Below, piece by piece: positions 1 to 64,000 of a stretch of DNA of 64,000 bases; the first letter of the stretch is position 1, and each line of letters opens with the position of its first letter. A program made the translations under genes and the position numbers. Source of the DNA: a virus. Location: positions 1 to 64,000 of the IMG/VR virus record IMGVR_UViG_3300022690_000671. The stretch is one strand, 5' to 3'. Below the pieces are notes generated by a model. The model searched no databases. It saw only the letters and a program-made list of their open reading frames with translations, and was not told the DNA's origin.

Positions 1-76
1 AAATAAAGTGTTCATTATAGAGCGGTTTCTAAAATTTTTGAACACGGCCTCTTTTTGAAAATAGCTATTCTTTATA
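1..76. other. Short non-coding left edge
   Basis: No gene is visible here. A 7-bp inverted repeat (8-14 with 39-45, GTGTTCA/TGAACAC, 24-nt loop) lies just downstream of the leftward gene. It is too weak and its loop too long to call a terminator. Confidence 0.3.
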
Positions 77-430
77 TCAAAATAACCGAAAAAAATAATA
101 AAAAGACTCAATAGTATGTATATCTTCTTTTATGGTGTATTCTTGTGTCTTAATCGTTTGATTCATTGAAAGTGCGGCATCAAACATATTTTCGAGATGA
201 TATAGTCGTTCCCGATTGAAAATAGGTACAACTAGCAACTCCAAAAAAGACTTTAATGTTCGGAAGTTGTGTTTGAATTGTGATATGTCGTAATCTGTTT
301 GACTAACTGTCTCTAAAATTTCTTTGTTTGTCTCTGTATAACCATCATGGTGATCTAAGTCGAAATCACCGTGCATTTGCATATCGATGCCGTATACGTG
401 GTCTTTGTAATCACTCTTTTCGTCGTTCAT
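77..430 (-). CDS. Hypothetical protein, 117 aa, first leftward gene
   Basis: I do not recognise this protein. It has an acidic, His/Asp-rich N-terminal third (about residues 1-35) and a predicted helical remainder with no membrane segment or known motif. The ATG at 430 is preceded on the minus strand by a GA-rich stretch (GAGAGAAAG) that could serve as ribosome binding site. It is divergent from the small terminase gene and is probably part of the leftward early transcription unit that continues around the genome, since it faces the same way as everything right of 38.2 kb. Confidence 0.65.
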   Translation of the reverse strand: MNDEKSDYKDHVYGIDMQMHGDFDLDHHDGYTETNKEILETVSQTDYDISQFKHNFRTLKSFLELLVVPIFNRERLYHLENMFDAALSMNQTIKTQEYTIKEDIHTIESFYYFFRLF

Positions 431-449
431 TGGTCTTTCTCTCTATTGA

Positions 450-478
450 TTGAAAATGTGGCTCTGAACCGTTATATT
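450..478 (+). promoter_or_regulatory. Candidate sigma70-like promoter for the late operon
   Basis: TTGAAA at 450-455 is followed by exactly 17 bases and then TATATT at 473-478, five of six matches to each sigma70 hexamer. It lies in the only divergent gap of the left arm and points at the terminase genes, about 50 bases before the first start codon. The architecture (TTGAnA, 17-bp spacer, TAnATT) recurs before the portal and scaffold genes. Confidence 0.5.
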
Positions 479-528
479 GATTATACCTATCCTTATGGAA
501 AGAGTTCCATTCTTATTATGAACAAATA

Positions 529-1002
529 ATGAATACAATGACAAATTCAATATGGTCATACGAACAACAATGGTTCATGGCCTGGCTATGTACTCCGGAG
601 AAAGGACGTAAGCCTAAAACTCAAACGGCTTTAGCAAAGGAAATGGGTGTAAATCGTAAAACGCTCAGTACATGGAAACAAAATCCTGAGTTCATCAAGG
701 CCGTAAATAAAAAGATGTTTACGGCAACGAAAGAATTTTGGGGTAGAATTCCAGAATATCTTGAGGCAATAATCTCCCATGCAATCGACGGAAAAGCTCA
801 CTACGCTATGGTTGTAAAAGACTTTATCATAGGGTCAAATCAGTTCTCTCATCTATTCAAACCAGAAGAACAAACTGGTAATACAGATACGAATAAGATG
901 ACTGATCAAGAAATAGATAATGAACTGATGAAACTACTTCGTCGAAAGAAAACTTCTAATGGAAAATTAATAACCATAACAGAAGAAGCCAGGTTAAATT
1001 AA
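529..1002 (+). CDS. terS: Terminase small subunit (probable)
   Basis: This 157-aa protein probably recognises phage DNA and regulates the large terminase during packaging. Residues about 31-60 form a clear helix-turn-helix (TALAKEMGVNRKTLSTWKQN), the arrangement seen in phBC6A51-type and related small terminases, followed by a helical region that would oligomerise. It lies 11 bases upstream of the large terminase, the usual order. The start at 529 has no good Shine-Dalgarno; an in-frame ATG at 538 is an alternative. The assignment rests on the HTH, size and position. Confidence 0.75.
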   Translation: MNTMTNSIWSYEQQWFMAWLCTPEKGRKPKTQTALAKEMGVNRKTLSTWKQNPEFIKAVNKKMFTATKEFWGRIPEYLEAIISHAIDGKAHYAMVVKDFIIGSNQFSHLFKPEEQTGNTDTNKMTDQEIDNELMKLLRRKKTSNGKLITITEEARLN

Positions 1003-1013
1003 ATACGACAATT

Positions 1014-2954
1014 ATGACGTACGATGGAGATGACGTATTTTTTATCGAGAAATATAATATGACAAGGAGTGAGTTTCTCGATAATATGAGAGAACTCAAT
1101 TCGGAGGATTTGAACAGAGCTATGAAGCTTCTTCGTCAACGCGATGAAAGAAGATTCTATCAACTTAATCCTTTGAATTGGATAGAGGATATACTGGGTA
1201 TCAAGATTGAATCCTTAATATGGTCTATGAATAAAGGCTATGTAAAGTCTGGTAGACTTACGCTTGAAGGAAAGATTGTAGAGGAAAAATGGGACGGAAC
1301 GCCCAATCCTATACAAGCTATAGCTAACAGTCTTGTAGAATGGCAAGATACAGCCGTCGAGAGCGGAACAGGAACAGGGAAAACTTTTTTAGCAGCAGCA
1401 TTAGTTTTATGGTTCTTAGCCGTTTACCCTATGTCCAAGGTATATATGGTTTCCACTAAAAAAGATGCGCTTCGGCAAAACTTATGGCCCGAACTTGAAA
1501 AACATTGGGCAAAGTTTGCAAAAAAATATCCTGATGCTCAGAAAATGGACCTGAAAGTGCGTATGCATCCCGACGAGGACCAAAAAGAAGTCTGGGTGTT
1601 AGATCATCTAATTGCCTCGGTTGGTGCAGATGAACTATCTGCGGGAAAAGCCAAAGGAAAACACGCAGAACATATGCTTTTTGTAATGGACGAAGCCAAT
1701 CATATTGAACTTCCCATTCATGAGGCTATAGAAAATACTTGTACTGCGCCGCATAATCTGAGACTACTTCTTGGTAATCCTGAATCAACTGCTGATTCTC
1801 TTCATCAAACAGCAATTCGTGAAGATGTTCTTCATATAAGGATTTCTTCATATGATCATCCCAATATAGTCGGTAATTCTCCTGAAACTCCACTAATGGA
1901 TCAAATCCAGGTTATTCCTGGGGCCGTGAGTTGGAAATCTATTTCAAAGCGTAGAAATAAATACGGACCCGATGCAGAGACCTATAATTCACATCCTCTG
2001 TATCAAGCTATGGTTCGGGGAATATGCCCGATTACTGCCGTACATTCACTTTTCTCTGTTCGTACTTTACAAATTGTTGGAGAATATTTGCAACAAATTG
2101 AACAACAAAATCCTACTACTGGAAGATGGATTCCTGATCTATCGATAGTCCACAGAGAAGGTCAGTGGGGTTCTGTCGAAGGCTTTACTCGTATTTACGA
2201 AAAGCCTCGTTATGATTACCTTCATAGGTATTTAATATTCGCTGATGTTGGTGGAGATCAAGGTACAGGAGACCACCACGCTGCGGTGGTTTTAGATAGA
2301 ATTAAGAAAAAAATAGTGGCTCTTATTCGTATGAGAGGCAATAGAAATTACTACATAGATGAACTTCTTCGTGTATCAGAATTTTATCGAGGATATGATC
2401 ATACAGGAAATAATATGCGGGGAAGATGGTATTGGCCAATGCTTTGTTGGGAAAAAAATGCAGTAGGTTCGTTAGAACTTTCAGAAAGGTTTATGAATTA
2501 TCCAAACCTCTATATTCAGCGAACTACTGATAAGCCAAAAGAAGGTAAAAAACAGAATGTATATGGATGGTATACGTCATCTAAAAATAGATCTTCTATG
2601 TTGAATCATTTAGTCGAATGGGGTACGTCTTTAAGGGAACGTCCGTGGAGAGTTCCAGACCAAATCATATTCGAAGAAATGAAAGTTATGGAATGGAAGC
2701 TTTCTAGGCATAGATATGAGGCACGTTCAGGTAGTTATGACGATATCATGATGGCAATGGCAGGGGCACTTACTATTGATTTCATTCTTCCTGATCCTAT
2801 CAAGATGGTTTCCAATCCAAATATTTCACCAACCCAAAAACTTTATAATAAGAAAGTGCATAGATTGACAAAAAAGTTAAGACAAACAAACCGTAAGAGA
2901 GGTTGGGGGCATACAAGTTGGGACGATGCTCGAATACCAAAATCTTTGAGATGA
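1014..2954 (+). CDS. terL: Terminase large subunit
   Basis: This is the 646-aa ATPase-nuclease motor that packages DNA through the portal. The Walker A motif is ESGTGTGKT at residues 116-124 and the Walker B motif is MLFVMDEA at 221-228. A C-terminal RNase H-fold nuclease starts at LIFADVGGDQ (first catalytic Asp about 411), and a late acidic motif SYDDIM lies near residue 575. The length is within the normal range for large terminases. It sits directly after the small subunit gene, and a 393-bp non-coding segment follows before the portal gene, which has its own promoter. Confidence 0.95.
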   Translation: MTYDGDDVFFIEKYNMTRSEFLDNMRELNSEDLNRAMKLLRQRDERRFYQLNPLNWIEDILGIKIESLIWSMNKGYVKSGRLTLEGKIVEEKWDGTPNPIQAIANSLVEWQDTAVESGTGTGKTFLAAALVLWFLAVYPMSKVYMVSTKKDALRQNLWPELEKHWAKFAKKYPDAQKMDLKVRMHPDEDQKEVWVLDHLIASVGADELSAGKAKGKHAEHMLFVMDEANHIELPIHEAIENTCTAPHNLRLLLGNPESTADSLHQTAIREDVLHIRISSYDHPNIVGNSPETPLMDQIQVIPGAVSWKSISKRRNKYGPDAETYNSHPLYQAMVRGICPITAVHSLFSVRTLQIVGEYLQQIEQQNPTTGRWIPDLSIVHREGQWGSVEGFTRIYEKPRYDYLHRYLIFADVGGDQGTGDHHAAVVLDRIKKKIVALIRMRGNRNYYIDELLRVSEFYRGYDHTGNNMRGRWYWPMLCWEKNAVGSLELSERFMNYPNLYIQRTTDKPKEGKKQNVYGWYTSSKNRSSMLNHLVEWGTSLRERPWRVPDQIIFEEMKVMEWKLSRHRYEARSGSYDDIMMAMAGALTIDFILPDPIKMVSNPNISPTQKLYNKKVHRLTKKLRQTNRKRGWGHTSWDDARIPKSLR

Positions 2955-3004
2955 ATCCAATATAGGATTAATCCTGTAAAAAAAGATTTAAAAAAATTAG
3001 TCTG

Positions 3005-3023
3005 GGTCAAATGTAATTTGACC
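3005..3023. terminator. Short perfect hairpin after terL
   Basis: GGTCAAAT and ATTTGACC form an 8-bp stem with a 3-nt loop, about 50 bases after the terL stop, followed by AATTTT. The stem is AT-rich and the T run short, so it would be at best a weak terminator. Confidence 0.35.
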
Positions 3024-3173
3024 AATTTTCCGCAGGAAAATCATCTTTTTATGAAAACCTCGTTTTTAGGCGTTTTAGGGGGTTTCTAACACCTATAAAC
3101 ATATTTGAGTCCGGATTTCGGACGTTGATCCTTGAAACTAGGCCAAAAACGCACTTTTTTTGTCATGTACCTA

Positions 3174-3198
3174 GATTATATTATGAAATAATATAATC
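3174..3198. repeat. Perfect 11-bp inverted repeat
   Basis: GATTATATTAT, loop GAA, ATAATATAATC: a perfect palindrome with a 3-base loop, entirely AT except its end bases. It lies immediately upstream of the polypurine tract. It could be an operator, an easily melted element or an RNA hairpin in the portal leader. Confidence 0.5.
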
Positions 3199-3204
3199 AT
3201 ATAT

Positions 3205-3291
3205 TGAAGAGAAACGAAACAAAAGAAACAAAAGAAAGAAAGAAACTATATAAAGAAAGAAAGAAAAAAAGAAAATAAAGGAAATAGAAGC
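3205..3291 (+). other. Polypurine (GAAA-type) tract
   Basis: About 87 bases made almost wholly of A and G on the plus strand, with repeated AAAGAAAG units and only a few interrupting C or T bases. It precedes the portal promoter. It is non-coding in every frame I checked. Confidence 0.6.
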
Positions 3292-3319
3292 CTTATAAAA
3301 GGTATGATCGCACTAAAAG

Positions 3320-3348
3320 TTGACATAATCCAAATAAAGCTTTACATT
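3320..3348 (+). promoter_or_regulatory. Candidate promoter of the portal/structural operon
   Basis: TTGACA at 3320-3325 (perfect -35), a 17-bp spacer, then TACATT at 3343-3348. The same layout occurs at 5880-5908, and the two also share the AATC bases just after the -35 box. If used, transcription would start near 3355, inside the 5' end of the longest portal frame, which argues for the ATG at 3378 as the real start. Confidence 0.55.
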
Positions 3349-3377
3349 TGATAGTCAACACCAACAACTCTCAAGAT

Positions 3378-5492
3378 ATGTCTTTTATTCACGACAGATT
3401 TAGTGAACTGCAAGGAGATAAAGATGCGATAGTAAAAGCGACATTGAGTCGTTTTGAAGACGATGTCGATTGGCGAACTAATTCGTTCTTCTCGCGAAAT
3501 AGTAATTTTGTCAGAGGAAGTACTGCGTTTGATGAAGCAGTAAATTTGTTTGAAGCAACATCAGAAAATCCAGGAAGTGATTTACCCAGAATTAATTTGA
3601 TTCGTAGGGCAGTAGAAGATTTCTTGGCTGTTACGTTGGAGAATATTCCAACCGCAAGGTTATTTCCAGATAGAGTTGTTCCTCAGTATTTGCCGCAGTG
3701 GCAAAAAGATATGAGACTTGATATTGTGGAAGAGGCCGCACATGTCATGAATGCCTATGTTAAGACGATCATGAATGTCGAGCAGTATCAAGATAAAATA
3801 CAACGAGCAGTTTGGATGTCGGGGATTTTTGGAGTTGGTTATGTTCAAGTTGGACTAGATACTTCGGCAGATATTCGGGAATCGTTTGAGTTGCGTAATT
3901 TAATGGCCCAGGATGAACTCAGTCCTGACGAGGCTCGAAGAATAGATATCCTCACAAAACGAATTCAATTACAGGTGCCTGATCCGAGAGATGTTTATTG
4001 GGAGTCTGGAAAACGAAGGGTAGATGCCGATATGTTGAGGGTATCGATTATTTCTCGTGAGTCAACGCGTGTGCTACAAAAAGAACTTGCGGATAAGGTT
4101 GATAATCCTGAAAATATAAGACCGGGTAAATTTCCACATTCTGTTGGGGAAACACGTATAGGTGGTCTTTCATCGGGCGTCTCGATATCTAACAATGAAC
4201 AAACAGCGATTATGGATATGTGGGAATTGGAACCTGTTGAGAAGGTTAGAACTATACCTGATCCTGAGACGGGAGTTGACCTGGAAATGCCTTTTACTGA
4301 TTGGTTTTTGCATCATATTCAAATAGCTGGAGGAGAGTTCGTTTTCCATAAAATGTTTACTGGTATTTTGTCTGATGACGACAAAAATATGGAAGAAGGT
4401 ACACTTCAGCTTCCAGTCGTTCCTGTTTATTTACGTCAGAGTGTAGATCATCCATATGGTTTTTCGATTCCATTGATGCTTAAAAAATCAGAGGAATTTA
4501 TCAATGTGATGAGAACAATTATGTACAAAGGAGCACGAAAAGCTGTTGTGACGCAAGGTGTCGTCGTCGCAATGCCTAATCTAGGTCGTGACGATCTAGA
4601 TGAGTTAGAGACCGTATTGGAAGAAGGTGGTATTGCTCGAATCTTTGGTAATAGTCAGTCGCCGCTTGATATTAAAGACACTGTTATGCCTTTGTCTTTC
4701 GCAAATGCACCTATCAATACAGCTTTAATTCAAGCTATTGATAGTGAAATGGGCGCGTTTCGTCTCCAAGCTCAAGCTGTTGATCCGAGTGAATTAAGAA
4801 GTGCTCGTTCTGGATCAGCTAAACGAGCACAAATAGCAGCAGCAGATCGTCCAAAGAGCATATCAATTCAGATGCTCAGTGAAGGGATAGAAACTATTAT
4901 GGAACTTATATATAAAAATGTAAGAGTTTTCCATAATACAGAAGTTGGTGTGATGATAGATAGTCCTGCTGGAGAAGGAAGAGATTACGTTACTTTGAAC
5001 GAAAGATTTGAACGAACAATTATAGATCAAGATGAATCTGCTGTGACACCTCAGAATCCTCTAGGTTTTGTCATTACTACTTTTGAAGCTACACTCAATG
5101 CTACAAACTTAAATATGTTTGCTAAATCGTCTGGTCGTAGTGATCTACCACTGGATATGATTAGTAGATTTCAATTGCTTATTGGTCTTCAACAAGCAGG
5201 AATTCTTGATCCTATTACAGTACAAGAATTGACTCTCGATGACAATATTCGCGAACGAGATGAACAAAACCGTCGTCGAAGACAGGAAGTAATGTTACAA
5301 CAGCAACAAGCATTAGCACCTAGTATGATGCCATTACTTAATGCAAGGGATAATACCGCCGTTCAGCGTATGATAGGTGGAGGTTCGCCTCTACCTGGTC
5401 CGACCGAAATGCAACCTAATAGACAAGATATTGCATCGGACTTATTGAACCAGGGACCGATTTCGTCCCCTTCGGCTGCAATGTTTGCTTAA
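3378..5492 (+). CDS. Portal protein
   Basis: This protein of about 704 aa should form the dodecameric portal at the capsid vertex, the docking point for terminase and the channel for DNA. It is assigned by length, by position directly after terminase and before scaffold and capsid, and by a general portal-like makeup: a long alpha/beta body with a Gln-rich helical C-terminus (runs of QQQQ near the end). The frame is open from a TTG at 3348, but a promoter-like -10 overlaps that codon, so the ATG at 3378 is preferred. It has no strong Shine-Dalgarno. A length above 700 aa is typical of short-tailed phages whose portals carry a barrel. Confidence 0.8.
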   Translation: MSFIHDRFSELQGDKDAIVKATLSRFEDDVDWRTNSFFSRNSNFVRGSTAFDEAVNLFEATSENPGSDLPRINLIRRAVEDFLAVTLENIPTARLFPDRVVPQYLPQWQKDMRLDIVEEAAHVMNAYVKTIMNVEQYQDKIQRAVWMSGIFGVGYVQVGLDTSADIRESFELRNLMAQDELSPDEARRIDILTKRIQLQVPDPRDVYWESGKRRVDADMLRVSIISRESTRVLQKELADKVDNPENIRPGKFPHSVGETRIGGLSSGVSISNNEQTAIMDMWELEPVEKVRTIPDPETGVDLEMPFTDWFLHHIQIAGGEFVFHKMFTGILSDDDKNMEEGTLQLPVVPVYLRQSVDHPYGFSIPLMLKKSEEFINVMRTIMYKGARKAVVTQGVVVAMPNLGRDDLDELETVLEEGGIARIFGNSQSPLDIKDTVMPLSFANAPINTALIQAIDSEMGAFRLQAQAVDPSELRSARSGSAKRAQIAAADRPKSISIQMLSEGIETIMELIYKNVRVFHNTEVGVMIDSPAGEGRDYVTLNERFERTIIDQDESAVTPQNPLGFVITTFEATLNATNLNMFAKSSGRSDLPLDMISRFQLLIGLQQAGILDPITVQELTLDDNIRERDEQNRRRRQEVMLQQQQALAPSMMPLLNARDNTAVQRMIGGGSPLPGPTEMQPNRQDIASDLLNQGPISSPSAAMFA

Positions 5493-5498
5493 TTTCAT

Positions 5499-5513
5499 TA
5501 ACTCACAAGGTTA
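5499..5513 (+). repeat. 15-bp direct repeat, left copy
   Basis: TAACTCACAAGGTTA, identical to the copy at 5827-5841. This copy lies just after the portal stop codon and supplies an AAGG ribosome binding site for the ATG at 5519. The two copies bracket the small frameshift gene. Confidence 0.85.
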
Positions 5514-5518
5514 GTCAA

Positions 5519-5829
5519 ATGTTATATGCTTTACTTATTTTTGTGGCTATAGTCACAACATCAATTTCTATTTACCTATTCATTAGAACACGAAAAATTC
5601 TAGAAAAAAAAAACCACAATCTATTTTTCCAGATATACCAAATGTTGGAAAAATTATACGTGAGGCATATCCTCGAATAAATGATAATTATCCTTTAGAA
5701 GATATGTTAATACTTTTTGAAAAGGAAGCAGAAAGAACAGAGGAAGAAACAGATTTTCTACGCAGAGTTACACAACAGCAACCTAGTTTTTATGATAAGA
5801 ATATTATCGAAGAACCTATTATTTTATAA
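5519..5829 (+). CDS. Membrane-anchored small protein needing a -1 frameshift
   Basis: The ATG at 5519 opens a 53-codon frame ending at 5680. It encodes an N-terminal transmembrane segment (about residues 2-22) followed by basic residues. A run of ten A (5604-5613) lies in this frame. Reading through it with a -1 shift joins a second open frame that ends at 5829 and would give a protein of about 103 aa. Part of that second frame, with ERTEEET and PSFY motifs, closely matches residues about 157-192 of the protein encoded at 8495-9370. This similarity shows that the second frame is, or was, coding. It could be a programmed frameshift, transcriptional slippage, or a pseudogene or assembly error at the homopolymer. 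Confidence 0.55.
5604..5613 (+). promoter_or_regulatory. A10 slippery run (candidate -1 frameshift or slippage site)
   Basis: Ten consecutive A between TCTAG and CCAC. In the zero frame the codons are GAA AAA AAA AAC. A -1 shift continues as AAA CCA CAA and stays open to 5829. A-runs of this length are known sites for ribosomal -1 shifting and polymerase slippage. I see no obvious strong stem-loop just downstream. Confidence 0.45.
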
Positions 5830-5841
5830 CTCACAAGGTTA
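5827..5841 (+). repeat. 15-bp direct repeat, right copy
   Basis: TAACTCACAAGGTTA, identical to 5499-5513, 328 bases away. Its first three bases are the stop codon of the frameshifted frame. No start codon follows at ribosome-binding distance, so here the element seems to be a relic of duplication or recombination. Confidence 0.85.
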
Positions 5842-5879
5842 AATTTTCTTAGTAGGGAGAACCACCTACGCAAGGTCAT

Positions 5880-5908
5880 TTGACACAATCAATAACCTAC
5901 CGTATATT
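5880..5908 (+). promoter_or_regulatory. Strong candidate promoter of the scaffold gene
   Basis: TTGACA at 5880-5885, a 17-bp spacer and TATATT at 5903-5908: a perfect -35 box and a five-of-six -10 box. The expected start site is within a base or two of the scaffold ATG at 5915, so the transcript from this promoter would be leaderless or nearly so. Confidence 0.6.
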
Positions 5909-5914
5909 AATACT

Positions 5915-7147
5915 ATGTCATTAGACAAAAATAATCCACTTCGAAATGCTCGTGAAGCCGGTATGTACTCGCAAAACGATTTGACTGAGCAAATGATGGA
6001 TAGCGTTTCAAACGCAGATGGTGAGAGCAAAACAACTGCTCAAACTCAAGACGGAGGTCATATGATCGCCGCAGCACTCGGACTCACCCCTAACCCACCA
6101 GGTGTAAAGGATGACGATGATGAACAACAAGACTCTGATAATAATGCCGAAACACACGACGAAGAAGAAACCGAGACTACCGAAGAAGTAGAGGAAGATG
6201 GTGAAAAAGATGACGACTCTTCTGAAGAAGATGCTGATACTGACAGTAGTGATACTGATAGTGAAGCAGATGACGATGAAGAAGACGACACCTCTTTTGA
6301 ATCTGATTACCTCTATAAAAACGATAAAGGACGCGAGATTTTTCTTGAAGCGACCGATATCGAAACCGGAGAGTCATCTATTTATCTGACTCGTGATGAA
6401 GCAAAGAAGGGTCTAGAACGCCAACTTAATCTTATAGGAACTCTCAAGGAAGAGAACGAAGCACTTGAGACAGATCATGAAAATAAGTTGGGCCGTGCGA
6501 ATGAAGAACTAGCGTTTTACCGCACTGCCATTAACAAAGAGTCGCTACGAGCGATGCTAATTTTATCTCGTATGCCCGAAGATCAGCGAGGCGTTGATCC
6601 CGTCAAGTTGAATGATACAGAAAAACTTCGAACATACGAACAAGCCAGGGCAAGAGCCGAGGCTAAACTTGACGTTGAAGTCGAGCAAGGAAAAAAAGAT
6701 GCAAACGCTCTTATTGAGACTCGGAAAACACGAACCGTTGCTTCACAAACATTCGTAACGAAACTTCTGAAAGATGAGAAGTTCGTTGGTATTCGTAATG
6801 CCGAAAACAAAGTCGCTCTATCGAAACGTCTAAAAACTAAGGTTTCTACTCCTGGTGGAGAAGAGTTTACCTTACGAAAGATGGTAGAGCTTGTTACCGA
6901 TGAGTTTGGTGAAGACTTTGGTAAGATTTTCCTTAATGGTGTTGTGATTGAATTTAGATCTGATACGCAAAAAGAGGTCTCAAAGACAGTCAAGAAAGCC
7001 GCCAAAAATATCAAAACAAAGCGGCGAGTTACAAAGGCTAATCCTAATAAGAAACCTTCTGGTGAACGCAATGCCAATGATATGATTTTGGGTGCGCTCG
7101 AAGATGAGAAAAGGGACAGGTCTCGACGGCATCGGCAACCGTATTAA
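5915..7147 (+). CDS. Capsid scaffolding / head assembly protein
   Basis: This 410-aa protein probably guides procapsid assembly inside the shell and is absent from the mature head. Residues about 65-130 are extremely acidic (Asp/Glu/Ser/Thr). About 165-215 looks like a coiled coil. The C-terminus (from about residue 355) is Lys/Arg-rich, the usual capsid-binding end of scaffolds. It sits immediately before the major capsid gene, the canonical place. A strong promoter ends seven bases before the ATG, and there is no Shine-Dalgarno. No protease motif was seen. Confidence 0.75.
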   Translation: MSLDKNNPLRNAREAGMYSQNDLTEQMMDSVSNADGESKTTAQTQDGGHMIAAALGLTPNPPGVKDDDDEQQDSDNNAETHDEEETETTEEVEEDGEKDDDSSEEDADTDSSDTDSEADDDEEDDTSFESDYLYKNDKGREIFLEATDIETGESSIYLTRDEAKKGLERQLNLIGTLKEENEALETDHENKLGRANEELAFYRTAINKESLRAMLILSRMPEDQRGVDPVKLNDTEKLRTYEQARARAEAKLDVEVEQGKKDANALIETRKTRTVASQTFVTKLLKDEKFVGIRNAENKVALSKRLKTKVSTPGGEEFTLRKMVELVTDEFGEDFGKIFLNGVVIEFRSDTQKEVSKTVKKAAKNIKTKRRVTKANPNKKPSGERNANDMILGALEDEKRDRSRRHRQPY

Positions 7148-7183
7148 TACGTTCATTACCCTTAATCCTAAAAATTATTTATC

Positions 7184-8401
7184 ATGGCCCTATTAAAAGT
7201 TGAGGCCGACAAGCTAACTAATGAGTCCTTAGTACGAGGAGTTGTCGAGGTTCTTATCACGAGAGGAAATAGAGACCTTTTTAGTTTGTTGCCTTTTAGA
7301 CGCTTCGAAGGTTCTGCTTATGCATTTAACCAAGAAGCAACTCTTCCCTCCGGCTCTTCAGCCCGAGACCCGTATGGAACGACCATCCCTGGTGGCGTCG
7401 GTACACGTCTTCGTCAAGCTATTGACGTGGGTATGTTGGCACGTGACGCCGATACTGCTCTTATTGACATAGTTGGTAAGAGTGATTTCAACAATCAGAG
7501 AAGTAATGATATTCAGATGGCCGCAAAGAAGTTGGCTCAAGACTTCTCTTTCCAGTTCGTCAACGGTCGAAGTGATCTTGGTGTAACCTATGCCGACTTC
7601 AACCTACGCGGACTAGAACACTGGTTGGCTACTTATCTCGCGTCTTTTCCAGATCAAGTAATTTTTGCCACAAATGATGGTCTTTCAAATGGTACGAAAC
7701 AATCATTGAGTCTGACCAAGATCGATGACCTTTTGAGTCGTTGGAAAGGTCAAGGATTTGATGCCATTAAGTCCGATAGAGCAACTGCGGTTGCTTTTAA
7801 GGGTCTTCTAAACCTGGCTGGTGGAAACACTGGTGCATTGTTTATGATTGACCAGTTTGGACAACCCGTTATGCAATACTCGGGTGTTCGTTGGTACATC
7901 TCAGATGACGTAGGCGCAGAAAAGGTATCTGGTGCAGCGGGAGAGATTACGTCGGGCGCTGCTACATTGGTAGTAGACGACGTTAAGGATCCCTTCTGGA
8001 TTGGTTTCTCTGATCTGGACGTTGGTCGTGGCATCGACGTAACTACAGCTTCGATTCCGGCTAATACTACGGTTCTTTCTGTGACTGACATTCGTACAGT
8101 AGTACTCAGCGCTAATGCTGGGGGAACTGCTACAGTAGGTGTCGTTACGGTTTCGGCAACTGAAGCCATTTACGCGGTACGCTTCGATGAAATGGACGGT
8201 ATGTCTGCCATTTATCATTCAGGCCGAGGTGTTCCTGTTGGTAGTATTGGCGAACACCACGGTCCCATCGCTGGATTTGATTCCGAGGACATCGGTCTAC
8301 TCGAAAGCGGAAGGATTGTCCGTATGGCGTTGCACTGGTTCGGAAACTTTGTTTTGCATAGTCCGTTCGCCACTGCTCGATTAAGCCATTTTACTGTGTA
8401 A
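7184..8401 (+). CDS. Major capsid protein
   Basis: This 405-aa protein is the shell subunit. It is assigned from its position after the scaffold, its size and the general layout of an HK97-fold capsid protein. The N-terminal part is followed by a core with a long helix (about 105-125), and a Gly/Thr/Val-rich beta segment at about 250-330 looks like an inserted surface domain. Codon use is more GC-rich than in neighbouring small genes, as expected for a highly expressed gene. There is no Shine-Dalgarno; the upstream region is AT-rich. A strong hairpin lies 40 bases downstream. Confidence 0.8.
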   Translation: MALLKVEADKLTNESLVRGVVEVLITRGNRDLFSLLPFRRFEGSAYAFNQEATLPSGSSARDPYGTTIPGGVGTRLRQAIDVGMLARDADTALIDIVGKSDFNNQRSNDIQMAAKKLAQDFSFQFVNGRSDLGVTYADFNLRGLEHWLATYLASFPDQVIFATNDGLSNGTKQSLSLTKIDDLLSRWKGQGFDAIKSDRATAVAFKGLLNLAGGNTGALFMIDQFGQPVMQYSGVRWYISDDVGAEKVSGAAGEITSGAATLVVDDVKDPFWIGFSDLDVGRGIDVTTASIPANTTVLSVTDIRTVVLSANAGGTATVGVVTVSATEAIYAVRFDEMDGMSAIYHSGRGVPVGSIGEHHGPIAGFDSEDIGLLESGRIVRMALHWFGNFVLHSPFATARLSHFTV

Positions 8402-8440
8402 GTTGAAAGACTTGCATATCACATCATAAATAACTACTTT

Positions 8441-8473
8441 ACTAGGGTCTCTGGAGCGTCCGGGGGCCCTAGT
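8441..8473. terminator. GC-rich hairpin after the capsid gene
   Basis: ACTAGGG (8441-8447) pairs with CCCTAGT (8467-8473) around a G-rich 19-base loop. There is no T run after it, so it may be an RNA processing or stability element that raises capsid mRNA levels rather than a classical terminator. Confidence 0.5.
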
Positions 8474-8494
8474 ATGGGTTTAAAGGGAGATTCT

Positions 8495-9370
8495 ATGGAA
8501 TTGTATTACATCAAAGCACCCGATACCATGACATTACATGGTCAGGTTTCTCATTATAAGTGGACGAATAATGTAAGTCCACTTCTAAGTTTAATTGAAG
8601 CTCGTCGACTTAATGCTTTTATCGGAGGCGAAATTGTAATGATAGATTTTGGTAGGTTTACTTCGGAAGATCTTGAAAAGATGGTTCGTTATTACGGAAG
8701 CGTTAAATCTTTTTTAGATTCTTTAGGCCCTGATGAAAATATACCGGGATCAGAACAAGATATTAAGGAAGTTACAGAAATTATTACACCTTCTGATGCC
8801 GTAGATGTGCTGAAAAAAATAAAAGAAGATAATCCTCCTGTTGTTTTTAACGTTAATGATAAAGGAGAAATTGACGTTCAGAATGATAAAGACATAGTTA
8901 TCGTTCTTCCTAAAGGTGTTCTTCCTAATGATGTTGTTCTTTCTGAAGAAAGACAGGTAATTATAGAAAGAACTGAGGAAGAGACAAAAAAAGCGGAAGA
9001 AGATGTTCTACGTATGGTGACACAGCCTCGTCCTAGTTTTTATGCTCAAACTATTATTCAAGAGCCGAATCTTCCTGTACATGAACAAAATATTACACTC
9101 GTGATTACTACCCCGATCACGGTTGATAACAATAATAATATTTCCGATCTTAGAGATGTATCTCTGGATTCACTAATTGTTGATCAAATTGCAGCTACGC
9201 GAGGAATCGTTTTTCCATCATATAATACTATGAAAGCAGATCTATCTACTGCGGATAAAGAGATAGAAGGTTTTGATCAACGTAGTCTTCTCGGAGGTAG
9301 TACAAAGACGCAGAGTGTTCGTCGAACGTGGCTTTATCTCCAATTTATCAAAGAACCTGAACTCGTATAA
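8495..9370 (+). CDS. Structural-region protein of unknown function (291 aa)
   Basis: The function is not recognised. The frame is open from an ATG at 8474, but the ATG at 8495 is preceded by AAAGGGAGA at good spacing and is chosen. The N-terminal 80 residues look like a small folded domain. Residues about 157-192 (ERTEEET, then RPSFY and IIQEP) are shared with the frameshifted gene at 5519-5829, so the two genes carry copies of one module. The C-terminal third resembles an adaptor or fibre-attachment segment only in composition. It sits between capsid and fibre-like genes and is likely a virion component. Confidence 0.6.
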   Translation: MELYYIKAPDTMTLHGQVSHYKWTNNVSPLLSLIEARRLNAFIGGEIVMIDFGRFTSEDLEKMVRYYGSVKSFLDSLGPDENIPGSEQDIKEVTEIITPSDAVDVLKKIKEDNPPVVFNVNDKGEIDVQNDKDIVIVLPKGVLPNDVVLSEERQVIIERTEEETKKAEEDVLRMVTQPRPSFYAQTIIQEPNLPVHEQNITLVITTPITVDNNNNISDLRDVSLDSLIVDQIAATRGIVFPSYNTMKADLSTADKEIEGFDQRSLLGGSTKTQSVRRTWLYLQFIKEPELV

Positions 9371-9372
9371 TA

Positions 9373-9771
9373 ATGTCTACTCCATACAAACCTATTGCCA
9401 CAAGAGTTGCTTTAAATGAATCTCTTTTAGGTTCTCCAACTGCCTATCATAAAATAACGATTACTTCAGGACAGACTAAGAGCAATGAAGTTTTGCATCT
9501 AAAGGGACATTCTATTGTGGGTGTTATTTTCGATGATGATGTTGGTGCCTCGGTTACACTTACTGCTAATGTAGGGGTTATAAATGAACTCCCAACAGCA
9601 GATTCACTTGGCCCTCAACCTGAAGGTACATTTAGTGTAGCAATGGCCGATAATACTTCTCCATCTGTAGCACCTGCATCAGGTTTGCCAGGTTGGGAAT
9701 TTGTAGAGTTTGTGGTAAATGCCGATCCTGCTGCCAATATCACATTTTTTATTGTGACAAAAGCACTATAA
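9373..9771 (+). CDS. Small beta-rich virion protein, possible decoration protein
   Basis: 132 aa, predicted all-beta, Thr/Val/Ala-rich, with no charged helices or known motif. Size, composition and position right after the capsid block fit a head decoration or head-fibre anchoring protein. It starts two bases after the previous stop with no Shine-Dalgarno, so translation is likely coupled to the gene before. Confidence 0.5.
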   Translation: MSTPYKPIATRVALNESLLGSPTAYHKITITSGQTKSNEVLHLKGHSIVGVIFDDDVGASVTLTANVGVINELPTADSLGPQPEGTFSVAMADNTSPSVAPASGLPGWEFVEFVVNADPAANITFFIVTKAL

Positions 9772-9775
9772 TAAA

Positions 9776-9931
9776 ATGCCGAATTTCTATCATAGAATGC
9801 TGGGACCCATAAATCTTCTACTTTATCCTTTTGATACATTCGGGATTCCTTCAGGATTATCTGTACTATTGTTACATTCTGGAGGAGGATTACAGTTGCA
9901 TTCAGGTGGTTTTCTTCTTCTTCATCCATAG
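9776..9931 (+). CDS. Small ORF, 51 aa, unknown
   Basis: The ATG at 9776 lies four bases after the preceding stop, and the TAG ends at 9931, twelve bases before the next gene. The product is rich in Leu, His and Gly with a repeated LHSGG motif. It fills an otherwise empty 170-base gap in a tightly packed operon, which supports it being real. The function is unknown. Confidence 0.45.
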   Translation: MPNFYHRMLGPINLLLYPFDTFGIPSGLSVLLLHSGGGLQLHSGGFLLLHP

Positions 9932-9943
9932 ATTACAAAAAAT

Positions 9944-10993
9944 ATGTCTTCTCTACTTCCCGCACTTCCTGCACTTGCTGCATTAACAAGAGGCGATGTA
10001 TTTTTCGTCACGGAAGATCCTGGCGTTACTCCCGCTGATAAGAAAATAAACATCGAGATTCTTTTTGGAAATTTACCAAAACTAGACGACATCGTGTTTC
10101 AATCGGAGGTGGACTCGGCAGTTTTCTTGCAGGTATTCGATACGGCGGGGGCTGTCGTTTTAGCCGTAGATACGGTGAACAAGCGTCTTGGCGTAGGAGT
10201 TTTGCCTACCCAGGCTTTGGATGTTGTGGGAATTGGTAAGTTTTCGAGTGTTGTTGACTGTACATCAGTGCGTCAGGTTGCTAACCCAGGCAACCAGTTT
10301 CAGTTTAGTGCAAGTGAGGTTAGAATGATAGTAGGTAATGCGAACCTGGTTAATAGCAAGTCTACTGCGGTTCAGATAAATCTAACTGAAAATGATGTAG
10401 ATTTTGAGGTTCATTGGGATTCGGGAGTCGCTTTGTTTATGCAAGGATCGACGGGTGACTTGGGAATTGGTACAGTGGCTATGCCATCGGCTGGTGGAGG
10501 TAAGGTACTCGCTTTCGGTGATAATGCAGCCGATCCAACGATGGCTGCGAATACTGCCGGTTTCTACGGCAAAGACGTTTCGGGAACCGTGGAGGCATTC
10601 GCTATCGATGAGGCGGGTAATGCCGCCCAACTCACATCACATCCTCCGGACGCCCCATCGGCGTTTTACCTGCCAGGCGATAGGCTTCCGCCCTATATTC
10701 AAAAGTCTTTTAATATTTATATCGGCATACTCGACTGGCTCCGGCCTGATACGTCAGTACATCAATATGAAACCTTTATTGCCTACAATATGCGTAGATC
10801 GTTTGTCGAGGGGCACCCAGAGTTTATGGTTCAGTATGATTGGACCGAGCAACAGCAGATCCAGGTAGACCGCTCTGAGGCTGTACATGATGCCTGGTCC
10901 TCTGGTGATCAGAAGGGTCCGGAGCCCGAAATATATATTGCTCAGGAGCCGCCCCAGAGTCTTCAGAAGTATGGTATCGCTTTAGAAAATTAA
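9944..10993 (+). CDS. Fibre-like virion protein, copy 1
   Basis: 349 aa, and paralogous to the next gene. The N-terminal 60 residues (LPALPALAALTRGDVFF onward) and the C-terminal 130 residues are nearly the same in both copies, while the middle differs. Repeated fibre-type motifs (VGIG, LDV) and small beta repeats point to a trimeric fibre shaft. The conserved C-terminal domain is rich in aromatic residues (YDWTEQQQIQ). It is likely a head or tail fibre whose conserved N-terminus attaches to the virion. It has no Shine-Dalgarno and begins after an A-rich spacer. Confidence 0.6.
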   Translation: MSSLLPALPALAALTRGDVFFVTEDPGVTPADKKINIEILFGNLPKLDDIVFQSEVDSAVFLQVFDTAGAVVLAVDTVNKRLGVGVLPTQALDVVGIGKFSSVVDCTSVRQVANPGNQFQFSASEVRMIVGNANLVNSKSTAVQINLTENDVDFEVHWDSGVALFMQGSTGDLGIGTVAMPSAGGGKVLAFGDNAADPTMAANTAGFYGKDVSGTVEAFAIDEAGNAAQLTSHPPDAPSAFYLPGDRLPPYIQKSFNIYIGILDWLRPDTSVHQYETFIAYNMRRSFVEGHPEFMVQYDWTEQQQIQVDRSEAVHDAWSSGDQKGPEPEIYIAQEPPQSLQKYGIALEN

Positions 10994-11001
10994 AAAAAAA
11001 T

Positions 11002-12057
11002 ATGGCGTCTTCTCTACTTCCCGCACTTCCCGCACTTGCTGCATTAGCAAGAGGCGATATATTTTTCGTTACGGAAGATCCTGGTGGTGCCCCCACTGAT
11101 AAGAAAATAAACATCGAGACTCTTTTTGGAAATTTACCAAAACTCGACAACATCGTGCTTCAGTCAGAGGTTGATAGCGTAACGTTTCTTCAGGTTCTTG
11201 ACAACGATGGCGGGGTGCCTGTGCTGAACGTCGATACGTTGAATGAACGTGTTGGCATCGGCACGGCAGTACCTTTTCGTCAGCTAGATATTGAAGGGCT
11301 AACAGCCGTCGGTGGTGGGCACATGGCACTAATAACGGGAACGTCAGGGACAGGCGAGACTCTTGGTACGATCTCGTTTGGCAACGCCACTGACAATGCA
11401 CTATCGAGAGTCCGCGCTAGAGCAGACGGCGCGAATGACTCTGGTAAGCTTGAATTAATGACAAAGAACTTGGGCGGGGGATTTATTGTTAGACTAATCA
11501 TCAATTCTGATGGCAACGTCGGCATCGGCTCAATAACTTCACCATCGGCTGGTAGCGGTAAAGTACTTTACGTCGGCGACAATGCCGGAGATCCGACGAT
11601 GGCGGCGAACACCGCAGGTTTCTACGGCAAAGACGTTGCTGGGACTGTGGAGGCATTCGCCATCGATGAGGCGGGTAACGCCGCCCAGCTTACATCGCAT
11701 CCCGAAGATGCTCCACCGCAATATTATCGCGGTGTTACGGAGGATGAGATTCCGTCTTTTATCCGAAAATCATTTAACCTCTACATCGGTAAGATCGAGT
11801 GGTTTCGCTCGGATATTCCGCTCCGCAGCTACGAAACGTTTGCTGCCTACAACACGCGTCACGGTTTTACTGCGAGAGATCCTGGATTTCTAGTTCAGTA
11901 TGACTGGACCGAGCAACAGCAAATCCGGGTAAATCGCTCTGAGGCCGTACATGAGGCTTGGTTTTCTGGTGATCAGACGGACCCGGAGCCTGAAATATAT
12001 ATTGCTCAGGAGCCGCCCCAGAGTCTTCAGGATCGTGGCATCATCTTAGAAAATTAA
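11002..12057 (+). CDS. Fibre-like virion protein, copy 2
   Basis: 351 aa, tandem duplicate of 9944-10993. It has the same N-terminus (extra Ala after Met), the same C-terminal domain and the same LEN ending followed by an identical A-rich spacer. The middle (about residues 95-175) contains the fibre motif INSDGNVGIG, which also occurs before S74-type and other fibre tips, although no S74 peptidase is present. Two related but not identical fibres could form a hetero-oligomer or bind different receptors. Confidence 0.6.
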   Translation: MASSLLPALPALAALARGDIFFVTEDPGGAPTDKKINIETLFGNLPKLDNIVLQSEVDSVTFLQVLDNDGGVPVLNVDTLNERVGIGTAVPFRQLDIEGLTAVGGGHMALITGTSGTGETLGTISFGNATDNALSRVRARADGANDSGKLELMTKNLGGGFIVRLIINSDGNVGIGSITSPSAGSGKVLYVGDNAGDPTMAANTAGFYGKDVAGTVEAFAIDEAGNAAQLTSHPEDAPPQYYRGVTEDEIPSFIRKSFNLYIGKIEWFRSDIPLRSYETFAAYNTRHGFTARDPGFLVQYDWTEQQQIRVNRSEAVHEAWFSGDQTDPEPEIYIAQEPPQSLQDRGIILEN

Positions 12058-12078
12058 AAAAAAACAGAAGGAAATGTC

Positions 12079-12312
12079 ATGAAGAACTCTTTGAAGTTAT
12101 CGGATAAAAATACACAAACGTTTCAAAAATTATTAGCAGAAAGAATACAAATAAGTTTTTCTGCTGTTAGTAATCAAGAAAAAATATATATTTTCTTAGA
12201 AACGGTTTTTAATTTTGAGGATATTGAAATAAGTAGTGTTAGTAATGTGGAACTTGAAGAAAATGTTTTGACTTGGGATACAAGTGATGAAAAGAGTGAT
12301 GAAAGAGAATAA
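12079..12312 (+). CDS. Hypothetical protein, 77 aa
   Basis: Not recognised. It is acidic, especially at the C-terminus, and partly helical, without a membrane segment. It is one of the few late genes with a clear ribosome binding site (AGAAGGAAA, then ATG), so it may be translated independently of the fibre genes on either side. Confidence 0.55.
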   Translation: MKNSLKLSDKNTQTFQKLLAERIQISFSAVSNQEKIYIFLETVFNFEDIEISSVSNVELEENVLTWDTSDEKSDERE

Positions 12313-12334
12313 AATATTTTAATAACGATAGATT

Positions 12335-13033
12335 ATGGCTAATAGCATTTACGACGTACTATCTTATTACCCAGGTACAATGCAAGACAGTGACTTTGTC
12401 TTTGCATTTGAAGCGCCACGTTCTGTAAAATTTACAAGTGGCATCGGATTCGCAGAATTTCCTCCTACCGCCGCAGTAACGCTTCAAATTAATAAAAACG
12501 GATCCAGTGCAGGAACAATAGATATCACTACAGCCGCTGTTTTCACATTTAACCTTACTGGAGGCGAAGTCGTTTTGGCTGATGGTGACAAACTTACGGT
12601 TGAAGCGCCTTCGTCTGGAAATACTGTTTTAGGAAATGTCTCTATTACGTTCCTTGGTCAAGAAAACCCCGATGCAGCAGATGTATCGACGGTGTATGAT
12701 TTTTCGGGATACGCGTCAGAGTTGATCCTCCCTGCCGCAAGAATTATGCAGTGGCTTGTTGGTCAAAATGGTGTAACGGTCAATGGTGGTACTGGGACGG
12801 TAGAAGTAGGATCAAATGCCCCGGTAACATTCAACATAAGAACATTTATAGGAACAACTTTGACAACTGTTGGTATTATTTTGGTTAATGGTACTGTTGT
12901 GACCGTATCTATCAGCAGTTTTAGTCTGAGTCTTGGAAACCTACTTATTATAGAATCTCCTAGCGGCACAACTCCGGTTGATACCACACTTAAAGGTTTG
13001 GCTATAACATTCACAGCAACAAGAACAGCTTAA
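12335..13033 (+). CDS. Two-repeat beta-sandwich fibre protein
   Basis: This 232-aa protein consists of two related beta domains (about residues 4-108 and 119-230). Each begins with a YD-[VF]-S-x-Y type motif, has a central NG turn and ends with L..GD/GN.L.[IV]E.PS. The same domain type appears twice inside the large nozzle-like protein at 21865-25254 (see findings). It is probably a tail fibre or tail-associated adhesin. It starts after an AT-rich spacer with no Shine-Dalgarno. Confidence 0.6.
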   Translation: MANSIYDVLSYYPGTMQDSDFVFAFEAPRSVKFTSGIGFAEFPPTAAVTLQINKNGSSAGTIDITTAAVFTFNLTGGEVVLADGDKLTVEAPSSGNTVLGNVSITFLGQENPDAADVSTVYDFSGYASELILPAARIMQWLVGQNGVTVNGGTGTVEVGSNAPVTFNIRTFIGTTLTTVGIILVNGTVVTVSISSFSLSLGNLLIIESPSGTTPVDTTLKGLAITFTATRTA

Positions 13034-13034
13034 T

Positions 13035-13673
13035 ATGCCACTTGGATCATTACATATTATGCGGAGGGTATTTGATGTCCTTAATCAAAACCTACCTCCA
13101 ACAGTTACGCTTTGTAATGTTCAAGCTGCTGTACCCGGAAGTTGTGGTTTGGATATTAATTTGTGTGATGTGATACCTACCAAGACAACATCATCCATCC
13201 CCCCTGCGTCTGGTGGTCCTCCTGTAATAACAGTGGTTGATGTTGATATAGAACTTGATGTTGTCGCACCTCCAAATAATCCAATTGTGGTTATAGAAGA
13301 TGGTTCGTCTGATCCTAGTCCCTGGCCTGGAGGCACAACTAAGACCATTATTATCCAGGGAACTGAATCTGATGGGAGCCAGGAAATTGCAGATATCTTT
13401 TGGTTCAACAACACGTTTCCTATTGCCCCTGCTTCAGTTCAAGCCCAAGGATTTAGTGGATCCTGGGGAAATATCGCGACTACTGATATATCGGGAGGTT
13501 TAGGTCAAGCATTTAAAAATGTTACCACTGGCTTTACACAGAAACGTTGGGTTGTTACGTTCTTTATCCCTACTGGAACGACAACGGGTGTCTTTACAAT
13601 GGGGACAACCTTTATAGATAATGCAGCGTCTCCTCTAACAACAAATACAACGTTCAGTAGAACAATTACTTAA
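13035..13673 (+). CDS. Beta-rich tail/fibre protein, 212 aa
   Basis: All-beta, Pro/Thr/Gly-rich protein with no recognised family. Proline-rich patches (PPASGGPP) look like linkers. Several cysteines in the first 50 residues also mark the next three proteins (their MPC start). It starts one base after the previous stop. Its place inside the run of fibre genes suggests a minor tail or fibre component. Confidence 0.5.
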   Translation: MPLGSLHIMRRVFDVLNQNLPPTVTLCNVQAAVPGSCGLDINLCDVIPTKTTSSIPPASGGPPVITVVDVDIELDVVAPPNNPIVVIEDGSSDPSPWPGGTTKTIIIQGTESDGSQEIADIFWFNNTFPIAPASVQAQGFSGSWGNIATTDISGGLGQAFKNVTTGFTQKRWVVTFFIPTGTTTGVFTMGTTFIDNAASPLTTNTTFSRTIT

Positions 13674-13676
13674 ACT

Positions 13677-14075
13677 ATGCCCTGCCCAGTACAAGGATCT
13701 CCTATTACAGTAAATCAGAGTGGCCTGACAAAAGTTGGTTTCACTCCTAATATTACAAGCGATATGATTGTAGTGTCAGGACTTGTTGCGCCTACGATTA
13801 GGGTATGGCTGGAGACGATTAAAACACTTACTGGTAGTGAAATAACCCACGGTCTCGGAAGCGGTACAGAGTTTCCTTCGTGGTTAAGTTCACTTGTAGG
13901 AACACCTGTACTTGATGCTGTTCTTAATACCTGGACGGCACCTGTCCAAATTACTATTGATTTTGCTCTTATGGACGAACAAAACACAGATTTTGTGAAT
14001 TTAGGTATTGATGTTGATGACAGTGTTAATAGTATCGTTCAGAAAATAATCTGTGTAGATTTCGTGCAGAACTAG
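13677..14075 (+). CDS. Short member of the MPC fibre family (N-terminal domain only)
   Basis: 132 aa. It starts with MPCPVQG and aligns along its whole length with the first 130 residues of the next two proteins (shared W/TLETIK, GLGSG.EFP.WL, V..VQI.ID and a C-terminal Cys). It lacks the long C-terminal part. It probably provides an attachment domain alone, for instance as a trimer cap or adaptor. It ends with a TAG 13 bases before the next gene. Confidence 0.55.
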   Translation: MPCPVQGSPITVNQSGLTKVGFTPNITSDMIVVSGLVAPTIRVWLETIKTLTGSEITHGLGSGTEFPSWLSSLVGTPVLDAVLNTWTAPVQITIDFALMDEQNTDFVNLGIDVDDSVNSIVQKIICVDFVQN

Positions 14076-14088
14076 ACTAAAAAAATAT

Positions 14089-15333
14089 ATGCCCTGCCCA
14101 ATACAAGGATGCACAGTTACAACAGGTACGGATAATCCTGTTAAAACATTTATCCCTACGTTGCCTGGTGCATTACAGAATCAATTTACTTTAGTCTCAC
14201 CTACAGGTGATGCTTTTCAGAATGTAGCCGTTACATTAGAAACGGTGAAGCAACAACTTATTGCTGAATCTACGGGTTTGGGACTTACGCCTACGTGGAT
14301 TACGTTTGTAATAGTCGATGAGCAGGTTATCGGTAGTAATCGTGTTGCTAATGTACAGATTAGTGTGGACGAAGACGCAATGGAAATTGCATTTCCCTTG
14401 ACCGAGTTTTTAAATATTCAGATTTCGGCGTCCAATGGATCTCAGACAACAATAAAAAGTTTTTGTTATACACCATCTACAGCTACAGATATATTTATTG
14501 TTATTCTGGCTAATGAGTCGAATGATAGATTCTGGACGTTTGATCCTGGGGATCCTGAAAATACGACTAATGAAATAATTCAACTGGGCGACGCAACAAT
14601 TACAGGGCGTCCGGCATATTCTTCAGCAACAGCTAAAATTTATTGGACAGACGAGAAGCCATCTCCTGGAACAATGTCGTTGCAAGAAATAAATGTGGAT
14701 GGTACCTCCCAAGCAGAGGTTGTTTCTATCGCATCAGGTTCATCTAGTGAAGATTCCAACTGTGCAGTAAATGGAGTATTTATAGGATATCATACTACCC
14801 AGAGAAAAGCATCTGTTAATGTCGATGGAACAGATCAACAAACTTGGAGTACGATAAGTAGTGGTTTTATAGATATAGCTCCAGCATTAGATACCCGAGA
14901 ATTCTGGTATGCTTCACTTAGTGGTTCGGATATAATTGAACGCCGCGTTTATGATACTGCGGGTACTATAAAAGAAACTGTCAATACAGGTGTAACTAAT
15001 CCCTCTGATCTTGCATCAGATCCTGCCAATGGAAACGTTTTTTGGATCAATAATGGCACTGATATTATAAATAAGATTGTTTTAGGTGGTGGATCTACTG
15101 CTGTATTCAAAGACGAAAGTGGAGCTAGATTATTCTTAGGTCTTATAGGAGTTTTGGACGGAAAACTTTGGGTCTTTCATGATGATGGGAACGGAGGATC
15201 CGATGTTTGGGTTGGTTCTTATGATCTCGTAACCGCAGTATTTACTGCGGCAGATAATAAACGAATAGATAACATAACTGATTTTTCAGGGAAACAACTT
15301 TTTCCTGGTTCCTCGGCCATATTTAGAGCATAA
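14089..15333 (+). CDS. MPC fibre family protein with beta-propeller-like C-terminus
   Basis: 414 aa. Residues 1-130 are the shared N-terminal domain. Residues about 140-414 contain repeated blades with YWTD-like motifs (AKIYWTDE, GNVFWINNGTD) and LDG/VDG turns, the signature of LDL-receptor-type or NHL-type six-bladed propellers. It is probably a receptor-binding or polysaccharide-binding tail protein. Propeller-tipped phage fibres are uncommon. No catalytic motif was identified. Confidence 0.6.
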   Translation: MPCPIQGCTVTTGTDNPVKTFIPTLPGALQNQFTLVSPTGDAFQNVAVTLETVKQQLIAESTGLGLTPTWITFVIVDEQVIGSNRVANVQISVDEDAMEIAFPLTEFLNIQISASNGSQTTIKSFCYTPSTATDIFIVILANESNDRFWTFDPGDPENTTNEIIQLGDATITGRPAYSSATAKIYWTDEKPSPGTMSLQEINVDGTSQAEVVSIASGSSSEDSNCAVNGVFIGYHTTQRKASVNVDGTDQQTWSTISSGFIDIAPALDTREFWYASLSGSDIIERRVYDTAGTIKETVNTGVTNPSDLASDPANGNVFWINNGTDIINKIVLGGGSTAVFKDESGARLFLGLIGVLDGKLWVFHDDGNGGSDVWVGSYDLVTAVFTAADNKRIDNITDFSGKQLFPGSSAIFRA

Positions 15334-15336
15334 GTT

Positions 15337-17424
15337 ATGCCTTGTATTACACATCCATGCGACGTTGTAGTTGACACTCCAAGTGTTAATCAAACCGTGA
15401 TATTTGTTCCTACACCACCAGGTCAGTTTACATTTTCTGATCCTGACGCGGATACGTTTGTCAATCTTTTGGTATGGATTGCTGCTATTAAATATGTTGC
15501 TGATTCTTCTGATACTATTCTAGGACTAGGCAGCGGCCAGGAATTTCCTACGTGGTTAACATCACAGCTAATCAACGAACAGGTTATACTTGGAGTAAGA
15601 AATGCAAATCTTCAAGTTACAATAGATGAAAGCGGTTTCTCAAGCGGTAAAGCTGTAGAGTTTATTAGAATTGGTGTTAGAATAGGTGATGGTCAAAATC
15701 CAAATATCGATACTGAGTTTTGCTATACGCCGAGTACATTTATTACACCAGGAGCATTTGCCGTATTCGTTGATACAAACGACGACTTGATAATAGCTTC
15801 TAATCTTAACGATATTAACGGAAGTTCGACTATAATCATTAATACAGGAATAGTTGCGGGAAGACCGGGTTTTAATGTTCTGAATGACTTGATTCTTTAT
15901 GGTGTTAGAGACTCGGGAGGTATGCAAGATGTTTTCTCTATCAACAGAGCAGGGGGAGATAAAACTCTTGTCAGAAATTTAGGTGGTTTAGCTGAAGACG
16001 GGTTTGCGCTTGGATCGAAAGATGGGCGCGTTGGTACTACATCCACAAATGGGGTTCAGACGTTTGATCTTGTAGGAGGAGGTAATGTCACAGCCTATGA
16101 AACTATCAATGGTACTAGAACGGGTATGGAAATTACCCAAACTGGAGGAACAGAAGATATTTATTACACGTCGGGTGCTCTTGTCCATAAGGGTCAGAAC
16201 GGATCTTCCGTGGCATCTAAGGATGCTGGGCATGGTAATATTGACGACGGTTACATATTTCATGACGCAACAAATAATGAAGTCATCCTGGTTGCTAATG
16301 GCTTCCTGGTTGTTATGGACGATGCTCTGACTACCATAGCAATTGATGTTCTTCTAACGGCAACAATTGCTGCTCCTCAATGTGTTGGATATGACGACGC
16401 GTCAAGAGTGGCATATGTGTTTGGAGATGATATTGCCAATGCTTCGGCTAAGACTTTGTTTGAGGTAAGTAGAGACGGATTAACAATAACAGCAATATTT
16501 GATGCAACAGCCTCGGCCTTTACTGTCAAACAAAACTCACAGGGCGTCCACGCATTTTTGGTAATATCAGACGGTTGTGTTGCGTCTATTCCTTCCCAAA
16601 TTAGTCAAGAAGGTGGAAATGGAATCGTCTTCTTCGAGGAAAGTGTTGGTCTGCGTTGGTTTACGTTAGATGATCCTACGACCGTTACAACAATTACAGG
16701 AACACCAACGACTGGTATTGCTGCTAATAGCGTATTCTATGACTTTACTAATGATCGCGTCTACTACGTTAGAGCGGGGTCGCTTCGCTATATTAAGAGA
16801 ACTGGTGGGACAGAAATTACGATAGGGGTCGTAACTGGAACTCATACAGGACACGATATTACGAGAAGAGAAGTCTTTGTCGTTGATGATTCAGATGGCG
16901 GCGTTGATGTGTATAACATCGATACAGGTGCGCTTGTGTTATCTGCATTTACTGGAGAGACATCCAAATCTCAACAAGCTATTGAGTATGATCCAACCAC
17001 TGATGATTTTTGGTTGGGCGACAATACAGATGCGACGGACGAAATGCGTATAGGAGACCGACCTGACGCGACAGGTATCGTAGTGGCATTTAATCTCGAC
17101 AGTCAGGGCGGGGCATCCTGCGACGACTTTGCTATTAGTGGTATAAACCGAGAAATTTTCCGTGCTAGGGGAGCATCTATTGTTCGTCATGATGCAATTG
17201 ATACGACGGGCACAGATACCAGTATCAAAACCGGACTTCTTGGAGCCGGGGCCGTAGCTATAATTTTCAATCATGAAGATTCTTTAGTATATTACTCAGA
17301 ACAAGTTGGTGCAGGTGCCGCTTATAATATTCGAAGATTCACTCGAACAGGTACTTCTGATACTTTACTTTACGCTGGAGCATCGACAAATGTCATCTCT
17401 TCTATTTCATTCATTACAGTTTAA
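15337..17424 (+). CDS. Long MPC fibre family protein with propeller-like repeats
   Basis: 695 aa. Residues 1-130 match the two preceding proteins. The remaining 560 residues are all-beta, with repeated units of the form NDRVYYV, DSLVYYSE and GRPGFN-LNDLILY, consistent with one or two beta-propellers. Two or three paralogs side by side suggest a variable receptor-recognition set. The stop codon overlaps the start of the next gene by one base (TAATG). Confidence 0.6.
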   Translation: MPCITHPCDVVVDTPSVNQTVIFVPTPPGQFTFSDPDADTFVNLLVWIAAIKYVADSSDTILGLGSGQEFPTWLTSQLINEQVILGVRNANLQVTIDESGFSSGKAVEFIRIGVRIGDGQNPNIDTEFCYTPSTFITPGAFAVFVDTNDDLIIASNLNDINGSSTIIINTGIVAGRPGFNVLNDLILYGVRDSGGMQDVFSINRAGGDKTLVRNLGGLAEDGFALGSKDGRVGTTSTNGVQTFDLVGGGNVTAYETINGTRTGMEITQTGGTEDIYYTSGALVHKGQNGSSVASKDAGHGNIDDGYIFHDATNNEVILVANGFLVVMDDALTTIAIDVLLTATIAAPQCVGYDDASRVAYVFGDDIANASAKTLFEVSRDGLTITAIFDATASAFTVKQNSQGVHAFLVISDGCVASIPSQISQEGGNGIVFFEESVGLRWFTLDDPTTVTTITGTPTTGIAANSVFYDFTNDRVYYVRAGSLRYIKRTGGTEITIGVVTGTHTGHDITRREVFVVDDSDGGVDVYNIDTGALVLSAFTGETSKSQQAIEYDPTTDDFWLGDNTDATDEMRIGDRPDATGIVVAFNLDSQGGASCDDFAISGINREIFRARGASIVRHDAIDTTGTDTSIKTGLLGAGAVAIIFNHEDSLVYYSEQVGAGAAYNIRRFTRTGTSDTLLYAGASTNVISSISFITV

Positions 17425-18029
17425 TGGCGAACTTAAATAAAGACATATTAGAGACTGAAGTTAGACGCATACTCGACGAGTTTACACTCAGTGGAGAACT
17501 CGTTATTACAAGTGCTGATATGGAGGACGTTGCATCTAGTAACTTTGAATCTATTGATATTGGTAATGAACTCGATAGAGCGGCAAGATGGACCACCTCT
17601 CGTGTAAAGTCTACTCATTTGCCTAATCTTATTGTCGCATCATTAACTGTCCCCTTACGCGCTATACGTCTATTAGGAAGTCGTGTTACTTTTAATAGTT
17701 TAAATGCAAACAGACGAACATTTAACGGCGACCGAAAAATAGAGGTATCTGGTCGAGCAGCGACAGACGCTTTTCCTGTTTATATTTTCGAAGATGTAGA
17801 ATTTGAAATCCGTGGTGTCGCAAAAAATCCTAGTGGCGCAACAGCAGACTGGATTATTTATCCTCTACTTGTAAGTGAACTAACAGATATTTTCAGAAAT
17901 GCAGTTGTACAACGTACTGCTGCAATTCTGTTTTTGGTTCTAGGACAAGCTAGTACGGCTAAGATTGCATTTGAACAAGCTAATGCCGAAATTGAAAGAT
18001 ATCGTTTAATAAATTTACGCTCTACATAA
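17424..18029 (+). CDS. Neck/adaptor-like protein 1
   Basis: 201 aa. It is paralogous to the next gene: both have an N-terminal helical segment, then a conserved SGRAA..FPVY..ED block (about residues 109-125 here), a beta region and a C-terminal helix. This layout resembles the gp4-like head-tail adaptor or tail tubular proteins of short-tailed phages, which bind under the portal. Function is inferred from position and architecture. The start codon overlaps the stop of the preceding fibre gene. Confidence 0.55.
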   Translation: MANLNKDILETEVRRILDEFTLSGELVITSADMEDVASSNFESIDIGNELDRAARWTTSRVKSTHLPNLIVASLTVPLRAIRLLGSRVTFNSLNANRRTFNGDRKIEVSGRAATDAFPVYIFEDVEFEIRGVAKNPSGATADWIIYPLLVSELTDIFRNAVVQRTAAILFLVLGQASTAKIAFEQANAEIERYRLINLRST

Positions 18030-18030
18030 C

Positions 18031-18690
18031 ATGGCTATTTTAGTATCAGATATTATTGTTCAAATTAGGCGTAAGTTAGATCAACGTCCGTTGGAAAACG
18101 AGGATGTCCAAACGGATTCCGCTGTTATTGGATCTCCCTCGACTAATTTTGGGGATCTTAATTTGCTTACTCGTATTAATCATGCAGTTGTCTTCATTGC
18201 TAAACAGGTAAAAGCAATGCATATATCGGCGTCAATTTCCAACTACACCGGGCCTTTTCCTGATGTAGCAGCAAACGCCGATCTTTTAAGGCCGCTTTTT
18301 AGCCGAGTTTTTGCAAATACGATAAGAGCAACACAACGAAGCGTCGACCGACAACGTAGATTAGAAAATAGTGGCAGGGCCGCATCTGCAACTTTTCCAG
18401 TTTATACCTACGAAGATGGTAAACTGGAAATAACACCAAGTAGCGGAACTGATAATGCTTTTATCGTCATAGTTCCCACTATACTGACAACAACTAATCA
18501 GAACTTGGGAATTGATGAACGTTTTGAAGCGGCTGTTATTTGGCACGTTGTAGCTTCGTGTTATGAAACCATGAGACAAACTGATATGCATTCGGCATTT
18601 ATGGTTCTTTTTCAAGACGAGATTCAACCTTACTTGTTGGATAATAGGTTGGACAACGTGTTCGATGAGCGAGAAACGGCGACGGAGTAA
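18031..18690 (+). CDS. Neck/adaptor-like protein 2
   Basis: 219 aa, paralog of 17424-18029 sharing the SGRAASATFPVYTYED block and the flanking helices. Two adaptor-like proteins in tandem would fit two stacked rings between portal and nozzle, or one heteromeric ring. It starts two bases after the preceding stop with no Shine-Dalgarno, indicating coupled translation. Confidence 0.55.
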   Translation: MAILVSDIIVQIRRKLDQRPLENEDVQTDSAVIGSPSTNFGDLNLLTRINHAVVFIAKQVKAMHISASISNYTGPFPDVAANADLLRPLFSRVFANTIRATQRSVDRQRRLENSGRAASATFPVYTYEDGKLEITPSSGTDNAFIVIVPTILTTTNQNLGIDERFEAAVIWHVVASCYETMRQTDMHSAFMVLFQDEIQPYLLDNRLDNVFDERETATE

Positions 18691-18716
18691 ATTAAAAGAT
18701 TTAAAGGTTAGAAATT

Positions 18717-19373
18717 ATGAGTTGCCCTGTAGTTACTATTATCACCGGCATCATTGCTGTTGCCGATTTGAGAATCATAATGGGAGATCCTACGCTTGAT
18801 CAAGCTGAAATAGGATGGATGTCCAATGATATGTTATGTAACATCATTCAGGAACATCATGATGCATTAGTAGAAGAGACCGATCATATTATTGGGTCGT
18901 TGGTCATGGAAGGTCGTAGTCCTGGACCGCCGGAAGTTTTTGAAGTCGTGGCTTTTACAGATGCAAACTCAACAAACCATCCTAATATAGCCAATGCCGT
19001 TGTTGCGGCCACAAATTATCCCTGGTCCACTTTTGCATACGTTACTACAACTGGGGCAACTTTAGATTTTGATCCTGGTTTTCTTCGAACAGTAAAGACT
19101 TCTCCAGTAGGCGTTGTACGAAATAGATTTACACTTCAGGATAGAGAAATATTCTGGATCCCTGATGGTCTGGCCATTGAGATTTACTTACCTAATCTCA
19201 CACTTTTAAGAAACTTTCACGCATCAGGTGAAATGATTAGACGAACAAACGAGTCTATCAAACAAGATGCATTTAGAGCACTACAACGTCGCATTGCTGA
19301 AGGTGCTCGGCAAGAGGGTACGTTGTTCGAAACAGATCGCCAACTCGGTGAACTGGATGAATTTATTCAATAG
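18717..19373 (+). CDS. Tail/neck protein of unknown function, 218 aa
   Basis: Not recognised. It has a helical N-terminus, a central beta region, and a helical C-terminus (about 170-218) rich in Arg/Glu. Its place between adaptor-like and acidic genes suggests a third neck or tail-tube component. AAAGG nine bases before the ATG is a plausible ribosome binding site. The final residues and the sequence after its stop are echoed at 19613-19650, indicating that a local duplication included this gene's end. Confidence 0.5.
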   Translation: MSCPVVTIITGIIAVADLRIIMGDPTLDQAEIGWMSNDMLCNIIQEHHDALVEETDHIIGSLVMEGRSPGPPEVFEVVAFTDANSTNHPNIANAVVAATNYPWSTFAYVTTTGATLDFDPGFLRTVKTSPVGVVRNRFTLQDREIFWIPDGLAIEIYLPNLTLLRNFHASGEMIRRTNESIKQDAFRALQRRIAEGARQEGTLFETDRQLGELDEFIQ

Positions 19374-19384
19374 GAGGTATTACC

Positions 19385-19630
19385 ATGAGTGAGACACGTT
19401 ATATCACAGTAGTCACAAACTTAAAGGTACAAGCTACATCCAGAAATGCAGCATTGAAACTTGCCAAAAAATATGTTAATATTAATACTGGACCTGGTGA
19501 TACAGTAACCCAAATCGAAGGTGAAACTACCTTTTATGATATGACAGATTCTCATACAGAAAATTATGAAGAAATCGAAGATGAGACCGAGGACGATGTA
19601 TTGAGAGAAACCGATAACTTTATCCAATAG
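19385..19630 (+). CDS. Small acidic protein, copy A of a tandem pair
   Basis: 81 aa. Residues 1-52 are a small alpha/beta domain nearly duplicated at the start of the next protein (TGPGD and FYD motifs shared). Residues 53-81 are acidic. It has one of the best ribosome binding sites in the window (TAGGAGGTATTACC, then ATG). The function is unknown; compactness and charge would suit a chaperone or DNA-mimic role, but that is speculation. Confidence 0.6.
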   Translation: MSETRYITVVTNLKVQATSRNAALKLAKKYVNINTGPGDTVTQIEGETTFYDMTDSHTENYEEIEDETEDDVLRETDNFIQ

Positions 19631-19642
19631 AGAGGTATTACC

Positions 19643-20254
19643 ATGAGTAAGACACGTTTTGTAAGTATTGTTACAGTCGTAGAAGTTCAAGCTTCATCCA
19701 ATGATGCGGCTCTTAAACTCGCAAGAAGGTATGTTGATATTAGTACTGGACCTGGCGATATCGTAAATGTTGTAGAAAACAAAACTCGTTTCTATGATAT
19801 AACTGAGGACTATATTTTCTATGAACTTTATGACGCGGAGGAAGTCGAAGAGTATGAAGAATACGAAGATTATATAGAGACCGAAGATCAGGGAGTTTCC
19901 GATGGGACCACAACGTCGGACTATGTGCCGCTTATCAATTTCGACGAAGACAAGTTCGATGATGACGGTGGTCGTACTTATTTCGATGCAGATGAGGAAT
20001 TACGATTACTTAAACTTGAGATTGAAGAAGAGGCTGAGGTAGATAAAGCTGTTATTTCAGCATTAGACCAAGCCCATAAAGATACGAAGGAATACCAAGA
20101 AAATGGTCGAACCTATTTCGATGTAGACGAGGAATTGCGCCTTGTTCAAGAAGAGGCTGAAGTTGATGGTTCTATTACTTCAGCATTAACTCAAACATAT
20201 GAAACTGCTATGAGAGAACTAGGCGATAAGAACTACCAAAAAAACGCAGAATAA
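19643..20254 (+). CDS. Acidic protein with repeats, copy B of a tandem pair
   Basis: 203 aa. The first 55 residues match copy A. A very acidic Glu/Tyr-rich stretch follows (about 60-85), then two internal repeats (GRTYFDADEELRL near 112 and GRTYFDVDEELRL near 156), each followed by a helical segment. The ribosome binding site GAGAGGTATTACC is almost the same as that of copy A, so the duplication included the control region. The function is unknown. Confidence 0.6.
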   Translation: MSKTRFVSIVTVVEVQASSNDAALKLARRYVDISTGPGDIVNVVENKTRFYDITEDYIFYELYDAEEVEEYEEYEDYIETEDQGVSDGTTTSDYVPLINFDEDKFDDDGGRTYFDADEELRLLKLEIEEEAEVDKAVISALDQAHKDTKEYQENGRTYFDVDEELRLVQEEAEVDGSITSALTQTYETAMRELGDKNYQKNAE

Positions 20255-20257
20255 ATT

Positions 20258-20656
20258 ATGGCCCTTACAGACGATCAAATAAGTCGTCTTGGTTATCGCC
20301 AAGCATTGACTACAAACAGTTCGCTGCCGTCCGATGATATAAACATCGGCCTTATATATATTCCATTGGCTAGAAATCTGATGGAAGATCGTTCTACGTA
20401 TCTAACAGCAACTGATGCTCCGGACGTAGCAGATTTGGCAATAATCGAGTTTGTTAGATTGACACTTCTTGGCCTTCAGCCGGAAACTGATGTAAGATTT
20501 ACGACGATGAAGATGAGATGGATGCAATCGGCATCTATTTCTAGACAACAAGAAGCTGAAGTTTCGTCCGATTGTTATCAAGATCCGAAATTTAATAAGT
20601 TTCGGAAACGCCTTCGTAATTTCTCTGTTCGGGAGAATCTTTGTCCTGACAATTAA
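20258..20656 (+). CDS. Hypothetical virion-region protein, 132 aa
   Basis: Not recognised. It is mostly helical with a basic C-terminal part (about 105-127). It starts three bases after the previous stop, and its stop overlaps the next start by one base (TAATG), so it is part of a tightly coupled operon. Confidence 0.55.
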   Translation: MALTDDQISRLGYRQALTTNSSLPSDDINIGLIYIPLARNLMEDRSTYLTATDAPDVADLAIIEFVRLTLLGLQPETDVRFTTMKMRWMQSASISRQQEAEVSSDCYQDPKFNKFRKRLRNFSVRENLCPDN

Positions 20657-21000
20657 TGGAAATTACTGTAGAAGTCCTTCAAGAAGCTATTGCTCGATAC
20701 TGTGAAAAATATCACACTCAAGTTGTCGACCTTAAAGAAATTGCTAAAGAATTAGGAGATCCTTCATTAACACTTCCTAAAATATTTGAGGTGATTGGAA
20801 AATCAACTAATCCTCTTAATTTAGGATCTACATTGCCTCCTTTTATTATAGGAGATGTTATGATAGATCTTCCTTTGTATTCGATTCTACGATCTCCTGT
20901 AAGAGACGGAGGATTTCCTCATCGAATTATGCGTTTGACATATGAAGAAGCAAAAAAGATTAGAAAACAACGTCGAGAAATGAATACGTGCTCTGATTAA
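20656..21000 (+). CDS. Hypothetical protein, 114 aa
   Basis: Not recognised. An N-terminal helical half (about 1-50) is followed by a Pro/Leu-rich part and a basic C-terminal helix (EEAKKIRKQRRE). Translation is coupled to the gene before by a TAATG overlap. The homing endonuclease gene that follows is inserted between this gene and the nozzle gene. Confidence 0.5.
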   Translation: MEITVEVLQEAIARYCEKYHTQVVDLKEIAKELGDPSLTLPKIFEVIGKSTNPLNLGSTLPPFIIGDVMIDLPLYSILRSPVRDGGFPHRIMRLTYEEAKKIRKQRREMNTCSD

Positions 21001-21004
21001 TCCT

Positions 21005-21862
21005 ATGGAATTTATAATTGATATCAAAAATAGAATGGGCGTGTATACCATTACCAATTTGGTGAATCGAAAGGTATATTTTGGATCTACCACTGTGTGT
21101 TTACATAAACGTATGATTCGTCATCTTTCTAGGTTAAAAAGTAAAAAGCATCGTAACAAATATCTTCAACGTTCATTTGACAAATATGGCGAAGAAAATT
21201 TTTATTTTGAGGTTTTAGAAATTGTTGACAAAAAAGAAGATGTTAGAACACGAGAAGCGTTTTGGTTAAATGCTTTTTGGGGTAGCGGAAGAATATATAA
21301 TCTAGTTAAAGTTGATGGTTATAATGTAGGAGATAAACCGTCAAACTATTTAAGCGAAAAATATCAAGGCGAGGAACTTATTGATCCGGATGGTAATATT
21401 ATCTTGTTTGAAGGAACTTGTGCTAATTTCGCAAGGAAACATGACATTTGCGCTACCGGATTATATAGATTATTCAATGGGATAAGTCGTCACAGTCAAG
21501 GATGGTCTCTTAAAAAACACAACCTTCCATCTTTCGTTTCTCCCGAAGGAGTTATTTATGATCGTATTTATAATATTGCCTTATTTGCGAGAAAACATAA
21601 TTTGAACAAAAGTTCATTACAACAACTGGTTCGTCATGAAATAAAATATCATAATGGGTGGACATTGGTGGGGAGTTATTTACCTACTTTGATTTCACCA
21701 GAAGGTAAAATATTCGAGAGAGTTTGCAATTTAAGTTCATTTGCTAAAAAGAATAATTTATCGGGATCTATGTTAAGTAGTATGATTCTTGGTAATCAAC
21801 GAACACACAAAGGTTGGACTTGCGTTAATCCTAAAACAAAAAAAATCATTCTACAGGATTAA
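21005..21862 (+). CDS. GIY-YIG homing endonuclease with three NUMOD-like repeats
   Basis: This 285-aa DNA endonuclease probably spreads its own gene. Residues about 12-95 are the GIY-YIG nuclease: GVYTITNLVNRKVYFGS gives the GVY...YFG motif, with downstream Arg/His and Glu residues in expected places. Residues about 125-280 hold three DNA-binding repeats of the NUMOD type, each starting [DS]P-[DE]G and ending in a GW motif (QGWSL, NGWTL, KGWTC). It is free-standing, five bases after the previous gene and three before the nozzle gene. It is more AT-rich than its neighbours, as expected for a mobile gene. Confidence 0.85.
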   Translation: MEFIIDIKNRMGVYTITNLVNRKVYFGSTTVCLHKRMIRHLSRLKSKKHRNKYLQRSFDKYGEENFYFEVLEIVDKKEDVRTREAFWLNAFWGSGRIYNLVKVDGYNVGDKPSNYLSEKYQGEELIDPDGNIILFEGTCANFARKHDICATGLYRLFNGISRHSQGWSLKKHNLPSFVSPEGVIYDRIYNIALFARKHNLNKSSLQQLVRHEIKYHNGWTLVGSYLPTLISPEGKIFERVCNLSSFAKKNNLSGSMLSSMILGNQRTHKGWTCVNPKTKKIILQD

Positions 21863-21864
21863 AT

Positions 21865-24800
21865 ATGGCCCAACAGAAGACAATTCGCTTCAGCCAAGGA
21901 CTTCGTAGGCTTGAGCATTCACAGCTACAACACCCATTTTTGATGCGAAATAGTCGCATAGAAAAATTGGGCGATGTACGACACGTCAAGACTGGTGTGA
22001 CGCTTGGAGACGACTGTCCGGGCGGTGCCAAGCCTTGGTTTCGCCACGACGATGCGTGGATTACTGCTGCCGATGGTGTTCTATCTGGGGACTTCTTTAA
22101 ACGTAGACTTTATACGTCCGATTTCGTTAATCAAAAACTTCAGAAAAGAGATCTGGATAACAATATCATTGAGGACCCTGCTTATCTTTTCAGGGTTAAT
22201 TTCATTAGTGGAGCCAATGAAGGATTCAGTGCCGACTCTTCTGATATTGAAGGAATCACGAATGGTAAAGCAGTAGATTATGTTTTCATTCCACATAACG
22301 AAAATGATGAGGCGGGGCCTTGGCATTTTCTTACATTTATCGCTAGAAATCCTGATGCTGCATCTGGTGACATTGTTGTTCAAAAACCAAAATGGAGAAT
22401 GTTGGCTAATGGTGAAGCTGCATATGTAGATGTTTATCGCACTGTAGAATATGATTTGACGAACAGGTGGAAATATCAATTCCGTGGAGTTCGTGGACTT
22501 CAGGATACTGAAACTACTGAAGTTTTCGATGTTTTAGGACGTAAAGTAAATCCTGTACATGTTACATCTTTATTTGAACGACAAAGTACCGGGATACCTG
22601 CTTCTGCGTTCCATTTCGAAGGCAGAATGACATTAGGCGATCAAATTACTCAACCCGATTCGTCGTTTATGGTCGGAGAAGATGCTTTTATAGGGGAATA
22701 TGAATCGGCCAGGTATTGGCCACTAAACATCGAAAAGAAAGATCAGGGTACATCAGATGCTCTTGGCCCTATTCTCGATAAACAACATAATTTTTGGTCC
22801 GCACAAAAAACAATAAGTGGCGGTGGGTTGCTCAATACAGCCGATAATGGCGTAACTGGTCCTGTAGCAAAAACCATGTTTAACCATGCTGGTAGAATGA
22901 TGTATGGAAATGTTAAAATTCCGTTGAAAAAGCCTAACCCTACTATTCATTACAATATTTCGACGCTTCAGGCGGCTGGTGATTTTACAGTTCGTTTTCA
23001 ATATGAATATGATACTCCAGAAGGAAGAATATATGGCCCCCTTTCTGAAATTATGAATCGTGTTACTACTGTAGTGCCGTGGGAAGGCGAAGATGCTTTA
23101 CTTGTTTTTGCGGAGGGACCCGGTCTTGGTAGCGGAGAGAAACTGATTGAAAGAATTGAACCTAATGAAGCAGGTAAATATGTATCGACCTACAATATTC
23201 TTGGAGGCAACTTTACATATACTTCAGTTGGATTAGAGGACAAGATTCAAACCGGAGCATCTTTTGTGTCTGGACCCAATATAATTAGCGCTACTGTTTC
23301 TCTACCTAACTTTGTTTTCATGGCCGACCAAAATAGACCATTTGAAGTGACTTATGTAGGATTTCCCGCACCCGATAGTCAAGAAATCGTTGCTCTAACG
23401 GGAACACGACTAGCTGAGGAGGAAGCTCTAAAAGGATATGATTTTTACGTGTTTACAGATAAACATGTGTACCACGCCCAACGTAACGATAGTACGGTTG
23501 TTTTGGATTTTCTAATTCACGGGGCTGGACTTCTAAGAGGAAACGCAGAGAACCCTCTATATATTGCTGTACGCGACGGAGTAGCATTTGCTGGTACTGA
23601 TAACAAAATTTATTTTGCGTCTGGTAGACGCACCACAGAACTCTCACAGGAGGTTCTGGGCAACGACGGAGTGCGTCCCCTTTGGACAAGCGTAAAAGAC
23701 ATTACATATTCAAACTTATGGAATGAGGTTGAGGTAGGAACTGACACCGGAGTCTGGGTCTATAGTTTTGACCAGACCGGATGGATTGCTCATCGTGACT
23801 TTAAAGCATATGAGACTCTTTTGAATCCTGGAGGAGAAGCACCTTCCTCTCAAACTGCACCATATGATATTTCAGTGTTTTGGGAAAAATCATTTACGCC
23901 CAGTGTTTCGGTTCTGACTCACAATGCACAACAAGTGATTACCATCACCGATTTTGGTATTACTGCGGAGGTAACAGCAACAACTCTCATGCTTTTTGAT
24001 GTTCAGGTAAATGGTCTTTCACGAGGCGAGATTGCTTTATCAGGAACATCTAGTTTTTACAATGGGAACACAATAGTTCTTCTTCCCGGCGAACAATTGG
24101 ATATCGTTGCCCCAAGCGTTGTTGATTCTAATGTTCAGGATTCTCTTATTTTTGCTGAAGCAACAGCAGAATTTTTGTTACCTCCTGGTTTTGTGATAGA
24201 AACAAGAACAGAGGCTTATGATATTTCGGCATTTTGGGAAAGTCGTTTGTTCGACGAAACGGCACTACCAGCACCCACGATTCTGCCAAATCAGGAAGTA
24301 TTAAGACATATTGTCAGGCGTAATGATATTACTATAACAGAATTTGGTGCTGCTGTTGAAACCATATCTACTTCGTTGGGTACTTTATTTGACGTATATA
24401 TAAACGGAACAGTTATCGGACAGATAGTTCTTCCAGTTGGAGCCCTATCGTCTACTCTATGGTCAGGACCAAGTTCAATCTCCGTGTCTCAGGGAGATAT
24501 CATTCGTATCGTAGGACCAACATTACCTGATTTTCACTTAGCAGATATAAATGTTTTTGCTACTGCTACAATACAAGTACAAGTTACCGTTGCTGATCCT
24601 GATATTGAAGACGACGACAATGCGACAGAATTTATAGATTCGGCACATCTATATTATTGGCACGAACGCCGAGGAACCATTATTAAAGATAAACCTTTAC
24701 AAGGTAGTGATCCTGGTCCTCCTGAATGTGTTCTTTGGAATGGTCAAGGACCCATAATTACTCCAAACTTTATAGAAATGCAACCGATAAGGTCTTCTAT

Positions 24801-25254
24801 TACAATGAAAGTTAAAGAACTTCGTTGCGATTTTGATCCTCTTTCAAGAATAGTTCAAGGAGCAGTTTCCGATACTTTCTTGTCGATAGATCCACTGAGC
24901 GGATTTGCCGCATTTAACGATGTTCACGGTGCTGTACGTATGATCGATAGATTCGGGACCGGATTTGATCATAACGCGTATGTTAGTCGTATTTTAGGTA
25001 CGACGTTTCTTGAACTAACGGACAATGCAAGAGGAGGGTTTACCGGAAAGGTGGATATCGGGCAGACTCTTAAAGTTAGATATCGTGTACGAACGTCTGG
25101 TGTTAATCGTGTACATGATCAATTGTTTGATCTTCCTCCCGGAAGGGTGAGATATTTACGCAACAGAGGTCGAAGCGTCCAGATAAGAGTATCTAACTAT
25201 GACTTGTTTAGGGAGATATTTATTCTTTTCGACGTTGACATAGAAATTGACTAA
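21865..25254 (+). CDS. Tail nozzle-like / large tail protein, 1129 aa
   Basis: This large beta-rich protein sits between the adaptor genes and the ejection-protein genes, the position of the nozzle (tail tubular protein B) in short-tailed phages. Residues about 667-775 and 785-905 are two copies of a beta domain starting YDIS-x-FWE, also found in the protein at 12335-13033. These probably form outward-facing domains for fibre attachment. The C-terminal 200 residues are again beta and basic. It has no protease or lysozyme motif. It starts after an AT-rich gap with no Shine-Dalgarno. Confidence 0.6.
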   Translation: MAQQKTIRFSQGLRRLEHSQLQHPFLMRNSRIEKLGDVRHVKTGVTLGDDCPGGAKPWFRHDDAWITAADGVLSGDFFKRRLYTSDFVNQKLQKRDLDNNIIEDPAYLFRVNFISGANEGFSADSSDIEGITNGKAVDYVFIPHNENDEAGPWHFLTFIARNPDAASGDIVVQKPKWRMLANGEAAYVDVYRTVEYDLTNRWKYQFRGVRGLQDTETTEVFDVLGRKVNPVHVTSLFERQSTGIPASAFHFEGRMTLGDQITQPDSSFMVGEDAFIGEYESARYWPLNIEKKDQGTSDALGPILDKQHNFWSAQKTISGGGLLNTADNGVTGPVAKTMFNHAGRMMYGNVKIPLKKPNPTIHYNISTLQAAGDFTVRFQYEYDTPEGRIYGPLSEIMNRVTTVVPWEGEDALLVFAEGPGLGSGEKLIERIEPNEAGKYVSTYNILGGNFTYTSVGLEDKIQTGASFVSGPNIISATVSLPNFVFMADQNRPFEVTYVGFPAPDSQEIVALTGTRLAEEEALKGYDFYVFTDKHVYHAQRNDSTVVLDFLIHGAGLLRGNAENPLYIAVRDGVAFAGTDNKIYFASGRRTTELSQEVLGNDGVRPLWTSVKDITYSNLWNEVEVGTDTGVWVYSFDQTGWIAHRDFKAYETLLNPGGEAPSSQTAPYDISVFWEKSFTPSVSVLTHNAQQVITITDFGITAEVTATTLMLFDVQVNGLSRGEIALSGTSSFYNGNTIVLLPGEQLDIVAPSVVDSNVQDSLIFAEATAEFLLPPGFVIETRTEAYDISAFWESRLFDETALPAPTILPNQEVLRHIVRRNDITITEFGAAVETISTSLGTLFDVYINGTVIGQIVLPVGALSSTLWSGPSSISVSQGDIIRIVGPTLPDFHLADINVFATATIQVQVTVADPDIEDDDNATEFIDSAHLYYWHERRGTIIKDKPLQGSDPGPPECVLWNGQGPIITPNFIEMQPIRSSITMKVKELRCDFDPLSRIVQGAVSDTFLSIDPLSGFAAFNDVHGAVRMIDRFGTGFDHNAYVSRILGTTFLELTDNARGGFTGKVDIGQTLKVRYRVRTSGVNRVHDQLFDLPPGRVRYLRNRGRSVQIRVSNYDLFREIFILFDVDIEID

Positions 25255-25309
25255 CATTTTAAAAATCGTTAATTTAAATATAGTAGTAACTTAAACGCAG
25301 GTATAAATT

Positions 25310-26074
25310 TTGGACCCCTTAACTTTAGCTTTACTTAGTAACATTGGTATCCCAATAGCATCCGGCCTAATTAGTCGAGCTTTTGGCGGCACCCCCCGTG
25401 TACCTGATTTTGTCCGCCCCGCATTACAAGCAGCCGAGGAAGCGCTTCGTCGTACCGAAGATTTTGGAGAAAGACAATTACAGAGAACTGAAGGTGAACT
25501 AGCTGCACAGGGCGTAACCGGATTCGCTGGTGGAACTGCCGCGAGAGAAGCCATTTCTCGTCGTGTTGGAGACGTTTTTGCGTCGGTCAGAGCATCCTCC
25601 TTGGACGCAATAACAAGAGCAAGACAACAGCAAGAGTTGGCCGAGACCCAACTCGCTAATCAGCAAGTGACCCAGACTCGCGGTGCTATTCAGAGAGCAG
25701 CATCAGGTGCGGGTCAGATAGGAAATTTTTTCGTACAACAAAGTCTTCTGGATTCTGGTGATTCAATACTTGCTCCAGCCCAACAAGGGGCAGTTAGTGG
25801 TGGTATTACTCCTCCTCCTATCCCTCAACTTCCTCCGTTTCAACCATTTAGTGAAGCCGCGCTTATGCAGCAACAACAAATAAGTAGTCTTATTTCACAA
25901 GGTGGCGCAAATTTATTAGAATTTGATGAGAGAGGCATACCAGGATTTTCAGTAACACCAACAAATCCTCTCAATAGAAATTTGGGTGGACAACAAACTA
26001 TTTTTGACGGTATTGGACAGGATCTAAATCGTCCATTAACTCCGGAACTACTCTTTCAAATTCTTAATAGGTAA
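25310..26074 (+). CDS. Internal virion/ejection-like protein 1 (254 aa, TTG start)
   Basis: It begins with a hydrophobic N-terminus (LTLALLSNIGIPIASGLI) and continues as Gln/Ala/Arg-rich helices, then a Pro-rich C-terminal half. This recalls T7 gp14-type inner core proteins that insert in the host envelope during DNA ejection. The start is a TTG with GCAGG nine bases upstream, since no ATG is present nearby. It is first of a three-gene set of increasing size. Confidence 0.5.
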   Translation: MDPLTLALLSNIGIPIASGLISRAFGGTPRVPDFVRPALQAAEEALRRTEDFGERQLQRTEGELAAQGVTGFAGGTAAREAISRRVGDVFASVRASSLDAITRARQQQELAETQLANQQVTQTRGAIQRAASGAGQIGNFFVQQSLLDSGDSILAPAQQGAVSGGITPPPIPQLPPFQPFSEAALMQQQQISSLISQGGANLLEFDERGIPGFSVTPTNPLNRNLGGQQTIFDGIGQDLNRPLTPELLFQILNR

Positions 26075-26076
26075 AA

Positions 26077-27633
26077 ATGGACGAACGAGAACTTCAGAGA
26101 CTTGTAGAACTTGTAGAAGGGATTATAAGTGGTCCTTTCGGAACTGACCCCGAGGCTGAAGCCGCGAGGGCAGAAGCACTATTGGCTCCAGTTTCTTCTC
26201 CTACAGAGTTCAGTGCCGCATTAGCAGCGGGTCGTTCTCCTCAGATTGTTAATCTAGATCAATTTCTTGGCCCAGTTCCACAAGAAACGTTTACTCCAAC
26301 GCCTACTGAAGGACTAGAAAGTGCTATTCAGGATATTGCTGGAGCCCAGAGAGAAGCCGCCGCTGCTGGTGTTACAACTGCCGAAGGAGGTCAACGCCTA
26401 GCACTTCTAAACTTGTTGAATTCTATTGGCACCAATATATCTCAAGCCATTGCACCGACGCCAGAATCTCTATCTGCACAGCAAAGTCTTGACGCATCTC
26501 AGGGACTTAACCAAGCTCAACTTAATCTTCTAGAAGCTCAAGAACGTGCATCGGCTACAAATGCCACAGCCGCAGCGCAGCAAAATTTGGCGACGGAACA
26601 GTTCAGGTTTAATGCAGCAGAGCGTAATGCTGATATTCAACGAGGAGTTAATCGACGTAATCTTAAAGCCGAACTTGATCGTAGATTGAGTCAGACCAAA
26701 GCTATGGTAGCTTTTGGTGAAAGATTCGAACAGGCTCGGGGCATAAAACAAAAGCTTGAACTTGAGAACAGACGAAATGCTCAAAAATTGTTACAAACGC
26801 TTGTAAGAGACGATATAACACAAGATCGTCTAGATAGAAGAGCAGCTATAACAAGAGCCACTCAACAAAACATTGCGACTACTGCTGATGTTGTTATTTC
26901 AAGTATTAACGATGGTCTTGGTCGAGCATTGGGTGAAATAAATGACCTGGAATTTAATCTTGAAGAATTTAAGTCTGGGGTATGGCCATTTCGTAGTGGA
27001 ACAAAAAGAGAAACATTTAGAAACAATGTAGATCAGATTTTTACTATGTTGAGCGGTGTTCAAAGTCTCAGAGATAATGTTTTAAGTGCATCAACAAAAG
27101 ACCATGCTGCATTTGAGAAAAAAGGATTTCAACGAGAAGCTGCTGAAGTAATTGAAAATCTAAATAAAGCTAATTTTATTTTAGATCTTGCTCCTCGTAT
27201 TCAGGGCAAGGACGAAAGTAATGATGATTATGCTGAATTTTTAGTAAAATGGAACGTAAGTCCTGACGCAGATCGTTTGAGAAATGCGTTACCGTTATTG
27301 CTTGAAGGAGACGTGAATGAATCAGTGAGGGTTGCTGGTGGTCAACCAACCGCCAATATGACACGAAGTCAAGCTCAACGTATTCAAAATTTGATAAATG
27401 ATGGTGTATCAGGAGAAGATGCTTTGAGAAGTGAAGGATTCAACGTTGATTCTCTTCCTGAAGGTACTATAGTTGATGGCGCTGCTATTACTAGAGATCC
27501 TACTCAACCAGTAGACGCCACAACGTCTCAACGAGAACGCATCAGAGGATCTAGTAATGTACTCGCCAAACCTTTAAGTGATCAAGAACTAGACGAACTT
27601 TCTGACTTTAAACAAGAACTTGAAAATCAATAA
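26077..27633 (+). CDS. Internal virion/ejection-like protein 2 (518 aa)
   Basis: This predicted all-helical, Gln/Ala/Glu-rich protein has long coiled-coil stretches (about 110-270). Its composition and position between a small hydrophobic protein and a giant virion protein resemble the gp14-gp15-gp16 ejection set of T7-like phages. No enzymatic motif is visible. It starts two bases after the preceding stop. Confidence 0.5.
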   Translation: MDERELQRLVELVEGIISGPFGTDPEAEAARAEALLAPVSSPTEFSAALAAGRSPQIVNLDQFLGPVPQETFTPTPTEGLESAIQDIAGAQREAAAAGVTTAEGGQRLALLNLLNSIGTNISQAIAPTPESLSAQQSLDASQGLNQAQLNLLEAQERASATNATAAAQQNLATEQFRFNAAERNADIQRGVNRRNLKAELDRRLSQTKAMVAFGERFEQARGIKQKLELENRRNAQKLLQTLVRDDITQDRLDRRAAITRATQQNIATTADVVISSINDGLGRALGEINDLEFNLEEFKSGVWPFRSGTKRETFRNNVDQIFTMLSGVQSLRDNVLSASTKDHAAFEKKGFQREAAEVIENLNKANFILDLAPRIQGKDESNDDYAEFLVKWNVSPDADRLRNALPLLLEGDVNESVRVAGGQPTANMTRSQAQRIQNLINDGVSGEDALRSEGFNVDSLPEGTIVDGAAITRDPTQPVDATTSQRERIRGSSNVLAKPLSDQELDELSDFKQELENQ

Positions 27634-27654
27634 AAACTTTCTTACTTTGTAAGG

Positions 27655-30600
27655 ATGGAAAATCAAGAGTTATTAGACCTTCTCCAAGCGATCATAGATC
27701 GCCAACCAGAAGGCCCCGCCGATATCGCTCGTCCACAGGACGAAGCTGCGGCCCCAGAACCATTAGAAATTCTTCCTCAACCAGGAGTATCAACAGCAGA
27801 ACAACTTGCTGCGGCCCCAGAACCATTAGAAATTCTTCCTCAACCAGGAGTATCAACAGCAGAACAACTTGCTGCGGCGACAACTCAGGAAGAGGCAGAT
27901 ATTCTTGAACGCCGAGTTTCCGAAGAAAGATTTCAAGAAACAGCATCTCTCCAAGATTTTCTGAGAAGAAAATCTGAAGGACCATTAACGAGGGTAACAG
28001 GACCAAGAGAAGTACAAGAAGAAGATAATCCTGTTGTTGCTCTTCTCGGAGCTATTGATAAACGTACACAAGAAGACGAAGGCTTCTTTAACGATTTACT
28101 TTCGGGACTTTCTGAAGGTAGTCGCATCGTTGTTAGTGATGCTGCACGAAATTTTGGATTTCAAGATTTCGCCAATCGATTAGAAGAAACTGCTCCAAGG
28201 GAAAGAACAACGACACCCGCCGCAGCCATTGGTAGAGCTATTGTTGGTGGAACTAAATTCTTCATAGAAGGAGGTTTAAGTCTTGCTTTGGGTCCTGTTT
28301 TAGGTGGTTCGTCTCTTGAAGAACAATTTGGTTTTGATCCTGGAGAACAACGCGATATTCTAGATGAGATTCGTCAAGTAAAAACAAGACCTGATGATTT
28401 TACTGAAGAACAAGTTACGGATCTTGTTAATAGACGAGATGCCGCTCTTCGTAATACACAAATCTTTGAAGCTCGTCAAATTCTCTCTGAACTGACGCCT
28501 GAAGGAACCGGAATCGATGATTTCCTTGAAGGATTCGAACGTTCAAAGTTTACGATATTAGCTAATGTGGCTGCTGCTTTTGGTGATATAGATGACTTTG
28601 AAACGGCAAATAGGTTGCGAGAAATAGCATCGACAGAACAATTCGATGCCCAAAGCGCCTATGCTACGGCGGGTGAAATTGGAGCGCAGAGTATTCCTTC
28701 TGCTGCTGCTCTTCTCATAGGAGGCCCTGTTGCTGCTGGTCTCATGGGCGCGTTTTATTTTACCCAAGGTCTTGGTAGTGGACGTACCGTATACAGAGAC
28801 ATCAAGGAAAAGACGGGAGAAGAAGTCAAATTCATTGAAGAAATGACTCTGGGCATTGGGTTTGGTTTGGCTGAAATGCTAACTGAACGTTTTGGTCTTA
28901 AAGTTCTCGAAAATATTAGTACAAAGTTGGCGTTTGAACTTGGGGAAAAAGCACTTCTTACACAAATAAGAAAAGGTACACTTACTCAAGCACAAATAGT
29001 AGCAATGAGCAAATGGACCGTTGCAACGATGGGCGCAGAGGCATATGAGGAAGCAGTTAACTCAGTTGCCCAGACCACAATGATTTCCATGTTTGATCCT
29101 GAAACGGGCGTAATGGATCAAGGATTATGGGACTTTACCAAGGATTTAACTGAAGATGCACTAATTAGTGCGGCGGGTGGTGCGTTGGGTGGTGGTTTTG
29201 TCGGCCCCGCTGCTAGATTTCGTGGTCGCCAAAATATTAGAAATGCTCGTCGGGAGTTAAATGAAGCATCAGATGATGAACTCTTTAACGTACTTCAGGA
29301 TGAGAATGTTAATGAAGGTATTCGCGGTGTAGCAGAAGAAATTTTCAATAGTCGTTTGGCTGGACAAGCCCCAACGGTTGACGGCGCTAGACTACCTACG
29401 CCTCAAATGACGCCAGAATTTCGTGAGGAGTTTACTGCCGCAGCAAACGAAGCGTCTTCAGCAGATTTACAACGAGGTCTTTTAGATGGTCGGTTTACCG
29501 GAGAACAAACTGACATTATTATAGGAATTCTTGAACAAAAACCTTCGGAAGAAGCTCCTGTACGCTTTGGTCCTGAACGAGTTAGAGAACAACGCCGCCG
29601 ATTTGCGGAAACCCTGGAAGAGGCGGAACGTTTAGGTCAACCCGTTGAAGAATTAGAGCCTCGTGTTGGTATTCGTACTCAAGTTCCCGGTACGGAGCGT
29701 ATTGTGCGGCCCGGTGCTGTATTAGAAGGTGCGATTGATATTGAAGCCGCAAGGCAAGGCGCTGAAATAGTAGATGCTGAAGAGGCAGTTGTAAACCAAG
29801 AAAATGCAATTCAGATTTTCAATTCATTTATTGATGCAACAAATCTTGTAGAGGAAGAAAAAACTAGATTTAAAAATGCCATAATTTTAGCAGATGTTGC
29901 AGGTAGACGTGGCACAGAAGAAGAACTACGTTCAAGAGGTATTCTTAGTGGAGATCCCGGTAGTCCTGTTATTACTATCGGGGATCAAACATATGAAGGT
30001 GATACCGCAAAAGAAATGTTGGGCACGTTTCGGATTGGTGCGGTAACAGTAGGGTCAAAAGATCAGTTGCGTAATATTTTTCTATTGGCCAATGTTGACG
30101 AAACAGACGTACGTGATGAAATATTCCACGCATTTATGGATTTCGCTCCTGGTGAAGTTAAGCGAGACGCGATTAATGCCTTTAACGAAGAATTCGACAC
30201 TACATTTAAGACGTACTCGGAGGGACGTGAACGTATGGCCAGGGAATTCGCCAATCATTTAGGTGGTATACGTCGTACAGAACGGGGCGGATTCCTTCGT
30301 GGCTTGTTCGATACACATAACAGAGCGTGGAGACAAACTATTAATCCGTTCAAACGCGGAGATGTTGCTGAACAAGTACAGACTGGAGCATTTACAGATC
30401 TTCTTCTCAAGATAGGACGAGGTGAGGTTGCTGATCTTGTACAACCTGGTATTGTTGAGGAAATTGTAGAAGAAGCGGCAGAACCACAAGAAGCGGAAAT
30501 CCGTCAGGTTATTAACGAAGATTCTGATCGTAGAGCAGATGTTCTTCGTGAGATCGAAGAAGAAGGACGCCCCTTTGGTATCGGTGAAGTTGCGTTTCAA

Positions 30601-33600
30601 GCATTAGCACGAGGAGAACCTACAGCGACATTTTTTGCTGAACCAGGTGTTGTAGAAGGTGAGGAAGCTATTGAAGGCGAAGCCGCTGTAACACTAACCC
30701 GCGAACAATTCTTGGAGCGCTTAACGAACGAGGAAAATATTCGTCGTTTGGCTCAGAATCAGGCTAATTTAGAACAAAGAACAATTACCGTTCAGATAGA
30801 TCCCGGTGCAGCGCCAGAGATCTTTACGCCTACGAAGCTACGTGTGCCTCGACCTGGTCCCGTAACGGAAGCGGAGCGTCAGGAGACCCTGGCAGAGGAA
30901 CGTATCGCTCGGACGCGACAGCAGCAGCTACAGCGCGTGGAGGAGGCTGCTACGGTGGCGACGGAGGACCCGTTAACTGCTCTTCGAGAAGCCATAGCCA
31001 ATCAGGACGTTAATCGTATAGCAGAAATTGTCGATATTAACCCAGATGCGTTTGAAACTGCTGATCGACAAAGTCTAATAGAGGAAGCAGAAGAACAAGG
31101 TCCAGGTGTTGCGGCATTTGTAGAAAGTCAATTAGCCTTTCCTACGGAAGCGGTTGAACGTGAGCCTACTCAACTAAGAGTTCCGGTAACACCACAGGTA
31201 GATGTTCAGGAAGAAGCCGTACGCGCAGAATCAGCACAGCGTGTCTCAGAGCGTAATAAACTCGAAACACAACGCACAGAACTTATTAATCAATTTAACG
31301 CATCTGAACAATCTGTTCAGGACGCATTGGCCGCCTTTGATGAAAAATTTCCAACTTCAACTTCAGCACAAATATTGCAAACTAAGACATCTTTGGAGCA
31401 AGGCGAAATACCTGCACCTCTCACAAGAGTCAACCGAAACAACACCACGTTGGTCGCTGTTCGTGATGCTATTCAGCGGCTCAATGATGTAAACGATCAG
31501 TTAGAACAAGTTGAAACTACTATTGGTGATGTCGAAGGTCGTATGACTGGTCTAGAACTCGCCGTAAGTCCAGAAGGCACTACCCCAGAAGAACGAGACG
31601 AAATAGCAGCAATTCAGGCGTTACGTCTAGATGAAAACCAGGAAGTTTCACTCATTCGTCAAGTGTTGGGGCGTCAGTTTGTGACTGATAAAGTCTCGTC
31701 AAAATCAGTTGTCGACACAGAAAACGGCACATTTAGGATTGATTTATATCAGGACTTCCGTAATCCCGGACAATCAATAGCTTTTGTTGAGGGCACAATC
31801 GTTGAAGATGGCGACGATCCTCATATGCAAATTACAAGTCGTGGAACCGAACGTGGTTTCCGTGGTCGAGGGTTTGGTTCGCAACTTCTAGATGAGGCTT
31901 TTCAAGAAGCTACGTTCAGAAATATTCCTCTACGAAGCGACAACAACGTTTCCGCAGCGGCAGTACGTACATTCCGACGCTTTGGTGAACAAAGCAACGT
32001 TGATCTGGTTCAGTCTGATAATACAACAGAACTTCCAGACGGATCTTTCTTCCTTGCGGGGGATAATCCTAATTACGTTTTCCAACTTACTGTCTCTAGT
32101 GACGATCCGCTCCCTCCGGACTTCTTTGGAGAAGACACGCCCCTGGTAGAAAACGTTGAAGAAGCCGAAGAACAATTCAATGAAGCTACTGCTACACCAG
32201 ACGAGGATACGACACTGGAAACTGAAGAAAACGTAGTGCGTTTGCGTATGGAAGACGAACTTCGTAAGACAAGTGTAGACTTGCAGGGTCCTATTCCATC
32301 TGTAGTACGTCGCGACGATCCCAAAGAAGGACAAGAAGATACTATTCCTGATGGTGTTCAAAGTAGCGAAGAATTTGCTCAATTCTTTGCCGATACCGTA
32401 AGAGCAGAAGATGGTGGGGCTCAAAATGTAGAGGATCCTCTTAATGCTTCGGTAATGGATACAGAAGAACACGAAAGTATTTACGAGACCTACGAAAGCT
32501 TTCAGGGTAATTTCGACACTCATATTTCAACCAGTATTCCTGGATTTGTTGACGCTCAAGTTCGTGTAGTAGATGCTCTAAGTAAAATACTTGAAGAAGG
32601 TTCCGAAGTGCTTGATATAGGCGCTGGGGAAAACACATTCCTCAAAACGCTACAGGTAACAAGTAGAGCAAATGATCGAAGAATTGAAGGTTTAGGTATT
32701 GATTCATCAGCAGCTATGAGAGATGCGGCTAAGAAGCGTCGTGTTCGTGGAATCAGATTCCGACTAAGTGCGTGGGGCGAGTCTTTTGTAGATCCGGACA
32801 CAGGACGCAGAGTTAAAGTGTTCGAGGCTGATGATGGAACATATGACCTTGTATATGAGGGTATGACCTTTCAGTTCATTAGCGATGATCGCAGTGGGCA
32901 GTTAGATGAAGTTGTTCGTATAATGAAGGACGATGGTCTTTTTGTGACGTTAGAGAAATTTAATCAACAAAATGAAGATACCTATTTCCAACAGGAAAAA
33001 GCCAAAGACGCATTTAAGCTCCTATTCTATGAGCAGAGTGATATAGATACCAAGAAAAAAACTGTTCTTGGTAATGCCGCGTCTCGTGAAGGTATGCGTA
33101 GCAATATGGTAGATCAGACGACATTCGAGAATTTACTTCTCGACCGTTTTGAACATGTCGCCCAAATATGGTCATCTGGAAACTTCAGTGGCTACATTGC
33201 AACAAATGACAGAGCCAAATTCGATGCGTTTATTTCAAACCTAAGTTCGACGAATAGTGACTTTGCTGTTAAGCAAACGCCTCATTTAATAAGCGATAGC
33301 CCTGCCCAACGCGATGGACTTAATACTGCCCAGCGCACCCAGGAACAAGAAGTTGAAACTACATTACAAGGAACTCCTGTTGTGGCTCAATGGACCAAGC
33401 AAGAGACAGGGCGATACACACACGAAATAGACGGATCTGTTTGGGAGATTAAACTAGAAGAGGGCGATTGGAACACAACTCGCGATGGCGTTTCAGTACT
33501 CGATCCTACTCGTACACTAAGAGAAGCTAAAACTCTGGTGTCAGAAGCTATTAATCTCACTCGTAATGATGCACTTCAAGATGATGGCGATTTGATTCAA

Positions 33601-36600
33601 TTTAATCCTCTTAGTCTCCCTGATAATGTAGTCGTTATCGATACAAACACTGATCTTTCGAGAGGTCATATAGGAATAAACGATAGTGACGAATATTTTG
33701 CGGACCACATGGGTCATGTTTTCCGTTCTCCTATTGGTAACAGTGTTGATGAAATTACTCATTATCGTAGAGGTGCGATACTTGTCGGAAAGGTCGAAGA
33801 TGCAAAAGTAGGACAATTGTTAGACGAAAACAACGTGGAACCGGGCGATATTGACGATATTGATCTTCTAGGTCATGAGGTTTGGTCTTCGCTTGTCGAA
33901 CAACAAGGAGATACACCAGAACCATTAGCAATAGATCCTCTTGAAATTACTGAGTTGGCCCTGCGTGGACAAAGAAGCTTCTTACTTGATCTAGGAGGTG
34001 AGTTACGTGGTCAATTTCAATCTCCCGGACTTAAAAAGGCTCTTCAAGCACTTGAAAGAAACGAACGCCCCCAAGAAATACGCTCCATAGCTGAAGGCAA
34101 TGAGGAGTTAGAAGATTTCAACCGTAGACTCAAAGACTACGCTGCTCTATGGGATCAACGTGAGGCCATTTTGAACCCTATTACTCCTCTTCGCGATTCT
34201 CAGGGTAATCCTGATTGGGTAACAGCAGAGATTCTTATGTTAGATGACGATATCAATGAGATCTCTATTGATGATGATAATACGGTTGTTGGTTTTGTTG
34301 AAAACGAGAATAGCGAAACGCTTTTTTACAGACGCAACCTCGCCGATCAGTGGGAATCTGTAGAAGAGATCACGGAAGAAGAACATGGTAAGGCCCTAGA
34401 AGTCGCAGAGAAACGTTTGATGACTATGCGCAATGAAGGCACTGTTTTCACAATCAACGGCCAAGTTGTTGCAGATCTCAAAGTTCAATCTGCTTCGAAG
34501 AAACGTAAAACTGCTGAAACTGCTGCTATTAAAGCAGGGGAAAAGTATAAGGGTAAGGCCGAGGCCGCACTAAGAGCGAAAGCTGAATTGGCGTTAAGTA
34601 TTGTACCAGATGCAATGACTCCCAGCGGGGGACCTGCACTGCGTACTTTTGTGCGCTTGGTTAACGACTATAGAACTGACGTTGAATCCTATCTCAGGGC
34701 AGAAGATGCGTATCACGAGGCAAATATTGGTTTAGAAGAAAACCCTGAAGACGAGATTAATGACAACGGTCGTGGATTTCGTAGTTTCCGTAAGGACATA
34801 GAAGCATATTTCAGTGGTAAAGGTATTGCCATATTTGATGGTAAGGATCCTTCTGATCTCGCGAATCGTAGTCTTCAAAAGATGATTCATCAGGAATCTA
34901 TGGCGAGAGTGAGACTTGAAGAAAACACAACTGCCCCAGAACTAGACGAAGAAATTCAACGTCAGATATCTGATGGTGTGGTTAGGGGTTTGAGTCTAAC
35001 TGAAATTCTCAATGAACTACCAAAACAGAATCCTCAATCTGTTGAAAATCTGTACAATGTATTAGCCTCATCCATAATTGGTGTTGATGAGGATATTGAT
35101 TTTGAAGATCCTCACCTGGACATTAATGACATAGTATCGTATTCTATGTCATCGCCATCGCCTCGTGTTCGTGAATCAAGAGCACGGCGCGTAATATCTT
35201 GGTTTAAACCTAGTACTCCTAATATACACCGTCGAAATGTTATATCTACCTCGTTTCGTCGTCTCACATATCAAGCTGCGAAATACCCTGGCGCAGTGAT
35301 GAATATTGCTCGTAAAGTGTATGCTTCTCCTGAAAAAAGATTAAGGGTAGGTGGAGTTCCTAGAACTTTATTTGAAGCAAGAGAATTCGAAGAAGAGAAA
35401 TGGTTTACTAAATATCTTGATATTCAAGAAGATGCTGATAGGTGGATGAAGAATAATGTTCCTATTGGAAACAGAGAAAAAGCATGGGGACGTATTGGTG
35501 CATTACAGCGTCAACCAAGTCTCGCAACTGCGACAGATCGCGATCAAGCATTATTGGGATTTGCAAATCAATTGCATAACCTGATGGAGAAATTTGGCAA
35601 ATACTTGAGTGATGAAAAAAACGACGATTTCAACCTTCTTTCTGAAGCCCAACTTATCCAGTTTGATCCTGTAAAGGGAACGCGTTACTTTCCTCGTACC
35701 TGGAATGCTATGGAGATGGAGAGAAGAGAGTCGCAGTGGAAGGAAATCCTTCGTCGACAATCGCTTCCTATTTTCCGTAAGCGCATAGAAGAAAAACGGA
35801 AGGAATTAAATGCCGAACTTCTTGAGGCTGAAGCTGATCTTCAAAAAGCAATAGATAAGGATTCTGATTCCAGAGCCTCAAAAAGAGGTAGAGACCTCGT
35901 CGATATCGTTAAAAATAATTTACAATCTCTTGATGGAACCCTTGACGAATTTATCGATCAAATATTCAATAAGATTACAAAGGGCGATACCTTTGCTTAT
36001 GATAAGTGGTTATTTAGCGACAAGAGTCGTCTTATAAGGGAAATGCTTGATACTTTTCCTAATGCTCCTCGTGGTATCCACGCCAAACAGCGTAAGTTAT
36101 GGTGGATAAACGAAAACGAATTTGCACAAGCTAATTTCTTGGCTGATGATCCGCGTGATGCGTTACCTACGTATCTAAGAAACTTTATTCGTCAAAGAGA
36201 ATATATTAGACGTTTTGGTCGCAGTAATCAAGAACTTGAGATTACTGCTAAGGAAATGGAAATTATCGGTAAGGCCAAAGGTTATGATTCGAAAACAATT
36301 AAAAGCGACATAGAAGAATTCAAACGAATAATGGAGGGTCTTGCCGGAGTCTTGCATATCGAAAATATTGCAAGATATCACGGTGCTGATAAAGTTATTC
36401 GTTTGAGTCATACACTATCTGTTATGTCCGCGCTAACCTTTACGGGCGTCACGTCATTTATTGAAACCGCTGCGATTCCTTTAAGATTTGGTTTTGAAGC
36501 AGCGGCGTTAGGACTTACAGCACTTCCTGGCTTTGCCAAGGAGAAAATGGGTGTACCAGTAAGAGCCTTTATGAAGGGTATTGGTATTATGGTACCAAAA

Positions 36601-37707
36601 CACTTTGGGCGTAGTCAAATTATGGAAATGGGTAGAATGGTGGCTGTTATTTCCCACCATACTATTAATACACTTATTGACGAACGGGCTCTTGGTTATG
36701 CTTTAGATGACACTCAACCCAACTCAAAAGCAGCTAAATATTCTCGCAAGTTAATTAGAGGATTTTATAAAATTAATTTAGTTGCTCCAATTACAGAACT
36801 TCAGAGAGTAATGTCGGCTGTAGCTGCTCAAAGACATATTACCAGATTATTTCGTAAACCGCGCAGTAAACTAACTACCAGAGAATTGGATTTACTCGAA
36901 ATCCTTAATCTTAAAAATGATTTTGATCGTCTCCGAGAAGTCTGGCGCTCAAATAAAGCAAATTTGTTCAGAATTCGCGAACGTGAAAGTCAAGAAGATT
37001 TCGAGACGTTTCAAACAGCCATTTATCGTGCAGTTAATCAGGCAATAACGAAACCCAACGCAGCAACTAAACCTGTCTGGGGTAATAGTCTTGATCCCAT
37101 TCTTCAGGCAGTATATTCTTTGAAAAGTTTCTCTGATGGTTTTAGAGAAGGTGCCTTTGCTTTTTGGCTTGACCGTATGAGAAATGGAGATTGGCCCGAA
37201 AAATTCTCTATGATGGTGAGATTTTTAAATTTATTATTTGTTTCTTGGCTCACTGAATCGATCATTCGACCTGGAGTAAAAGTAATACTTGGTGCAGATG
37301 CTCAAGAACTAAAAGAAAGGGAAGAAAGAACAGGAAGACTTCTCAACGCAATTGCTGTAATAGATAAGACAGGATTTACAGTACAAGGCAGTAACTTTCT
37401 TGGTGCATTTTATGCCTCTAAATATGGACGATCTCCTGAATCAGGTGTCGTAGGGCCTGGAGTAACTGCTGTGTCAGATGTTGCCAAAGGATTTTACGTT
37501 TCGCTTGATAGAGGCGACCCTGCTTTTTTATGGAATGCTTTGTACAATAGCTACGTTCCAGGAGCAAAACTTCCATTCCTCAAAGATTTGGCAACCATCG
37601 AACCGGGCAAGTTTAAAGTTGATGTTCCGGCCCTACTTGGTATCGAAAAGGAATCTACTGGAGGTGGTCGACGCCGTAGTAGAACACGTCGTAGTAAAGA
37701 ACGTTAA
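27655..37707 (+). CDS. Giant multidomain virion protein, 3350 aa
   Basis: Probably the large protein ejected with the DNA. From the N-terminus: two 21-residue repeats (about 31-72); hydrophobic segments near 190-225 and 350-372; a degenerate metallopeptidase-like DEIFHAF at 821-827; a GNAT-type acetyl-CoA motif RGRGFG at 1403-1408; a class I methyltransferase motif VLDIGAG at 1652-1658 with a GIDSS acidic strand after it; helical regions; and a C-terminal membrane-like part (about 2920-2960) with conserved helical domains of the kind found in large polyvalent proteins of phages and mobile elements. The ATG has GTAAGG directly in front. No lysozyme motif was recognised. Its size is several times that of T7 gp16. 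Confidence 0.75.
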   Translation: MENQELLDLLQAIIDRQPEGPADIARPQDEAAAPEPLEILPQPGVSTAEQLAAAPEPLEILPQPGVSTAEQLAAATTQEEADILERRVSEERFQETASLQDFLRRKSEGPLTRVTGPREVQEEDNPVVALLGAIDKRTQEDEGFFNDLLSGLSEGSRIVVSDAARNFGFQDFANRLEETAPRERTTTPAAAIGRAIVGGTKFFIEGGLSLALGPVLGGSSLEEQFGFDPGEQRDILDEIRQVKTRPDDFTEEQVTDLVNRRDAALRNTQIFEARQILSELTPEGTGIDDFLEGFERSKFTILANVAAAFGDIDDFETANRLREIASTEQFDAQSAYATAGEIGAQSIPSAAALLIGGPVAAGLMGAFYFTQGLGSGRTVYRDIKEKTGEEVKFIEEMTLGIGFGLAEMLTERFGLKVLENISTKLAFELGEKALLTQIRKGTLTQAQIVAMSKWTVATMGAEAYEEAVNSVAQTTMISMFDPETGVMDQGLWDFTKDLTEDALISAAGGALGGGFVGPAARFRGRQNIRNARRELNEASDDELFNVLQDENVNEGIRGVAEEIFNSRLAGQAPTVDGARLPTPQMTPEFREEFTAAANEASSADLQRGLLDGRFTGEQTDIIIGILEQKPSEEAPVRFGPERVREQRRRFAETLEEAERLGQPVEELEPRVGIRTQVPGTERIVRPGAVLEGAIDIEAARQGAEIVDAEEAVVNQENAIQIFNSFIDATNLVEEEKTRFKNAIILADVAGRRGTEEELRSRGILSGDPGSPVITIGDQTYEGDTAKEMLGTFRIGAVTVGSKDQLRNIFLLANVDETDVRDEIFHAFMDFAPGEVKRDAINAFNEEFDTTFKTYSEGRERMAREFANHLGGIRRTERGGFLRGLFDTHNRAWRQTINPFKRGDVAEQVQTGAFTDLLLKIGRGEVADLVQPGIVEEIVEEAAEPQEAEIRQVINEDSDRRADVLREIEEEGRPFGIGEVAFQALARGEPTATFFAEPGVVEGEEAIEGEAAVTLTREQFLERLTNEENIRRLAQNQANLEQRTITVQIDPGAAPEIFTPTKLRVPRPGPVTEAERQETLAEERIARTRQQQLQRVEEAATVATEDPLTALREAIANQDVNRIAEIVDINPDAFETADRQSLIEEAEEQGPGVAAFVESQLAFPTEAVEREPTQLRVPVTPQVDVQEEAVRAESAQRVSERNKLETQRTELINQFNASEQSVQDALAAFDEKFPTSTSAQILQTKTSLEQGEIPAPLTRVNRNNTTLVAVRDAIQRLNDVNDQLEQVETTIGDVEGRMTGLELAVSPEGTTPEERDEIAAIQALRLDENQEVSLIRQVLGRQFVTDKVSSKSVVDTENGTFRIDLYQDFRNPGQSIAFVEGTIVEDGDDPHMQITSRGTERGFRGRGFGSQLLDEAFQEATFRNIPLRSDNNVSAAAVRTFRRFGEQSNVDLVQSDNTTELPDGSFFLAGDNPNYVFQLTVSSDDPLPPDFFGEDTPLVENVEEAEEQFNEATATPDEDTTLETEENVVRLRMEDELRKTSVDLQGPIPSVVRRDDPKEGQEDTIPDGVQSSEEFAQFFADTVRAEDGGAQNVEDPLNASVMDTEEHESIYETYESFQGNFDTHISTSIPGFVDAQVRVVDALSKILEEGSEVLDIGAGENTFLKTLQVTSRANDRRIEGLGIDSSAAMRDAAKKRRVRGIRFRLSAWGESFVDPDTGRRVKVFEADDGTYDLVYEGMTFQFISDDRSGQLDEVVRIMKDDGLFVTLEKFNQQNEDTYFQQEKAKDAFKLLFYEQSDIDTKKKTVLGNAASREGMRSNMVDQTTFENLLLDRFEHVAQIWSSGNFSGYIATNDRAKFDAFISNLSSTNSDFAVKQTPHLISDSPAQRDGLNTAQRTQEQEVETTLQGTPVVAQWTKQETGRYTHEIDGSVWEIKLEEGDWNTTRDGVSVLDPTRTLREAKTLVSEAINLTRNDALQDDGDLIQFNPLSLPDNVVVIDTNTDLSRGHIGINDSDEYFADHMGHVFRSPIGNSVDEITHYRRGAILVGKVEDAKVGQLLDENNVEPGDIDDIDLLGHEVWSSLVEQQGDTPEPLAIDPLEITELALRGQRSFLLDLGGELRGQFQSPGLKKALQALERNERPQEIRSIAEGNEELEDFNRRLKDYAALWDQREAILNPITPLRDSQGNPDWVTAEILMLDDDINEISIDDDNTVVGFVENENSETLFYRRNLADQWESVEEITEEEHGKALEVAEKRLMTMRNEGTVFTINGQVVADLKVQSASKKRKTAETAAIKAGEKYKGKAEAALRAKAELALSIVPDAMTPSGGPALRTFVRLVNDYRTDVESYLRAEDAYHEANIGLEENPEDEINDNGRGFRSFRKDIEAYFSGKGIAIFDGKDPSDLANRSLQKMIHQESMARVRLEENTTAPELDEEIQRQISDGVVRGLSLTEILNELPKQNPQSVENLYNVLASSIIGVDEDIDFEDPHLDINDIVSYSMSSPSPRVRESRARRVISWFKPSTPNIHRRNVISTSFRRLTYQAAKYPGAVMNIARKVYASPEKRLRVGGVPRTLFEAREFEEEKWFTKYLDIQEDADRWMKNNVPIGNREKAWGRIGALQRQPSLATATDRDQALLGFANQLHNLMEKFGKYLSDEKNDDFNLLSEAQLIQFDPVKGTRYFPRTWNAMEMERRESQWKEILRRQSLPIFRKRIEEKRKELNAELLEAEADLQKAIDKDSDSRASKRGRDLVDIVKNNLQSLDGTLDEFIDQIFNKITKGDTFAYDKWLFSDKSRLIREMLDTFPNAPRGIHAKQRKLWWINENEFAQANFLADDPRDALPTYLRNFIRQREYIRRFGRSNQELEITAKEMEIIGKAKGYDSKTIKSDIEEFKRIMEGLAGVLHIENIARYHGADKVIRLSHTLSVMSALTFTGVTSFIETAAIPLRFGFEAAALGLTALPGFAKEKMGVPVRAFMKGIGIMVPKHFGRSQIMEMGRMVAVISHHTINTLIDERALGYALDDTQPNSKAAKYSRKLIRGFYKINLVAPITELQRVMSAVAAQRHITRLFRKPRSKLTTRELDLLEILNLKNDFDRLREVWRSNKANLFRIRERESQEDFETFQTAIYRAVNQAITKPNAATKPVWGNSLDPILQAVYSLKSFSDGFREGAFAFWLDRMRNGDWPEKFSMMVRFLNLLFVSWLTESIIRPGVKVILGADAQELKEREERTGRLLNAIAVIDKTGFTVQGSNFLGAFYASKYGRSPESGVVGPGVTAVSDVAKGFYVSLDRGDPAFLWNALYNSYVPGAKLPFLKDLATIEPGKFKVDVPALLGIEKESTGGGRRRSRTRRSKER
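27745..27870 (+). repeat. Perfect 63-bp tandem repeat, two copies
   Basis: Copies at 27745-27807 and 27808-27870 are identical and are followed by the first eight bases of a third copy. They encode a 21-residue Pro/Glu/Leu/Gln-rich unit near the N-terminus of the giant protein. Perfect identity indicates a very recent slippage duplication. Confidence 0.9.
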
Positions 37708-37715
37708 CAAGTTGA

Positions 37716-37934
37716 TTAGTTTCTAAGAACTGTTCTACATACGCATTGCTCAGATAATATATACACTTCTCCTCGACACAATAATTCAAGCTTTCCGTTT
37801 TCGTACCTATGAATCACTTTGTATAAAGGGCTTCCTGAATTGAGCCGTACTATGTCGCCTTTCTGTTTTGGCCCTGGATCTGGAGCCTTTTTTACCAACT
37901 GCAAATCCTCTGTATGAAAATTGTCGTTATTCAT
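37716..37934 (-). CDS. DUF2158/YodC-like small protein
   Basis: 72 aa. KGDIVRLNSGSPLYKVI followed by a short beta stretch and a Cys pair matches the DUF2158 pattern (a small SH3-like barrel with GD.V.LKSGGP). The function of the family is unknown. It is the last leftward gene and converges with the giant virion-protein gene, eight bases away. There is no strong ribosome binding site. Confidence 0.6.
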   Translation of the reverse strand: MNNDNFHTEDLQLVKKAPDPGPKQKGDIVRLNSGSPLYKVIHRYENGKLELLCRGEVYILSEQCVCRTVLRN

Positions 37935-37947
37935 AATTTCTATAGAG

Positions 37948-37980
37948 AAGCCCCGGCAACACGCTTAGTCATCGGGGTTT
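37948..37980. terminator. Hairpin in the convergent zone
   Basis: AAGCCCCG (37948-37955) pairs with CGGGGTTT (37973-37980), with one G-T pair and a 17-base loop. There are few T residues after the stem on either strand. It lies just upstream of the DUF2158-like gene, so it could end leftward transcription from 38.2 kb or act as that gene's leader structure. Confidence 0.4.
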
Positions 37981-38006
37981 CCATGTCTCCGGCCTTTACA
38001 GTTTAG

Positions 38007-38219
38007 ATAATTATTGACACAATCAAGCCTGAATCACTTATTTTCGTTACTGAGAAGCAAAACTATCAGCTTTCTGAATTGACGCCTGAAGGAATCGGAA
38101 TACATGATTTGCTTGAGTGCCAATTGCTTATCGGTCATTTGGGACAGATTGGTTTTTGGTGTCGTGTTCGTGATTTTTTTACCTCGGTTGATGGATTCTT
38201 TTGTTTTACAGATATCTAA
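38007..38219 (+). pseudogene. Fragment duplicated from the giant virion-protein gene
   Basis: A plus-strand frame of 70 codons without an ATG runs from after a TAG at 38004 to TAA at 38217. Bases 38071-38116 match 28484-28529 inside the giant gene at 40 of 46 positions, in the same codon register, so SELTPEG.GI.D.LE is preserved. The rest of the frame is not recognisable. TTGACACAATCAA at 38014-38026 is also identical to the scaffold promoter region at 5880-5892. This looks like a mosaic of sequence copied from the late module into the convergent gap. Confidence 0.6.
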
Positions 38220-38708
38220 TTATTTACCCTCCAAATCTGGGAAATGAAACGCCTTCCCTTCAAGTGTATTAACGACAATGTATCCTACCTTCTTTCCCTC
38301 TTCCATCAAAGGCTCGATAGGGTAAAAAACGTTGGGATTCACGAAACCATGTTGTTCTTGTCCGTAGGGAACGAAATTGTGATATCCTCCATAGGATTCA
38401 TAACCGTCTTCCTTGTACGTGAGACGAATCCAGGGGGCTTTCGCGAGTACGGCGTACGGAAACGTAAGGTCAGTGTCCAGACGAGAAAGACTTTTTGATG
38501 CTTTAAGTCTGGGGCTGTAGAACTCAAGATATGTGTAGACCTTGCCCTTCTTGTCGGCAGTTCTACGTGTACGAATCTGTGCATCTGCCACGACGCGCAG
38601 TGCTATTTCGTTCAAGGCACTGACCTGCTCCATATGCTCGGACCAGTCTTCGCTTTCTATCCAATGGACTTCTGCGCCGACTCTTACTGCTGTGCGATAG
38701 CTGCTCAT
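38220..38708 (-). CDS. Hypothetical protein, 162 aa
   Basis: Not recognised. Mixed alpha/beta, slightly basic, Tyr-rich in the middle (YESYGGYHNF). It is the end of the leftward early operon and lies 14 bases after the stop of the gene upstream. No membrane or catalytic motif was seen. Confidence 0.6.
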   Translation of the reverse strand: MSSYRTAVRVGAEVHWIESEDWSEHMEQVSALNEIALRVVADAQIRTRRTADKKGKVYTYLEFYSPRLKASKSLSRLDTDLTFPYAVLAKAPWIRLTYKEDGYESYGGYHNFVPYGQEQHGFVNPNVFYPIEPLMEEGKKVGYIVVNTLEGKAFHFPDLEGK

Positions 38709-38722
38709 GTGTTTGTATTATG

Positions 38723-38965
38723 TTAAATTTCGAAGTAGTTGTCCCAGACAAAGTTTGGTGAAATACTATATGGCTTACTGCCATCTTCAGGATAAGCTAC
38801 ATAGTATCCACCATGCCAGTCGTCGACAGTCTCGGGCGATATCAACATTTCTCCTTCCTGAGTTTCGACCGTGAAAGGTTCATTGATAAAAGCGAGAGCC
38901 ACTATTGTCTTCTTTCTGTGTGAAACAAGATTTTCGGGCCTGTTGTCGAGTGTAAACGTTGCCAT
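38723..38965 (-). CDS. Hypothetical protein, 80 aa
   Basis: Not recognised. A small, acidic, beta-rich protein with several Trp and Tyr residues in the C-terminal half. It has a good ribosome binding site (AGGAG eleven bases before the ATG). It sits between the NADAR-nuclease fusion and another unknown. Confidence 0.6.
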   Translation of the reverse strand: MATFTLDNRPENLVSHRKKTIVALAFINEPFTVETQEGEMLISPETVDDWHGGYYVAYPEDGSKPYSISPNFVWDNYFEI

Positions 38966-39025
38966 GATGTATTATCTCCTAGTTGGTGAGTGTGTTATCT
39001 ATCATACGACATTCAGATAGATTTG

Positions 39026-40654
39026 TTACGTTTTCCCAGTCATTAAATCAGCAGCAGAAGGTTCGGTCGAGATCATTCCTAGTTCCCTCCGAACATCCGT
39101 ATAATCCTGTTTAAGGATCTTAGTAATAGATGCTTCGCTTACATCGTGATCTTTGGCTATTTTCTTTTTACCACCTTTCTGACGAGGAACATAGTTATCC
39201 TGGATAGAGATCTGCTCCCAAACGTTAAGTCTTGCAATCTCTAAATGTTGGTATTTGGTCAAGATCAAAATCTCGGCCTCAAACGCTTCACTATCTTCCT
39301 CTTTAATGAGACTGGGACGTATGCCTTTCCGTTCAAGGGCTTTGAAACGATTCTTGTCGAATATAGGCCCGGTGCGTTTTTGCCACTGAGTAAGTGTGAG
39401 ACAAGACTGGAAACCGATGAAATGTTCATCGAGCAACACGATCTCTTTGGCTTGAAAGGATCTACCATCTTTAGGAACACGGAGAATGATTGCGACTTCG
39501 ATAGGTTCCCACGGGACTTCATCAAAGATGTCGAAGGCCACATATTTTTTTTCTTCTTCATAGGCAAAGACATATGCAGCTAATTGTAAATAGTATTCCG
39601 GCCAAATCCTTTTACTAGATTTCCAGTCTACCATTGCTAATCTACCATCGACATAGGCTAAGAAGTCGAAGGTTCCAGAATAATTGTATTTGCGGCTATA
39701 TACTTTGCGTTCTGTATGGATAGGAATAACGTCGTGATTTTTCCACCACTTGGTAAATGCAATAATGGCAGATTCGGCCTCGTCATTGTCAGGTAATTCG
39801 GGATAAAGTGACGGATTATCCTCAGTTCCACCCAACACTGAAATTTTAACCTTGATAAATTTTTCTATCCATTCATGAACGATATGACCTATATCTCCAG
39901 CCTTTTCCAGAGTAACGTTTCTTGCCTTTTCGGCAGTTTGTAGCATTGCTTCCCATTGAACTTTATCGTAGTACAATGTAGGATCTACGTGATCGCGAAG
40001 CCAATTGGTCGTCTCTTTCACGGCCCACGGAATAAGACCCGGTTTATTGACTATTCGAGTAATGGATGTAGTTGAGGTTACTAGCTCTCCCGTAGATTCC
40101 AATCGATACTGATGAGAATCGTCATCATATAGTAGTACAACTTCTCCACCATATAAGACGTGTCGTTCTGCTTGATCTTTATTAAACTCAGGAATATATT
40201 CCGTCCGAGCCCACACTCTCATTTTTTCTATACCATCTATTAACCATTCATAAGATCTACCATCAATTCGATCTCCAGAATATACATAGTAATGATCAAA
40301 CGGAAGTTCCGACTCGGCCAATAGCTTCAACAACTCCTCAGTCTGTTTGACCTTGTTGAGTATTGCTATCAGAATGCTTTTCTGAAATCCTCCGGGATTG
40401 CGTCTAGATTCATTGTCGGTCATTATTCGACCAACACGTTTAGCCTCATAGCCGTGAAGATTCATGAGTTGGTCGCGATCAGGATGAGAACTACGCAACC
40501 AGTACCAATATCCTTCTATACTACGAAAAGCACCGTCTGGACAAATGAACGGAGCGTCAGCAAAGTTCGACATCCATTGACCTATAGCAGTGTTACCTTT
40601 ACTGTATATGTTGATATGATCGACGCCATCGTTCTCAGGTAAGAAGGTGCTCAT
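39026..40654 (-). CDS. NADAR domain fused to PD-(D/E)XK exonuclease
   Basis: 542 aa. Residues about 14-155 match the NADAR/YbiA pattern: WMSNFADAPFICPDG, then IEGYWYW with the conserved Glu at about 47. NADAR enzymes cut N-glycosidic bonds; some remove ADP-ribose that DarT-type toxins attach to DNA guanine. Residues about 170-460 are a RecB/Cas4-like nuclease with SGTFDFLAY (Asp 330), MVDWKSSK (Asp 343, Lys 345) and YYLQLAAY. The C-terminal 70 residues hold a helix-turn-helix-like segment (KKKIAKDHDVSEASITKIL). The ATG overlaps the DHH gene stop (ATGA). Domain assignments are by motif; the fusion is read directly from one uninterrupted frame. Confidence 0.75.
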   Translation of the reverse strand: MSTFLPENDGVDHINIYSKGNTAIGQWMSNFADAPFICPDGAFRSIEGYWYWLRSSHPDRDQLMNLHGYEAKRVGRIMTDNESRRNPGGFQKSILIAILNKVKQTEELLKLLAESELPFDHYYVYSGDRIDGRSYEWLIDGIEKMRVWARTEYIPEFNKDQAERHVLYGGEVVLLYDDDSHQYRLESTGELVTSTTSITRIVNKPGLIPWAVKETTNWLRDHVDPTLYYDKVQWEAMLQTAEKARNVTLEKAGDIGHIVHEWIEKFIKVKISVLGGTEDNPSLYPELPDNDEAESAIIAFTKWWKNHDVIPIHTERKVYSRKYNYSGTFDFLAYVDGRLAMVDWKSSKRIWPEYYLQLAAYVFAYEEEKKYVAFDIFDEVPWEPIEVAIILRVPKDGRSFQAKEIVLLDEHFIGFQSCLTLTQWQKRTGPIFDKNRFKALERKGIRPSLIKEEDSEAFEAEILILTKYQHLEIARLNVWEQISIQDNYVPRQKGGKKKIAKDHDVSEASITKILKQDYTDVRRELGMISTEPSAADLMTGKT

Positions 40655-41652
40655 ATCTGTAACCCCGCAAATTCTTTGAGAGAAATTGGAAACCCAGCAG
40701 AAGAGAAATGCCCCCCACCACCGAGAGATTTAGCTAATTTGCCTACGTCGTATAAAAGACCCTCCTTGCGACTACGAAGATTGAAAATTACGTTTTCGTC
40801 TCCTGTAATGAAATAGCTCATGGTAAAGGCCCACTCTGAATGAAGCGCCAAAGCGGCGTGGTGGGTTTCAGAAATGGTGTGAGAAAGATTCGCCAGTCCG
40901 TATGGGATACTATCCTTTATACGTTCTTGGGCAGTGAAAGTTGCGGCTTGTTGCTCTGCGATCATATCTCGATAGAGAATCATTGCTTTGCCTTGTTCAA
41001 ACAATCTAGGATAATATGGACCAACGTAACTTATTTGATTTGGTTTTTCTTCATATAGATTTTTCAAAGCTTTAAATCCGTACTTATGAATGTACGATTC
41101 CAAAGCTATTGTGTATTCGTCAGTATAAGGCAACTCCCAATTCCATAGATCTCTATCCTCTATGTGGAGTAGAATAGGAGGAATAGGTTCAATACTTATG
41201 TTAAGAGGAACATAACCATTCCAATAGTACCAGGCCAGTGTTGCCGCACTATGATCTGGAGCATATACCCATTTAAAATTGTTACCTTTGTCCGTTGCAG
41301 TAATAACGTAAACAGTTCCCCAATCATATTCTGATCTCGTCTTATTACCACGCTCTACAGTATTAAAAAATTCTTTAAATGCATCGAATCCATACTGGTG
41401 ATGATCGATAACTGTCACAGGAACGTGGAGATTGAAGAGTTGTTCTGGAGGGTAAACCCAGTCGAGGACCACTAATTCCTTTGTGTCATGAGGCAGTTGT
41501 GGTACAATCTTTCGTGATCCTCCCATGTGACCCGTCGAGAAAAATGCCAATTCCGTGTTCAAGTATTGTCTACACCACCACCAGGTGGCATATGCAGCGC
41601 CCACACCATCCAGGTCGTCGTCGTGTAGTATTACTACTTTGTGGTTTTTCAT
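40651..41652 (-). CDS. DHH/DHHA1 family phosphoesterase
   Basis: 333 aa. Motif I is LHDDDLDGVG (residues 9-17), the DHH motif is VIDHH (81-85), and a C-terminal DHHA1 motif GGGGHFSSAG lies near 313-322. These metal-dependent enzymes degrade short oligonucleotides (NrnA), cyclic dinucleotides, or single-stranded DNA (RecJ). The size fits the NrnA-like group. It could recycle nanoRNA or destroy cyclic-dinucleotide immune signals; the sequence does not decide. It overlaps the genes on both sides by ATGA. Confidence 0.85.
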   Translation of the reverse strand: MKNHKVVILHDDDLDGVGAAYATWWWCRQYLNTELAFFSTGHMGGSRKIVPQLPHDTKELVVLDWVYPPEQLFNLHVPVTVIDHHQYGFDAFKEFFNTVERGNKTRSEYDWGTVYVITATDKGNNFKWVYAPDHSAATLAWYYWNGYVPLNISIEPIPPILLHIEDRDLWNWELPYTDEYTIALESYIHKYGFKALKNLYEEKPNQISYVGPYYPRLFEQGKAMILYRDMIAEQQAATFTAQERIKDSIPYGLANLSHTISETHHAALALHSEWAFTMSYFITGDENVIFNLRSRKEGLLYDVGKLAKSLGGGGHFSSAGFPISLKEFAGLQI

Positions 41653-42269
41653 GATGACGTTAGCTGTTTAATTTCTTGAAATATTTCCTCAACCTTAATC
41701 CATAGACCCGACATAGTATGGTTATTGTCAATGACATAGTCCCATTTGTTAAAATCATCCAAGGCGATTTCCGAACGATGTTGATTGTCTCTTGCTGTAT
41801 CAACACCTTCACCTCTAAGTCGCTCCGAGGCATCCACCTTGATCAATACGCCGCCCATATCTATAATCATACGAGCTTCGTTAGGAAACCGAACATCAGA
41901 TATAACAACGTGCTGAATGGATGAAAGGTCGATAATTTTCCTCTTAACGTTTAATGCCCAGATGTTCGCATGGACACGGTTACGAAAAATATCAGTTCCG
42001 ATGAACTGAAGAAGCCAAGTTACTGTTACATCCCGACCAAAGACGGCAGACCAAAAAGGAAGAACATCCAACTTCCGGTCGTCAAACATGATCGCTGGAT
42101 CAAGACAAAATGCAGCAGCCGTAGTTTTTTTCAAAGCCTCGGCAAATGATAGGCTAACGAAATCTAGACCTTGTTCTCGGCCCAGTTCCACAATCATTTC
42201 GGCAACGGTATCTTTTCCGTGCCTGGCCTTATGGCCTATACCTATAATGAGTCTTTCTGGATTAGGCAT
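41649..42269 (-). CDS. Deoxynucleoside monophosphate kinase
   Basis: 206 aa. P-loop GHKARHGKDT at residues 12-21, ISDVRFPNEA near 123 and HRSEIALDDF near 164 match T4 gp1-like dNMP kinases, which phosphorylate dNMPs from degraded host DNA for phage synthesis. It sits with an HD nucleotidase and a DHH phosphoesterase. The start lies eight bases inside the preceding gene. Confidence 0.85.
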   Translation of the reverse strand: MPNPERLIIGIGHKARHGKDTVAEMIVELGREQGLDFVSLSFAEALKKTTAAAFCLDPAIMFDDRKLDVLPFWSAVFGRDVTVTWLLQFIGTDIFRNRVHANIWALNVKRKIIDLSSIQHVVISDVRFPNEARMIIDMGGVLIKVDASERLRGEGVDTARDNQHRSEIALDDFNKWDYVIDNNHTMSGLWIKVEEIFQEIKQLTSS

Positions 42270-42867
42270 ATGATACCTCCTGCATTTTCTTTTTGAGTTG
42301 TTTGAATCGTTTCATAAAGGAAAACATCGCCATCTTGGAGTCCATCGGAAAGATAGTAACATCATCATACGGAGGATGATTCGTATATTTAGAAATATCG
42401 TACCAGGGATGAAGGTCTCGACGTTCCGTGGTGTAGATGCGATAGTCTACCTCCTTCATCTCATCATGGTGTATCGTCATAGTTTCATGTATACCAAATT
42501 TTTGTTCTATGACGCGTTGCATATTAGCTGCAATTTCTTTGTAACGAGGCAATAGAGCTTTCAATGGAGACGGCAAATCTTGCATATATGCTTCATGAGC
42601 ATCATGTAGCAAGAAACCCATTGCTTTCCAGGGATCTTTAAACTTTCGACTCCCTAGAACACTGTGTTGTGAGACGGAATAATGCCAACTCGTTTGACCC
42701 GTGAACCTGGCAACATTGCTAAGACCAGTGGCGATATCTTGAATACGGAACATGTCTTCTGTAGGGCTCAGATAATCGATCTTAATCCCTGAGTTGGACA
42801 TGATCGATGTTTTGGCAACAACTAGATCTACTCGCTCATCTTCGATATTCTCTAAATTGCGCTCCAT
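42262..42867 (-). CDS. HD-domain phosphohydrolase (YfbR/5'-nucleotidase-like)
   Basis: 201 aa. The HD signature is spread over SVSQHS (His 68), LLHDAHEAYMQDLPSPLK (His 88, Asp 89, His 91, Glu 92) and VDYRIY (Asp about 147). This is the pattern of YfbR-like 5'-deoxynucleotidases and related phage HD hydrolases. It could dephosphorylate dNMPs. The family normally starts close to the GIKID segment, so the ATG at 42801 is an alternative start. Confidence 0.8.
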   Translation of the reverse strand: MERNLENIEDERVDLVVAKTSIMSNSGIKIDYLSPTEDMFRIQDIATGLSNVARFTGQTSWHYSVSQHSVLGSRKFKDPWKAMGFLLHDAHEAYMQDLPSPLKALLPRYKEIAANMQRVIEQKFGIHETMTIHHDEMKEVDYRIYTTERRDLHPWYDISKYTNHPPYDDVTIFPMDSKMAMFSFMKRFKQLKKKMQEVSYA

Positions 42868-42884
42868 GATATCATCAGGTATGG

Positions 42885-43346
42885 TTATGAAGGTTTGAGA
42901 TTGTCAAGATCTACTCCGGGAATCCCTTGTGATAAAGCAGCTTTGGTTATTCTATTTTGTTGTTCTCGGACAAATGTTTCAACTTCGTCGACGAATTCAA
43001 GTCGAGCATTGGCCCATGCTTCGTGCCAAATCACTTCATCTAGAATAGTAAATTGTTGAGAATATACCATGAATCGTGCAATAGCATTGTATAAATCAAT
43101 AAGGGTATCACGATGAACGTCAGAGACTTCTTCTACACGACCCAGATCAGTGTCGAGACTTATCTCAAATATATCAGCAGCAACAATGGAAATCTTAGCA
43201 ACACTTTGCATCAACTGTACCAGTTGGCGCTTATCTCCATAGATCTGCATGGCAATTTTGACAAGTTCAGGATAGGCCCCAACGCGATCATATTCGTCGT
43301 CTTGATTTTCTTCTTGTGGTGTCTGATTTCCCTGGTCTTCGGTCAT
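42885..43346 (-). CDS. Hypothetical helical protein, 153 aa
   Basis: Not recognised. A charged, disordered N-terminus (about 1-22) is followed by long predicted helices. It overlaps the preceding small gene by ATGA. It has no membrane segment. Confidence 0.6.
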   Translation of the reverse strand: MTEDQGNQTPQEENQDDEYDRVGAYPELVKIAMQIYGDKRQLVQLMQSVAKISIVAADIFEISLDTDLGRVEEVSDVHRDTLIDLYNAIARFMVYSQQFTILDEVIWHEAWANARLEFVDEVETFVREQQNRITKAALSQGIPGVDLDNLKPS

Positions 43347-43531
43347 GAGTTTGTAGTAGATTTAGGTTGACATTTACTCCTACGAACAAAGCTTCTAATC
43401 TTGACGGCTTCGTCTCTCATAGGTCGTATTTGATGAGTAGACCATCCTCCGTCGACAGATTCGTCGGCCCATACTTCTAATTGCTTTGCCACTTCTAATA
43501 GCTTTTCATGTGGAGTCATGATTTCTTCCAT
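43343..43531 (-). CDS. Small hypothetical protein, 62 aa
   Basis: Helical and mixed in charge, with a basic C-terminus. Its ATG overlaps the stop of the upstream frame (TAATG at 43531-43533), and its own stop overlaps the next start, so it belongs to a coupled chain. The chain supports the reality of the start-less frame upstream. Confidence 0.6.
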   Translation of the reverse strand: MEEIMTPHEKLLEVAKQLEVWADESVDGGWSTHQIRPMRDEAVKIRSFVRRSKCQPKSTTNS

Positions 43532-43824
43532 TATGTTTCGATAGCTATACGGTTAATTTCTGCTTGATAAGACGACATCTGTGCTCGTGCTTGTGCCGCG
43601 TACGGGTGGAGGAACGCTGTATGCGACGAGATTAATGACGAATAAGATAATGCCGCCCGGAAAAGTTGGTCGCTCTGGTTGCGTTGTTGTTCTCCAAGCT
43701 TGTCAACGTTAACATCGACTTTATCTCTCCAAAGCTCTTCTTCGCTCCAAGGTTGATCATATTTTACGTCTATACACCAATCCTTATCTTCATCATATTT
43801 TATATACCATCCTCTAACAATTAA
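43531..43824 (-). CDS. 97-codon frame with no start codon, after an amber codon
   Basis: This frame has good coding character (Trp-rich RGWYIKYDEDKDW, then a helical Gln/Ala/Ser-rich part) and its stop is coupled to the next gene by TAATG. It has no ATG, GTG or TTG before codon 83. It is in the same frame as the membrane ORF at 43825-43944, separated only by TAG. Possible explanations are amber readthrough giving a 137-aa membrane-anchored protein, initiation at ATT or GTT, a frameshift from the out-of-frame ATG preceded by TTAGAGG, or a mutation. Confidence 0.5.
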   Translation of the reverse strand, partial: LIVRGWYIKYDEDKDWCIDVKYDQPWSEEELWRDKVDVNVDKLGEQQRNQSDQLFRAALSYSSLISSHTAFLHPYAAQARAQMSSYQAEINRIAIET

Positions 43825-43944
43825 CTATATGAACACGATGCCAAAAACACCTCCGAAAACAACATGTATGAAAAGTAGCAACGATAAGAATATAACAGCC
43901 AATAGACTACCTATAACTTCATATGTTTTTTGGTTCAAAATCAT
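43825..43944 (-). CDS. 39-aa single-pass membrane protein
   Basis: The ATG overlaps the DNA polymerase stop (ATGA at 43941-43944). Residues about 10-36 form one long hydrophobic segment. It ends at an in-frame TAG beyond which the frame stays open for 97 codons. It could be a small holin-like or membrane-targeting protein on its own. Confidence 0.5.
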   Translation of the reverse strand: MILNQKTYEVIGSLLAVIFLSLLLFIHVVFGGVFGIVFI

Positions 43945-46900
43945 AACGTCCGATGTTTTTTTGGTGGAACCAGGGATACGTGAACTCGCATACCAGCCTT
44001 TTTGGCGGTTTCTATCATATCCCTGGTTCCTCTTGAAGTTCCGTTCCATACGGCAATAAGAGCAGCGCCATTCTTTCCAATAGAAGACATGGCCTTTTCC
44101 GCCATAAGTTGATTACGGTTATGCCCCGCCAAAGCATTGTATGGTACTCCTAAAACGTTGCGTTTCATAAGAACGTTATCTACTTCGAAATTGTTCCATT
44201 GCGCCGCTTCTTCATGGTGGTCGATTCCTTCTCTAACTGCATATTCCTTGGCCGCAGCGTCAACTCCCTTAGCCCCGCCCTGAATAATTTTGGCAATAAC
44301 ATTACCAGAGGGATCACTATCGGCCTTTTCTATTAACTTCAAAAAAGGAGCCCCCGCAATGGCGCGTTCTATCCAAAAAATATCATTTATGTCACGCCCC
44401 CCTGCTATGATAACTTGCATAGGTTTACGTTTCACATCGCGTTGGACAATCTCTATGCTATTATAATCGAAATCAGGATCCGTTTGTTCACTAAACAACA
44501 TACGCCATCCCTCTTCAGTAAAGAATATCCCGAACTTCTTCGCGGAGTCCATGAGTTTCTTTAAATACCAGTTCGTGTTTTCGTCTGGATTGTCAGGATC
44601 GTGTTCCTCGGCCCATTTGCTATGTTGAAAAGCACGTATCTTATACACCTTCATTTCCTTGGGCGCGGCGCAATAGTGAGCAAAGCGGTCGCCTACCACC
44701 ACCTTGTGTTTCCCCGATTCGTGTATTCTCTTGGCGACCTCATATCCAGCATCAGCGTTGCGTCCTCCGTTTCCAACGCCTAGTTTTACCTTCTTGTCGT
44801 AGAGACTCAGCGGATCCTTAACTGTGCTGCGTTTACAAAACTCGTCAATTGTCCAGTCGGACGTAAAGACTTTTGTCCAATACCTCGTGTAAATTTCATG
44901 TACCTTTACAGGATCTCTTTCCAAAATGGCTGTGATGATCTCTACTACGAACTCACGACGAAAAAGTTCGATCACGCGGCTCTTGAAGCTACCGCCTTTA
45001 ATCTTTAGCCGACCCTCAACAAGAGCGTAATTCTTCTTACGTAACGAAAGCATAGAAGTTGCTCTTCCATCGAAACCAACTACGATTCCTGATGGCATAC
45101 GTTTTGTCAGAGACTCAACCCAATCCCTGTCTCCCATAGGAAACGGTCCCTTGATATCATGTTTTAATTCAATAATGGCGACCGCCTTACCTTCTGGATG
45201 ATCCTGGTTGTATACCCATTTAGGAGGAATACAAAGTGTTCCGTCCGTATTCTTACAGAGAATTCCACCTACTCCACCAACAAATGTTCCGTCTTCTGTA
45301 GAAATATCATAAACATCTAATCCTGTCTTTCTTTCAATCAAAGCTCTAACTTCACTTGACTCATATTTTATCCGCCGCGTTCCAGTAAGAGTGCCCAAAC
45401 GTACAATTGTTTCTTTATCTTTTCTAACATGTACATTAATTCTATGAGATAACTCCAGATCTCTCATCAACCACCACATCCCAGCAGCAAGTATGTGAGA
45501 CTTTGTTGTATATTGTCCAGTACCGTCTTTATAAAAATGACCATCTCCCTTCATAGCTCCGTCAAAAAAACCATGTTTCATTTCTTTTGATCCGTTCAAG
45601 ACAACGGAAGGAACTTTCTTTTGATGAGTTGCTTCATCATAGAGAAGATTATTCCATATATTATATTGTATTATATTGTAACCGCCAGTTGCTTTATTAC
45701 ATCCTGTGGATTTCATTGTATCGTAAACCATCATCCTGGTTCTATAGTATTTAAACGCAAGATCACAAACAAGTTGAAGCAAATCCTTATCTTTTTCGGC
45801 GCACGATACATTCGTCGACCAACCATTTGGTTTTCTTGAAACCCTGGACGTAGAGCCTTCTGCTACCATAATACCCAGGAGCCAACCGTGTTCATAGTCT
45901 CCTTCTTCGTTGTTCGGTAAAATAGGCAAATCGATAATCTCAAGTTTATCCCCTATAATCAAATCACGGGGTTTAACCATTTCTCCATCTTCACGAAAAA
46001 GGCTATGATCTTCAGTTACAACAACAGTACCACACATTGTTCTGACTTCAAGCATACGTTTATCTGTATTGTGACGCTTAGTATATTTGATAGGTTTCCA
46101 TCCCGATCTAGTTAAGACTTCTATTCCATCATATCCATCAAAACGACGTAATTCGTCCGAATCATGAAGAGTAGCTATAGACACAACATCAATATCATCG
46201 CCGCGACGTATGTAAACAGGTGTATAAGCAGCAACAGAGTCACAAGCTATAGGTTGTCCTCCATCTTTAATGATTTCACGAAGCATCTTTTTAAGAAGAC
46301 CCTGACCTATGGTACATACACGATCTGCTTGAATAAAATCATTAAAAATAAAGAAGTTAAAACCAAGTGCGCCATACATCGAGTTGCCTTGTATTTTATA
46401 AGCCGCTTGTTTATGATCTAACGACTCGTGTTCTTTCTTTCTACCTGTCAGAGGTTTACCATTTAAATCTTCTAAGGCTTTCATCTCGGCCTTAGTCGCC
46501 AAACGTAAATCTGTCAACTCTCTTAAAATCCTTGGGAACGTATTTAACGTGTCGGTTGACGGTTTTACATCATAGTTGAGCATAATACTTGGATACAGAG
46601 ACTCGACATCTGCATAAACTATGTTCTCGTAGACTCCTATTTTGAATATATCAGTATAACCACCAACTTCCATTCGACCCGCCTTGAATGTTGGTATGCT
46701 ATGTCGTTTTTCCAGATATTCCCTTACCATGATGTGTTCTACCTTAGTTGCAGAACCTCCTCTGGCTATACGCTCATAGGTCATTGGAACCATCTGGCTC
46801 AACGCAAAATGACTTCCGCCGAGATGTTTACCAATGGATCTGGTTTCATATACATCGTCTAGAGCATAACGCAGTACACGTTCAGGGTCTTCGTCCCAGG

Positions 46901-47873
46901 TCTTTGCTATTTGATCTCCCTGGATGTATTCACGATTTTCTGAGGCAAAACCAAAGTATTTAGCTGCACCTTTCAGGGTGTGATCTTGCATCGATCTTTT
47001 AACTACGTCAAACGCCAATACCAAGAAATATGTATCTATGATGTGTCTCCCAGCTATAGTCCAGGCCGGGTATTCTATCTGGCGTTCAGCGAAACGTATT
47101 TGTGTATCATAGAATGTGGGAACGGATCCGTCTCGTCCTATGTTAACCTCGATACCATAACGTTCGCACCTGGTCATCAGGTAAGGCATATCGAAACTCA
47201 GGAAGTTGTGGCCCTCGATAATGTCGGGGTCCAAAGCTTGAATGGTTTCGACCCATTCTTCCAACATTTCTTTTTCGGTATCAAACCTAATTGAATCTTT
47301 AGTGTGAACACCTTTTGGAGCAATATGAAAAACAACATCAAATCCTTTATTATCACACATAGATATGATAAAAATCTTATCGGTTTCTCTGGAAGCGTTA
47401 GGAAAACCTACCCTGCTATATGCCTCAATGTCGCACTGAAGACGATGGACATCATCAAACCCCCTGCCCTTAAACATGGTATTACCAGTCTGCATAAGCC
47501 ACTGAGACTCAGCAGATGCGATCATGTAGATCTCTTTACGTTTCCATTCCCTCGTTTTAAGATTCTTAAGCACTTGTTTTTTAGCTCCCCACATCTCAAA
47601 CCAGTTGTTAAACACAACAAGCACCTGGTAATAGTTGTCGCCCTCAAGATTTACCCAACGATACTGTTCGCGAGGAAAGTTATTGAGAAGATTAATATCT
47701 TTGAGCCAGAAAAACGGATAAAAGTTTTCCAAAGTGAATTCTGTACGACCAATATGATTATTCCACACCTGCATCTTGTTACCATCAGGATGCATCGCCA
47801 AACCGACAATACCCTGTCTGTCAGACTTACCGTAGAGTAGTGCAGATTGTATAGGGTCGTCTTTTAATTCCAC
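43941..47873 (-). CDS. Family B DNA polymerase with intein and C-terminal SLOG domain
   Basis: About 1310 aa: the replicative polymerase with 3'-5' exonuclease. Exo I is LQCDIEAYS (about 146), Exo II GHNFLSFDMPYL (about 221), Exo III YALDDVYE (about 336). Pol motif A is YADVESLYPSI (about 420), motif B KIQGNSMYG (about 493). Motif C, DTDG, is split by an intein between its first Asp and the Thr. After the palm and thumb, residues about 1152-1301 form a SLOG/DUF2493 domain (IIAGGRD, GGAKGVD, AGHNRNQLM, GTSRGT). A TTG at 47879 directly abuts the GGGAGG site; the GTG at 47873 is better spaced and is chosen. Confidence 0.9.
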   Translation of the reverse strand: MELKDDPIQSALLYGKSDRQGIVGLAMHPDGNKMQVWNNHIGRTEFTLENFYPFFWLKDINLLNNFPREQYRWVNLEGDNYYQVLVVFNNWFEMWGAKKQVLKNLKTREWKRKEIYMIASAESQWLMQTGNTMFKGRGFDDVHRLQCDIEAYSRVGFPNASRETDKIFIISMCDNKGFDVVFHIAPKGVHTKDSIRFDTEKEMLEEWVETIQALDPDIIEGHNFLSFDMPYLMTRCERYGIEVNIGRDGSVPTFYDTQIRFAERQIEYPAWTIAGRHIIDTYFLVLAFDVVKRSMQDHTLKGAAKYFGFASENREYIQGDQIAKTWDEDPERVLRYALDDVYETRSIGKHLGGSHFALSQMVPMTYERIARGGSATKVEHIMVREYLEKRHSIPTFKAGRMEVGGYTDIFKIGVYENIVYADVESLYPSIMLNYDVKPSTDTLNTFPRILRELTDLRLATKAEMKALEDLNGKPLTGRKKEHESLDHKQAAYKIQGNSMYGALGFNFFIFNDFIQADRVCTIGQGLLKKMLREIIKDGGQPIACDSVAAYTPVYIRRGDDIDVVSIATLHDSDELRRFDGYDGIEVLTRSGWKPIKYTKRHNTDKRMLEVRTMCGTVVVTEDHSLFREDGEMVKPRDLIIGDKLEIIDLPILPNNEEGDYEHGWLLGIMVAEGSTSRVSRKPNGWSTNVSCAEKDKDLLQLVCDLAFKYYRTRMMVYDTMKSTGCNKATGGYNIIQYNIWNNLLYDEATHQKKVPSVVLNGSKEMKHGFFDGAMKGDGHFYKDGTGQYTTKSHILAAGMWWLMRDLELSHRINVHVRKDKETIVRLGTLTGTRRIKYESSEVRALIERKTGLDVYDISTEDGTFVGGVGGILCKNTDGTLCIPPKWVYNQDHPEGKAVAIIELKHDIKGPFPMGDRDWVESLTKRMPSGIVVGFDGRATSMLSLRKKNYALVEGRLKIKGGSFKSRVIELFRREFVVEIITAILERDPVKVHEIYTRYWTKVFTSDWTIDEFCKRSTVKDPLSLYDKKVKLGVGNGGRNADAGYEVAKRIHESGKHKVVVGDRFAHYCAAPKEMKVYKIRAFQHSKWAEEHDPDNPDENTNWYLKKLMDSAKKFGIFFTEEGWRMLFSEQTDPDFDYNSIEIVQRDVKRKPMQVIIAGGRDINDIFWIERAIAGAPFLKLIEKADSDPSGNVIAKIIQGGAKGVDAAAKEYAVREGIDHHEEAAQWNNFEVDNVLMKRNVLGVPYNALAGHNRNQLMAEKAMSSIGKNGAALIAVWNGTSRGTRDMIETAKKAGMRVHVSLVPPKKHRTL
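45249..46238 (-). mobile_element. Intein with LAGLIDADG homing endonuclease in DNA polymerase
   Basis: A 330-residue insertion starts at a Ser (SVAAYTPVYI, splicing block A), has block B VVVTEDHSLF, and ends with block F/G VYDISTEDGTFVGG...ILCKN before Thr +1. Two LAGLIDADG-type motifs lie inside (GWLLGIMVAEGS and GFFDGAMKGDG), with acidic residues at the catalytic positions. Removal restores IACDTDGTLC, the polymerase active-site motif. The penultimate residue is Lys rather than the usual His. Confidence 0.92.
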
Positions 47874-47920
47874 TCTCAACCTCCCTGCTGTTGATTGGCT
47901 TGTATTAACTTATATACAAC

Positions 47921-48133
47921 TTAGAGCGGGAATTTGTTTCGTGTTCGTTCATTCTTCAAATAAGGAAAACGAAGTTCCATGATATGTGTTAACTCTAATA
48001 TCCAATTATAGACGTTCATATAACACCCAAATTTCGTAGTTCTATGTATGGCAGCGCCAAGTTCAGTTGCTCGACACTCTAACCATAGGTCATATGGCAT
48101 AATACCGCGTGGTGGTCTCTTCTGTTCTGACAT
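47921..48133 (-). CDS. Small hypothetical protein, 70 aa
   Basis: Starts MSEQKRPPRGIMPYDLW, three bases after the preceding stop. The frame extends to 48214, but that part overlaps the upstream gene. Basic, helical, with a conserved-looking RPPRGIMP opening. Similar short proteins beginning this way occur in phages, but I know of no function. Confidence 0.6.
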   Translation of the reverse strand: MSEQKRPPRGIMPYDLWLECRATELGAAIHRTTKFGCYMNVYNWILELTHIMELRFPYLKNERTRNKFPL

Positions 48134-48135
48134 AA

Positions 48136-48426
48136 TTAATCTGTTCTCATTTGTGCCATATGTAAAGACTCCATTGAAGGAAGTCCTCGCATGGCGTCCT
48201 CGGGATCCAACCATAGTTCGATCTTTTTATTCAAAATGGATTCCTCTATCCACTCCTTAGTCAGCAAAACTCTTCCTTTTTTCATACCTTTTATTCTGAA
48301 TTGAGAGGCCACAATTTGACCTTCAACCACCTGGTCAGCGCTTTCATCTTCGAAACCAATAACCAGGATTTTTCCATTCGGGTTGACAATACGTAAAAAG
48401 AATTTAAAATCCGTTATATTCATCAT
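48136..48426 (-). CDS. Hypothetical protein, about 97 aa
   Basis: Not recognised; mixed alpha/beta with a basic middle. The frame is open from 48447, but ACAAGGAA just before the double ATG at 48426/48423 indicates a start there, giving a short overlap with the 49-aa gene upstream. Confidence 0.55.
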   Translation of the reverse strand: MMNITDFKFFLRIVNPNGKILVIGFEDESADQVVEGQIVASQFRIKGMKKGRVLLTKEWIEESILNKKIELWLDPEDAMRGLPSMESLHMAQMRTD

Positions 48427-48553
48427 TTCCTTGTAATAGTATTTCATCGAATCGCTCGTCTATAGAGGCAGTAACTAATCGACACTTATCTCCGTCCCCG
48501 AGATAACATAATGATAATCTAACGGTTTGTGTTGACAAAAGCAATTGCGTCAT
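48404..48553 (-). CDS. Small ORF, 49 aa
   Basis: The ATG overlaps the stop of the MmcB-like gene (ATGA at 48550-48553), and the TAA lies inside the start of the next gene. It fills an otherwise empty 100-base gap. The product has no recognised motif; it is acidic toward the C-terminus. Confidence 0.5.
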   Translation of the reverse strand: MTQLLLSTQTVRLSLCYLGDGDKCRLVTASIDERFDEILLQGNDEYNGF

Positions 48554-49104
48554 CTGTTTATCCTTCGGCGCTTACGTCCTTTATGACGAACTTTTTTCAC
48601 TTGTATAGAAGAAGACCAGCCCTCTGGTGCATAGATTTTTTCCCATAGTCGCCAGGTCATCGCTTTACCCATGCGTAAATATTGAGACTTGGTTGTTTTA
48701 TTCCGATGTATGAAAGGTGCTTTTCGTTTAACAATAACAGTACCCTTTTTGTTGATCCAAATAAGCCCAGCATGGTCAGGTATGTCTTCCAATCCAAAAA
48801 CATTATCAGGACACACGTAGTAGAAAAAATTGGGTAATCGTCGAGTCGACCTGTTTTGCCCCTTTTTCAACGTTTCATGTTTGTAACGCTTGTTACGAAG
48901 CTCACGCTTAAGATCCGCTTTGTTTATCTTAATTTCATACTCGGCAATACGTTCCTGACTGTTCATTCCAATCAGATCACATTCCCAATCGTAGAATAAT
49001 ATGTTTGGTATAATATACGAATGGCCCAGCTTCAATAAATAGGGCCACAAGAGACTTTGAATTCTCTTCTCTGTCCAACGTTCTATTTTCTTGGCTCTTC
49101 TCAA
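48550..49104 (-). CDS. MmcB-like PD-(D/E)XK nuclease
   Basis: 184 aa. WECDLIGMN, EYEIKINKADLKRE and FFYYVCPDN...IPDHAGLIWI follow the MmcB/DUF-type pattern of a small DNA-repair nuclease: Asp, then Glu-x-Lys, then a hydrophobic strand. The C-terminus is strongly basic (KGRKRRRINR). The start codon is a TTG overlapping the upstream TGA (TTGA). It could trim or repair phage DNA or attack host DNA. Confidence 0.65.
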   Translation of the reverse strand: MRRAKKIERWTEKRIQSLLWPYLLKLGHSYIIPNILFYDWECDLIGMNSQERIAEYEIKINKADLKRELRNKRYKHETLKKGQNRSTRRLPNFFYYVCPDNVFGLEDIPDHAGLIWINKKGTVIVKRKAPFIHRNKTTKSQYLRMGKAMTWRLWEKIYAPEGWSSSIQVKKVRHKGRKRRRINR

Positions 49105-49241
49105 CCTTCTACTCGTATAACAAGAATTTTATCAGGAGTTTCATCAACAATTTGACCATCCTTAACGCTGATAAGTCTTCCGTGCGGAAATCTCTCGGCG
49201 TCAGATTTTGTCTTGTCGTAATGAAAATACCATATTCTCAT
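49101..49241 (-). CDS. Small ORF, 46 aa
   Basis: The ATG overlaps the stop of the gene upstream (ATGA at 49238-49241) and the TGA overlaps the TTG start of the MmcB-like gene. Such double coupling strongly suggests a real gene. The product is a small beta-rich protein without recognised motif. Confidence 0.6.
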   Translation of the reverse strand: MRIWYFHYDKTKSDAERFPHGRLISVKDGQIVDETPDKILVIRVEG

Positions 49242-49711
49242 GTCTTTATCGGAAAAGGACGTAGTTGCCCCTGGGTCGCATAAAAGGCAAGTGGCTTCTT
49301 AGAAGAACCAAAGTTAGATTTCTGAGCCAAATTGTGAATGTCTTGTCCCTTCATCCAACCGACCACTTTGTAATCAGGCGAATTCGAGATTACCAGGACA
49401 AAGACTTCATCAAGCTTGTCGTTGGGTCTGAAGATCAGTTTACCGTTTTTATGTGTCGTTCCTCTCACCTGTATGGAACCAACATCGGGCGCTTTGAATG
49501 TATTGTATGTAGGGAGGAAGTAAACATTTACTGCTTTAGCATATGCTATTTCACAAAGAGCCCCAACCAGGTCGCTATTACTACCCCATCCTGGGCCATT
49601 GGCTTTTAACCCCATCTTACGAGATTCGGACCATCTCTTTCCAGCGAGTAGAGCGCCCAGATGGTGCTCTACCTCGCCAAGAGTTACGATTATGTTCTTT
49701 CCTTCAATCAT
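49238..49711 (-). CDS. PD-(D/E)XK-like protein, 157 aa
   Basis: GALCEIAYAKA, then APDVGSIQVRGT, then a strand FVLVISNSPDYKVVGW form a layout like that of phage restriction-endonuclease-fold proteins (helix with Glu, then D-x(n)-E/Q-x-K/R). The usual Glu-x-Lys is replaced by Gln-Val-Arg, so it may be inactive or a structural homolog. It overlaps both neighbours by ATGA. Confidence 0.5.
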   Translation of the reverse strand: MIEGKNIIVTLGEVEHHLGALLAGKRWSESRKMGLKANGPGWGSNSDLVGALCEIAYAKAVNVYFLPTYNTFKAPDVGSIQVRGTTHKNGKLIFRPNDKLDEVFVLVISNSPDYKVVGWMKGQDIHNLAQKSNFGSSKKPLAFYATQGQLRPFPIKT

Positions 49712-49893
49712 ATCGTTATGAGCTTTTTATAACCTAATAGAGTTTCCCCATAGCTATGAGCATCTAAAAACTCAAAAATATGTTCGTCGTTTGAGTTTCT
49801 GACTATAGGAGGAGCTTCAGTAATAAATCCATTTGAATCTACACTTAAAGCAATCGTCGCATAAGTCAAAACAACGTAATACCAGATGTTCAT
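49708..49893 (-). CDS. Small protein with hydrophobic N-terminus, 61 aa
   Basis: Residues 3-17 are hydrophobic and may be a membrane anchor or signal; the rest is acidic. AGGAG lies ten bases before the ATG, so this gene can start translation on its own. The stop overlaps the next start by ATGA. Confidence 0.55.
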   Translation of the reverse strand: MNIWYYVVLTYATIALSVDSNGFITEAPPIVRNSNDEHIFEFLDAHSYGETLLGYKKLITI

Positions 49894-49907
49894 ATTGACT
49901 CCTGATT

Positions 49908-50276
49908 TTAGAGAAATAGATGTTGTCTTGCGTCATGTACTTCTTCGCCTTGTTGGGCAAAATCCGCAAGTTTGTAACTATTAAAATGGGGGCCGAAAAT
50001 CGGCTGTCCGTTGAACTGAAATGACTCCCTGATTTCGTGTTCTTCTGCCATCAAAACTGCGGCAAATGCAGTTTGAACGATCTCGCTATCGGTCGAATGA
50101 CAAGATACGTACCACTTTCGTCCACGTTGGACTGTTTGAATTCCAGTATAAGCATCAGGAGCCTCAAAAGTTACTTGAAGGAAGTAACCTTCTTTGCCCA
50201 TATTTTCACACCTGAAATTGACGTTTTTGTATTCGATATTGGATAAAACATGAGTCAGTGTTTCTAACGTCTGCAT
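49908..50276 (-). CDS. Hypothetical protein, 122 aa
   Basis: The frame is open from 50360, but AAAAGGA before the ATG at 50276 marks the likely start. Mixed alpha/beta, no recognised motif. It begins 20 bases after the stop of the gene upstream. Confidence 0.55.
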   Translation of the reverse strand: MQTLETLTHVLSNIEYKNVNFRCENMGKEGYFLQVTFEAPDAYTGIQTVQRGRKWYVSCHSTDSEIVQTAFAAVLMAEEHEIRESFQFNGQPIFGPHFNSYKLADFAQQGEEVHDARQHLFL

Positions 50277-50295
50277 AGTTTTTATCCTTTTATAT

Positions 50296-50637
50296 TCAAC
50301 CCTCTCTTCGACACAGTTCTGTCTGGAAATCTGTGAGCATAGACCTGGCATTTCGAACATATTCTAGAACGCTATACTCAAGTCTATCGAGCATATACAA
50401 AGCATCTTTGATTGATTTTATATCGTTTGCATAAAACCCAATACTTAATATCCTATCTCTTGAAGACGTGTTAATCTTCAAGAAGCCAACAACTCTATCG
50501 CCTTCTCCTGAGAAAGCATTTAATTCCACGTTGAATCCTATTGAGTCTTGACTCCTAAGATCTCTCCGGAGAAATGCGCGGTGCCTTACTTCCCGATCTT
50601 GAAGCGTAGTATTTGCAGTTTTCTTTTTCATAGTCAT
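50296..50637 (-). CDS. Hypothetical protein, about 113 aa
   Basis: Not recognised. The frame is open from 50769, but most of that overlaps the Cys-rich gene. The ATG at 50637 or 50631 (MKKKTANTT) leaves an overlap of about 80 bases. No clear ribosome binding site decides between them. Confidence 0.5.
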   Translation of the reverse strand: MTMKKKTANTTLQDREVRHRAFLRRDLRSQDSIGFNVELNAFSGEGDRVVGFLKINTSSRDRILSIGFYANDIKSIKDALYMLDRLEYSVLEYVRNARSMLTDFQTELCRREG

Positions 50638-50812
50638 AGGGCACGGTGTTATAATAGGTTTGTCCATGAGGATGATCGGGACGTAGATATCTGAGGCAGG
50701 TGTCTCTGATAGGACACCCATGTCCTTCACACTTAGGTTCGTGAATTTCAGCAGATAGCGTAAGGTCAAAGTGTGACACTCGACGGTCGCGAGGCTGCAA
50801 TGGATCTATCAT
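50555..50812 (-). CDS. Cys-rich small protein, 85 aa
   Basis: CEGHGCPIRDTCLRY with a fourth Cys further on (ENCKYY) could bind one zinc or an iron-sulfur cluster. It overlaps the FmdB-like gene by ATGA. The function is unknown. Confidence 0.55.
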   Translation of the reverse strand: MIDPLQPRDRRVSHFDLTLSAEIHEPKCEGHGCPIRDTCLRYLRPDHPHGQTYYNTVPYDYEKENCKYYASRSGSKAPRISPERS

Positions 50813-51006
50813 TTACGTCTCGTTTGCATAGAAGTTTCGCGACCATAGTACAAACTACCCTCGACCTTAAAGGCCAGACTTCCTGAGACAAAAATGCGTT
50901 TACAATTCTGTCCAGTCGTGGGGCAAATAGTTAAAGGTTCGTCTAATATGGATTGACGATGTTCAAACATTGTTTGATCGGCGCGGCGGTAATCGTAAAA
51001 CGGCAT
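50809..51006 (-). CDS. Degenerate FmdB-like zinc-ribbon protein, 65 aa
   Basis: MPFYDYRRADQ, DEPLTICP and F.VEGSLYYGR align with the FmdB family (MP.Y.Y.C..C, CP.C, F.LKG.GWY), but the first CxxC pair is replaced by RRAD. Only two cysteines remain in the middle. It may therefore have lost metal binding. The family has no firm function. Confidence 0.5.
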   Translation of the reverse strand: MPFYDYRRADQTMFEHRQSILDEPLTICPTTGQNCKRIFVSGSLAFKVEGSLYYGRETSMQTRRK

Positions 51007-51009
51007 GGT

Positions 51010-51222
51010 TTATTCCTCTGATGGTCTCGAAGACTTGATGGTCGCAGTAACTACATCATCTTTAATTCGAATAGGACGGGTATAGTCAACCTCGATAGGA
51101 TCAACTCCGCATTCTTCAAACCATTCTATAAGGTACTGCTCCCCGACTTCGCCTAGCCAATCTAAAAACGCCACCACTTGTCCAGTATTATCGAAACCTT
51201 CTAGTACAAGTTTAACACTCAT
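51010..51222 (-). CDS. Hypothetical acidic protein, 70 aa
   Basis: Small alpha/beta protein, acidic. Its ATG overlaps the MazG stop (ATGA). No known motif. Confidence 0.55.
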   Translation of the reverse strand: MSVKLVLEGFDNTGQVVAFLDWLGEVGEQYLIEWFEECGVDPIEVDYTRPIRIKDDVVTATIKSSRPSEE

Positions 51223-51671
51223 CGATCATCTCCGTCGCCCTGAAGCGCACCTCGTTCCTGACGATCTTTTAATTTGGTGACGTTTCCTGTTGCGACTTCG
51301 CCCATGTCCAGATCAAGAAGAGTACAAAGTTCAGCAACGTACCAGAGCACATCACCTATTTCCTTCCCCAGAGCAGCACGTACTTCATCGGTCACATCTC
51401 CACCATTATCACGAAGAATTTTCTTGACTTTACCCGCGATTTCCCCAGCCTCGCCTACTAATCCAAGGGCGACGTAGAAAATACTCAACGTGTCGTTAAG
51501 CTCGTCGTCATTTTCAAAGTGAACGTCGGCTCTACCCAACATGAACTGAATAGCCATCTCATAGGGCGTTGCCGTACAATGCGCCGCTCTTTGATAATGG
51601 TCGAACGTGTTGTTGACGTGGGTAGACACCATGCCTTCGAGATTACTTCCACCAAAACAAGGATCATTCAT
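51219..51671 (-). CDS. MazG-like nucleotide pyrophosphohydrolase
   Basis: 150 aa. The all-helical MazG signature is complete: LVGEAGEIAGKVKK (Glu 74, Glu 77), KEIGDVLWYVAEL (Glu 104, Asp 107) and N..KLKDRQ near 130. These enzymes hydrolyse (d)NTPs to monophosphates; phage versions may clean or redirect nucleotide pools or influence ppGpp. It starts eight bases inside the preceding gene. Confidence 0.85.
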   Translation of the reverse strand: MNDPCFGGSNLEGMVSTHVNNTFDHYQRAAHCTATPYEMAIQFMLGRADVHFENDDELNDTLSIFYVALGLVGEAGEIAGKVKKILRDNGGDVTDEVRAALGKEIGDVLWYVAELCTLLDLDMGEVATGNVTKLKDRQERGALQGDGDDR

Positions 51672-52032
51672 AAGTCGTTCTCGATTTAAAGTGAACGTGT
51701 ACTTGAGCCACTAGACACTGATGTACGTAGCTCTCGTAGTAATGAGCAGAACGATCAATTAAACCGTGACGTAAATTGTCGACGCATCCTTCAGAAAAGA
51801 TTCCCGAAGGATATATAATTGGAGACCGATACTCGTCTATATCCACTGGTGTTTTCATAACAACCGGATCAGTCTGTTGATCGTCTGTAGGTAATGGTTC
51901 GATAATAATAATATCGTCATCTACAATAGGAGCATTAGCGCTTCGACATTGACCTATCAGTAGAACCATTGAACAGAGTAACATGATCAATAGTAGAGCT
52001 AAATTAACATGGTGTTCTCTTTTGTGTGTCAT
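51664..52032 (-). CDS. Membrane-anchored or exported protein, 122 aa
   Basis: Residues about 9-30 form one hydrophobic segment with a Cys at its end (LLIGQC), which could be a signal anchor or weak lipobox. The remainder is acidic and periplasmic in character. It lies in a small cluster of membrane genes (51.7-52.8 kb). No lysis motif was recognised. Confidence 0.55.
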   Translation of the reverse strand: MTHKREHHVNLALLLIMLLCSMVLLIGQCRSANAPIVDDDIIIIEPLPTDDQQTDPVVMKTPVDIDEYRSPIIYPSGIFSEGCVDNLRHGLIDRSAHYYESYVHQCLVAQVHVHFKSRTTYE

Positions 52033-52037
52033 GGTAG

Positions 52038-52217
52038 TTAAGATTTAGGTTCGCGTTTAACGAATTGTCCTAATGTGTAAGCCATGATACTGAAAACTAT
52101 TAGTGCTAAACCCAAATAGATATACATGTTGATTGATTCTTGGCCAATGATCATCACGAACAACGCGAACGTCGTCAGAATCAAAATCATAATACGAATC
52201 AACCAATTAAATTTCAT
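52038..52217 (-). CDS. 59-aa protein with two membrane segments (holin candidate)
   Basis: Two hydrophobic segments (about residues 5-25 and 31-48) are separated by a short polar turn, followed by a basic C-terminus (VKREPKS). GAGG seven bases before the ATG is a good ribosome binding site. The size and topology fit a class II holin, and lipoprotein and anchored-protein genes flank it, but no endolysin was found nearby, so the lysis role is inference. Confidence 0.6.
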   Translation of the reverse strand: MKFNWLIRIMILILTTFALFVMIIGQESINMYIYLGLALIVFSIMAYTLGQFVKREPKS

Positions 52218-52220
52218 TTC

Positions 52221-52829
52221 TTACCTCAAGATACAGTTGTGCCAGTACTTATTAGGATCAAAGTTGGTGTTCTCGTGTTCCGCCTCATAACCACAAACTA
52301 ACCACACGTCGAGCAAAGTGTAAAAGAGACGACCCGCCTCTACGTAGAGCGCTTGTATTGCCCATTCTTCGTTGAGTACGGATAGTACCTCATCGGTAAT
52401 AGGCATTATATATCCGAAAATAAATGCTGCTGGAACAACAGTACCTTTTATAGTTAGCCGGGTATTAACACAACGTCCCCAAAACTCCATCACTTCATTA
52501 TCTGGAAGCCCTAGTTCCTCAGCAGTATAGGCACAGTTAACCCATATTTCAGGAATAATATAATTAGGAACGCCACTATTGAAATATGTGATTCGAACCC
52601 CGATGTAGTACTGATCTTGCGCGGCTAAAGTAAAGAACCGTTCGCTCGGTTCATATTCAGGGGGCGCAGCGAACACAACTAACTCAGTGAATTCCTCGTT
52701 CTCGGGCGGATCTTCTTCCATCGCACTAGGAGCACCGCTACATCCAAGAACGAGTACGAGAATAAGCAATAATATTCCGTAAACAATCAAGCGCCAAAAA
52801 AGATTTGATGGTTCGTTAGAATAAGTCAC
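52221..52829 (-). CDS. Predicted lipoprotein, 202 aa
   Basis: A hydrophobic segment (about 12-29) ends in LVLGCSG, a good lipobox. The mature part is acidic and folded, with several Cys. The start codon is GTG overlapping the upstream TGA (GTGA). A lipid-anchored phage protein could act in superinfection exclusion or as a spanin-like factor. Confidence 0.6.
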   Translation of the reverse strand: MTYSNEPSNLFWRLIVYGILLLILVLVLGCSGAPSAMEEDPPENEEFTELVVFAAPPEYEPSERFFTLAAQDQYYIGVRITYFNSGVPNYIIPEIWVNCAYTAEELGLPDNEVMEFWGRCVNTRLTIKGTVVPAAFIFGYIMPITDEVLSVLNEEWAIQALYVEAGRLFYTLLDVWLVCGYEAEHENTNFDPNKYWHNCILR

Positions 52830-53689
52830 GAGTTCACCTTGGCCTCAGCCATTTCAATAAGTTGGTCAATTTCCTCTATCCACATGTCAACAGAATTGGG
52901 CGAGTAGCGGCCAAGACAAACCCCAAAAAAAGATTCGATGGTCGTTCGTTCATATTGCCCACGTTTCTGTATCCCGTAGATTTCCTCAAGTGCTTCAACG
53001 CCGACGTAGAGATCTTGGAGTGTAGACGGTTTGTCGTCTTCTAATATCTCTTTTACGAGACTAAGACGAAAAAGTAACGCTCCCCATGCAGGTAATCGAG
53101 TCATCCAATAATCAAGGGTTATATCGGGTTCTATGTACCAACCGCTACTACACTGTAAACAGGTAAGAAATCCCCTGGTACAATATTCGATAACCGTGCG
53201 AATCGAGACACCTTTCATCTCAGCAACATCACCGGCGTACAGCCAACCAGTAGGAGGTTTAGGCAACTTAGGGTCGCCAGGATGTATGTGATATTGATAA
53301 AGACAAACGTCTTCTTTTTTTTCCGCTACTTGATTACGCTTTGTTATTCGATCAAGTTCTTGCAACATATCGAACAAATTAAGCGCACTACCTTCCTCTT
53401 CATATCCCAGAAAAGGAGGAACATCTTCCGATCCGGTATGAAGTAGATAAGCGTCGATCAGATCTGTTTCAGTGACACGAACAAAGCCGTCCTCTTCACC
53501 CTTGGATCCGAGGACGGCTTTAATCTGTCTCAATCGACCTTCCGGAGTTTTAGAGACCCTGGTTCTAATCGGTTCGATTACACGGAGACTAGAACGGGAG
53601 GTCGTCGTCGGGCGCGAAACTGCTTGGGACTGTTTCAGCAACTTCTGTAGCCCTTGAACGCTGCGCGGTAGATGCTTCTGATGTTCCAT
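52826..53689 (-). CDS. HTH-containing protein, 287 aa
   Basis: Residues about 155-195 form a MerR/excisionase-like winged helix ([20 protein letters not shown]). The rest is helical. The frame opens at a TTG (53707); the ATG at 53689 is chosen. It overlaps the 3' end of the ssb gene by about 100 bases in another frame, which is unusual but leaves no later start. It may be a DNA-binding regulator or replication accessory. Confidence 0.55.
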
Positions 53690-54029
53690 TTGATTCTCGA
53701 TTGTCAAGCATCATCATCTCGCGTACCTTGATCTCCGTCGTGTAGCGGGTATTGCCGTCGCGATCTTCCCACGAGCGCGTTTGCAACGACCCTTCAAAAT
53801 AGACCCGACTGCCTTTTCTAAGATACTCAGCACAGATCTCGGCCAGACGACTCCAGGCCACGATGCTGTGCCACTCGGTCCTCTCTACGAGTTGACCATC
53901 CTGATCCTTATAAGATTCGTTTGTGGCGAGGCGCAAGTTGCAAACAGCCGTGCCATTGCCAGTGTAGCGCAATTCGGGGTCTTGTCCTAAATTGCCAATG
54001 AGGATGACTTTGTTGATTGCTCGTGCCAT
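53589..54029 (-). CDS. ssb: Single-stranded DNA-binding protein
   Basis: 146 aa. The N-terminal OB fold is typical ([44 protein letters not shown]). A disordered linker ends in DDDLPF, the acidic tip that recruits replication and repair partners. It protects single-stranded DNA during replication. It lies beside a resolvase-like nuclease. Confidence 0.95.
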
Positions 54030-54043
54030 GATAATTTCTGCTG

Positions 54044-54469
54044 TTATGTGAGTATGTGAGTGGTTGTACCGTTGGCGAGGATATCTACGTAGCGAATGCC
54101 TTGTTCTACATCAAGAGAAGCAACTACAACACCATCTTCTCCATAGATAAGATACTCAGATTCATAAATAGCAATCCAGGGTTTACGCGTACGCTTGTAC
54201 AAGATCAACCACACCTCGCCTTGTGGCGTCTCTTCTTTGATTTTTGCAACCCAATCCTTAATAGCCTTGGTATGCAAATCAAATTCGTAACCAAACTTGA
54301 CTTCGATTCGAACGTTTCGAATACACTGAAGCAAATCTGCTGAAAAGGGTAAAGGGCGAATTGCTGCGGCTTGGGCCGATCGCTTACATTCTGGATAACC
54401 CAAGCTGCGTAATAAAGCAGCGGCTTCGCGTTCTCCTCTAGCTCCTTTTCGTTTAGAGTTAATGGGCAT
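54044..54469 (-). CDS. Holliday junction resolvase-like PD-(D/E)XK nuclease
   Basis: 141 aa. [20 protein letters not shown] (helix with Glu), a central Asp (SADLL) and [10 protein letters not shown] (Glu-x-Lys) give the Hjc-type order. It could resolve branched DNA before packaging or during recombination. It sits next to ssb and overlaps a zinc-ribbon gene by 11 bases. Confidence 0.75.
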
Positions 54470-54638
54470 CTGTTTCTATAGATTGAAGATATTTTATTCT
54501 CTCTTCCTGAAGAAAACGCGTCCAGTCTTTTTCCCAACTCTCAGGATCACAAGTACGACATACAAGTGGTTCTGATCCAAATTGAGATATAGTCGTCAAA
54601 TGGCCGCATTTAGAACAATGTTTACAATAGATTGCCAT
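54459..54638 (-). CDS. Zinc-ribbon small protein, 59 aa
   Basis: CKHCSKC near the start and CRTC at 27-30 form a four-Cys ribbon, followed by a charged helix (EKDWTRFLQEERIKY). GGGAG just before the ATG supports the start. It could bind nucleic acid or a polymerase. Confidence 0.6.
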   Translation of the reverse strand: MAIYCKHCSKCGHLTTISQFGSEPLVCRTCDPESWEKDWTRFLQEERIKYLQSIETDAH

Positions 54639-54707
54639 ATCTCCCTTTTCTGTATTTAAGTATTAGACGCAAAAGTTATAACACTTGTTTCAAATGTTCT
54701 GTGAAGA

Positions 54708-55094
54708 TCACATGGAGATCGCGAGACTCCGCCTAATCGCCAGTTCGGGATGTTGCCACTTGCCGCCGACAATACCTCGCAGTCGCCTTTCCTCGCGCTG
54801 TGTCAGCCCATCGGGGTTTTCGTGGTATACTACGCGGACGCCGTGTCCAGGAACAACCTCTGTGCCAACATGTCTGTCATAGTCGTTCCAGTATTCAAAA
54901 ACACCACCCAAGAGCAAGTGGCCTGGGTGTTCATCAATAACAGCGTAGATCATATAAATAGGGTCTCCGTTAAATTCATAAGCGTCCGCGGGGTGTTCTT
55001 GGGGGTCGCAAGTCTTCGTCCTCTTCATCTTGTCAAAAGCAGGGAGTTCAAAGTCGCCGCCTGTTGTTCTATAAACGTGTAGTTCGGTTTTCAT
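54708..55094 (-). CDS. Hypothetical protein, 128 aa
   Basis: Mixed alpha/beta, His-rich in the middle, basic C-terminal third. Not recognised. Its ATG overlaps the preceding stop (ATGA). Confidence 0.55.
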   Translation of the reverse strand: MKTELHVYRTTGGDFELPAFDKMKRTKTCDPQEHPADAYEFNGDPIYMIYAVIDEHPGHLLLGGVFEYWNDYDRHVGTEVVPGHGVRVVYHENPDGLTQREERRLRGIVGGKWQHPELAIRRSLAISM

Positions 55095-55297
55095 CGCTCC
55101 ATCCGGTTTAGTTGGCGTGTTGTTTGTGAATCAATACTTCCTTCAGTTATCGGATAAAATTTATACGCTTCATCATATGGTTTTGCTGGAATTTTGTCTC
55201 TAATCTTAGAAAAAAACATTGTAATAGGCATCGGTTCTATTAATAATATATTAATAGAATTGTCAATATCTCCGATATATTCCTGTAGTAAAGACAT
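55091..55297 (-). CDS. Hypothetical protein, 68 aa
   Basis: Not recognised. The ATG overlaps the lipoprotein stop by one base (TAATG). AT-rich relative to neighbours. Confidence 0.5.
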   Translation of the reverse strand: MSLLQEYIGDIDNSINILLIEPMPITMFFSKIRDKIPAKPYDEAYKFYPITEGSIDSQTTRQLNRMER

Positions 55298-55839
55298 TAT
55301 TCAGAAGGCGAGTTTAATCGACCAAGATTGATAAGAATCCGTATAGCATGTTCTTGTGTAGGGCTCAAACGAGAAGGGAGTTTGTCCAAACTATTTTCTG
55401 CAAACGCAACAAAACGACTTCCTCCAATGTATTCAGCAACAAAAATAATTCCGGTACTATTAAGAATTACATGTTTCAGATTAGTGCTATTCTCAGGAAA
55501 ACACATTACCACAATATCGGCATCTCTAGCCAAAGGATAGATAAATCTCGTATTGTTCTCGGTCTGGTGTTGTACATACACCAAAAAAGTATCGCCTGTC
55601 ACAGGGTACCAGGTGTTAGGATACATTTCTACGACATGCATATATCCATAATTTAAACTATCGTTATCAAAAACCTCCGAGGCAGTTGATTCAATGTCCG
55701 GATAGACATAAACAAACTCTCTGTATACCTCGGGATCATAATACTTTTTTGCTGCATCAACCTCCGATTGTTCAACCGTTTTGCATCCCCAAGCAACCAC
55801 TATCAATATGAGCAAGATTAAAAATTTTATAGTCTTCAT
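55297..55839 (-). CDS. Predicted lipoprotein, 180 aa
   Basis: The frame is open from 55905, but MKTIKFLILLILIVVAWGC at 55839 is a textbook lipoprotein signal (basic residues, hydrophobic core, Cys at 19), so the ATG there is chosen. The mature part is beta-rich and acidic. Its role is unknown; envelope-located phage lipoproteins often block superinfection. Confidence 0.65.
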   Translation of the reverse strand: MKTIKFLILLILIVVAWGCKTVEQSEVDAAKKYYDPEVYREFVYVYPDIESTASEVFDNDSLNYGYMHVVEMYPNTWYPVTGDTFLVYVQHQTENNTRFIYPLARDADIVVMCFPENSTNLKHVILNSTGIIFVAEYIGGSRFVAFAENSLDKLPSRLSPTQEHAIRILINLGRLNSPSE

Positions 55840-55901
55840 GAGTTTGTCCAGTTTTGAGAGTAAATAAGTTAATTTCAATGTACAAACTAGACGTATTTTA
55901 T

Positions 55902-56528
55902 TCAAGCGGTATCGATTTCCTGAATGTAGAATGGTTCGTTGACATAGGTATTGTACTTTCGCGCAACTTCAAAAGCGCACTTCAATCTTTGTTTTGCGTC
56001 AAAATCTGAACCACAAAAATATTTTATAGTTTTCAACGATGCATTAACTTCACGCCCTCCCGCCCCTATGGCATTGAAATTAGTCTGTGACTCCTCAACT
56101 AAATCAAACGTTCGTCCAATTTTAATGATACGAGGATCTCGTCCTTCTATTGAAGGAATACCAAAAAGAATACTGCCTGGCATTTCGTAATTATTCTCTC
56201 CTTCAATATCTATACCTCCTTTCATAAGTTCTTGCTGAATTCCTGGAATCACAGATTTCAAAAGATATACAAAGAAATCTTCGTTTTTATCCATCCAATC
56301 GTATTCGTAATCGTAGTGAAGAACGAGTTGACCAAACCTCGAAAGACCGCAGTAACCTACTAACATATAAGAATGTTGATTGGTTGTTTCAACATAAGCA
56401 AGTTTAATCTTTCTTAACTTGCTATATTGGGCGTTTGCCGTCAATTCACCAGTCGATGCATTTGCCGCAGTTGAATCTTCACAACCAAAAAGCTTTCCGT
56501 CTTGATGTAGCATTGCAACAGCACTCAT
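55902..56528 (-). CDS. Ntn-hydrolase / proteasome beta-like protein
   Basis: 208 aa from the ATG at 56528, which overlaps the preceding stop (ATGA). The start MSAVAMLHQDGKLFGCEDS, a Lys in KLRKIKL, GYCGLSRFGQLV, and NAIGAGGREVNASL with a final helix ending NEPF match the proteasome/HslV-like fold. Ser 2 would be the nucleophile after Met removal, where Thr is usual. It could be a protease or an inactive relative. Confidence 0.65.
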   Translation of the reverse strand: MSAVAMLHQDGKLFGCEDSTAANASTGELTANAQYSKLRKIKLAYVETTNQHSYMLVGYCGLSRFGQLVLHYDYEYDWMDKNEDFFVYLLKSVIPGIQQELMKGGIDIEGENNYEMPGSILFGIPSIEGRDPRIIKIGRTFDLVEESQTNFNAIGAGGREVNASLKTIKYFCGSDFDAKQRLKCAFEVARKYNTYVNEPFYIQEIDTA

Positions 56529-56713
56529 GAGGTTACCTCTTCGTCTAAAGTTTGTGGATAACGCGTATAAAGAATTTGTTCGTCTACGCAATCAATACAT
56601 TGATGTACATATTCTGTTGGGGGACCATTCTCACTACTGGATTTTATTTCCTTCATGCACACCATCAACCCCCCACATTCACAAAAGATCTCATATTTAA
56701 CTCGCTGTAGCAT
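56525..56713 (-). CDS. Small Cys-rich (zinc-ribbon-like) protein, 62 aa
   Basis: CECGGLMVC and CIDC provide a possible metal site. The start overlaps the helicase gene end by 17 bases in another frame; its stop overlaps the Ntn-hydrolase start. The function is unknown. Confidence 0.55.
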   Translation of the reverse strand: MLQRVKYEIFCECGGLMVCMKEIKSSSENGPPTEYVHQCIDCVDEQILYTRYPQTLDEEVTS

Positions 56714-58967
56714 CCTCGGCGGCTATTTCATTTCCAGTAATAAATGGTTGAAAGTCGATAATATGAACATCCAATTCCCTATCTTCTATACTTCCATATT
56801 CTCTGATAACTCTCATGGGAACTTCCCCTATCTTACCGTCTCTATTCTTCACAATTTGAACGAAATAATCTTCTTTGTTTGGTTCTTGCTCATATGGAAT
56901 TCCTCCTTTCCAAAAGAACCAAGGATAGTAAAGCATTAATACTTGATTGGCGAGTTGCTCTGCTTGGCCGGTGTACCTAAGATCAGAAAGACGGGGCTTG
57001 GGTTCAATTGAGAGCGATGCTCGTTTCTCCACCTCGCGACTTAGCTGAGATATAATAACAACCGGAGCCTTGGTACGTTTAGCTATTTCCTTAATCGAGA
57101 CCAGAGCACGACTGAGTCGTTCCACGGTATTGTCGTGTTTTCCGTGTCCTTTATCAGTACCAACAAGTTCAAGAAAATCGAAAACCACTAAGCCAAGATT
57201 ATGTTGGGCATGAACGGCCAACGATTTAGATAACATATATTGAGGCGTAGGACTAGGTGTCTCATCAATAAATATGTTTGTTTCTTGTTGATAATCATTA
57301 ATAGCGCTGTTTATCCTTTGTTCTTCGGACTTGGTAATTGGGAGACGTGCCTTGGCCCATAACCTGATTCGTTTTGAATCGATTCTTGTCTCTCGACTTA
57401 TTGTTCTAATCATAAGTTGTTCAACCGTCATTTCCGCAGAAAAAAACAGGGCAGCTTTATCGTCTCCTTGAGCAAACCAACGCTTTGTCATCTGTCTAAT
57501 CATCTGCAACACAAAGGCGGTTTTCATTTGCGACGGTCTGGCGGCTATAATTGTTAGTTCGGCCTTTGGTAAACCAATGATTTTATCATCAATCGATACC
57601 CAACCCGTAGGTTCATTCAGATCAAGTTGGCCTCTTTTGGCCGCATCGATAAACACTTTAAATCTTCGCACTGACTCATCAGTATCGGCCATCATGTCCT
57701 CTGCTCCTCTTTGAAGCAGAGTCATAAGACGAGACGCAATGTCTCCAATGAGTATATCAGGCTCTTCCGCTCCTTTACGAGCAATAGCAGTTGACTCGGC
57801 CAGGATTCTACTGGTTTCGCGTAGCATATACGCTTGATTGATCCTTATCGCAAAGAATTTAGCATCTGAGTCTGTAACAATCTTCTCGCCATTGATAACA
57901 AGACGTTTGACAAACTGCGTATCTAGAGCAAAACGTCCATAATCTCCGTGTCGTTTGAGTTCTTCAACGATAAGATCAAACGAAGGCGTTACTCCTGAAA
58001 TCCATAACCGCTGAATCGCTCGAAATATGAGGCGATGTTCCTGAACATAGAACGCCTCGGCCTCTAACCGAAGAAGTAAATCCGCTATGATGACTCTGGT
58101 TTTGTCATACGATCCTATAATATATCCTAGAGCAACACGTTCGGCCTCTTCCGCATCTGTTTGGACCGTTAGTTCAATTTCTTCGGCGGCCATAAACCGA
58201 AGTAGTGTCGGATCTTCCGGCGCATATTTAGACACATTTTCAAGAATTCTATCGACTTCGCCGTCATCAATACCAGGACAACGTAGATTCCGTTCAATCA
58301 ATAGTGCTGCACGTATTGCTTCTTTTGAAAAGAATCCTCTCTGCATCCGACCACCCATGCTGAGAAGATAGCTATTACGAGAACCTTCAGGAACTTCTCC
58401 ATCGACAAGATCAAAGGTTTGACTATGTTTTGAGATCTTAGCCATATCGATCAGCCAGGAAGGCATCTGAGCAAAGTCATTATCGAAAGGGTCTACAATC
58501 CATTCATATTGAGCATCTGTTTTCGAAGGCGCGACAACAATGTATCCGCCATCTGTTCGAATGTCTATACCTGGCGCAATGGTTCGGTTACTGAGTGGCT
58601 CTTTGGGACGAGCAAAACAGTAATGTAGTCCATGTTGTCCTTCTGACGCAACGCCACCCGTACGCTGAACCGGCGTACGATCTAGACGTTGTCCATCATT
58701 GTAGGTATCGAGAAGCCGTTTCATAACACGGTGTCCACCATGCCGAGAATCAATGTCTACGACAACAAAGGTTCCAGTAGCTAATCCCCAGTTGCAGTCA
58801 GGATATTGCTCAAACCATGTGCGAATTTGATCAGAGTCTGTTGTCGCATCTTTATATCCTTTACCTCCATCCTGTCCGGACACCATAGGCACCTTCGATG
58901 ACGGTCCCAATGGAAAAACGGGGAATCCGTGTTCTGCGTATTTGAGAATCAGGTCAAGGTCTGACAT
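56697..58967 (-). CDS. Prim-Pol primase fused to DnaB-type helicase
   Basis: 756 aa; this would make primers and unwind the fork. Residues about 1-180 are a Prim-Pol domain with VVVDIDSRHGG (Asp 71, Asp 73), GLHYCF (His 115) and GIDIRTDGGYIVVAP (about 133). Residues about 265-350 match the DnaB N-terminal helical domain. Residues about 455-740 are the RecA-like helicase with Walker A AARPSQMKT (475-483), FFSAEM (508-513), Walker B LVVFDFLEL and a QLSREVEKR arginine-finger region. The Walker A carries SQM where DnaB usually has GMG. It is the largest replication gene after the polymerase. Confidence 0.88.
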   Translation of the reverse strand: MSDLDLILKYAEHGFPVFPLGPSSKVPMVSGQDGGKGYKDATTDSDQIRTWFEQYPDCNWGLATGTFVVVDIDSRHGGHRVMKRLLDTYNDGQRLDRTPVQRTGGVASEGQHGLHYCFARPKEPLSNRTIAPGIDIRTDGGYIVVAPSKTDAQYEWIVDPFDNDFAQMPSWLIDMAKISKHSQTFDLVDGEVPEGSRNSYLLSMGGRMQRGFFSKEAIRAALLIERNLRCPGIDDGEVDRILENVSKYAPEDPTLLRFMAAEEIELTVQTDAEEAERVALGYIIGSYDKTRVIIADLLLRLEAEAFYVQEHRLIFRAIQRLWISGVTPSFDLIVEELKRHGDYGRFALDTQFVKRLVINGEKIVTDSDAKFFAIRINQAYMLRETSRILAESTAIARKGAEEPDILIGDIASRLMTLLQRGAEDMMADTDESVRRFKVFIDAAKRGQLDLNEPTGWVSIDDKIIGLPKAELTIIAARPSQMKTAFVLQMIRQMTKRWFAQGDDKAALFFSAEMTVEQLMIRTISRETRIDSKRIRLWAKARLPITKSEEQRINSAINDYQQETNIFIDETPSPTPQYMLSKSLAVHAQHNLGLVVFDFLELVGTDKGHGKHDNTVERLSRALVSIKEIAKRTKAPVVIISQLSREVEKRASLSIEPKPRLSDLRYTGQAEQLANQVLMLYYPWFFWKGGIPYEQEPNKEDYFVQIVKNRDGKIGEVPMRVIREYGSIEDRELDVHIIDFQPFITGNEIAAEDATAS

Positions 58968-58975
58968 TAAGCTCT

Positions 58976-59152
58976 CTATTTAGGATCGAATCCGTGTCTT
59001 ACGTATGGGGACCCCGTTTGTTCAATGCGCCGTTTTAATTCGCTTCGAGCTTCTTTCTCGGTCCCTTCGAAAATTCCAATATGGTGTCTTTTAAAAAAAA
59101 GAACATCCTCCACCCAAAACGTCCACTGTCTAGATACATCTTCGAATTTCAT
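58976..59152 (-). CDS. Small hypothetical protein, 58 aa
   Basis: The frame is open from 59377, but that part lies over the RNA ligase gene. The ATG at 59152, four bases after the ligase stop, gives a small basic protein with WTFWVEDVLFF. No known motif. Confidence 0.55.
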   Translation of the reverse strand: MKFEDVSRQWTFWVEDVLFFKRHHIGIFEGTEKEARSELKRRIEQTGSPYVRHGFDPK

Positions 59153-59156
59153 GTCA

Positions 59157-59792
59157 TCATGTCCGTTTAGGAAAATCCTTGCACTTGACCTTAGTGATGA
59201 CACGATTTCCGCGCCGATCAAGCAATTCAACATCAGGCCGAGCCACAATTCCTTCAGCTTCAAAATCGCCCCACTGGGAATCAAATCCGTATCGACACAT
59301 TGCAACGGCGTCAAGTAACGTTCCTTCTCCAATAATGGGAACCGTATCAATGTTGAGTCGATTCGCAATGTCTTCAACTAATTCGCGTATTAGCCAATTG
59401 CCCTCCATTCTGATATCAAAAAGAACGAAGTCGACATAATCGTTGTAATTGCCACCACCCTTTTGAATTTTCGGACCATAGCCTTCACCATACAAAATTA
59501 CTTCTTTGTCTTCTCCGTCGAAATACTCTTCAAAATAATCCTTAATTCCTGATGCAATCTCTACAAGGCGATGCAAAAGGAAAGGCGGAATTTGAGCTTT
59601 ATCCGTTCTTCCATGTATCCCACCGTCACCATAAATGCGAATATTAGTCCCATCCACCTTCTCAGTGAAAATCCATCTGTTCAATGCCAGATAACGAAAA
59701 GCGTCGGTCGTCCACTCATTTTCAAGGAACGTCTTGTAATTATTACTCGAGTCTCTTAAACAGACGCTTTGGATTTTATGGTATGTGCTCAT
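59157..59792 (-). CDS. RNA ligase (Rnl2-like nucleotidyltransferase)
   Basis: 211 aa from the ATG at 59792, which overlaps the upstream stop (ATGA). TEKVDGTNIRIYG (Lys 45) is motif I of the covalent nucleotidyltransferases; VLFDIRMEG, EAEGIVARP and ITKVKCKDF are motifs IIIa, IV and V. It resembles T4 Rnl2 and small RNA ligases that repair nicked RNA. Phages use such enzymes to undo tRNA cleavage by host defences; no partner kinase (Pnkp) was seen in the window. Confidence 0.82.
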   Translation of the reverse strand: MSTYHKIQSVCLRDSSNNYKTFLENEWTTDAFRYLALNRWIFTEKVDGTNIRIYGDGGIHGRTDKAQIPPFLLHRLVEIASGIKDYFEEYFDGEDKEVILYGEGYGPKIQKGGGNYNDYVDFVLFDIRMEGNWLIRELVEDIANRLNIDTVPIIGEGTLLDAVAMCRYGFDSQWGDFEAEGIVARPDVELLDRRGNRVITKVKCKDFPKRT

Positions 59793-59995
59793 GACGCCTC
59801 CACTATTTCGAATTCCCAAATACCGTGATCGCCGTCCCAGGCTTTGTCCCAAGCTCGTTCCGCTTCAGCTATGGTATCAAACGTCTCAACCTCAAAGAAG
59901 TCATTTTCCAGATAACCATAGCCACCATCGAAACATCCTAGCGAATCAATGCCGGTACAATCAGGGCAGGTGATTTTAACAACATACTTTCTCAT
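59789..59995 (-). CDS. Small acidic protein, 68 aa
   Basis: CPDC near the start and many aromatic and acidic residues after it. Overlaps both neighbours by ATGA. Not recognised. Confidence 0.55.
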   Translation of the reverse strand: MRKYVVKITCPDCTGIDSLGCFDGGYGYLENDFFEVETFDTIAEAERAWDKAWDGDHGIWEFEIVEAS

Positions 59996-60837
59996 TCGAA
60001 TGTCCCCGGTTGTGTTTTGCGTTTGTCTTTAGTGGCTGAAGTTTTCTTGAACTTCCGATACCCATTCACCATCTTATCGAAGGTCGTGAGGCGTTCCGGA
60101 TTATCTTGTACGGGTCGACGCCTCCTTAAGTTTCCAAAAGAATTTATATTTGCTCTTTCAATCCAGAAATTATCCTTGTACATGATGAAACGTAAAACGG
60201 CTGCGATCTCTTTCTCTGAATATAAATCAATCCTATTAATGTCATCAAAAACCTTAGCCCAGATTTGGATCAATTCGTCATCCTTGAACTTTCTCAGCGA
60301 TGGACTAAGAATGTTTTTACTACGGAAAAATCTGAGCCCTGTTACGGCGAGTTCATATTGCCACGAACCAGGATTGAATCCTTTATTTTTTTTAGTATTC
60401 TTAGTCAGGTTATTGGTCCGTTCTTCAGGACCAATAACGGATGATTTTGTCTTTTCGTCTGTTCCGAAATTCGGACTTGGACCTATGTTATTCTTTTTAA
60501 CTCTTATATATAAGGCATCAATTAGAAGTTTTAGATGAGCCTGAGTCCGAATTCCTACACCAAAAATGTTTGTAGGGGTTAGAGAATCTACGTTCAAAAC
60601 GGGCAAATCTGCGATGATTAAATCGTTGTCTCGAAGCCTCACATATCCTAACTCAGCCAATCGTTTTAGGGACGAATCTATCTTCACTCTACCGCAGTTC
60701 ATATGATCGATTAAGAACCCTCTGGTGACATCAACGCTTTCCGGTTGCGATAGGGCGAAAGTCATCAGACCTATGTCCTCTGGCTGAAGTCGGGAGTCCT
60801 GACAAAACTTCTTGACGGTTAAGCGCATTGATGGCAT
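59992..60837 (-). CDS. O-like replication initiation protein
   Basis: 281 aa. The N-terminal part has a winged-helix pattern (residues about 28-75, GRVKIDSSLKRLAELGYVRL). The C-terminal part, with EIAAVLRFIMYKDNFW and an FGNLRRRR segment, resembles phage replisome organiser proteins that recruit helicase. It precedes the primase-helicase in the same operon. The motif match is suggestive, not decisive. A second ATG lies at 60828. Confidence 0.6.
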   Translation of the reverse strand: MPSMRLTVKKFCQDSRLQPEDIGLMTFALSQPESVDVTRGFLIDHMNCGRVKIDSSLKRLAELGYVRLRDNDLIIADLPVLNVDSLTPTNIFGVGIRTQAHLKLLIDALYIRVKKNNIGPSPNFGTDEKTKSSVIGPEERTNNLTKNTKKNKGFNPGSWQYELAVTGLRFFRSKNILSPSLRKFKDDELIQIWAKVFDDINRIDLYSEKEIAAVLRFIMYKDNFWIERANINSFGNLRRRRPVQDNPERLTTFDKMVNGYRKFKKTSATKDKRKTQPGTFE

Positions 60838-61051
60838 TTGCTACCCCCTTTCGGTCGTGTTTAAATGCTGAAAACAGCATACCCAGTAACAGGTTTCGAT
60901 TCATTGGAACCTGGTCTCTCCACTCCATAACGATAACACTGGAACTTTTCTCAACGTGTGATATATAGCCCATGTTATGGAGTATGTGTATCAATTCATA
61001 GGTACTCAGACGTTTCATCTGAGATATTGTTACAGCGTACTTGGCATTCAT
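60731..61051 (-). CDS. Hypothetical protein, 106 aa
   Basis: First gene after the terminator/promoter gap. Helical, with an HTH-like centre (YELIHILHNMGYI). Its 3' end overlaps the O-like gene by about 107 bases in another frame, so one of the two starts or stops may be misplaced. No Shine-Dalgarno. Confidence 0.45.
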   Translation of the reverse strand: MNAKYAVTISQMKRLSTYELIHILHNMGYISHVEKSSSVIVMEWRDQVPMNRNLLLGMLFSAFKHDRKGVANAINALNRQEVLSGLPTSARGHRSDDFRPIATGKR

Positions 61052-61178
61052 TTAATTATTACCAGGTTGAGTTCTGAAAGGTTCCCTGCCGCAAGATATT
61101 TTTTTAGACTGAGTTTTCTGCGTATACTATATATGCCACTCAACCTCCTGTTCTCCCGTGGCGTTTCTCCCTACAAAG
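61052..61178 (-). promoter_or_regulatory. Leader/promoter region of the replication operon
   Basis: 127 bases without a gene. On the minus strand it contains an AT-rich core TATATAGTATAC that could supply a -10 box (TATAGT), but no good -35 lies at 17 bases. TTGAGT and ACTCAG flank the core as an imperfect inverted repeat and may be an operator. Confidence 0.4.
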
Positions 61179-61208
61179 AGCGACCCCGACGATGGCGCTG
61201 GGGTCGCT
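61179..61208 (-). terminator. Rho-independent terminator, possibly bidirectional
   Basis: AGCGACCCC and GGGGTCGCT form a perfect 9-bp GC-rich stem with a 12-base loop. Leftward it follows eight bases after the stop at 61216 and is trailed by CTTTG; rightward it is trailed by TTTT. This is the clearest terminator in the window and separates two leftward transcription units. Confidence 0.85.
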
Positions 61209-61215
61209 TTTTGTA

Positions 61216-61359
61216 TTAAAACATTTCTGTGAGTGCTCGGCGGACGTGTCGAGCAATCATTGTTAATTTTAGATTTTCGTCTTCTATATCTTTAATTCCA
61301 GAGAGAATATCTAGCGAAATATCTTTTGCTATAAGAACAACGAGTTCGCGTTCAGCCAT
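61216..61359 (-). CDS. Small ORF, 47 aa
   Basis: Helical, charged product, ending just before the terminator. It starts three bases after the stop of the preceding mini-gene. Placement at the operon end supports it. Confidence 0.5.
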   Translation of the reverse strand: MAERELVVLIAKDISLDILSGIKDIEDENLKLTMIARHVRRALTEMF

Positions 61360-61362
61360 TTG

Positions 61363-61449
61363 TCAGATACGTTTTTGTGCAACCATTTTGTCATAAATAT
61401 CTATCTCTTTATCTGGTGGATATTTTATTATTGTTCCCGTCTTAGACAT
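61363..61449 (-). CDS. Mini-ORF, 28 aa
   Basis: ATG at 61449, TGA at 61363-61365. It fills the gap between two other small ORFs. No independent evidence beyond position. Confidence 0.35.
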   Translation of the reverse strand: MSKTGTIIKYPPDKEIDIYDKMVAQKRI

Positions 61450-61454
61450 AGGTT

Positions 61455-61685
61455 TCACCGTCGTTTATGTGAGTGGTCATATTGACCTATGATTTCTATA
61501 GTAGAGAAATCAGCGTTTCTGCCATCATCCAGGTTAATGTCGCCCCTACCTGGCCCACCGCGTTTGTTGTAATCTGTAGCGTTATATCGTGTGCTATTTA
61601 TCACCTTTAATACGAGCCACTGACTTTTTTTGTTTCGGACTTTTAATTTTATGATTGTATTATTCGTGACTAAATTTCTCATCAT
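61455..61685 (-). CDS. Small basic protein, about 76 aa
   Basis: The frame opens at 61757, but the double ATG at 61685/61682 gives a shorter overlap with the upstream gene. Basic and rich in Asn/Arg. Not recognised. Confidence 0.5.
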   Translation of the reverse strand: MMRNLVTNNTIIKLKVRNKKSQWLVLKVINSTRYNATDYNKRGGPGRGDINLDDGRNADFSTIEIIGQYDHSHKRR

Positions 61686-61977
61686 TTTGGTCATCATATA
61701 TAGTCGAAAATATATAATTTTTCTTTTTGTAATTAAGTGGTCCGTCATCTGGATCATAATATATAGCCGAAAATCCCCGGACTCTAAATGGAAGATAAAA
61801 GAAGCGTAAGTCGTTGTGTCTGAACCACTCCTTCATGCGTTCAGGCATTAACGTCCAAAGGCGTCGACGCCAACAACACTTGTTGGTATAGGTACTTTCT
61901 CGACAACACCAACCGCACCAGGTTCTCGTGATTGTGGTTTCGGTGTCTGATGTTATAGCTTGTAACTTTACGAGCAT
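61660..61977 (-). CDS. Cys/Trp-rich protein, about 105 aa
   Basis: TWCGWCCRES and NKCCWRRR suggest a metal-binding segment near the N-terminus. The frame also opens at a TTG (61992); the ATG at 61977 is preferred, five bases after the preceding stop. The function is unknown. Confidence 0.5.
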   Translation of the reverse strand: MLVKLQAITSDTETTITRTWCGWCCRESTYTNKCCWRRRLWTLMPERMKEWFRHNDLRFFYLPFRVRGFSAIYYDPDDGPLNYKKKNYIFSTIYDDQNDEKFSHE

Positions 61978-61981
61978 TGTT

Positions 61982-62230
61982 TTATAGGTCAAGAAGTTCC
62001 AAGAGACGCCTCAAGATCCGAAAGTTATACAACTTACGTCCTCGGACGACTGAATCAGAAAGCACTTGCTGAACGGTTTTGGGCTTGTACCCAAGTCGAA
62101 TAGAAAGTTCCGACCAGATAAGTTTCTTATCTTTTATTCTTTGTTTGGCCCGTTCTCTATCCGTTAGGAATTGTTTCCTCTGATGAAGCTGTTGGATCTC
62201 GTTTGGTCTCAACAGGTTGAACAGTTCCAT
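61982..62230 (-). CDS. Small HTH protein, about 82 aa
   Basis: IWSELSIRLGYKPKTVQQVL is a helix-turn-helix, followed by a basic helix. The frame extends to 62314; the ATG at 62230 is taken as start, overlapping the gene upstream by 74 bases. It may be a small transcription regulator for the adjacent operon. Confidence 0.5.
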   Translation of the reverse strand: MELFNLLRPNEIQQLHQRKQFLTDRERAKQRIKDKKLIWSELSIRLGYKPKTVQQVLSDSVVRGRKLYNFRILRRLLELLDL

Positions 62231-62723
62231 CTTCTGTTGGATGCTTTTTCTCGTTATCATTGGGTCTATACATTTGTCTAATCTTCTTAACCAGGGAAGG
62301 ACTTGATGCGGCACCTAACGCATCTATTTGTTCTCGATACTTCGTAGGTAGATCTTGTGCTTCTCCCATTAGCTTCGATAAGAAGTTAAAGGCCACAATT
62401 AGTTGCTGATGTGCCATATTGAATCTAGGATCCTTTACACTGCGTACCGTGGGATCTGTGATAGTGATAAGCTTTATTATTTCTACCATTGGCACAGCGC
62501 CCCGCTTGACTTGCTGAGAGCGTTCGCCCATCTTTCGGGGAAATACAGTACCTTCATCAGAGTACCATACCCTTACAATGGAAATAGTAAATCTCCACCT
62601 AAACGGGAAAGGATAAACGTCAACGTCTTTTTCTACGACCACTCTTCCTCGTCTCTTTGCTGCGTTGAGTACTTCGCCCATCGCCCTTTTGAGGTTCCGA
62701 GGATCGATGTACTGGACGAGCAT
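62157..62723 (-). CDS. Hypothetical protein, about 188 aa
   Basis: Mixed alpha/beta with a basic N-terminal half (NLKRAMGEVLNAAKRRGRV). The frame is open from 62849, where CAAGG precedes the ATG; that start would overlap the next gene upstream by 230 bases. The ATG at 62723 reduces this to about 104. Not recognised. Confidence 0.5.
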   Translation of the reverse strand: MLVQYIDPRNLKRAMGEVLNAAKRRGRVVVEKDVDVYPFPFRWRFTISIVRVWYSDEGTVFPRKMGERSQQVKRGAVPMVEIIKLITITDPTVRSVKDPRFNMAHQQLIVAFNFLSKLMGEAQDLPTKYREQIDALGAASSPSLVKKIRQMYRPNDNEKKHPTEDGTVQPVETKRDPTASSEETIPNG

Positions 62724-63195
62724 TTTCTGTGGAGGAATTACTCTTACGTTGGTTGTTTGAATCTGTACCGTCTCCTCCTTCGGGGGTTTTGCCGTTTCCC
62801 GTACGTCTAACGTAGTCTTTGATGAAGAGGCGCGTTTTGTCGAACCCATAGCCTTGTCCGTTGAAGATGATTGCTGAGGTAAATCCGTTGGTCTCCATTT
62901 GCCTGATTACTTCATCAGGGAAATCCAGTCCTGGGACATTTGGATAATCTTTTCGTATATCGATAATATGTTTCTTCTTTCCTCGAATAAACATGAGAGA
63001 AGAAGGATTTTGCTGTGTCTCCGCTGTATATTGATTATCACCATCTTGAATTGTTATCTTAATGATGTCGTAGAACTGAATGTAGATAACTTCAGGAGGG
63101 GTTGGAACCTCATAAGGGTTTCTAGATTTTACCCTATATTGTGCGTTCTCTGTATAGGTAAGTCTCCCATCTTCTGCAATGGTGGGTTTACCCAT
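62620..63195 (-). CDS. Hypothetical protein with basic Ser/Arg tail, about 191 aa
   Basis: A folded N-terminal part (about 1-130) is followed by a disordered tail rich in Ser, Arg and Gly. The frame opens at 63237; the ATG at 63195 overlaps the preceding stop by eight bases and is preceded at a distance by GGAGGGAG. The tail overlaps the next gene and may owe its composition to that. Confidence 0.5.
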   Translation of the reverse strand: MGKPTIAEDGRLTYTENAQYRVKSRNPYEVPTPPEVIYIQFYDIIKITIQDGDNQYTAETQQNPSSLMFIRGKKKHIIDIRKDYPNVPGLDFPDEVIRQMETNGFTSAIIFNGQGYGFDKTRLFIKDYVRRTGNGKTPEGGDGTDSNNQRKSNSSTENARPVHRSSEPQKGDGRSTQRSKETRKSGRRKRR

Positions 63196-63838
63196 CGAGA
63201 CCCAAATCTCCCTCCACGGTTCCTTGATCACCTTCATTGTTTATTCCTTTATTTATTTTATTAGCAAAATCTATTATGATAGCGTTATATACTGAAAGGT
63301 GGGTTCGTATGGCATCTTTCATGGCGTGAACTATACCGCTAATTATATTCAGAGAAGAGTATATTGAACTAGGAGGCGTGTCTCCACCCTCAAGGATAGC
63401 CATTGTTCTGGGGTCATTATGAAGAAAGTGATGTACTACAGCATATGCAGCCATTATCTCCTCCGTGTGTCCTTCCATAGCACGAAGATGGGTCAACGCT
63501 TGTTGAAGATGGGTATGAATGATCGGGTAAACATCAATTCCCGGCGGAAGAGAGTCAATTATTATGTTAATAAATGAGATATTTTCTTGGCCCGTAGCTA
63601 TAAGAAATCTCTTTGCTGCCTCCATCATATCTTCTTGGGCATTTTTTTGTTCGTCAGATATAGACGGCTGTTGAGGTTCAGAATCTCCTGTAAGTTCTTC
63701 GTCCAAATTAGATTGAAACGATTCTTTTTCATTGAGATTGTCCAGAAATCTTTGTATATATCCTGGATCATGTTCAGATTGTTTATTATCTTTTGGTCTT
63801 TCCTCTTCTTCCTCTGGAAAAGTGTCTTGGTCGCTCAT
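63188..63838 (-). CDS. Hypothetical acidic helical protein, 216 aa
   Basis: The N-terminal 70 residues are acidic and probably disordered, followed by helices (about 70-190). Not recognised. It starts two bases after the stop of the partial gene at the window edge. Confidence 0.55.
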   Translation of the reverse strand: MSDQDTFPEEEEERPKDNKQSEHDPGYIQRFLDNLNEKESFQSNLDEELTGDSEPQQPSISDEQKNAQEDMMEAAKRFLIATGQENISFINIIIDSLPPGIDVYPIIHTHLQQALTHLRAMEGHTEEIMAAYAVVHHFLHNDPRTMAILEGGDTPPSSIYSSLNIISGIVHAMKDAIRTHLSVYNAIIIDFANKINKGINNEGDQGTVEGDLGLDG

Positions 63839-63840
63839 GA

Positions 63841-64000
63841 TTAAATTCGTTGTACGTGCATGAATGTAGTGTGAACATCAGCAGCAAATGAAATGAGGGC
63901 GTCAAGATCCTTATAGGCCAGGAATAGTGCATCTTTCGCCCCACCTTCTTCCACGTCCTCATCGAATGGTGCCTCGGCTCTGAGTCTAGCCAATTGGTCA
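63841..64000 (-). CDS. Partial hypothetical gene cut by the window edge
   Basis: The last 52 or so codons of a leftward gene, open to the end of the window and ending in TAA at 63841-63843. Helical; too short to identify. Confidence 0.5.
   Translation of the reverse strand, partial: DQLARLRAEAPFDEDVEEGGAKDALFLAYKDLDALISFAADVHTTFMHVQRI

Follow-up and report, generated by a model that had tools for sequence, protein, structure and literature searches.

What might a virus gain by joining a NADAR domain to an exonuclease in one protein? The gene that raises this question lies at 39026-40654 on the minus strand of the window, a stretch of 64,000 nucleotides from a virus record whose full length is 79,947 bases. 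It starts with ATG and encodes 542 amino acids, and the single uninterrupted NADAR-nuclease frame described in the first-pass annotation was confirmed, with no internal stop. A chimera was suspected, but GC and GC3 are uniform along the gene and match those of its neighbors, and they give no sign of one. The answer we prefer, in which our confidence is evenly balanced, is DNA de-ADP-ribosylation coupled to replication or repair; we infer the protein's activity, substrate, tethering role, and counter-defense purpose from the evidence given below.

The NADAR half comprises residues 1-150 (40205-40654, minus strand). It belongs to phrog_652, a family present in hundreds of phages and annotated in PHROGs as unknown function, which matches residues 3-149 (E 2.6e-40). 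Pfam alone gives no call, since Pfam NADAR had no significant match in the window protein itself and Pfam gp30.3 reached only E 0.03, so the identification comes from the profile of relatives and from structure. A profile of 65 relatives searched against 177,635 PDB sequences gave 8bau (NADAR, E 9e-4) and 2b3w (YbiA, E 0.047) as top matches. The AlphaFold (AF2) model of this half has a pLDDT of 93, and Foldseek matched it to 2b3w, 8bau, and 8bat, all with probability 1.00, and to all other structures with probabilities below 0.1. The phrog_652 match, the relatives' profile, the model confidence, and Foldseek all agree with the NADAR domain that had been proposed for residues 1-160, and by profile and model residues ~1-150 are predicted to adopt the NADAR fold. 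A search of a viral library recovered more viral proteins annotated as NADAR.

Residues important in characterized NADARs are mostly retained. Glu47 (codon 40514-40516, minus strand), which the first-pass annotation had named as a conserved active-site residue, is invariant in the relatives (65/65) and aligns with the distal-ribose Glu, E43 in 8bau and E88 in C7 NADAR. Phage NADARs have a His at the catalytic place in the last strand (PMC11125620, PMC11543638); His121 (40292-40294, minus strand) is found there in 63 of the 65. Lys72 (40439-40441, minus strand) aligns with K75 of 8bau, equivalent to K115 of C7 NADAR, and this position is Lys in 59 and Arg in 5 of the 65 relatives. In C7 NADAR, K115 is not needed for catalysis but is essential against DarT1 in cells (PMC11543638). 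T4 gp30.3 and YbiA, which are active in vitro and do not rescue cells from DarT1 (PMC11125620), have Gln and Ala, respectively, at this position in our alignments. The phrog_652-type subfamily thus appears, by alignment, to retain a lysine that is absent from these two non-rescuing enzymes.

The place of the phosphate-binding Lys (K50 in 8bau, K95 in C7 NADAR) is more variable. It is Arg54 in the window protein (40493-40495, minus strand), Ser or Leu in the polymerase and glycosylase fusions described below, and mainly R (13), S (13), K (10), G (10), or L (10) among the 65 relatives, which counts against de-ADP-ribosylation by the window protein. The same variation could indicate a NADAR half without catalysis, which reads ADP-ribosylated DNA and serves only to bring the nuclease to it, with excision to follow. 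This seems improbable given the conservation of Glu47 and His121 (65/65 and 63/65), and Arg at position 54 is compatible with hydrolysis, as the K95R variant of C7 NADAR is active in vitro, although its rescue in cells is lost (PMC11543638).

Residues 165-430 (39365-40162, minus strand) make up a RecB/MGME1-type PD-(D/E)XK exonuclease half, which matches the exonuclease family phrog_298 (E 7e-31) and PDDEXK_1 (E 3e-6). Its nearest solved structure is human MGME1, a single-strand exonuclease (Foldseek 5zyv, E 1.5e-9), which is also its best sequence match (hmmsearch E 1e-6). The model has a pLDDT of about 80-92 in the core and is poor in the tail. The nuclease motifs Asp330, Asp343-x-Lys345, and Gln357-x3-Tyr361 (39572-39667, minus strand) and His260 are invariant among six exonuclease homologues, including the three residues (Asp330, Asp343, and Lys345) that had been singled out beforehand. 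Homologues with an exonuclease annotation occur in Tunturi_3, Pelagibacter, Arthrobacter, and Microbacterium phages, and NADAR is absent from the exonuclease relatives L084-L091. With D, DxK, and QxxxY motifs and the fold both present, residues ~165-430 are predicted to be a RecB-type nuclease. Of the RecB/Cas4-like label in the first-pass annotation, the RecB part is upheld by fold and motifs, and the Cas4 part was rejected because the exonuclease half lacks the set of four cysteines expected for an Fe-S cluster and Cas4 models match residues 314-373 only. The C-terminal tail (residues 431-542; 39029-39364, minus strand) has no significant Pfam match and low model confidence. It had been described as HTH-like, which is not borne out by a best Pfam match to Cro at E 0.14 and a pLDDT mostly below 50.

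The fusion gene lies in a replication/nucleotide region on the minus strand, and the plus strand carries the genes for terminase, portal, and major head proteins. Its ATG shares an ATGA overlap with the stop codon of the DHH phosphoesterase gene just upstream (40651-41652; phrog_4771 E 3e-37), which is preceded in the same operon by genes for a deoxynucleoside monophosphate kinase (41649-42269; PF21448 E 4e-12, phrog_139 E 7e-43) and an HD-type deoxyribonucleoside 5'-monophosphatase (42262-42867; phrog_318 E 8e-55), and the genes overlap throughout this chain. Farther upstream on the same strand are the replicative DNA polymerase B gene (43941-47879; PF03104, PF00136, PF10686, and homing-endonuclease matches), which has an apparent intein and, at the C-terminus, a SLOG domain, and beyond it a PrimPol-DnaB helicase gene. 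The SLOG (YspA/YAcAr) domain is encoded at 43944-44432 (minus strand; PF10686 E 1.4e-5, phrog_289 E 5e-22), and its PF10686 match passes the cut-off along with its neighbors in the frame. The homing-endonuclease-type insert in this polymerase appears to be an intein inside the catalytic DTD motif (...IACD / SVAAY ... CKN / TDGTLC...).

Another possible function is nucleotide recycling, in which the exonuclease would yield dNMPs, the NADAR half would clean up dGMP bearing ADP-ribose or some other damaged nucleotide, and the neighboring enzymes would handle the products. Small riboflavin intermediates are also cleaved by YbiA-type NADARs, according to work cited in PMC9503650. We consider recycling quite unlikely; the overlap with the dNMP kinase, phosphatase, and phosphoesterase genes fits it, but fusions of NADAR to PolA and UDG are left unexplained. 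Nucleotide genes next to a polymerase are also common in phages.

These fusions were found in other phages. Scans of IMG/VR and a few phage and genome records yielded 109 NADAR clusters at 70% identity, most of them standalone proteins of ~150 amino acids. Partners of the same NADAR subfamily elsewhere include the DNA enzymes PolA, UDG, and exonuclease, either fused or overlapping, which supports a role on DNA for the window protein. In L007, NADAR is fused to a family-A DNA polymerase (963 amino acids; PF00476 E 1e-65), and in L044 it is fused to a uracil-DNA glycosylase (PDB match E 2e-45). A single operon in L041 (3983-8106) has separate genes, in which the end of NADAR overlaps PolA by 7 bp and that of SLOG overlaps an MGME1-like exonuclease by 4 bp. 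This operon is an unfused equivalent of the fusions in the window and L007, and NADAR, SLOG, polymerase, and exonuclease thus recur in varying permutations, with NADAR on the exonuclease and SLOG on PolB in the window. Among same-strand neighbors of NADAR in the 109 non-redundant clusters, SLOG occurred 15 times (fused included), UvsX 7 times, and DprA 6 times, and DNA ligase is close to NADAR at several loci and to gene 30.3 in T4; as raw counts without a background rate, these neighborhoods are suggestive only. Every fusion of NADAR to a DNA enzyme is represented by one contig so far. In a quick tree the NADAR fusions fall on three branches with weak backbone support, and the three unrelated partner domains are a better argument than this tree for separate origins. 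The gene upstream of PolA in Flavobacterium phage immuto, which has a polymerase 48% identical to the L007 one, was checked as a possible unfused NADAR and proved not to be one.

Attack on host DNA, raised in the first-pass annotation, would have the fused nuclease degrade the host chromosome. Scavenging of host DNA by an exonuclease is conceivable in principle, and no tool result pointed specifically to such a use. We regard this as extremely unlikely, because the gene belongs to an operon of replication and nucleotide genes, its nuclease half resembles MGME1, and NADAR is fused to polymerase and UDG elsewhere. The closest structure is a genome-maintenance ssDNA exonuclease, the relatives are ordinary phage exonucleases, and host DNA is not marked as a target.

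Many NADARs have partners of a different kind. NADAR-SLOG fusions were found in L058, L164, L165, and L331 (the L331 SLOG by resemblance to relatives), a Macro-NADAR-SLOG fusion in L168, and DUF4326-NADAR fusions with or without SLOG in L024, L195, L098, and L203 (the L024 DUF4326 by resemblance to relatives). After the NADAR-UDG gene, L044 (3995-8401) has NadM-like, Macro, second classical NADAR, and NadV-like genes, with the NadM and NadV names given by sequence reading. The second NADAR is phrog_1017 in the L093 copy of this locus, and the genes may be read as an NAD-salvage and ADP-ribose cassette.

Frequent linkage of NADAR with SLOG, Macro, DUF4326, and NAD-salvage genes counts against the proposed de-ADP-ribosylation of DNA, because these ties fit soluble ADP-ribose substrates. 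The NADAR half could then sense or process soluble ADP-ribose signals, gating or localizing the exonuclease when host NAD-based defense fires. Soluble targets for phage NADARs were proposed by Iyer et al. (2022), with nucleic-acid enzymes regulated via fused SLOG (PMC9503650), and the SLOG, Macro, and DUF4326 fusions and the L044 cassette agree with that proposal. We judge it unlikely for the window protein, however, as T4 gp30.3, the phage NADAR assayed so far, hydrolyses guanine-ADPr on nucleic acid (PMC11125620, PMC11833690), and the PolA, UDG, and exonuclease partners work on DNA and require no such signal.

De-ADP-ribosylation of DNA, the function we prefer, draws on the two folds, the kept catalytic residues, the fused frame, the operon linkage, and the SLOG on PolB. 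A host DarT1-like toxin would put ADP-ribose on guanines of single-stranded phage DNA at replication forks, blocking polymerases. The MGME1-like exonuclease half would anchor the protein to single-stranded DNA, to ends, or to flaps, and the NADAR half, through Glu47, His121, and the basic residue at position 54, would cleave the bond between ADP-ribose and guanine, so that the base would be restored and synthesis could resume; the exonuclease half might also trim stalled ends. Published work agrees with several of these steps. DarT targets ssDNA and replication stalls (PMC7003065), DNA polymerase mutations let phages escape DarTG (PMC11481870), and reversal of guanine-ADPr in DNA was seen with every E. 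coli and phage NADAR tested, T4 gp30.3 among them (PMC11125620). C7 NADAR is more active on RNA than T4 NADAR, which its authors tentatively linked to nucleic-acid binding (PMC11833690). Tethering to an ssDNA exonuclease, polymerase, or glycosylase would provide a NADAR with such binding. The first-pass annotation spoke of removal of modified bases, which is not quite right, as characterized NADARs split the ADP-ribose-guanine bond and restore the base rather than remove it (PMC11543638). Against our proposal, T4 gp30.3 failed to rescue DarT1 toxicity (PMC11125620), and no close relatives of the whole fusion were found in IMG/VR. Unlike in a DarT1-NADAR toxin-antitoxin system, no DarT toxin gene (PF14487) was found in the 79,947-base record, which is possibly a fragment. 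Overall, a counter-defense role for the NADAR-exonuclease protein is plausible.

The window protein can be compared with several known systems. T4 gp30.3 has the NADAR fold, the phage-type His, and the catalytic Glu, its gene is near a DNA ligase gene, and its de-ADP-ribosylation of guanine in vitro is published (PMC11125620); it differs in being standalone, in having Lys at position 54 and Gln at 72, and in being only ~20% identical to the window NADAR. The DarT1-associated NADAR antitoxin (E. coli C7, G. lovleyi) shares the fold, Glu88/Glu47, and Lys115/Lys72, whereas it has Asp171 for His121 and Lys95 for Arg54, and the window NADAR is fused to a nuclease. That His121 replaces Asp171 is likely, since a His is published for this place in phage NADARs and is conserved in T4 gp30.3 and the relatives. 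The YbiA family shares the fold and catalytic Glu but has Glu for His in the last strand and no equivalent of Lys72. MGME1 and the phage RecB-Cas4 exonucleases (phrog_298) share the PD-(D/E)XK core with the QxxxY motif; the homologues found are standalone, and the window protein adds the N-terminal NADAR and C-terminal tail. The phage NADAR-SLOG, Macro-NADAR-SLOG, and DUF4326-NADAR proteins (PMC9503650; phrog_11222) have the same NADAR domain fused to ADP-ribose-related domains, in contrast to the replication and repair enzymes here.

The activity itself had been put forward as a candidate for an undescribed one. The domain is already known biochemically, since T4 gp30.3 is an active NADAR (PMC11125620), and it is the architecture that is new. 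Phage NADARs and their fusions to the ADP-ribose domains SLOG, Macro, and DUF4326 are published, as are cases of SLOG joined to a 3'-5' exonuclease and to other DNA enzymes (PMC9503650, PMC7824862). In the literature text searched, mostly outside subscription journals and without figures, no description was found of NADAR fused to polymerase, UDG, or a RecB-type exonuclease. Whether phage NADARs target DNA or soluble ADP-ribose is debated; the main survey favors soluble targets (PMC9503650), and gp30.3 gave cells no rescue from DarT1 (PMC11125620). Two findings point to DNA, the fusions to DNA polymerase, UDG, and ssDNA exonuclease, and the retained lysine that the failing enzymes are missing. 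The joining of NADAR to PolA or UDG in unrelated phages suggests that phages wire an ADP-ribose eraser into their own replication and repair against DNA-poisoning defense. More tentatively, and with somewhat less than even confidence, phages may carry a replisome-linked module in which NADAR (plus SLOG) on DNA polymerase, exonuclease, or UDG erases ADP-ribose from template guanines during replication, countering DarT1-type defense. If true, this would be an enzymatic route past DarTG, in addition to mutation of the polymerase and to AdfA and AdfB, which inhibit DarT directly. It would also give phrog_652 a function, and polymerases and repair enzymes would have a built-in lesion eraser against DarT1-type defense.

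Several other NADAR-related genes were observed in the scans. In L017 (4470-4928), and also in L027 and L043, a second, diverged NADAR-like gene (phrog_652 E 3e-12) directly follows the first, suggesting tandem duplication. A NADAR-DUF488-zinc ribbon protein is encoded in a Coprothermobacterota MAG (L242:697-1719), and NADAR is at the C-terminus of a 1481-amino-acid protein, possibly virion-packaged, in L221 (5-4447). A phrog_652-type NADAR is also present (L245:5001-5432) on a contig of >1 Mb titled Pseudomonas serbica plasmid unnamed1. In the window, a 3350-amino-acid frame on the plus strand (27655-37707), close to the structural genes, has N-terminal repeats (LEILPQPGVSTAEQLAAA) and segments that look like acetyltransferase and methyltransferase, and it resembles an injected multi-domain phage protein.
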